A program made the translations under genes and the position numbers. From positions 1 through 29,430 of the IMG/VR virus record IMGVR_UViG_3300047562_002570: 29,430 nt of DNA; one strand, 5' to 3'. The notes beneath the pieces are model-generated. The model saw only the letters and a program-made list of their open reading frames with translations, did no database searches and was not told where the DNA came from. The DNA comes from a virus. Shown here piece after piece: positions 1 to 29,430 of the stretch. Positions within the stretch are counted from its first letter, which is position 1. Each line of letters opens with the position of its first letter.

Positions 1-2152
1 CAGATTGTGCTAAAAATGCATAAGTATATGATGCTGCAATACGAATTTCTGATGAATTTAATGTATTATCTACTTCACTTGTGATTGCATAATATACGAC
101 ATGCTCTGTTATATTTTCTGGTAAATCTCCTTTTTTACTTTGTACAATAATTTTTTCACCAGTCTTTAAATTATGAGCACCAATTAAAAATCTATCTCCA
201 CTTATTCCTGATACTGTATATTTTTTTTCATTTTGATCTTGATTTTCTAGACCAGTTTTGCCGGTCATGTAAATTTCTGAACTATATTCAGTTCCCAAAA
301 AGTTAATGAATAGTTTATCATTTAACTTTGCACCAATACGATACCCCTGCGTTAATGAAATTGGTATTCCACTCTTAGCCTTAAATCCGCTTAAATATAT
401 TTTCTTACTATTATTAACAGTAATTGTTTTTAAAGCATCCAAAGATACCCATTCTATCTCATCAGAAATTGAGTCATTAATATTTTTTGGAGAGATAATT
501 GCGGTAACATATCCATGATTATCCTTTTCAAATGCCTCTTTCTTATATCCAGACGCTTTTAATGCTACCTGTCCAAAGTTTGAGTTTGAGTTAGTAATTG
601 AAGCATCACCACCAGTATCTGCATCAAAATGGTATGTAAATCCAATTGCAAAAACAGAAACAATTTGTATAAATGAATCGTTTGCAATTTTTATGTGACT
701 AGATTCCCATCCTGGTCTATAAATTGCATCTTGATCTAAATGATATACTTTATCGCTATTTGTTTGGGAAGATTCAAGTGGTAAAGTGTCACCAAAAACG
801 GTAGTATAACTTACTTCATCATAACTTCTTTTGGATTTATCATATTTTACAAAAGCTCTATCATCTTTTTGAAGAGAAACTGCAGTAAACTGTGCAACAA
901 CCATTGAACGGAATCCGGATGCTTTTGATCCATCCGCAAACATTCCATTCATACCCCATACAGATCTTAAAGATATGTTAAAGATATATGGTGAAGCACC
1001 ACCGACAGTATCAGTCTCTACAGTAACCGTTGCATTAGCAGAAGTTGGAGTAACTGGTAAATTCTTTTCAAAAGATGGTAACAAATATGTAAATCTGGTC
1101 TCACTTTCAATATCCTGCACTAAGGTTGAGACATTGTATGCAGATGCTGATACTCCGCGAATTTTAATTGGAGTACCAACATTTAATCCATGAGGTGTGA
1201 CAGTTGTTACTGTGATTCTATTCGTCGCAGTTGTTCCATTTCCTGAAAATATATTTAAAATATTAATAGGATCTGATTTAAACGCACCAACAATTTCCCA
1301 TTCTGGAGCACGTTTTGCAAATGAAGTTAAAGACTTTGGAAACTTGTTGTCAGATTCAATTTCTCTGTAAGAGTTATATGCATTACTAACCTTACTATAA
1401 TACATGTCAAGGTCAGTAAGTTGACCATAACTAGTTCTGTTAACATAATTTACACCATCACAATATTCAAAACAAGTTAATTTATGATGACTGAATCTTG
1501 GTTGAGAAGTATATTCTGATGAAAAACTTAATTGATTTGTATATACCTTTCCAGTATCATCTCCATCAAATATTGAAAACTGCCAAAAATAACATGCACC
1601 AGTAATTCTAAAGATCGCAGAGTTTGGTGTAGATGGGTCTGTTGGATTTGGAACGTATTTTGGTCTTATCTTTGTTTTTCTTAAATCCAATCCAACGATT
1701 GAAGTTCCTCTTGGAACTATTACGCCACCATAGACACTATTAAATTTGTAAAGTATATTATTTTCTTGAGTTAAATCAAAATTAGAATCTAATTCTAATG
1801 ATAATTCTGCACTTGCTTCTGGAACTCCAGTGATTCCACCACCAAGAGGAGAAACTCTTGCAATATTAGGATTGTTAGTATCCGCAAAAATTGCATAACC
1901 AGGTCTATTATCAATTACATGCTCTCCAGGAAAAAGTAATATAGTTGTTTTTTCAGTTAAATCGTTATTATTTCCTCTTAAATATGAAAATCTTGCTGCT
2001 TCAAGTAAAGCTCTTTGAATTGTCTTGAATGGTTGAACAAGAGAGTTACCTTCGTTAGTAACAGAATCAGTTGAGTCAAGGTCACTTGGGTTTACATAAA
2101 GAATGCGACCTTCAGTATTCTTTATAAAATTATCTAACTTATTAAGTGGCAT
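1..2152 (-). CDS. Virion structural protein with beta-helix features, partial
   Basis: The frame opens at ATG 2152 and stays open for about 717 codons to the left edge, so the C-terminus is missing. The N-terminus reads MPLNKLDNFIKNTEGRILYV. Near residues 15-75 it has the layout I/LYV...PFKTIQRA...LLFPGEHVIDN, which is typical of beta-helix (pectate-lyase-like) fibre proteins and recurs in the head of the fibre protein at 11889-15302. Further on it has a motif SITNSNSNFG followed by AL.ASG, also shared with that protein. A late-promoter-like box CATAAATA lies about 30 nt upstream, and no strong Shine-Dalgarno sequence is visible. I infer a tail-fibre or baseplate-periphery structural protein of the sort annotated only as 'structural protein' in T4-like cyanophages. 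Its exact position in the virion cannot be read from the sequence. Confidence 0.75.
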   Translation of the reverse strand, partial: MPLNKLDNFIKNTEGRILYVNPSDLDSTDSVTNEGNSLVQPFKTIQRALLEAARFSYLRGNNNDLTEKTTILLFPGEHVIDNRPGYAIFADTNNPNIARVSPLGGGITGVPEASAELSLELDSNFDLTQENNILYKFNSVYGGVIVPRGTSIVGLDLRKTKIRPKYVPNPTDPSTPNSAIFRITGACYFWQFSIFDGDDTGKVYTNQLSFSSEYTSQPRFSHHKLTCFEYCDGVNYVNRTSYGQLTDLDMYYSKVSNAYNSYREIESDNKFPKSLTSFAKRAPEWEIVGAFKSDPINILNIFSGNGTTATNRITVTTVTPHGLNVGTPIKIRGVSASAYNVSTLVQDIESETRFTYLLPSFEKNLPVTPTSANATVTVETDTVGGASPYIFNISLRSVWGMNGMFADGSKASGFRSMVVAQFTAVSLQKDDRAFVKYDKSKRSYDEVSYTTVFGDTLPLESSQTNSDKVYHLDQDAIYRPGWESSHIKIANDSFIQIVSVFAIGFTYHFDADTGGDASITNSNSNFGQVALKASGYKKEAFEKDNHGYVTAIISPKNINDSISDEIEWVSLDALKTITVNNSKKIYLSGFKAKSGIPISLTQGYRIGAKLNDKLFINFLGTEYSSEIYMTGKTGLENQDQNEKKYTVSGISGDRFLIGAHNLKTGEKIIVQSKKGDLPENITEHVVYYAITSEVDNTLNSSEIRIAASYTYAFLAQS

Positions 2153-2184
2153 CTTATTGCGTTTGACGAAATATTTCTATAGTT

Positions 2185-2192
2185 TATTTATG
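2185..2192 (-). promoter_or_regulatory. Late promoter box (CATAAATA) for the structural gene at 2152
   Basis: On the minus strand the octamer CATAAATA matches the T4 late consensus TATAAATA at seven of eight bases. It overlaps the TAA stop of the 100-aa gene and leaves a leader of roughly 25 nt before ATG 2152. Function is inferred from sequence and position. Confidence 0.6.
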
Positions 2193-2490
2193 ATGTCATG
2201 TCTTCCCCACCACAAAAGTATTCATCATCTGGCATATCTTCTGGATTTTCTAATTCAATTGGAAAAAAGCAAGGATGTGCTTCTTCTTCTATAAGATAAA
2301 ATGAGTTTTTATATAAGTCTTCTGGTTCAAATGATCTTTCTTTGTCTGCTGCTCTACAAAGATCATTATCATATAAATGACCATCAGGTAATTCATCAAA
2401 CGTAAAAGGAACATGATTGATGAAATACATTTTCACAATCATACTGCCATTATTGTACCAGCAGTATGCATGATCGATACGATAAGACAT
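2188..2490 (-). CDS. Hypothetical acidic protein, 100 aa
   Basis: I do not recognise this family. The start ATG at 2490 is supported by a good Shine-Dalgarno sequence (GGGAG, 9 nt upstream) and by a CATAAATA late box at 2513-2520. The N-terminal half is aromatic-rich (YCWYNN, MYFINHVPF) and the C-terminal half is strongly acidic (EEEAH, ENPEDMPDDE), with cysteines at four spaced positions (10, 45, 74, 92). No signal peptide or membrane segment is evident. The gene sits between a tRNA and a large structural gene on the same strand and is probably expressed late. No function is proposed. Confidence 0.7.
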   Translation of the reverse strand: MSYRIDHAYCWYNNGSMIVKMYFINHVPFTFDELPDGHLYDNDLCRAADKERSFEPEDLYKNSFYLIEEEAHPCFFPIELENPEDMPDDEYFCGGEDMTS

Positions 2491-2512
2491 AGGGTTTAAC
2501 TCCCATATGTCA

Positions 2513-2520
2513 TATTTATG
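2513..2520 (-). promoter_or_regulatory. Late promoter box (CATAAATA) for the 100-aa gene
   Basis: CATAAATA on the minus strand begins 3 nt past the tRNA 3' end and lies 22 nt upstream of ATG 2490, with the GGGAG ribosome site in between. It matches the NATAAATA late consensus of T4-like phages. Confidence 0.6.
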
Positions 2521-2522
2521 AA

Positions 2523-2594
2523 TAGGACTGGAGGGAATTGAACCCTCTTCACACCGTTATAAGCAGTGGGCCTTAACCAATAGGCGACAGTCCC
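2523..2594 (-). tRNA. tRNA-Ile (anticodon UAU)
   Basis: The minus strand folds into a complete 72-nt cloverleaf. The acceptor GGGACTG pairs with CAGTCCT (the terminal pair is G-U). The D arm is GCCT/AGGC with GG in the loop. The anticodon stem CACTG/CGGTG holds the loop CTTATAA, giving anticodon UAU. The variable loop is TGAA, the T stem GAGGG/CCCTC, the T loop TTCAATT, and the discriminator is A. CCA is not encoded. The UAU anticodon should read AUA, a codon common in the A+T-rich structural genes here. Bacteria normally read AUA with a lysidine-modified CAU tRNA, so a UAU isoleucine tRNA is uncommon. It has its own sigma70-type promoter at 2623-2651. Confidence 0.9.
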
Positions 2595-2620
2595 GAAAAA
2601 TCAGGTCCTTAGATCTGATT
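2595..2620 (-). terminator. Terminator-like hairpin between the antitoxin gene and the tRNA
   Basis: On the minus strand AATCAGATC, loop TAAG, GACCTGATT forms a 9-position stem with one A/C mismatch, followed by a run of T (TTTTTC). It lies 15 nt after the stop of the Phd-like gene and directly before the tRNA. It fits a Rho-independent terminator for the upstream two-gene transcript. The moderate stem leaves room for read-through or for a processing role. Confidence 0.5.
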
Positions 2621-2622
2621 AA

Positions 2623-2651
2623 ATTTTAACATGCTTAGTTGTTATTGTCAA
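2623..2651 (-). promoter_or_regulatory. Sigma70-type promoter for the tRNA
   Basis: On the minus strand TTGACA (2646-2651) is followed after exactly 17 bp by TAAAAT (2623-2628), a 6/6 and 5/6 match to the sigma70 consensus. The -35 lies in the last codons of the Phd-like gene. The predicted start near 2616 falls inside the 5' arm of the hairpin at 2599-2620, about 22 nt before the tRNA. Confidence 0.55.
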
Positions 2652-2799
2652 CATACAGTTTTAGGAGTTCATCATCGATTGGCATCATAACAGAAGCTTT
2701 ACCTTCTTCATTTATAATTCCAATGTGTTCTCCAGTTTCTACACGTTGAATTAATTCATCCCAACGTTCTTGAAATTCTTCTACTGTAAAAATTTCCAT
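2635..2799 (-). CDS. Phd/YefM-family antitoxin-like protein, 54 aa (orphan)
   Basis: This short frame starts at ATG 2799, two bases after the stop of the upstream 63-aa gene. The protein begins MEIFTVEEFQERWDELIQRV and continues with ETGEHIGIINEEGKASVMMP. That is the Phd/YefM pattern: a start like 'tvsEfr..l..ll..V..GE...i...Gk..avlvP' forming the DNA-binding and dimerisation domain. Typical members have about 80 residues, with a C-terminal tail that wraps the toxin. Here only about 14 residues follow the domain, so the toxin-binding tail looks absent or very short. No RelE/Doc-type toxin is adjacent. It may act as a small repressor or as a decoy against host toxins. Family assignment is by eye. 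Confidence 0.7.
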   Translation of the reverse strand: MEIFTVEEFQERWDELIQRVETGEHIGIINEEGKASVMMPIDDELLKLYVDNNN

Positions 2800-2801
2800 A
2801 G

Positions 2802-2993
2802 TTAAAATGGGTTTGAATAAACTAAAGTATCTTCGTCTAATTGAGTTCTAACAACTTCAAGTACGTTCATGAATTGATCTACACTTTCACATTCAACAAC
2901 TTTTTCATCACCCTCATTTGAATAAAGATAAAATTTTCGTGAGAGTGTATCAACGACGCAGCGAGTTAGAAATTCTTCTGCTTTGGGAGACAT
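2802..2993 (-). CDS. Hypothetical protein, 63 aa
   Basis: First gene after the strong sigma70 promoter at 3018-3046 and co-directional with the Phd-like gene 2 nt downstream, so the two form a probable operon. The protein has no membrane segment. It contains a central stretch KFYLYSNEGDEKVVECESVDQFMNVLEVVR that looks like a small alpha/beta fold (beta strands followed by an amphipathic helix). I do not recognise a named family. It is too short and lacks basic catalytic features expected of a RelE-type toxin, so I do not call it the toxin partner. Host-type promoter control suggests early expression. Confidence 0.7.
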   Translation of the reverse strand: MSPKAEEFLTRCVVDTLSRKFYLYSNEGDEKVVECESVDQFMNVLEVVRTQLDEDTLVYSNPF

Positions 2994-3017
2994 AATTCGT
3001 TTAGTGAAGCAAAAACC

Positions 3018-3046
3018 ATCATAGACTAGTTTGGTGGTTTTGTCAA
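3018..3046 (-). promoter_or_regulatory. Strong sigma70-type (early) promoter
   Basis: On the minus strand TTGACA (3041-3046), a 17-bp spacer and TATGAT (3018-3023) form a near-consensus bacterial promoter. Transcription would start near 3011 and run into the 63-aa gene at 2993. It sits in the only clear intergenic gap of this region, among genes that otherwise carry late-type boxes or none. Confidence 0.75.
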
Positions 3047-3058
3047 GGGGAAGGAAAA

Positions 3059-6000
3059 TTAATTTTTTATAATTTCAAACTGATGAATTTTTCCATTTGA
3101 AAATGCAACATAAAAAGTGTCAAAATCATATTTGTTTGTTAAACTTAATCCTACATTTTTTGTTTCACTTCCTACACTTGATCCTGTGTATCCAGAAAAA
3201 TCTCCATTATATAAAATTTTAGTAACATATAAATCTGAATTTTTATTTGTTAGAAGTGGATATGAATACTTTACTTTCTGATATATTGTAGATGCAACAG
3301 ATCTTCCAGTAAAATACATGTTGGGGTATGTATCTGCATTTAAAACAATTGAATTAGGTATATCTTCGGTTATTCTATAATCAACTTCATCTACATAATT
3401 TTTTATTCTTAAATTCTGGGGTCTGTTAAAAATATTTTCTCTAAACCTTACATTATAATAGTCTATAGAATCAATTTCCCAAGCAGTAGTTAATGGAATT
3501 TCAAAAACAGAACTACTTGCATATACAATAAAAATTTTATCCCCAGTAGAACTAAATTCCAAATTAACTGCCAAACTAGTTGTTTCAAAAAATGGAGAAA
3601 TTTCGGAAAGAGATTGAACTTTACAAAAATTAGCACTATCAACATCCCAATTTGTTGCTAAGTTCAATTGTATTAATTCATTAAAATATCCATTTTCAGA
3701 AAATACATAAAGTTTGGATCCATCTGATTTAAAAAATAATGAAGTCAAAGAAAAGTTAGATGGTGCAACATACTTTGAGTTATATATGCTCGCTATTAAA
3801 ATAGCAATTTTAGTTTTTAAATTTGTTTTTTTATTAAAAACATATTGACTTATGATACCTAAGTTTGGATTAGAAGTAGTATATTCAAATATTTGATAAA
3901 AATCGATAAAATAAAATTTAGTTAAGTCTGGTTTAAAAAATAAACCTTTAACTTCATTTGTAGTTTGTGAATAAATGTCTAATGTACCGACTGGATAACT
4001 AAATGATGATAATGACCATGATGGTGATAATGGAAAAGAAAGTAAAGTATTATTATAAATTGTATAAAAATTACTTCCAGAATTATTGAATTTCAAACTA
4101 TTAGATGATGAAATTCTATATTTAAAGTTTATTATACTTGAATTTGTTGGTGAAGAGGTATTTGATATGTCCCAATTCGTTGATAATGAATATTCTGAAA
4201 TTTTTCCAGTATTAGGGTTTGAAGTATATAGTTTTGATCCATCTTGTTTAAAATAAAAAGAATTCGGAGAATCTGTAAGTGACTTACTTACATTCGCATA
4301 TGCAAAATTTTCAATATTATATGGTGAAGATCCTTGATACTTATACAATGTATTTGAATTCAAAAGAAAAAATTCCGTATCATCTGGTTTGAAATGAATA
4401 TCAATTGGGGATGACAATGTTAATGGTAAATTAAGTATTTGGAGGTTTTGTATTGTTGTTACATCCCATGCTGTTCCCAAATTAAATGCAAATGTATCGG
4501 AATTTGTTGAAACAAGATATATTTTAGTTCCATCATCTTTAAAATAAAAGTCTGTAAAAGTTATATTAGGAATATTAATTAAAAAATTCTGATAAGAATT
4601 GGCATTGGGTGACCAAGAATTGAACGTCAGTCTGTATGGAGTTACAAGATCCATAGCCCTAATAAGTTGTTTTCCAGTGGCTTTGTTGGAAAGTAAATAC
4701 ACTTTATAACCATTACTTCCATATTTAAATCCAATCCACCGATATTTGACTCCATTTTCAGTGCCAACATTAAAAGCTAAATATCCCCACTGATTGTTTT
4801 CATTATCTGGTTCATAATCTTTTATTTGGAATGCAGTTCCACCAGATTTTAACTTTTGTTGATAAGCTACTGGTCCAACAGTTTGTCCACTACTTAATGA
4901 ATTATCCCACACTATAATTGTAAATCGATCTCCAGAGGGACTAAAATTCATACCAATTGGATCCCAAACCCCAATATTCATAGGAACGCTAGGAATGAGA
5001 TAGTTAGCGGCATTATACGTTATTCCAGTTATTGTCCAAACTGATGAAAGATTCCCTTGTCTAATTTCTAGGTTATTATAACGTGAGTAATAAAAATAGT
5101 TTCCATTAGGATCTATTGTGAACGCTCTTTGATAAACACTATCACCAGGAACATCTGAACTAGAATGAACAGTACCTGTAGTAATGTCCCACGCTGTTGC
5201 CAAATCTATTCTTATAATTCTACCATAACCCGAATTAGGATCAGTACCAGGTTGCCAAGAAGTTAATAAAAACAATTTAGATCCATTATCTCCAAAAAAT
5301 ACGTCTGCCACTGGAGATATTTTAATTGTTGAGGTAAAATACCAAAATTTTATAGGTACAAATTTTGCGGTAGAAACATCCCAATTAGTATCTAAATTAT
5401 GTTGATATATGGAATTTTCTGAAATACTTACTAAAAATAATTTAGACCCAGAAGAATTGAAATAAAAAGCATCGTGGGAAAAATAAAATTCACCTTTTCT
5501 TGTTGAACTTGTAGCCGTAGATATATCATATGCTACTGATAAACTATATTGTTCAATTTCGTTTAAACTTGGTGAAAAAACGTAAAGTTTATATCCACTA
5601 TCTCCAAAAAAACAGGAACTGGCACTTGTTGTTTGTGAACTTAAATCTAATTTTACAACTCCAGATGAATATGAATTTTGAACATTCCATGCAGAACTAG
5701 TACTTAATTGAAATATAAATCCAGTATCATTGCAAAAATAATAATTACTACCATCTGATTTAAATATAACATCATTTATACCGTTTGTTGAATAGTCATA
5801 CAAGTCAAAAGATTGCGGAGATGTACTACCATCTTTAAAAGTTCCAGTTGTAGAAAGATTATATTGATAAATTGTATTACTTGTTTGATTGACTGGATAG
5901 TATCGAGTAAAATCAGGTTTAAAGTTTATTGCGTTTAGGTTACTAACTGGTAAAGTGTATCTTGGATAAAAATCACTAGTACTTGCAATTGTTGATAAAT

Positions 6001-6733
6001 TCCACGGAACAGAAAGTTTTAATTTTTGAATAGAATCCGTATGATAAGTGTCGGTGTCTAAAGTATAACCATCAGAAACTATAAAAATAGAAGTTCCATT
6101 GTAATCAAAGTATAAATCATTTTCTCCAGATAAAACGTATGATGTTGAAGGTGATTGGGATTGAGTATTTTTTGGAATTGAGCATGATATGTTTTCATAA
6201 GCATATGATGATATTGACCATGGATTTGTAGAATTATAAAATTGAAAAATTTTACTTTCCGAGTAAGTATTACTACTATACGAATAAAGTTTAGTTAAAA
6301 CATATAATTTAGAACCATCAGGTTTAAAATAAATTCCACTTATTTGTGGATTTCGTGTACCTCCTCCTGGGAAAAAAATAGAATCTGGTAATGTGAGAGC
6401 TGATGACACAAACCCAGTAGATATATCTCCTCTGGTGAGTAAATTTATCTGATATATTATTTTTGTTCCAGTAGATACTCCATTTACATCATTGTTTGTT
6501 CCATTTTTAACTATGAAAATTTTGTCACCATCTACACTCATCACCATACATGTAACATGGGTAAATCCACCAATTGCAGAATTTAAATCTAAAGCTTTTC
6601 CAGAGTAAGTGTAACTATCAAGTTCACCATTATAATGTTGAATATTGCAGTTAGTCTCTGGTCTGTAAATTCCCAGTGAATCTGTCCTATTTCGTATATT
6701 GTTTCCAGTAAATCCTAATTTTCCGAGTTTCAT
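3059..6733 (-). CDS. Giant beta-propeller-repeat structural protein (putative adhesin)
   Basis: This 1224-aa protein is built from about 18 degenerate repeats of roughly 60 residues. Each is centred on a strand like F-F-K-x-D-G-S-K-L-Y-V followed by a second strand and a turn such as L-S-T-x-W-D-I-S. Examples are YFKPDGSKLYVL, VFFGDNGSKLFLL and LFFKSDGSKLYVF. The pattern is that of beta-propeller blades seen in phage tail-associated proteins. Eighteen blades would make two or three propellers. The first 40 residues (RNRTDSLGIYRPETN) resemble the start of the neighbouring 375-aa protein, suggesting a common virion anchor. The last 150 residues drift from the repeat and may form a separate tip. 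The gene starts one base after the stop of that neighbour. Host-surface binding is inferred, not shown. Confidence 0.7.
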   Translation of the reverse strand: MKLGKLGFTGNNIRNRTDSLGIYRPETNCNIQHYNGELDSYTYSGKALDLNSAIGGFTHVTCMVMSVDGDKIFIVKNGTNNDVNGVSTGTKIIYQINLLTRGDISTGFVSSALTLPDSIFFPGGGTRNPQISGIYFKPDGSKLYVLTKLYSYSSNTYSESKIFQFYNSTNPWSISSYAYENISCSIPKNTQSQSPSTSYVLSGENDLYFDYNGTSIFIVSDGYTLDTDTYHTDSIQKLKLSVPWNLSTIASTSDFYPRYTLPVSNLNAINFKPDFTRYYPVNQTSNTIYQYNLSTTGTFKDGSTSPQSFDLYDYSTNGINDVIFKSDGSNYYFCNDTGFIFQLSTSSAWNVQNSYSSGVVKLDLSSQTTSASSCFFGDSGYKLYVFSPSLNEIEQYSLSVAYDISTATSSTRKGEFYFSHDAFYFNSSGSKLFLVSISENSIYQHNLDTNWDVSTAKFVPIKFWYFTSTIKISPVADVFFGDNGSKLFLLTSWQPGTDPNSGYGRIIRIDLATAWDITTGTVHSSSDVPGDSVYQRAFTIDPNGNYFYYSRYNNLEIRQGNLSSVWTITGITYNAANYLIPSVPMNIGVWDPIGMNFSPSGDRFTIIVWDNSLSSGQTVGPVAYQQKLKSGGTAFQIKDYEPDNENNQWGYLAFNVGTENGVKYRWIGFKYGSNGYKVYLLSNKATGKQLIRAMDLVTPYRLTFNSWSPNANSYQNFLINIPNITFTDFYFKDDGTKIYLVSTNSDTFAFNLGTAWDVTTIQNLQILNLPLTLSSPIDIHFKPDDTEFFLLNSNTLYKYQGSSPYNIENFAYANVSKSLTDSPNSFYFKQDGSKLYTSNPNTGKISEYSLSTNWDISNTSSPTNSSIINFKYRISSSNSLKFNNSGSNFYTIYNNTLLSFPLSPSWSLSSFSYPVGTLDIYSQTTNEVKGLFFKPDLTKFYFIDFYQIFEYTTSNPNLGIISQYVFNKKTNLKTKIAILIASIYNSKYVAPSNFSLTSLFFKSDGSKLYVFSENGYFNELIQLNLATNWDVDSANFCKVQSLSEISPFFETTSLAVNLEFSSTGDKIFIVYASSSVFEIPLTTAWEIDSIDYYNVRFRENIFNRPQNLRIKNYVDEVDYRITEDIPNSIVLNADTYPNMYFTGRSVASTIYQKVKYSYPLLTNKNSDLYVTKILYNGDFSGYTGSSVGSETKNVGLSLTNKYDFDTFYVAFSNGKIHQFEIIKN

Positions 6734-6734
6734 G

Positions 6735-7862
6735 TTAACTAATTATTAGTCCATATCTGGTTATAGATCCTGTGCTTGTTGATGCACTATCATCTGGAAG
6801 TAATGGTGGAGTTAAATATTTTGATCCAAGAATATAAAAAGATAGTCCATCTGGGTTAAAATAGAATCCTCTTGGTTCAGAATCGTGTCCAGTATAATAT
6901 CCCCTATAAAAATATTTACTTGCAACCCCACTATTAATTCCATTAACAACATCCCAAGGAGTGTTTAATGTTACTTGATATACTCTTTTTGTTGTTAACC
7001 CAGTGAAATAAAGAATTCGACCATCAGAACTAAATTCCATATCTGTAGGATCTGTATCATAACTTGTCAAACTTAATTGACCATTATATGTCATACTAGT
7101 AATTGACCAAGGTGAACTTAACGTATATTGTAGTATACCAGGAACTCCATTGACAACAGTTCCCGAAGAGTTAGTAAAATTATAATCTCCCTTCATTACA
7201 AAAAGTTTTGTTCCGTCTGGATGTATTTTTATTCCTCTAATTAAATTAGTTCGATTTACTAAATTAGACGTTTCAACATTAGAATAATTGGACCCTTGAA
7301 AATTCCATACAAAATTTTCACGTCCAGTAATTATACTGTAATGTCTAATAAGTGCTTGTTTGGGAGAGGTGGTTGGAATATTTTCACCAGTATAAAAATC
7401 AAGTCCATCTAAAGAAGAGGTTATTCCTCCAGGAAGAATATTGGGATTAGTTACATTAGTAATTTCACTCTGAAATCCAGTAAAAGTTAATATAGAATCA
7501 CTTTCATTTATCGTAAAATACCAAGGAACAGTTAACTGTAAATAAACAAATGAAAGTAAGCTTTTAGTACCTTCAATTGATTTATATGAAATATAAAGAA
7601 ATCTTCCATCTGAAGAAAAATGCAATCCATATAATTTTATACTCAATCCAATTAGGTCAATAGAAACTTGTGTTGATAAGAAAAATCCATTATGAACTTC
7701 AATTTCATATGGAGATTCATCATAACAATCTATTTGATAGCGATAATTTTGCATCACCGCATTATCTTCTGGTCTATAAACTCCAGAAGTTTTTAATCTA
7801 GATCTCATAGAATGATATGGATCACTCCCTATAGTTCCTAAAGTAGTAATTTGAGGACTCAT
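6735..7862 (-). CDS. Beta-propeller-repeat structural protein, 375 aa
   Basis: A short relative of the 1224-aa protein next door. It starts with an anchor-like segment (SRLKTSGVYRPEDNAVMQNY, residues about 21-40) and carries about five blade motifs, such as GLHFSSDGRFLYIS, GIKIHPDGTKLFVM, DMEFSSDGRILYF and GFYFNPDGLSFYIL, with linking SPWSIT and TPWDVV turns. That would make one propeller of five to seven blades. The start codon overlaps the stop of the preceding 122-aa gene as ATGA, so the two are probably translationally coupled. It is likely a tail-fibre or baseplate accessory protein. The specific ligand cannot be inferred. Confidence 0.68.
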   Translation of the reverse strand: MSPQITTLGTIGSDPYHSMRSRLKTSGVYRPEDNAVMQNYRYQIDCYDESPYEIEVHNGFFLSTQVSIDLIGLSIKLYGLHFSSDGRFLYISYKSIEGTKSLLSFVYLQLTVPWYFTINESDSILTFTGFQSEITNVTNPNILPGGITSSLDGLDFYTGENIPTTSPKQALIRHYSIITGRENFVWNFQGSNYSNVETSNLVNRTNLIRGIKIHPDGTKLFVMKGDYNFTNSSGTVVNGVPGILQYTLSSPWSITSMTYNGQLSLTSYDTDPTDMEFSSDGRILYFTGLTTKRVYQVTLNTPWDVVNGINSGVASKYFYRGYYTGHDSEPRGFYFNPDGLSFYILGSKYLTPPLLPDDSASTSTGSITRYGLIIS

Positions 7863-8227
7863 ACGTTTGAAATTTCCTCATATGAAATGATTACATCAAT
7901 TGAGAATGTGTTTCCAGCTTGTGCTTTTATTGACCATCCTTCTTCCAAATAGAAATATGTTTCTTTTGTAGAAATAATTTGAGTAGCGTCTGCAGGAACA
8001 ATGATAGTTTTTGCCAAATATGTGTCAGTTCCTCCATCACTTATACTAATACTTATCGTGGATGAAACACTTCCATTAGTATTTGCTGCAAAAATACTAT
8101 TAATTTTAAAAACTTTTCCACTATTAGATGTATTAGTTAATATTGTAGTTGCACTAGTAGATATGTTTGGATTTACGTCAGTTTTACCGGTGATTATACT
8201 TGGATTTCTAATATTTGGTGCTGCCAT
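7859..8227 (-). CDS. Small beta-sandwich-like structural protein, 122 aa
   Basis: The protein is rich in Ser, Thr, Ile and Asn, with alternating strand-like segments (KVFKINSIFAAN, TYLAKTIIVPADATQII, LEEGWSIKAQAG, FSIDVIISYEEI). The same order of strands is found in the 115-aa protein at 11540-11887, so the two look like paralogues, each placed just after a collagen-like fibre gene. A late box AATAAATA lies at 8243-8250. The leader between it and the ATG is a run of AAAAAT units. I infer a small fibre-associated or capping protein; no catalytic motif is present. Confidence 0.65.
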   Translation of the reverse strand: MAAPNIRNPSIITGKTDVNPNISTSATTILTNTSNSGKVFKINSIFAANTNGSVSSTISISISDGGTDTYLAKTIIVPADATQIISTKETYFYLEEGWSIKAQAGNTFSIDVIISYEEISNV

Positions 8228-8242
8228 TTTTATTTTTATTTT

Positions 8243-8250
8243 TATTTATT
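8243..8250 (-). promoter_or_regulatory. Late promoter box (AATAAATA)
   Basis: AATAAATA on the minus strand is followed by a low-complexity leader of AAAAAT repeats and ATG at 8227. It lies between the stop of the collagen-like gene (8261) and the small structural gene. Because the whole leader is A-rich, chance matches are more likely here than elsewhere. Confidence 0.45.
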
Positions 8251-8260
8251 TTGATATTTA

Positions 8261-11200
8261 CTAAAATAACATTGCTAGAATAACTAAACTCACATCATCT
8301 GTTGATTTGAGTCCTTGAAGACCTTGAAGTCCTTGAACTCCTTGAAGTCCTTGAAGTCCTTGAGTGCCTTGAAAGTTACTTAATGATCCTTGAGTACCTT
8401 GGTGTCCTTGAAGACCTTGAACACCTTGACGACCTTGTGTACCTTGAAAACCTTGAGCACCATGTTGACCTTGTGTACCTTGAAGTCCTTGAAGTCCTTG
8501 AGTGCCTTGAAAGTTACTTAATGATCCTTGAGTACCTTGGCGTCCTTGGAGTCCTTGAATACCTTGAAGACCTTGGACACCCTGATTACTTAAACCTTGA
8601 AGACCTTGAAGACCTTGAAGACCTTGAGTACCTTGAAGTCCTTGAGTACCTTGATTACTTAAACCTTGAAGTCCTTGAGTGCCTTGGAAGTTACTTAATG
8701 CACCTTGAAGACCTTGGAGTCCTTGAGTTCCTTGAGTTCCTTGGAAATTACTTAATGAACCTTGAAGACCTTGCAGTCCTTGAAGACCTTGGTGTCCTTG
8801 AAGACCTTGGTGTCCTTGAAGACCTTGAACACCTTGACGACCTTGTGTACCTTGAAGTCCTTGAGTACCTTGGAGACCTTGAACACCTTGACGACCTTGT
8901 GTACCTTGAAGTCCTTGAGTTCCTTGAAGTCCTTGAGTACCTTGGAAGTTACTTAATGCACCCTGAAGACCTTGGAGTCCTTGAGTTCCTTGAGTACCTT
9001 GGAAGTTACTTAATGCACCCTGAAGACCTTGAGTTCCTTGAAGTCCTTGAACACCTTGAGCACCAAGAGATGAATAAACCTGCCAAGTTCCAACTCCACC
9101 ACCTTCATCCTCATAAATCAAATCTAAAATAGTGTTGCCAATATCAATAGTTAAATCTTCAGATTTATTTTCTATTGTTTTACCATTTCTTGCAATTATT
9201 AAATTAGTTTGCCTCCAATCTCCACCATCTGCAACTCTAGCTACCATTCCATTTGATGGGGATGCTGGTAAAGTTAATGTAAATGTCCCACCAGTCGTAT
9301 CTGCAATAATTTGATCACCATCTACCAAAGTATAATTTGATGTTTTTCTCACCCAATTAGCTGCTTTACCACCATCACCCTTTGTTCCTTGAAGACCTTG
9401 AAGACCTTGTGTACCTTGAAGACCTTGTGTACCTTGATTTCCCTGAACACTTAAACCTTGAGTTCCTTGAAGTCCTTGAAGTCCTTGAGTACCTTGGAGA
9501 CCTTGAGTACCTTGAAGTCCTTGCGTACCTTGGAAGTTGCTTAATGCTCCTTGAAGTCCTTGGAGTCCTTGAAGTCCTTGAGTACCTTGGAAGTTACTTA
9601 ATGATCCTTGAGTTCCTTGGCGTCCTTGGAGACCTTGAAGACCTTGTGTACCTTGAAGTCCTTGAGTACCTTGAAGTCCTTGAGTACCTTGGAGACCTTG
9701 AACACCTTGACGACCTTGTGTACCTTGAAGTCCTTGAGTTCCTTGAAGTCCTTGAGTGCCTTGGAAGTTACTTAATGAACCTTGAAGACCTTGGAGTCCT
9801 TGAAGTCCTTGAGTTCCTTGGAAATTACTTAATGAACCTTGAAGACCTTGCAGTCCTTGAAGACCTTGTGCACCTTGAAGACCTTGTAGTCCTTGAAGAC
9901 CTTGTGCACCTTGTGTACCTTGAAGTCCTTGAGTTCCTTGAAGTCCTTGAGTTCCTTGATTACCTAAACCTTGAGTGCCTTGAAGTCCTTGAGTACCTTG
10001 AAGACCTTGAGAACCTTGAGAACCTTGAGTTCCTTGAAGACCTTGAGTTCCTTGAAGTCCTTGAGTGCCTTGGAAGTTACTTAATGCACCCTGAAGACCT
10101 TGGAGTCCTTGAGTTCCTTGAGTACCTTGGAAGTTACTTAATGCACCCTGAAGACCTTGCAGTCCTTGAAGACCTTGCAGTCCTTGAAGACCTTGTGCAC
10201 CTTGAAGACCTTGAAGACCTTGAGTTCCTTGATCACCTTGAAATCCTTGAGTACCTTGGAGACCTTGAGTTCCTTGATTACCTAAACCTTGAGTACCTTG
10301 AAGTCCTTGAGTACCTTGATCACCTTGCAGACCTTCACCATCAAGTCCTGAAATTCCTTGAAGACCTTGAACTCCTTGAAGTCCTTGATTACCTTGAGCA
10401 CCATCTACACCATCTACACCATCTACACCAGAAACACCTTGAGTACCTTGGAAGTTACTTAATGCACCCTGAAGACCTTGGAGTCCTTGAGTTCCTTGAG
10501 TACCTTGGAAGTTACTTAATGCACCCTGAAGACCTTGTAGTCCTTGAAGACCTTGTAGTCCTTGAAGACCTTGTGCACCTTGAAGACCTTGAAGACCTTG
10601 AGTTCCTTGATCACCTTGAAGTCCTTGAGTACCTTGAAGACCTTGAGTTCCTTGATTACCTAAACCTTGAGTGCCTTGAAGTCCTTGAGTACCTTGGAGA
10701 CCTTGAGAACCTTGAGAACCTTGAGTTCCTTGAAGACCTTGAGTTCCTTGAAGTCCTTGAGTACCTTGGAAGTTACTTAATGCACCCTGAAGACCTTGGA
10801 GTCCTTGAGTTCCTTGAGTTCCTTGGAAATTACTTAATGAACCTTGAGTTCCTTGGCGTCCTTGTGTACCTTGAAGTCCTTGATTTCCTTGAAGTCCTTG
10901 ATTACCCTGAAGTCCTTGATTACCTTGAAGTCCTTGATTACCTTGAAGACCTTGAGTTCCTTGATTACCTAAACCTTGAGTCCCTTGAAGTCCTTGAGTA
11001 CCTTGGAGACCTTGAGAACCTTGAGAACCTTGAGTTCCTTGAAGTCCTTGAGTACCTTGGAAGTTACTTAATGCACCCTGAAGACCTTGGAGTCCTTGAG
11101 TTCCTTGAGTACCTTGGAAGTTACTTAATGCACCCTGAAGACCTTGAGTTCCTTGAGAACCTTGAGTACCTTGAAAGTTACTTAATGAACCTTGAAGTCC

Positions 11201-11530
11201 TTGAAGTCCTTGAAGTCCTTGAGTGCCTTGAAAGTTACTTAGTGATCCTTGAGTTCCTTGGTTCCCTTGTGTACCTTGAAGTCCTTGAGTACCTTGAGGA
11301 CCTTGAAGTTCATCAATTGAAGTCCAATATCTCTTCCCAACATATCCACCAACAGCAGTTAATACATACGATTCTCCAAAAGGTCTTGGATTAGCAGTTG
11401 TTGATCCAACACCAACTTTAGGATCTCCTAAATCGGGTTCTGCTTGCTCTAAACCTAAAAATTCATATCTATCTGAAGTAATTCCAGATTGATCATATCT
11501 CCTTACTCTTCCAGAATTATATTTTGTCAT
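8261..11530 (-). CDS. Collagen-like fibre protein, 1089 aa
   Basis: Residues 1-75 form a globular N-terminus (ITSDRYEFLGLEQAEPDLGD) that I have seen as a conserved attachment domain in fibre proteins of aquatic T4-like phages. Residues about 76-715 and 823-1075 are collagen-like Gly-X-Gln triplets, mostly GLQ and GTQ, without proline. The triplets are broken about twenty times by an (A/S)LSNFQ insertion that puts six residues between glycines. A globular domain of about 105 residues (YTLVDGDQIIADTTGGTFTL onward) interrupts the fibre. The C-terminus is only 15 non-repeat residues ending VSLVILAMLF, with no obvious trimerisation domain. It should form a long trimeric fibre. DNA repeats make length changes likely. 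Confidence 0.8.
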   Translation of the reverse strand: MTKYNSGRVRRYDQSGITSDRYEFLGLEQAEPDLGDPKVGVGSTTANPRPFGESYVLTAVGGYVGKRYWTSIDELQGPQGTQGLQGTQGNQGTQGSLSNFQGTQGLQGLQGLQGSLSNFQGTQGSQGTQGLQGALSNFQGTQGTQGLQGLQGALSNFQGTQGLQGTQGSQGSQGLQGTQGLQGTQGLGNQGTQGLQGNQGLQGNQGLQGNQGLQGNQGLQGTQGRQGTQGSLSNFQGTQGTQGLQGLQGALSNFQGTQGLQGTQGLQGTQGSQGSQGLQGTQGLQGTQGLGNQGTQGLQGTQGLQGDQGTQGLQGLQGAQGLQGLQGLQGLQGLQGALSNFQGTQGTQGLQGLQGALSNFQGTQGVSGVDGVDGVDGAQGNQGLQGVQGLQGISGLDGEGLQGDQGTQGLQGTQGLGNQGTQGLQGTQGFQGDQGTQGLQGLQGAQGLQGLQGLQGLQGLQGALSNFQGTQGTQGLQGLQGALSNFQGTQGLQGTQGLQGTQGSQGSQGLQGTQGLQGTQGLGNQGTQGLQGTQGLQGTQGAQGLQGLQGLQGAQGLQGLQGLQGSLSNFQGTQGLQGLQGLQGSLSNFQGTQGLQGTQGLQGTQGRQGVQGLQGTQGLQGTQGLQGTQGLQGLQGRQGTQGSLSNFQGTQGLQGLQGLQGALSNFQGTQGLQGTQGLQGTQGLQGLQGTQGLSVQGNQGTQGLQGTQGLQGLQGTKGDGGKAANWVRKTSNYTLVDGDQIIADTTGGTFTLTLPASPSNGMVARVADGGDWRQTNLIIARNGKTIENKSEDLTIDIGNTILDLIYEDEGGGVGTWQVYSSLGAQGVQGLQGTQGLQGALSNFQGTQGTQGLQGLQGALSNFQGTQGLQGTQGLQGTQGRQGVQGLQGTQGLQGTQGRQGVQGLQGHQGLQGHQGLQGLQGLQGSLSNFQGTQGTQGLQGLQGALSNFQGTQGLQGLSNQGTQGLQGTQGLQGLQGLQGLSNQGVQGLQGIQGLQGRQGTQGSLSNFQGTQGLQGLQGTQGQHGAQGFQGTQGRQGVQGLQGHQGTQGSLSNFQGTQGLQGLQGVQGLQGLQGLKSTDDVSLVILAMLF
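8310..9065 (-). repeat. Collagen-coding 9-bp repeat tract, C-terminal fibre segment
   Basis: Tandem 9-bp units, read on the plus strand as variants of CCTTGAAGT/CCTTGAGTA, encode Gly-X-Gln. They are interrupted by a constant 21-bp block encoding ALSNFQ or SLSNFQ. Units differ by silent changes, so the array is imperfect at DNA level. Confidence 0.85.
9379..11308 (-). repeat. Collagen-coding 9-bp repeat tract, main fibre segment
   Basis: About 1.9 kb of the same 9-bp unit. It includes a longer-range duplication: about 10067-10293 and 10445-10671 match nearly base for base at an offset of 378 bp (42 units). Between them are three GVD triplets near 10400-10435 that are unlike the rest. Confidence 0.85.
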
Positions 11531-11539
11531 TTATTTAAC

Positions 11540-11887
11540 TCACTGTTTTGCAGTTTCTAATACACTTAAAACTAAAGATAAAGAATTATTTTGACTTGCT
11601 TGAATTTTAAAAACATCATTGGTTTCTAAAACAAGTCTCCCATCCGAAACAATACTATATCCATCCTTTGGAGGTATTGGTACAGAATTACTTAAAACAT
11701 AGTCTGATGGAGACTCTGTGGTTCTGGAATGATATGCGGTTACTGACGCAATTCCAGAAGATTTATTTGTAACTTGAGATAAGATAACAATAGATGCTAC
11801 ACCAGCTGGACATGTATATATTCCAGTATTTGTAGTTGTTAAATCATATCTAATTGTTCTGAATTTATTAAGAGCAACTACTGCCAT
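11540..11887 (-). CDS. Small beta-sandwich-like structural protein, 115 aa
   Basis: Paralogue of the 122-aa protein at 7859-8227, judged by strand order and length (TTTNTGIYTCPAGVASIVIL, VPIPPKDGYSIV, VFKIQASQNNSLSLVLSVLE). It lies one base after the stop of the first collagen-like gene and 9 nt before the second, on the same strand, so it is part of one fibre operon. Such small proteins often cap or connect fibres in myoviruses, but that role is inferred here from position only. Confidence 0.65.
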   Translation of the reverse strand: MAVVALNKFRTIRYDLTTTNTGIYTCPAGVASIVILSQVTNKSSGIASVTAYHSRTTESPSDYVLSNSVPIPPKDGYSIVSDGRLVLETNDVFKIQASQNNSLSLVLSVLETAKQ

Positions 11888-11888
11888 C

Positions 11889-14800
11889 TTATCCTAACGC
11901 TATGATTAATGGTGTTACTGTATTTAACAAACTTTGATTGAACGCTCTTCCAGAAATTGTTCCAGTCAACTGATTTACTGTTACGTCCGGACCAATTCTA
12001 AAGTTTCCTGATTGATTTGTTCCAGTAAAGATAATTTTACCCCCATCCAACATTACAAATTCGTTTTCTGGAATTGTGACCCCACCCAAAGCAGGTTTTG
12101 CTGTATTAATATTTGTTCCCGATCCAACCCACTCTAAGGCGATTGTTGTTGCGAGTTGCAAACTCAATCTTGAAAAATAAACTGTGGATCCAGCATTTAC
12201 AGTATTATTTAGATTTTGTTGCAGAACTACAGTTGAAATTCCAGCAGATGGTAGTGTTGCACTTTCTATACCGTAATAAATTGGATACATTACAGTTGTA
12301 AGTGCTAAACCGACACCACCATTATGTGTAATTGTGTAACCTGGATTTACCAAATATTGCGATCCTGTATTATTCACATCTATTGAAGTAATCTCTCCAG
12401 ACTCTGAAACATTTACCGAAACTTCCGCTTCAATTCCACTAGGTCCTGTTGGAGATGAAATTGTAATAATTGGTGGATTATTTGCAGAATATCCAGATCC
12501 ACTATTTGTAACTTCAATTTTTTGAAGTTGATAGTATAACGTATCAAAATAAATTGCTTGTCCATCGTATGGACGTAAAGAACCTATTCCCGATATTACA
12601 ACTGTATCCGGATTATTTCCATTGAAATCAACTTCATTTACAACATGACCAGTATAACGATAAATGGATCGACTATACTGATCTCCAACTCCACTTGCCA
12701 CAAGAGCTTTATTTCCAAAAGAGCAGTTAGAGTTTGTAATGTCACATTGACCACCACCAGAAGTCCAGTGTCCAAGATCATTACAAATTGTGAAAATTGA
12801 AACTAACTGGGCATAAGCACCATTTGTAATTGAAACCCCAATTCCATTTTGATTGTATTGAGTATAAGAATCAACAGACATCGATCCAGTAACACCAAAA
12901 TCATCTAAATCTCCTGGTTCGGCATGAAATCCATCTACTTTCATACCAATACTATTTGATATGAAATTAGTACAGTTTCTTATATAAGGTCCTTGTGTAA
13001 TATTTCCAACTCCAGGGGAATAGACATTTCCTCCAATTTTTGTGGAAGACCAATTATTATTTGATTGATTATCATAATTTGATGGATGTGTTTCAGTAAT
13101 TCCAGAAGCTTGAAAACCTTGATTGGTAATAGAGTTAATTACTCCAACACACGAATTGATTGCAGACTTGACATTTGAACAATTTCCAATATCAGTATTA
13201 CTAATTCCATCTGGTTGCATACTCAAATCTCTAACTTGAGTATAGACATTCTGATGATTTCCATTCCATATAACATTATTAATGCAAGAATATGCAATTC
13301 CAACTGAATAAGTTAAAGCTTCAATAACATTTACTTTTTGAATTGTAGATACTACTGTACTCGAATAATAATTTGATCCTATTCCAACACATTTTGAGTT
13401 TCCACCTCTAGTAATATCAAAACATACTGCTTTATATGCATCTTTAATTAAAATTACCAAACTTGCCTCATTTTGTGCGGACAACCCTTGATTTGCTGCT
13501 GCTTCATGACTAATAAAATCAAGATTTGTGCGAATCATTCTTGCACCATCAAAAAATCTGTCAGAAGAAACCCCAGATAATGGTTGAAAAGCAAAAACTG
13601 ATGCTCCATTTGTAGATGCTTGTCCAATAAAACTTAAGTCTGTAATGTGACAACCATTGTTAACATAAAAAAGATCTAAACCTGGATTTTGAGGTGTTAC
13701 GATACAGTTTCTTAATTCTGTGCCCTCTACCGAAACTAGTTTATTTAAAGTGACTGGATTATCTTCTATATAAGCTCCTGGAAAAACTTTTATAGTATCT
13801 CCAGAACTTGCAATTCCTGCAGCATTTTTAATTGTTCTCTTGGGATGATTTTCTGCCAATCCAGTGTTACTATCATTTCCATTTTGAGAAACATATATTG
13901 TTTTTCCAATTGGTTTGTAAGATGTTATAGTAACTCTTCCTTTACCATTTGTTGGATCAAGATCAATTCCAATTCCAGATACTAATTGAGTAACAATTCC
14001 AGCAAGAGTTGATCCATCACCAAGATAGTTTTTAGATGTTGTTGTACCAACAACTGTTAATGACACATTATCATATGGTACTGAAGTTCCGATTCCAAGA
14101 CTACCTGATGATGGTATAAAAGTTAGTTTTTGTGAAGAAACTTTGATTGAAGAAATGCCAGTAGTTACATTCGATGCAGTACTAATAGCAACAAATATTG
14201 GTTTATCAAATTCGTTATCATCAAATATTGTAATATCTGCACCAGAACCTTTTAATCCCTGAAGGCCTTGAAGACCTTGAATTCCTTGAAGTCCTTGAGA
14301 TCCTTGAAAACCTTGAGCACCTTGAAGTCCTTGGGATCCTTGAAAACCTTGAGCACCTTGAAGTCCTTGGGATCCTTGAAAACCTTGAACACCTTGATTT
14401 CCTTGAAGTCCTTGAAGTCCCTGAGTACCTTGGAAATTACTTAACGATCCCTGAAGTCCTTGAAGTCCTTGAAGTCCTTGAGTACCTTGGAAGTTACTTA
14501 ATGCACCCTGAAGACCTTGCAGTCCTTGAAGACCTTGTGCACCTTGAAGACCTTGAGTGCCTTGGAAGTTACTCAATGCACCTTGAAGACCTTGAGTACC
14601 TTGAAGTCCTTGAGTACCTTGGAAGTTACTTAACGCACCCTGAAGACCTTGCAGTCCTTGTGTACCTTGAAGTCCTTGATTTCCTTGAAGTCCTTGATTA
14701 CCCTGAAGTCCTTGATTACCTTGAAGTCCTTGAGTGCCTTGGAAGTTACTTAACGCACCCTGAAGACCTTGCAGTCCTTGAAGACCTTGAGCCCCCTGAA

Positions 14801-15302
14801 GTCCTTGAAGTCCTTGAGTGCCTTGAAGACCTTGAAGACCTTGAGTTCCTTGATCACCTTGAAGTCCCTGAGTACCCTGAAGACCTTGCGTACCTTGAAG
14901 ACCTTGGGTACCTTGAGTTCCTTGAAAATTACTTAACGATCCTTGAAGTCCTTGAAGTCCTTGAGTGCCTTGAAGACCTTGAGTACCTTGAAGACCTTGG
15001 ATACCTTGAGTTCCTTGAAAATTACTTAACGATCCTTGAAGTCCTTGAAGTCCTTGAGTGCCTTGAAATCCTAATCCCTCCTTACCCTGAACTCCTTGCA
15101 ATCCTTGAGTTCCTTGAAAATTACTTAACGCACCCTGAACACCTTGTGCCCCTTCACCAACTTGCCCATCACCTCCTCCACCAGTACCAAGTTTTTCACC
15201 AGTATCACCGTCTACTGCATCACCATATACAATAATACCTTTATAAAAGGTAGCTTTCTCATTAAAATAAGACTCATTTCCAGTTACTGTAATATCTGCC
15301 AT
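11889..15302 (-). CDS. Collagen-like fibre protein with beta-helix head, 1137 aa
   Basis: Residues 1-47 are a short N-terminal domain (YFNEKATFYKGIIVYGDAV). Residues about 50-350 are Gly-X-Gln collagen-like triplets with eight (A/S)LSNFQ interruptions. A linker leads at about residue 445 to a beta-helix head: GKTIYVSQNGND, HPKRTIKNA, TIKVFPGAYIEDNPV, and later CDITNSNCSFGNKAL. Near the end is a domain NSGSGYSANNPPIITI...GEITSIDVNNTGSQY that also occurs in the gp5-like hub protein at 16085-18214. The gene starts one base after the stop of the spike gene. This layout (stalk plus carbohydrate-binding-like head) fits a tail fibre or side fibre. Glycan binding is an inference from the beta-helix fold. 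Confidence 0.8.
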   Translation of the reverse strand: MADITVTGNESYFNEKATFYKGIIVYGDAVDGDTGEKLGTGGGGDGQVGEGAQGVQGALSNFQGTQGLQGVQGKEGLGFQGTQGLQGLQGSLSNFQGTQGIQGLQGTQGLQGTQGLQGLQGSLSNFQGTQGTQGLQGTQGLQGTQGLQGDQGTQGLQGLQGTQGLQGLQGAQGLQGLQGLQGALSNFQGTQGLQGNQGLQGNQGLQGNQGLQGTQGLQGLQGALSNFQGTQGLQGTQGLQGALSNFQGTQGLQGAQGLQGLQGLQGALSNFQGTQGLQGLQGLQGSLSNFQGTQGLQGLQGNQGVQGFQGSQGLQGAQGFQGSQGLQGAQGFQGSQGLQGIQGLQGLQGLKGSGADITIFDDNEFDKPIFVAISTASNVTTGISSIKVSSQKLTFIPSSGSLGIGTSVPYDNVSLTVVGTTTSKNYLGDGSTLAGIVTQLVSGIGIDLDPTNGKGRVTITSYKPIGKTIYVSQNGNDSNTGLAENHPKRTIKNAAGIASSGDTIKVFPGAYIEDNPVTLNKLVSVEGTELRNCIVTPQNPGLDLFYVNNGCHITDLSFIGQASTNGASVFAFQPLSGVSSDRFFDGARMIRTNLDFISHEAAANQGLSAQNEASLVILIKDAYKAVCFDITRGGNSKCVGIGSNYYSSTVVSTIQKVNVIEALTYSVGIAYSCINNVIWNGNHQNVYTQVRDLSMQPDGISNTDIGNCSNVKSAINSCVGVINSITNQGFQASGITETHPSNYDNQSNNNWSSTKIGGNVYSPGVGNITQGPYIRNCTNFISNSIGMKVDGFHAEPGDLDDFGVTGSMSVDSYTQYNQNGIGVSITNGAYAQLVSIFTICNDLGHWTSGGGQCDITNSNCSFGNKALVASGVGDQYSRSIYRYTGHVVNEVDFNGNNPDTVVISGIGSLRPYDGQAIYFDTLYYQLQKIEVTNSGSGYSANNPPIITISSPTGPSGIEAEVSVNVSESGEITSIDVNNTGSQYLVNPGYTITHNGGVGLALTTVMYPIYYGIESATLPSAGISTVVLQQNLNNTVNAGSTVYFSRLSLQLATTIALEWVGSGTNINTAKPALGGVTIPENEFVMLDGGKIIFTGTNQSGNFRIGPDVTVNQLTGTISGRAFNQSLLNTVTPLIIALG
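14249..15152 (-). repeat. Collagen-coding 9-bp repeat tract, first fibre gene
   Basis: About 0.9 kb of 9-bp units of the same family as those at 8310-11308, with the same 21-bp interruption block. Blocks of tens of bases are almost identical between the two genes, so recombination between them is possible. Confidence 0.85.
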
Positions 15303-15303
15303 A

Positions 15304-16083
15304 TTATCTTTCCGTTATTACAGAGTTTAAAGATTCCCTAAAGTCTTGTGCAGACTGTAAAACATGAATTGTAGAATCCAGAACATTATCAATGGGTAAA
15401 TTATTTTTCAAATTACTTTCAGCAATTTCTAAAGCACCAGTAACTAAAGATCCAGGGCCTCCAGATAAAGCATCTTTTGCTGCTATAGCAAGATCCTGAG
15501 CAGTTCCTACTATATTTGCAATTTTTTCAATACTTGGAGTTATAATTTGCTGCCCAATTAATACTTTTCCTTGTACGGAACTCGTTACATCGCTACCAAT
15601 TTTACTTCCTTCAAACACTGCCGTAGAAAAAGATTTTGGAACTAAATTACCTAATAGACCACTTGCTTCACATTTATTCCCTTTCAATAATACTCTAGAT
15701 TTTCCATCAATATTGATATTTCTACCTGCTTTTAAATCAATATCTTCATCCGCTTCGATTACAATATTTTTACCTTTTATTTTTACAGATCCATTTCTCA
15801 TTGCAGTAATGGTAATGTCACCACTCATTCCTGCAATTACAATATCTATACCTTCACTAGAATCTTTATTTCCGGCAATAAATTCAATTGAACGATCATT
15901 CCATATTCTATAAGTACCACACTCAGTCAATCCAGTAAAATTTACATCTTTATTATCAGTAGTAGAATATAAAGCATAAACGTTTGTGCCATTTCCACCC
16001 ATTTGAGGATTGTTAGTATCAATCCTAAATTTTGGGCCAAAACTACATATATCTCTTCTCTCCCAATTTTGATCTCTTGCCAT
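15304..16083 (-). CDS. Baseplate spike protein, gp5 C-terminal beta-helix type
   Basis: Residues about 78-140 are short alternating strands (IDIVIAG, DITITAM, SVKIKG, NIVIEADEDIDLKAG, NINIDG, RVLLKG) with the glycine spacing of the triple beta-helix that forms the central spike needle in T4 gp5 and VgrG. In T4 this helix is the C-terminal third of gp5; here it is a separate 259-aa gene. It starts one base after the stop of the OB-fold hub gene. The N-terminal 70 residues include two cysteines and a WNDRSIEFI strand. The C-terminal 100 residues are predicted helical and unlike T4 gp5. It probably sits under the gp5-like hub at the tip of the tail tube. Confidence 0.7.
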   Translation of the reverse strand: MARDQNWERRDICSFGPKFRIDTNNPQMGGNGTNVYALYSTTDNKDVNFTGLTECGTYRIWNDRSIEFIAGNKDSSEGIDIVIAGMSGDITITAMRNGSVKIKGKNIVIEADEDIDLKAGRNINIDGKSRVLLKGNKCEASGLLGNLVPKSFSTAVFEGSKIGSDVTSSVQGKVLIGQQIITPSIEKIANIVGTAQDLAIAAKDALSGGPGSLVTGALEIAESNLKNNLPIDNVLDSTIHVLQSAQDFRESLNSVITER

Positions 16084-16084
16084 A

Positions 16085-18214
16085 TTATGTGATACAATCT
16101 TTTACAAACTTGGTTTTCTTTATGACAGATTCATTTCCTTTAATTACTTCTATTGGCAACTTATCTAAAATTGGATTTAAAATAGCACCAACACCAGTTT
16201 CAGACTCTATAGTAATCTTGGGTAAATCTTCAACAATAATATAGTTATTTATTATGAGTGCTGGAGATGCTATTGTATTTTCTTCATTAGGATCTGGACT
16301 TAAAATATTAACATCTACAATAGATCCATCTTCATCAACCGCAATTGAATATCGATTTCCAGCATCATCAAAAACAACATCGCTGGGTTTATATCCAAAT
16401 CCAGATTGTTGAACATAACCACCAGATACGTAATTTGGTATTTGTGCTGGATTTGTCTCAGCAATTTCTTCAACAAGGTTTAGATTTATATCTCCTACTG
16501 GGTAATTTTCACCCTCAGAAACCATGTAAATTGAAGTAATTTCCCCCTCCTCATTAATTACAGATCTGGCAACTGCACCATATCCCAATCCACAAGAATC
16601 TGAAATTTCTATAAATGGAGGGTACTTATATTTTTTACCTCGGTTTTTAAGTCTTATACCAATTACACTTGCAGTAATTGTTCCTCTGGAATCTTTTGCA
16701 AATGATCCCAAAATTGCTTCGCCAGAAGCACCTTTCCCAGAACCTCCAAATATTTTTACTTTTGGTGCGGAACAATTGACTTTTTCTGCAGTATAACAAC
16801 CACCGACAGAACTTTTATTATTTTTATTTTTTGTATTATCGGAAAAAATATCCCATCCAGATTTTATATCTTTAACACCATTAGTAACAGTCGCAATACT
16901 GTTTGCAATATTCATATTTTTTAAAATATTTGCAAATCTGACAGCATCTTCAGCAGATTGAACAACTCCAACACCAATTGTCCATTCTTCAACGTTACCA
17001 AAGGACTTATTCTTATTTTGATTGGTATCAAATAATCCACCAATAGATCTTATCGCACTAACTCCACTTCTTAAAAAGTCACCAACACTAAATGCTGCAG
17101 ATAGTATTTTACTTACACCACCCAAAGCACCAGAAAGTCCACTTTCTATTTTTCCAACAATATCATTTAATAAAGAACCAACAAATTGATCAGCAACACA
17201 ACTATTAAAGTATTTTACATTTTTAACAACGTCAGTTATCATACTGTTTACTGTTGAAAATAAACTATTGGTAACTATTCCAACTATTTTTGGTATATAA
17301 CTTTCTAAAATTTTAATGGGAATAATCATTGCTTTTTGTGCAAGCAGTCCAGCCTCATGTGCAATTGGTGGTTTTCGAGTTGCTGCAAGAACTGGATAAT
17401 AAACTGCCCAATAAAGCGCCTCCAATCCTTCCTTCAAGAGAGGAATTAATTTATAGTATAAAGAATTGACAGCCTGTCCAACAAACCCATTTGCAATACC
17501 AACAATTTTGTCTACAGATCTACTAATTTCTACTGATACATTTTGTACTTTATTTGTTACGTCATTTACTTTTTGAAGTAAATTATTAATTTCTGCTCCC
17601 ATTCCTTTTGCAATAGTATCATTGCTAGAATTACCAAGTACAACTTTTTTCCCAACTCCAGAAAAATAAAAAACTTCATCTTTCTTTTGACTTTTTTGAT
17701 TCAATTTATCAACTGTTTCTGGACTTACATCTCTTGGTGATTTTTGAGCAGAACTGTTTTCTTCACTTGCCTCTGATTTGTGTAATGTACCATTTGGTGC
17801 TGGAATTCTTTTTGTATAACCAGTAAATGGTACAAATGGCGACGCAAACTTAGTGCTTGGTACTTGATCAGTTCTACCAAAACATCCTATGATTACTGGT
17901 ATTTGGGCATTATCACCATCTAGAAAAAATCCAAGTACAGTATCACCAGGTCTTAACTTTGGATTAACTGCATAATTTGCAGCACCACTACCAGAAGTAG
18001 TTGGCATGAGGACTTGTGCCCAAGGAAGATCCTCATTTGGAAGTTCTGTGGTGCTATAAGGATGATAACCTAGAATTCTAACTTTTGTTCTATTTCCCCA
18101 TCCACCACCATTCGCTTGAGACTTTTGTGCTTCAATAGGTGGAATTTGTCCAATCCACCATCTAAATCCATCTCTTCCTATAAAATTACTTTTAAGTATT
18201 GATTCGTCGATCAT
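16085..18214 (-). CDS. Baseplate hub protein with gp5-type OB-fold, no lysozyme domain
   Basis: Residues 15-115 match the gp5/VgrG OB-fold pattern: FRWWIGQI, RTKVRILGYHP, LPWAQVLMPTTSG and GDTVLGFFLDGDNAQIPVII. The T4 lysozyme-like domain that should follow is not present; instead there is a low-complexity linker and a long, mostly hydrophobic/helical region (about 190-470). Residues about 480-690 hold GY..PP.I.I...GxGA repeats shared with the fibre protein at 11889. ATG 18214 overlaps the gp27 stop as ATGA, which fits the gp27-gp5 partnership of the T4 hub. The lysozyme function appears to be on the 683-aa protein two genes upstream. Confidence 0.72.
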   Translation of the reverse strand: MIDESILKSNFIGRDGFRWWIGQIPPIEAQKSQANGGGWGNRTKVRILGYHPYSTTELPNEDLPWAQVLMPTTSGSGAANYAVNPKLRPGDTVLGFFLDGDNAQIPVIIGCFGRTDQVPSTKFASPFVPFTGYTKRIPAPNGTLHKSEASEENSSAQKSPRDVSPETVDKLNQKSQKKDEVFYFSGVGKKVVLGNSSNDTIAKGMGAEINNLLQKVNDVTNKVQNVSVEISRSVDKIVGIANGFVGQAVNSLYYKLIPLLKEGLEALYWAVYYPVLAATRKPPIAHEAGLLAQKAMIIPIKILESYIPKIVGIVTNSLFSTVNSMITDVVKNVKYFNSCVADQFVGSLLNDIVGKIESGLSGALGGVSKILSAAFSVGDFLRSGVSAIRSIGGLFDTNQNKNKSFGNVEEWTIGVGVVQSAEDAVRFANILKNMNIANSIATVTNGVKDIKSGWDIFSDNTKNKNNKSSVGGCYTAEKVNCSAPKVKIFGGSGKGASGEAILGSFAKDSRGTITASVIGIRLKNRGKKYKYPPFIEISDSCGLGYGAVARSVINEEGEITSIYMVSEGENYPVGDINLNLVEEIAETNPAQIPNYVSGGYVQQSGFGYKPSDVVFDDAGNRYSIAVDEDGSIVDVNILSPDPNEENTIASPALIINNYIIVEDLPKITIESETGVGAILNPILDKLPIEVIKGNESVIKKTKFVKDCIT

Positions 18215-19536
18215 TTCTTTTGTCCGAAGGTGTCTCTGATTAGTTTCATTGAAGTATAAGAACTTTCAGTATCAAAATGATGGCATAATTCCTTTATCAT
18301 ATATAGTCCACTTGTTTCCTGATCAAATTCCTTTTTATCAGAACTACTAATTTTTGGAAAGTTACACTCAATAATATTTCCAGCACTTAAATTTGTATTC
18401 AGAGGAACAATTACATTTAATTGTTGAGTAAACAAACTATTATATCTCATTAAAGATTGTGATTGATACTTTTGCGGATCTGAATTTTTGTCAGTTGAAA
18501 CTTCTTGTTCAAGTGTACCAACATCAAGTATTTGTGTAATCATTCGTGAAGGTACATCTCCTAAAGTTTTGTCAGATCCATCGGAAATTTTGGGTAACTT
18601 TAACCTGTCCCCAAGATTCTCCGTAGATTTTGCATAGTCACTTTGTTTAAAAACCCCTTCCTCTGGATTTGAAAATTTAAAGTCCAATGGATTGAAAAAC
18701 ATTCTATAACTAGCGTAAGTTCCAAGTCTGAGTTTTTCAATTAAATTTTGATTACGATCAATGAAATAGTTTAAAATTTTAAAATCATTATTAACTTTTT
18801 GATTGTCTGGTGTATAAGATTCAACTGCTTCACTATAAACGTAAGTTGCTTTTGATTTCTCTTTATTCATCTCATCAATTGAGCGGAAGTTAAATCCTTC
18901 TTTTGTTTGATAGAATAAAAATCCAGCAGTTCCATCTTTAGATACTGTCGGAACTGATTTGGATGCCAACCAAGTCAAGACAGTAAATGGTTTTCTCATA
19001 TTTCCAATGAATCCATACTTATTAGAAGTTTTATCCAGTTTTCCAATTTTTTTAGTTTGTAAAACTTCTTTTAATATTTTTTCAACAGATCCATCAATAC
19101 TCAATGAAGTTGGATATTTTCTTGTAACTCTAACCGTCTCATTTGTAATCGCCTCTCTTGGCACTAAATGTAAAGTAAAACTTTCTTTTTGTGTTTCTGC
19201 AATTACATCAGTTATACTAGAAACATAGAAATAATCCTCCACTTTGGTTGCAAAATCTAAACCAATATTTGATTTACTATTTGGTTTTAATTTTAATGCT
19301 AGTCGTTCACCACCTCTTAAAGGGAGACCATTGTAAAGAGATTGCTTACTTGTATCTTTTTCGGTGGAAGCAGAATTGCCTGTATTGACTATTTTAAGTT
19401 TTGCAGTCACAACTGGAGAAAATATATCTTCATAATATTCAAATGCAATTACAGATTCTTTTAATTCAATTCTTTTTTTCTGATCATTCGCTTCTATTAA
19501 TACTGTATCGTATATGGACTTTTTTGCTGCTTCCAT
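18211..19536 (-). CDS. 27: Baseplate central hub protein gp27
   Basis: At 441 aa it is slightly longer than T4 gp27 (391). It has the hub-like opening (DTVLIEANDQKKRIELKESVIAFEYYEDIFSP as a beta-barrel start), then GLPLRGGERLALKL, YFYVSSITDV and a C-terminal SGLYMIKELCHHFDTESSYTSMKLIRD strand-helix segment typical of tail hub proteins. It is followed by the gp5-like gene with an ATGA overlap and preceded by the lysozyme-domain gene with a TAATG overlap. In T4, a gp27 trimer forms the torus at the end of the tail tube and holds the gp5 trimer. Assignment is from motif recognition plus gene order. Confidence 0.75.
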   Translation of the reverse strand: MEAAKKSIYDTVLIEANDQKKRIELKESVIAFEYYEDIFSPVVTAKLKIVNTGNSASTEKDTSKQSLYNGLPLRGGERLALKLKPNSKSNIGLDFATKVEDYFYVSSITDVIAETQKESFTLHLVPREAITNETVRVTRKYPTSLSIDGSVEKILKEVLQTKKIGKLDKTSNKYGFIGNMRKPFTVLTWLASKSVPTVSKDGTAGFLFYQTKEGFNFRSIDEMNKEKSKATYVYSEAVESYTPDNQKVNNDFKILNYFIDRNQNLIEKLRLGTYASYRMFFNPLDFKFSNPEEGVFKQSDYAKSTENLGDRLKLPKISDGSDKTLGDVPSRMITQILDVGTLEQEVSTDKNSDPQKYQSQSLMRYNSLFTQQLNVIVPLNTNLSAGNIIECNFPKISSSDKKEFDQETSGLYMIKELCHHFDTESSYTSMKLIRDTFGQKK

Positions 19537-21587
19537 TAGAGATAGTTAAAATCTAAGAGTAATTTTTGTTTCATAAATTTATTTAACATATCAAATTCAG
19601 TTATTTGACCAGAAGATCCACCACCACTATAAGATGATCTTGAAGGTGATTGTACTGGTTGTGTGACATTGGAACGATCATCAATAAAAAGAATTTCTTG
19701 TCCTTTTCTTGATGCTTCAACAGCCTCTGCAACTTGTTTACGTTGTTCTGGAGTTAAAGAATAAATTTCTGGTTGGGGTTGTTCAGGTTCTGTCGATGGA
19801 ACTACATTTCGTTCTTCTGGAATTGCTGAAATTTGTGGTGATGCTTGGGATGAAACACCACTTGCTTTAGATCCCGCAGCACCATGAGATACTGTAATTC
19901 CATTACTTCCTATAATCTCTGCCTCTCTACCATATCCACCACGCATATAAACTTCACCAACAGCAAAAGGAAATTTAGTTGCCGATCCTGGTTGTGATGG
20001 GAAAGTTTGTCTTGTTTTTGGATTATGTTCTTGAATATCTACTCCCGCACTACTTCTTTTGTCATGTGCTCTTTGTTCAGCAGCAATTAAAGATTTTAAT
20101 TGAGAATCCGTTGTGTTTTTATAAGCATTTTGTTTAATGTTGCCAAAATGAACCCAAGATCCTCTTGCAAACATTGCCTTTACTGCCTGAAAAGCAACTT
20201 CACGAATATTTGCAAGTTGAGTTGCATCTGGATTTGCGGTTTTAGCATCTATATGAAAGTGTGTTGCATATGTAGCATCTCCTGCAGATCCAGATCCACC
20301 CTGAATAAATCCTCCAGAACCAGTCTGTGGTATTAAGTTCATAGTTCCAGTTGATACTGGTCTTGAAGGTGCTGTTGGTGTTGATGGTGTAGATTTTAGT
20401 CCTTGTAAAACCTTTTTACTATCTGCAATTCTCTCACTTTGTTCTCTTGATCCCTTATCTGCAGGATTTTCATATTGAAATAAAATCCAGTTTGATGCTT
20501 CTTCTATATTCTTTGAATTTCTAAATCTACCACCACTATCATAACTTGGAAGTTCACTAACTAACATAGCGTAATTAATTTCATCAGTCAGAGGTTGTTT
20601 TGACGGATCAACTCCCATACTCTTAGCAAGATCATACAACTTTTTCTGCCTTCCAGAATCTGTCCATTGTGCCCATCCATAACCAGTTCCTTTTCTCATT
20701 GCTTCGGTTAATAATCCTTTTTTTCCACCTTCAAGAACACTTGGTCCAAGAGTGCTATTTTCTTGTAAAAGATTTCCAACAACTGCTGCTGCTTGATAGT
20801 CTCTCAACCCAAGATCTTTTTGTAATCTTCTTGCAATTTCAACTCCTTTTGAAACTCCAGATCCACCAAAACCTCCACCACCAGGAGAAGGTGCAGGAAC
20901 ATCTGGATATAAAGTATCAGATTCTTGTTCACCAGTAGAAGGAACATCAACTTCTCCAGACGGTTGTAACATTAATTTAAAACCATCTACAATTTGAGTC
21001 CCTAATAAATCTACAGTATCAATTAATTCTTCAAATGATGTTCTTATTTTATTAGAAGAATCTGTAAAATCTAAACTAAGAATATTATCTCCAGTGGATT
21101 TTAATACTTGTCCAAAATTTTGAAGTATTCTCCACATAGTATTGGGTATTGAATATATAATTTCTCCCGCTTTTTTCATTCTAGCAATAAATTCTTTACC
21201 CATTGCTAACCAAGTTGGTAAATTCTCAATTAACCATCCAGCACCCATGTAACCAAGGAAAGATAAAATTCTACCAAGAGGGCCTTGTCCACTTGAAGAA
21301 GAAACTTTTTTTAATCCCACATTAACATTTGTTGATACTTTTTGCATTTCAATTTGATCTTCAAGATCACGCCTTCTAGAAGCTTCTCTTCTTCTTTGCT
21401 CTAAAATTTCATTCTTAAAGAATAAATCATTTCTTACTTTGGTTTTATTTGCAATTATTTTTTGAATTCTTTCAATAGATGTTTTTGAACTTGATAAAGT
21501 AGATCTTGTAATTGATATCGATTGTGAAATCGTATTAATTGTAGATGTTTGGGATATAACTTCTGCTGCTGTTTTTGTTGTTGCCAT
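19536..21587 (-). CDS. Tail/hub protein with phage-tail lysozyme domain
   Basis: Residues about 245-395 match the phage tail lysozyme family: GVEIARRL..., AAAVVGNLLQENS (E276 is the likely catalytic acid), GYGWAQWTDSGRQKKL and ASNWILFQYENP. The N-terminal part has a basic coiled coil (about 50-85) and a hydrophobic segment LSFLGYMGAGWLIENL (108-123) that resembles one in the preceding 572-aa protein. After the lysozyme comes a linker and a second domain with THFHID (442-447) and WVHFGN (478-483), which may be a metal-binding or peptidase-like module. It is probably the cell-wall-degrading hub component that replaces the lysozyme domain missing from gp5. The start lies one base after the upstream stop. 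Confidence 0.7.
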   Translation of the reverse strand: MATTKTAAEVISQTSTINTISQSISITRSTLSSSKTSIERIQKIIANKTKVRNDLFFKNEILEQRRREASRRRDLEDQIEMQKVSTNVNVGLKKVSSSSGQGPLGRILSFLGYMGAGWLIENLPTWLAMGKEFIARMKKAGEIIYSIPNTMWRILQNFGQVLKSTGDNILSLDFTDSSNKIRTSFEELIDTVDLLGTQIVDGFKLMLQPSGEVDVPSTGEQESDTLYPDVPAPSPGGGGFGGSGVSKGVEIARRLQKDLGLRDYQAAAVVGNLLQENSTLGPSVLEGGKKGLLTEAMRKGTGYGWAQWTDSGRQKKLYDLAKSMGVDPSKQPLTDEINYAMLVSELPSYDSGGRFRNSKNIEEASNWILFQYENPADKGSREQSERIADSKKVLQGLKSTPSTPTAPSRPVSTGTMNLIPQTGSGGFIQGGSGSAGDATYATHFHIDAKTANPDATQLANIREVAFQAVKAMFARGSWVHFGNIKQNAYKNTTDSQLKSLIAAEQRAHDKRSSAGVDIQEHNPKTRQTFPSQPGSATKFPFAVGEVYMRGGYGREAEIIGSNGITVSHGAAGSKASGVSSQASPQISAIPEERNVVPSTEPEQPQPEIYSLTPEQRKQVAEAVEASRKGQEILFIDDRSNVTQPVQSPSRSSYSGGGSSGQITEFDMLNKFMKQKLLLDFNYL

Positions 21588-21588
21588 A

Positions 21589-23307
21589 TTATACTACCAC
21601 ATTATAGCAAGAGTATGAATATAATGTATAAAAATTATCAGGGTTAGATGAACGAATCATAGGAACATCTGTTAATGGCCCACTAGGTGAACCTTGATTC
21701 ATTTGAGGAGTTTGTTGTTGAGAGGATCCAGAAGAAGCATATATGACATTTGGTTTTGGTTCTGGAAGTTCCCCAACTTGAGGAGTTTGGGGAGGAACAC
21801 CTTGAATTTGATTGGGTTGTATTGGAGTTGATGCTTGTTCTTCCGAAGCAACATTATTATAACTTTGAATAAAATTATCAGTGTTTGCTGGTTGAAACAT
21901 TGATGCGGGATTAAAGCTAAGTTCCTTATCCTTAGACATAATTTCTTGATATGGTTTCATTTCAGAATTCAAAACAGAAGATGTATCTTCCTGTTGATTC
22001 ATTTGAAATGTATTATTAGCAGAAAGATTAAAAGCATTTGAGTAATCGGGAATATTAAGTTTTGGTTCAGAAACCATTTCACTCTGAGGAGCAGACTTTA
22101 ATTGATCAGTTTTTTGTTCAGCAGTTGATTCTATATTCGGTGGAGGTATAAGTTGTTCATTTGGTTTTGCTTGATTTTGTTGGGGTGTTTCTGGAGCTTG
22201 CGAAGATGGTAACGGTTTTGCTTGAGGTTTTGCCTCTGGTTTTGCTTGAGGTTTTGCTTGAGGTTTTCCAAAAAACTTATCATATATTCCTTTACCAAAA
22301 TCAGCAGATGGTCCGTAAGCGAAAGCACTTGTTATGAGTCCACTTCCAGGAATAGGTAATAAAGATCCTGCAGCAAATGCTGCGGCAGACCCAATCATTC
22401 CAGTAGTAGCACCTGCAACTGCTCTTCCAGGATCTTCACCACCAGCAATATCAAGTCCAGTTGCTAAAGAACCAACAGCTAAAGGTCCTGCTATACCTTT
22501 GACAATATTTCCAGCACCTCTAATAGCATTAGATGCAACACCCCCTAAACCACCAGGAGGTTTAGCACCTGGTGGTTTAGCGCCAGGAGGTTTAAAAATA
22601 TTCTGCACCATATTAAATGGTGCCGCTACAGCTCTTCCTAAAAGACCAACAACACCTCTAGTAATTCCAAATAAAGATCTTCTCAATAAAGAAAAACCAA
22701 ACTTTACAGAAAGAAGAATACCACCAGCGATTGTGAGATTTTTTATAATATTATTTTTAATCTCAGTTAATCTTTCAGTATTTCCTTTTCCTTCTTCCTG
22801 AATGTATTCAATAACTTGATTTGTCAACCATCCACCAAAAAGATAACCAAGAGATTGAAGGACATTTCCAAAAAGACCTTGAACTTTTGGCGCTATTCTT
22901 TCTACTGGAGCAACAATAGCAGCATTTATTTTTTTTTCTATTTCATTTTCTTTTCCAAGTCTTATCTGCTCTTCAGCGAGTCTTCTTTCACTTTCTTGTT
23001 TTGCTCTTAAATTTCTTTCTTCAGAAACCGCGTCTTGCTGTAAAAGCGTAGCAATACTAATTAATCCACCATTTAATTTATTAATATCCTCCCTAATCCC
23101 AAATATTCCACTCCGAATTTCAGTTAATAAGGGTTGATTTTGTAGAAGTGATTGAAGATTTTTAACTTCTACATCATTTGGTGGTGTAGCAGATAATAAA
23201 TTAGAACCTCTTATTGCTTGCCCAGATACTGAAGTATTTCTAGCAACAACTTGCCTAGACTCTTGAGAAAGAGGAGAACCTGTAAGTGGTGTGACTTGTT
23301 CAGCCAT
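21589..23307 (-). CDS. Tape-measure/hub-like protein (possible gp29 counterpart)
   Basis: 572 aa, following directly on the gp26-like chaperone and its frameshift extension, which is the usual place of the tape-measure gene. A coiled coil (about 90-130, RNLRAKQESERRLAEEQIRL) precedes LQSLGYLFGGWLTNQVIEYI, a Gly/Ala-rich hydrophobic region (about 190-345) and a Pro/Gln-rich disordered tail with repeats of PQAKPQAKPEAK. T4 gp29, the tape measure, is 590 aa, so the size fits, but I see no diagnostic gp29 motif. ATG 23307 overlaps the stop of the 58-codon frame (8 bp), pointing to translational coupling. The C-terminus ends in tyrosines and one cysteine. Confidence 0.5.
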   Translation of the reverse strand: MAEQVTPLTGSPLSQESRQVVARNTSVSGQAIRGSNLLSATPPNDVEVKNLQSLLQNQPLLTEIRSGIFGIREDINKLNGGLISIATLLQQDAVSEERNLRAKQESERRLAEEQIRLGKENEIEKKINAAIVAPVERIAPKVQGLFGNVLQSLGYLFGGWLTNQVIEYIQEEGKGNTERLTEIKNNIIKNLTIAGGILLSVKFGFSLLRRSLFGITRGVVGLLGRAVAAPFNMVQNIFKPPGAKPPGAKPPGGLGGVASNAIRGAGNIVKGIAGPLAVGSLATGLDIAGGEDPGRAVAGATTGMIGSAAAFAAGSLLPIPGSGLITSAFAYGPSADFGKGIYDKFFGKPQAKPQAKPEAKPQAKPLPSSQAPETPQQNQAKPNEQLIPPPNIESTAEQKTDQLKSAPQSEMVSEPKLNIPDYSNAFNLSANNTFQMNQQEDTSSVLNSEMKPYQEIMSKDKELSFNPASMFQPANTDNFIQSYNNVASEEQASTPIQPNQIQGVPPQTPQVGELPEPKPNVIYASSGSSQQQTPQMNQGSPSGPLTDVPMIRSSNPDNFYTLYSYSCYNVVV

Positions 23308-23476
23308 TATTTGATCCGTTCTTTAAATTTTCCTCTTCAATATACTGTTGGAGTAAAGAAACATAAACTTCCCTCTCCCATGGTATCATATTTTCTAAGT
23401 CTGTCAAGCTATATTTATGATGCTGAAGGAGAGCAAAGTTAATTTTATAATATGACGCAAGACTTTCATGCGCCAT
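23300..23476 (-). CDS. 58-codon frame, probable -1 frameshift extension of the gp26-like chaperone
   Basis: The frame begins at ATG 23476, 2 nt after the stop of the gp26-like gene and in its -1 frame, and ends in TGA at 23300, overlapping the tape-measure start. The peptide (MAHESLASYYKINFALLQHH to the end) includes ENMIPWEREVYVSLLQQYIE, similar in style to the T-domain of tail-assembly chaperones (acidic, with a Pro-Trp turn and an amphipathic helix). A slippery heptamer at 23485-23491 and a hairpin at 23452-23476 lie just upstream or overlapping, so it is likely translated mainly as a -1 fusion. The ATG is buried in the hairpin stem and has no Shine-Dalgarno sequence. Independent translation cannot be excluded. 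Confidence 0.65.
   Translation of the reverse strand: MAHESLASYYKINFALLQHHKYSLTDLENMIPWEREVYVSLLQQYIEEENLKNGSNNG
23412..23419 (-). promoter_or_regulatory. Possible late box (CATAAATA) inside the 58-codon frame
   Basis: CATAAATA occurs about 105 nt upstream of the tape-measure start, within the codons His-His-Lys-Tyr. It matches the boxes at 2185 and 2513, but it lies in coding sequence and could be chance. Confidence 0.3.
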
Positions 23477-23491
23477 TGCTATGCGAAAAAA
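23452..23491 (-). promoter_or_regulatory. Programmed -1 ribosomal frameshift signal
   Basis: On the minus strand the heptamer T TTT TTC (23491-23485) is in the 0 frame of the gp26-like gene, followed by GCA TAG. After an 8-nt spacer, ATGGCGCA (23476-23469) pairs with TGCGTCAT (23459-23452) through an 8-position stem with one G-U pair and a 9-nt loop. Slipping back one base reads CGC ATA GCA ATG and enters the 58-codon frame. This is the standard form of a bacterial or phage -1 signal. Confidence 0.7.
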
Positions 23492-24198
23492 GATGTTAAC
23501 CCTTCCAATACGATTTTGTTTTCAACTTCAGTATTTGGATTTTTCACATAAATTGTGTGAGTTAACTTTGGCATCGTTTCAAAAAAGTTCTCAATCTTTT
23601 TAAATTGCTTTGAACTCAATGATTCTAAAAACTCTGTGAGTTCTTTTTTAGTACAATCTGATGCTGACCAAGATTCTTCTTCATTAAAAATTTGCTCAAT
23701 ACAAGAACAAATAACAGCAAAAGTATCATCAACACTGATTTGATCGTTCCGAATAAAATTGTTTTTGATGAATTCTTGAATTGACGGATATTTCATTCTA
23801 AGGTTTAAATTATCATCAAGTTTAACATCTCTACTGTGCTTATCACTTACTTCAACTTTTATATCATCAAGATTAATAGTAACAGGCACTTGAGTTTGCC
23901 CATCATCTGGACAGGTAATCAATACTTCTGCAGTTTCACCTACAGATTTTCCTCTAATATTTAAAAATATATACTCAATATCAAATGTTGCTAAATTATC
24001 AATTTTAATTCCTCTTGTAAGAATGCAGTTGCTAATTACGTCCTTAACTGCCTCAGTAATTTGTTTTGGATCTTCACTCTCCATTGCAATGATCAGAATC
24101 TTTTCTTCTTTAACAAGAAAAGGTCTATATTTGATAGTCTTTTTTATCGATGGAATTTCCAACTCATAAGTTGGTGTAGAAACTTTTGGTAATGCCAT
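23479..24198 (-). CDS. 26: Baseplate hub/tail assembly chaperone, gp26-like
   Basis: The protein of 239 aa begins MALPKVSTPTYELEIPSIKK. I chose ATG 24198 over the TTG nine bases upstream because it is the better codon and gives the family-like start. The segment LVKEEKILIIAMESEDPKQI and the following QITEAVKDVISNCI are typical of the T4 gp26 baseplate family. It is thought to be an assembly factor rather than a virion building block, and its position between a tube protein and the tape-measure-like gene fits a gpG-type chaperone. Near residue 107 is a YxCP-like sheet (VLITCPDDGQTQVPVTI). The 3' end holds a -1 frameshift signal. The TCTAAATA late box at 24222-24229 lies 23 nt upstream. Confidence 0.72.
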   Translation of the reverse strand: MALPKVSTPTYELEIPSIKKTIKYRPFLVKEEKILIIAMESEDPKQITEAVKDVISNCILTRGIKIDNLATFDIEYIFLNIRGKSVGETAEVLITCPDDGQTQVPVTINLDDIKVEVSDKHSRDVKLDDNLNLRMKYPSIQEFIKNNFIRNDQISVDDTFAVICSCIEQIFNEEESWSASDCTKKELTEFLESLSSKQFKKIENFFETMPKLTHTIYVKNPNTEVENKIVLEGLTSFFA

Positions 24199-24221
24199 AA
24201 TGATCAATGATTAAGTAAAAA

Positions 24222-24229
24222 TATTTAGA
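24222..24229 (-). promoter_or_regulatory. Late promoter box (TCTAAATA) for the gp26-like gene
   Basis: TCTAAATA on the minus strand overlaps the TAA stop of the gp54-like gene and lies 23 nt from ATG 24198. The same octamer occurs twice in the divergent region at 25011-25051. One base differs from NATAAATA. Confidence 0.5.
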
Positions 24230-25010
24230 CTGCTTTTTGATTTCCAGTCAATGATGTATAAAGTTCTCCTCTTACAATTGCCTCTGTTGGAGTTAAGTTT
24301 GCTGGTCTAAACACAACACCTCCAGAAGGGACAGATCCTGGAGACATTGGAACTCTGTTTTGTGCAGGAGGACTTGAAACTGGATCTCTATTTTCAGAAG
24401 TATTATTAAAAACAGATATACTTGTAGTTTTTCCACAAATATAGCGATCATATTCAAAAGTTGCTGCAACTTTTAAAACGTCAGAAGTTCCATAAGAAAT
24501 AGGAATACTTGAAATTGCAACAGGAAACAAACCTCTAAAAGTGTATTCAATTTCACGATTATAATCTCTATCAAATTTTACAATTTTAGTTTGATTTGAT
24601 TTATAAGAGGAAGGGTATTGCATTCGAATGAAATAATCATTTGAAGTTGGACTTGATGCGGATCCACTTGAAATGTAATCCATCCAGTGCTCTAATAGTT
24701 TTAAAGTATTATAATTACTATCAACATAAAATTCAAGACCTATATTAGTGTAAAGTCTTGTATGTGCTATTTTTTCTCTGACTCCAATAAAAGGTGAAAC
24801 TTCTGCGACACCAAAAGTAGATGTTGGTAAAGATGCGGAAAAACACAGTAATCCAAAATCACCACCAGTGAACAATGGATTGATACCTTTTGTCAGTAAA
24901 AAAGTTGATAATTCTAAAGGTAACCCACCAAATTTAACTTCATAGTGAGATGACTGTGCTAAATTTCCAAATAAAGATCTTACACTTGATATACTTCTGG
25001 GAAGTGGCAC
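24225..25010 (-). CDS. 54: Tail-tube initiator-like baseplate protein (gp54-like)
   Basis: 261 aa with a tail-tube-like fold signature: SSHYEVKFGGLP at the start, VREKIAHTRLYTNIGLEFYVDSNYNTLKLLEHWMDYI in the middle (strand then helix, as in gp19-type tube proteins), and FRGLFPVAISSIPISYGTSDVLKVAATFEYDRY near the end. The last is the typical closing part of tube proteins. T4 gp54 (320 aa) and gp19 (163 aa) share this fold; length and the neighbouring gp48, gp53 and hub genes favour gp54. It could alternatively be a tail-tube subunit. The C-terminal 50 residues are Pro/Ser-rich. It is the first gene of the long leftward block, behind a divergent late promoter. Confidence 0.58.
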   Translation of the reverse strand: MPLPRSISSVRSLFGNLAQSSHYEVKFGGLPLELSTFLLTKGINPLFTGGDFGLLCFSASLPTSTFGVAEVSPFIGVREKIAHTRLYTNIGLEFYVDSNYNTLKLLEHWMDYISSGSASSPTSNDYFIRMQYPSSYKSNQTKIVKFDRDYNREIEYTFRGLFPVAISSIPISYGTSDVLKVAATFEYDRYICGKTTSISVFNNTSENRDPVSSPPAQNRVPMSPGSVPSGGVVFRPANLTPTEAIVRGELYTSLTGNQKAV

Positions 25011-25018
25011 TCTAAATA
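25011..25018 (+). promoter_or_regulatory. Late promoter box (TCTAAATA), rightward
   Basis: TCTAAATA on the plus strand begins immediately next to the start codon of the leftward gp54-like gene and lies 32 nt upstream of the gp4 ATG at 25051. It mirrors the leftward box at 25044-25051. Confidence 0.5.
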
Positions 25019-25043
25019 CCTATATTCGATATTTTATTATAAT

Positions 25044-25051
25044 TATTTAGA
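25044..25051 (-). promoter_or_regulatory. Late promoter box (TCTAAATA), leftward
   Basis: TCTAAATA on the minus strand touches the first base of the gp4 start codon on the other strand and lies 33 nt upstream of the gp54-like ATG at 25010. Together with the box at 25011 it makes an interlocked divergent pair. Confidence 0.5.
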
Positions 25052-25488
25052 TGTCATATAAGGGAAAATATCAACCATCTTATCCTAAAAAATATAAAGG
25101 TGATCCCACAAATATTGTATACCGATCTTTGTGGGAACGAAAATTTATGGTTTATTGTGATCTAAATGAAAACATTCTTGAATGGGGATCAGAAGAGATT
25201 GCATTTCCTTATCGTTCCCCAATAGATGGAAAAATTCACAGATACTTTCCAGATTTTTATATAAAAGTTCGTGAGAATAGTGGAAAAATACAAAAGTATA
25301 TTATAGAAATAAAACCTAAAAAACAAACTATAGAACCAAAAGTTCAGAAAAAGAAAACAAAAGGATACATTTTTGAAGTAACTGAATGGGCAAGAAACCA
25401 AGCAAAATGGAAAGTTGCCCAAGAATTTTGTGAAGATCGTCAATGGAAGTTTAAAATTATCACAGAAGACGAGTTAGGTATCAAATAA
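25051..25488 (+). CDS. 4: Head completion protein gp4 (PD-(D/E)XK nuclease fold)
   Basis: 145 aa, close to the T4 gp4 size (150). It shows a TnsA-like nuclease pattern: IVYRSLWERKF with E29, FPDFYI with D68, and the ExK strand YIIEIKPKK with E86 and K88, then a helical end (WARNQAKWKVAQEFCEDRQW). In T4, gp4 is needed to complete filled heads before tails join. This is the first gene of the rightward block and overlaps the next gene in TAATG. No Shine-Dalgarno sequence is visible. The nuclease residues appear intact. Confidence 0.82.
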   Translation: MSYKGKYQPSYPKKYKGDPTNIVYRSLWERKFMVYCDLNENILEWGSEEIAFPYRSPIDGKIHRYFPDFYIKVRENSGKIQKYIIEIKPKKQTIEPKVQKKKTKGYIFEVTEWARNQAKWKVAQEFCEDRQWKFKIITEDELGIK

Positions 25489-26075
25489 TGGCACTTTCAG
25501 GATACGAAAAACCAAATCTTGAAGACTACAGTTTGGATCAATTGAAAGAAATTGCCACGACATATAGAATATCTCACCAATATACTAAAACTGGAGCAAC
25601 AAGTATAAGCTATAGTAGATTAAACAAAACTCAGTTAATCTACATCATAAAGTATGATCCAGATTATAAGAGAGCAGATCCAAAATCTAGATCTGGTGGT
25701 AGAGGAGGAGGAAAAAGATCACCAAATCGAATTGTGTCAGTTAGAAGAGACTTAGTTGGTACTGAAAGTCCTTCAGAATTGATGGATATGATTATAGAAA
25801 AGTTACAGGACACTGCAAAAGATAAAAGAGAAATTTCTGCTGGGAAATATTACACCTACATATATTATGCTAAAACACCAAATATTATTTACGATCGGTA
25901 TCCATTAATACTTGCATCTGAACCAACAGATTATGGTTTTTATGGATTTAATTATCACTGGGGAAAAATAAGACAATATACATTTCCAGAAGTTGCAAGC
26001 GATCTCTATGAAATAACAACTAATGAATTCAATACTCTTCGTGCTATTCCATATGCAGATTTTAGGCAAACTTAA
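25488..26075 (+). CDS. Possible DNA-end protector (gp2-like) structural protein
   Basis: 195 aa. The N-terminus (EDYSLDQLKEIATTYRI...SRLNKTQLIYIIK, about 12-55) resembles a SAP/Rho-N-type helical nucleic-acid-binding module. A basic Gly/Arg linker follows (RSGGRGGGKRSPNRI). The C-terminal part has GKYYTYIYYAKTPNIIYDRYPLIL and YGFYGFNYHW, a pattern I associate with phage proteins annotated as minor virion or DNA-end-protector proteins. In T4, genes 2, 4 and 53 are close together, which supports the idea, but the gene is shorter than T4 gene 2 (274 aa). The call is tentative. It is translationally coupled to gp4 (TAATG). Confidence 0.45.
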   Translation: MALSGYEKPNLEDYSLDQLKEIATTYRISHQYTKTGATSISYSRLNKTQLIYIIKYDPDYKRADPKSRSGGRGGGKRSPNRIVSVRRDLVGTESPSELMDMIIEKLQDTAKDKREISAGKYYTYIYYAKTPNIIYDRYPLILASEPTDYGFYGFNYHWGKIRQYTFPEVASDLYEITTNEFNTLRAIPYADFRQT

Positions 26076-26076
26076 A

Positions 26077-26084
26077 AATAAATA
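26077..26084 (+). promoter_or_regulatory. Late promoter box (AATAAATA) for gp48
   Basis: AATAAATA lies between the stop of the preceding gene (26075) and ATG 26098 and matches NATAAATA. The predicted start would leave a leader of only about 8 nt without a Shine-Dalgarno sequence. Confidence 0.5.
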
Positions 26085-26097
26085 GTTAAAAAAATAA

Positions 26098-26997
26098 ATG
26101 GCACAAATACTACGATACCCAAAAGCTAGTATTGGAAAAAATGATGATTTTTTACAAATCAAAGTTATAGAATATAAACCTCCAGGATTATCTGGACAAG
26201 GTGGAGCAATTAAGTTTGCATTGGGGACTACAGAACAAGCATTGCAAGGAAGTCTTCAAAATCCAAAAAGTGTCATATTATTACCAATGCCACAGTCTGT
26301 TGCCGACTCAAACTCTGCAAATTGGGGTGAAAGTTCAGTAAACGCTCTTATGGCTGCTGGTTTGCAAGCAGGAACAAATACAATCAATAGTGGAGATTTT
26401 CTTGGTGGTGCTATGAAGGCTGGTTCAGCAATATTTAATCAATTTCAAGGAGCGTTCACTCAAGGGACGGGACAAAAAGCAGCATCTACAGTATTTTCTA
26501 AATTAGCGTTACAAGCACTAACAGGACAATCTCCAGAAGCAAACCCACTAATTTCTAGAGAAACTGGAGCAGTGGTAAATCAAAACGTTGAAATGTTATT
26601 TCAAGGAGTGAACATACGACCAGGATTTCAATTTTCTTTTGATTTAATTCCAAGATCAAAAGAAGAATCTGAAGAAATAAAAACTATTATTAGAACTTTT
26701 AAGCAAGAAATGACACCTAGAAGAGGAACTACAGGTGCTCAAGGTGGAGGATTTTTTGTTAAATCGCCAAATGTTTTTCAAATTGAATACAGAACAGGAT
26801 CAAAACCACACCCATTTTTGAATAAGTTTAAACCATGTGCTCTTACTAACATGAATGTAAATTATGCTGGTTCTGGACAATATTCAACTTTTACTGATGC
26901 AACTCCAGTTCATATGCAATTAACTCTACAATTTCAAGAGTTATCTCCAATTTATGCAGAAGATTATGAAAAAGTTAAAGAAGGAGTTGGATACTAA
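26098..26997 (+). CDS. 48: Baseplate tail-tube cap protein gp48
   Basis: 299 aa (T4 gp48 has 364). Recognisable parts are VVNQNVEMLFQGVNIRPGFQFSFDLIPRSKEESEEIKTII, then PNVFQIEYRTG, LNKFKPCALTNMNVNYAGSGQYSTF and PVHMQLTLQFQELSPIYAEDY. This is the conserved C-terminal tube-like domain of gp48. The middle (about 80-155) is Ala/Gly-rich and helical. In T4, gp48 sits on the gp27-gp5 hub, and gp54 then starts the tail tube on it; all these partners are in this window. It overlaps gp53 as TAATG. Confidence 0.82.
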   Translation: MAQILRYPKASIGKNDDFLQIKVIEYKPPGLSGQGGAIKFALGTTEQALQGSLQNPKSVILLPMPQSVADSNSANWGESSVNALMAAGLQAGTNTINSGDFLGGAMKAGSAIFNQFQGAFTQGTGQKAASTVFSKLALQALTGQSPEANPLISRETGAVVNQNVEMLFQGVNIRPGFQFSFDLIPRSKEESEEIKTIIRTFKQEMTPRRGTTGAQGGGFFVKSPNVFQIEYRTGSKPHPFLNKFKPCALTNMNVNYAGSGQYSTFTDATPVHMQLTLQFQELSPIYAEDYEKVKEGVGY

Positions 26998-27896
26998 TGT
27001 CTTATTTCAGAGAACTTCCAAACGTACAATATCAATCTTTTCTTTCGGACAAACAATCTTCTCAAGATTATTTACTTGTCAAAAATATTTTTAGAAGAGC
27101 AAAAATAAGAGATGATTTGCAAAATGTGTTTACTTTGTTTAACAAATATCAAATTATAGATGGAACAAGACCTGAGTTAGTTGCTGAAGAAATTTATGGA
27201 AGTGTAGAATATGATTGGGTAGTGATCATCAGTGCTGGAATTACTAATTTAAATGACCAATGGCCTTTATCAAATAAAGACTTATATAATTTTTGTAAGA
27301 AAAAATATGGAAGTGATTCAGAATTAAATCAAATACATCACTACGAAACAACAGAAATAAAAGATAGTAAAGGGAGATTAATTTTACCAGCGAATAATAT
27401 CGTAAATTCCAACTTTAGAGTTTCATACTATGACAATGGTTTTCTTTATACAAATAATCAAGATTTAATAACTTATACCAAAAGAACAATTTTTAGTGAT
27501 CCAAGTGGAACAAATACAGTTAGAATATCTGTAAAACAAAATGATATTGTTCCTGGTGATACTTTATTAAATAATGGTGTTTACATTACAATTTCAGAAG
27601 TAAATAAAACAAATATAAAATTAGAATCTCCAATCACTGCAAATATTACTGCAAATGATATATTAACATTCCGAAAAAGTTCAGTTTCAATAATTCCAAA
27701 TCCAATAATTGGAGTTACTAATTATGAATACGAAACGATAAAAAATAATGATAAAAGTTTAATTTACTTACTAAAACCACAGTATCTCCAAACTATTTTA
27801 AAAGATATAAGAAGAGAATTATTTTATGATGAATCTTCTCAATATATTGATCAACAAACTATTAAAACTGAAAACACTTATAATAGTTTACCATAA
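26997..27896 (+). CDS. 53: Baseplate wedge protein gp53
   Basis: 299 aa, longer than T4 gp53 (196). The N-terminal half matches gp53: MSYFRELPNVQYQS, DYLLVKNIFRRAKIRDDL, ELVAEEIYGSVEYDWVVIISAGI and NDQWPLSNKDLYNF. The extra length is a beta-rich insert (about 155-235), and the C-terminus returns to helix (YLLKPQYLQTILKDIRREL). gp53 ties the six wedges to the hub in T4. The 3' end overlaps the convergent Mom-like gene by 9 nt, and the stop codon lies in a palindrome at 27893-27913. Confidence 0.8.
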   Translation: MSYFRELPNVQYQSFLSDKQSSQDYLLVKNIFRRAKIRDDLQNVFTLFNKYQIIDGTRPELVAEEIYGSVEYDWVVIISAGITNLNDQWPLSNKDLYNFCKKKYGSDSELNQIHHYETTEIKDSKGRLILPANNIVNSNFRVSYYDNGFLYTNNQDLITYTKRTIFSDPSGTNTVRISVKQNDIVPGDTLLNNGVYITISEVNKTNIKLESPITANITANDILTFRKSSVSIIPNPIIGVTNYEYETIKNNDKSLIYLLKPQYLQTILKDIRRELFYDESSQYIDQQTIKTENTYNSLP

Positions 27897-28475
27897 AAGT
27901 TCTAGACTTTTATCAAATATCATCACATATCGGTGTTTGCGAGAGCGTTCTTTCCATTCTCCTGCAACACCTTTAACTTTGCCTCTAGAATGTTTAGTTC
28001 CGTCTGCATAATAGAAATCTTTCTTTGGGTCTGAAAGTCCACAATATTTAAAATTACAAGCGCGATAGATTGTGCCAGAATGAAAATCACTATCAGCGTA
28101 AGAGATGATTGCTTTAACTTCAGTATCTTTTCGTAACTGTCTAATCGCTTTTGAAACAAACCAAGAAGTGATATTATACTCGCTCTGTTGAGTTTGTGGA
28201 TGAATACAGAGTCTTGAGAGTTCGAAGAGTCCTTGTTGTTCATTTCTTTCTAATCCAAATGCTCCTTGTGCAACTTCGGGAACAGGGAGACCTGTGAAAA
28301 CGCAGACTCCCTGAATACCACCAATATTCAATGGGCAAAAATCGTTACCCTTGTAAAGACCATAATTAAAACCAGATTTAAATCCTTTAGAAATGTCTTT
28401 GAGATAATGAAACCGCAGAAGTAACTCTGCGGCTTCGGATTTACTTACACGATCAATGTAGTAATCTTTTTTCAA
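27888..28475 (-). CDS. Mom-like acyltransferase (putative DNA adenine modification)
   Basis: 195 aa. The pattern matches the Mom-like branch of the GNAT acyltransferases: RFHYLKDISKGFKSGFNYGLY (H23, Y24), QGLFELSRLCIHP (residues 81-93), WFVSKAIRQLRK, SYADSDFHSGTIYRACNFKYCG (S125, D128, H132) and a basic end RSRKHRYVMIF. Mu Mom adds a carbamoylmethyl group to adenine N6 and protects DNA from restriction. The reading frame has no internal ATG near its start, so the TTG at 28475 is used; it overlaps the gp32 stop as TTGA behind a GAAGA site, meaning coupling to gp32. The family call is by motif; the substrate is inferred. Mom in Mu is tightly restricted; here the TTG start may keep expression low. 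Confidence 0.6.
   Translation of the reverse strand: MKKDYYIDRVSKSEAAELLLRFHYLKDISKGFKSGFNYGLYKGNDFCPLNIGGIQGVCVFTGLPVPEVAQGAFGLERNEQQGLFELSRLCIHPQTQQSEYNITSWFVSKAIRQLRKDTEVKAIISYADSDFHSGTIYRACNFKYCGLSDPKKDFYYADGTKHSRGKVKGVAGEWKERSRKHRYVMIFDKSLELLW
27893..27913. terminator. Palindrome at convergent gene ends, possible bidirectional terminator
   Basis: ATAAAAGT, loop TCTAG, ACTTTTAT gives an 8-bp stem with one G-C pair. It covers the stop of gp53 and the last codons of the Mom-like gene. The stem is weak and the T-run short, so strong termination is doubtful. Confidence 0.35.
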
Positions 28476-29389
28476 TCTTCAGCAAGACGTGCAAAGTAAC
28501 TGAGTGCATCATCGTCATCGTCCTCCACAGGTGCAGAAGCACGACGAGTGGGTTGAAGATTATTCAGTTCCGAACGAAGACCGTCATCAAGATCTCGAAC
28601 AGGACCACGAACATCATCTTCATCTTCAACCTCCTCATCAATCTGAGCAGATTTAGTTCCAAGAACAGAACTCAAACGCTTTTTCAGTTCTTCATAAGTC
28701 TTGAATTGGTCGGGAGAAACAAACTCAGCAAGAGAATACTGCTTCTTCCAGATTGCTTCCAGAGCATCATCATCGTCCAGCAGAGCATCAGGACGGGCAA
28801 ACTCACTGGAATCATAGTTACGATAACCAGCAACATTCTTTGCCTTCAGTTTAAAGTTTGCACCTTGCCAGAAGTCAAACGGATCGATTGGAGTTTCATC
28901 TTCAAACTCAGGTTGCATTGCTTCGGTGAGTTTGTCAAAGATCTTCTTACCATACTTGAAGAGAAAGACTTTACCTTCATTTTCAGGATTGGCAGGATCC
29001 TTCACCACATAGATGTTAGAAACGTAGGTCAGTTTGCGCTTTTGCTTACGTGCAACTTCTTTGCCTGCATCAGTTCCGTTGTTCCAGAGACCTGAATTGT
29101 GCTCACATACGGGGCATTTTTGATTGATCGACGTTAAGCAGTTATCAATTAACCAACCACCAGGACCTTGAAATGCATGAGAGTAGACTTTCACGAAAGG
29201 AAGATCTTCTCCATCAGGTGCGGGAAGAAAACGAATTACTGCATAACCATTACCAGATTTGTCGCAATCAAGTTTCCATACACGGTCATCAGAAGAACCG
29301 CTAGAAGTATTCATTTTTTCTACTTCTTTCACCAGTTTTTCGGTGAGAGAACCAAGTTTGGATTGTTTTTTAAGATCGGCAAATGCCAT
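28472..29389 (-). CDS. 32: Single-stranded DNA-binding protein gp32
   Basis: 305 aa (T4 gp32 has 301). The zinc site is present: H71, C84, C92 and C95 (YSHAF, IDNC, KCPVC). An N-terminal basic/helical segment (LKKQSKLGSLTEKL) fits the cooperativity domain, and the tail is very acidic (DEEVEDEDD near residue 255 and VEDDDDDAL near the end) for partner binding. gp32 coats ssDNA in replication, recombination and repair. The Shine-Dalgarno sequence CGAGG lies about 8 nt upstream of ATG 29389. The following Mom-like gene overlaps the stop. G+C is visibly higher than in the tail genes. Confidence 0.92.
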   Translation of the reverse strand: MAFADLKKQSKLGSLTEKLVKEVEKMNTSSGSSDDRVWKLDCDKSGNGYAVIRFLPAPDGEDLPFVKVYSHAFQGPGGWLIDNCLTSINQKCPVCEHNSGLWNNGTDAGKEVARKQKRKLTYVSNIYVVKDPANPENEGKVFLFKYGKKIFDKLTEAMQPEFEDETPIDPFDFWQGANFKLKAKNVAGYRNYDSSEFARPDALLDDDDALEAIWKKQYSLAEFVSPDQFKTYEELKKRLSSVLGTKSAQIDEEVEDEDDVRGPVRDLDDGLRSELNNLQPTRRASAPVEDDDDDALSYFARLAED

Positions 29390-29430
29390 TTGGATACCTC
29401 GGATAAATTGGATTCGGGGGATTACTCGGA
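29390..29430 (-). other. Leader of gp32 (partial)
   Basis: The last 41 bases contain the gp32 ribosome-binding site (CCGAGG) and C-rich upstream sequence. The promoter lies beyond the right edge. Confidence 0.4.

Follow-up and report, generated by a model that had tools for sequence, protein, structure and literature searches.

The window analyzed here, a record of 29,430 bases from a marine T4-like virus, taken as a whole, carries its tail genes on the minus strand, with the gp26-like gene placed between a tail tube gene and a 572-aa gene (Table 1). The gp26-like gene starts with ATG at 24198 and comprises 239 codons followed by the TAG stop at 23481-23479; in the comparison with PF12322 its product scored 248 bits against a family cut-off of 24.5. 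The lambda-like gene order proposed in the initial annotation held only in part: the upstream neighbor was identified as a tail tube protein by its matches to PF23849 and phrog_45, while the tape-measure identity of the downstream product was not confirmed, because a profile built from 66 homologues of the 23307-21589 protein matched neither T4 gp29 (HMMER, hhalign) nor the annotated tape measure of Cr30, so that "tape-measure-like" describes its position alone.

Table 1. Features at the gp26-gp51 locus of the window.
Feature	Position	Strand	Evidence
Tail tube protein gene, upstream	24225..25010	-	PF23849 Phage_TTP_2 E=2.7e-17; phrog_45 tail tube E=8e-38
gp26-like gene, putative short chaperone form (TAC-N, G-like)	23479..24198	-	PF12322 E=1e-73; phrog_150 E=2e-79
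SD-like GGAAGGG, with 8 nt between it and the heptamer downstream	23500..23506	-	anti-SD energy, codon choice
Slippery heptamer T TTT TTC	23485..23491	-	T TTT TTY kept in phase at all 171 related loci
gp26 stop TAG, one codon past the heptamer	23479..23481	-	sequence
Stem 5' arm ATGGCGCA, includes the annotated gp51 ATG (23476-23474)	23469..23476	-	pairing, covariation
Stem 3' arm TGCGTCAT	23452..23459	-	mutual information
Predicted -1 extension, gp51-like C-terminal domain (TAC-C, T-like), 61 codons + stop	23300..23485	-	phrog_634 E=1.5e-25
Downstream 572-aa gene, tape-measure position, putative identity	21589..23307	-	no trustworthy family match

The AlphaFold2 model of gp26 (pLDDT 90) had its best PDB matches with 3fgx (Z 8.2), 2ob9, the HK97 tail assembly chaperone (Z 7.9), and 3klu (Z 7.3), 3fgx and 3klu being similar small folds; the next row had Z 5.2, and clearly unrelated structures scored no higher than Z 4.1. 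These Z values are middling, and the three matches cover approximately residues 1-94, i.e. about one-third of the protein. In Foldseek, too, 2ob9 and 3fgx ranked highest by probability, albeit with poor E-values. The predicted model supports a chaperone-like fold of the gp26 N-terminus. Profiles of gp26 and gp51 searched against the sequences of solved structures produced chance matches only, and the structure search with the gp51 model carries no weight, since it mainly matched relatives and small helical proteins.

The coding end of the gp26-like gene runs TTG GAA GGG, TTA ACA TCT, TTT TTC and GCA before the TAG, and the two bases CA separate this stop from ATG GCG CAT. The elements described in the initial annotation were read directly from the minus strand: the heptamer TTTTTTC lies in the gp26 phase near the stop (23491-23485), it is followed by an 8-nt spacer GCATAGCA (23484-23477) and by a stem of eight positions with a 9-nt loop, both arms of which were located (one of the eight pairs being G.U), and the -1 frame remains open for 61 codons past Phe-Phe, closing at 23302-23300 and overlapping the ATG (23307) of the next gene. 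A slip of one base back would read TTT TTT CGC ATA GCA ATG, and the -1 product would continue as SFF-RIAMAHESL. When only one sequence is considered, the heptamer by itself carries little weight, because the AT-rich window contains 22 copies of TTTTTTC, and this abundance favors a chance overlap, in which a T run ending an AT-rich gene happens to meet an open frame downstream with no function. Only two copies were in phase within the 14 main minus-strand ORFs, and a long -1 extension was present exclusively at the gp26 copy (61 codons vs 15 at the other). Elsewhere in the window, A AAA AAT occurs in phase beside the stop of the 1224-aa gene 3059-6733 (3059-3068, minus strand), and its -1 extension of 86 codons enters the ORF 2993-2802; as a second frameshift site it is probably a product of chance, the 63-codon ORF at this place having its own ATG.

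Relatives of gp26 were gathered from IMG/VR with four queries and complemented with named phages, which gave 171 loci with a readable gene end; clustering at 85% protein identity resolved them into 83 lineages, and at 60% into 24 clusters. An in-phase T TTT TTY near the gp26 end, together with an open -1 frame, was found in all 171 loci, in the form TTTTTTC in 145 and TTTTTTT in 26. The heptamer was invariant across the 83 lineages, also in the 24 clusters sharing less than 60% identity, and the length of the -1 frame varied from 57 to 73 codons in the loci not cut by a contig end. Loss of the heptamer or of the -1 frame in relatives, named in the initial annotation as evidence against the frameshift, was seen in none of these 171 loci. 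The same layout was present, among others, in P-SSM2, S-PM2, S-SRM01, MA01, Sinorhizobium phiM7, a Vibrio schizotequatrovirus, Phage C48C1, Nitratidesulfovibrio SRB7757, Caulobacter Cr30, Aeromonas phiWae14 and Variovorax V45v66. In six loci (L097, L123, L142, L143, L145 and L157), the gp26 frame was eight codons longer past the retained heptamer and overlapped the -1 frame.

The codon usage at this site was equally uniform. The first slippery Phe was TTT in 83/83 lineages, compared to 68% of the Phe codons elsewhere in gp26, and the preceding codon, although one of seven (AGT, TCT, GCT, GAT, AAT, ACT or CAT), ended with T in every case; other invariant Phe positions, including those of a second conserved Phe-Phe pair of gp26, mixed TTT and TTC freely. 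The codon-based probability of an invariant T TTT is about 10^-36, a rough guide which treats the lineages as independent. The comparison with relatives places the predicted signal far beyond chance.

Upstream of the slippery site the consensus is LEG, commonly coded TTG GAG GGA. The Shine-Dalgarno (SD)-like element was absent from the description in the initial annotation. In most relatives it has the stronger form GGAGGG, and the GGAAGGG copy of the window is weaker than most, with an anti-SD energy of -6.0 kcal/mol vs a median of -7.4 in the 83 lineages, which counts against the frameshift. The Glu of LEG was coded by GAG in 54 of 67 lineages, compared to 31% elsewhere, with P=6e-17 at 85% identity, 1e-4 at 75% and 0.01 at 65%, codon statistics which overstate the significance because the lineages are not independent. 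Pairing to the 16S rRNA tail was predicted at -7.9 kcal/mol, compared to -5.7 in synonymous recodings (z -11), with no comparable excess at control positions of the gp26 gene. The distance from the end of the element to the heptamer is 8 nt and that to the gp51 ATG 23 nt, the latter being too far for initiation, so the element suits a stimulator of frameshifting.

Downstream of the heptamer, the stem was paired in 95.6% of the cells in an alignment of 45 relatives. Both sides were changed in 22 cells vs 8.6 +/- 1.9 in shuffles, none of the 500 shuffles being as high, and versions of the stem slid along the alignment were at most 50% paired. One of the pairs alternated between G-C, U-A and A-U, with approximately 14 changes on the gp26 tree, and had a mutual information of 1.11 bits, while its next best partner within the tested span of 260 bases had 0.25. 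The distant lineages had other predicted folds, and the stem in its present form is therefore a feature of the close group, a limitation which also counts against the frameshift. The conservation of both elements suggests that the SD-like sequence and the stem are under selection as stimulators of the predicted -1 signal.

These compensatory changes, the conservation in 171/171 loci and the fact that synonymous sites are frozen here only already contradict, at the level of sequence comparison, the chance overlap considered above for the T run, to which we attach practically no credence. The two frames would also be fused if RNA polymerase slipped on the T run and produced mRNAs lacking one base, and the site is indeed a run of T, with at least seven T in 26/171 loci; in most loci, however, the run stops at six T and the next base is C, which is short compared to the runs known for transcriptional slippage. 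The fixed spacing of the SD-like element and the stem agrees with a slipping ribosome, and slippage of the polymerase appears extremely improbable.

Whether gp51 is a separate gene or an extension of gp26 depends on its start codon. The annotated ATG at 23476 has no Shine-Dalgarno sequence of its own (best -0.3 kcal/mol) and sits inside the stem. An early ATG was absent in 29/83 lineages, and 22/83 had no ATG, GTG or TTG within the first seven -1 codons, which means that a stand-alone gp51 cannot be general. In the close group, on the other hand, the ATG at the gp51 start is nearly invariant, as expected of a separate gene, which stands against the frameshift, although the same ATG forms three of the stem pairs. 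Translational coupling, in which ribosomes would stop at TAG 23481 and restart at ATG 23476 to make gp51 as a separate small gene, finds its arguments in this near-invariance, in the distance of only 2 nt between the stop and the ATG and in the public annotations, where gp51 has its own gene; it is nevertheless very unlikely, considering the missing SD, the many lineages lacking a start codon and the location of the ATG within a conserved stem, and it leaves the invariant heptamer and its phase without a reason. Restart at ATG 23476 could coexist with frameshifting in the close group. In the cyanophage records examined, gp51 is listed separately as "baseplate hub assembly catalyst", and it should probably be annotated instead as the extension of gp26 by frameshifting.

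The proposal of the initial annotation that a -1 frameshift joins gp26 to the small frame is thus strongly supported by the heptamer and the -1 frame in 171/171 loci, by the compensation in the stem and by the loss of start codons. Judged from the nucleotide and protein comparisons, the locus very probably uses a programmed -1 ribosomal frameshift similar to that of lambda G/G-T, which would yield two forms of the tail assembly chaperone, one short and one long. Most ribosomes would end at the gp26 TAG and release the short form of 239 residues, and a minority would pause on T TTT TTC, with GGAAGGG paired to the 16S rRNA tail and the stem downstream. The two Phe tRNAs would then slip back by one base, the TAG would be passed out of frame, and the slipped ribosomes would add the 61-residue gp51 domain (SFF-RIAMAHESL), resulting in a long chaperone of 299 residues. 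If the roles correspond to those in lambda, the tape measure protein would be coated by the short form, and the few long forms would bring in the tube subunits.

With lambda gpG/gpGT (PMC5009743) the locus shares a gene between the tube and tape-measure positions, a predicted pair of a short and a frameshifted long form and a predicted -1 shift near the 3' end. The lambda slippery site, however, is G GGA AAG, and the window has U UUU UUC accompanied by the SD-like element and the stem; the comparison concerns the gene layout and the frameshift. The -1 signals of the dnaX and IS3 type have the same arrangement of an upstream SD, a slippery heptamer and a downstream structure, but they use A AAA AAG in unrelated genes, in contrast to the poly-U of the window. 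The SD as a stimulator of -1 frameshifting is mentioned in PMC7618472.

T4 itself is organized differently. Both its gp26 and its gp51 belong to PF12322, as does gp26 of the window, and T4 gp51 consists of a gp26-like part and the gp51 domain of the window fused in one frame. The -1 extension also matched positions 242-278 of phrog_150, and phrog_634, its other match, is "baseplate hub assembly catalyst", i.e. gp51 of cyanophages. In a six-sequence database, to which the E-values refer, the extension profile matched the gp51 C-terminus of T4, Krischvirus and Aeromonas AS-gz with E from 4e-8 to 1e-13 and had no match to T4 gp26. T4 genes 26 and 51 are separate and divergently oriented, unlike the arrangement in the window, and T4 gene 26 has TTC TTT GAG instead of a slippery heptamer. 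Given the fusion, the separate genes and the missing heptamer, the T4 group appears to encode the short and long chaperones as two related genes, while the others use a frameshift. The comparison agrees with a simple course of evolution, with the frameshift retained in most T4-like phages and two related genes in the T4 group. Frameshifting is reportedly conserved in several T4-like groups, and T4 is said to use genes 26 and 51.

The G/G-T frameshift is widespread, with T4 listed as an exception in a 2016 review (PMC5009743). Vladimirov, Gautam and Davidson (Virology 2022, 566:9-15) reportedly identified the chaperone genes in T4-like phages. Citing this work, PMC10885494 states that some T4-like phages dispense with the frameshift and have a short gene together with a fused long one, and PMC12846349 describes poly-T slippery sequences as known in T4-like TAC-N genes. 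The suggestion of the initial annotation that the frameshift might be new for a T4-type gp26 has therefore to be withdrawn: frameshifting in T4-like phages is not new in kind, and, in view of these earlier reports, the signal in the window is a well-supported further case of a known mechanism. The evidence on the level of single elements, i.e. the conservation of the SD-like sequence and the covariation of the stem, may be new, and it marks clear testable positions. The chances are about even that the T4-like signal has three parts in general, with a heptamer universal in frameshifters, an SD-like element common to many lineages and a stem restricted to particular ones, and that many cyanophage "gp51" entries represent the C-terminal portion of a frameshifted protein instead of a protein made on its own.

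Three further loci (L183, L185 and L186), belonging to Ackermannviridae and a related Vibrio phage, had a gp26-like gene whose -1 frame downstream was open and contained a gp51-like motif (MPWH). They had no canonical heptamer, their gene ends carrying ATT TTC, GTT TTT or CTT TTC, and they may use a non-canonical frameshift site; a GTTTTT motif has been reported in other phage families (PMC12846349).
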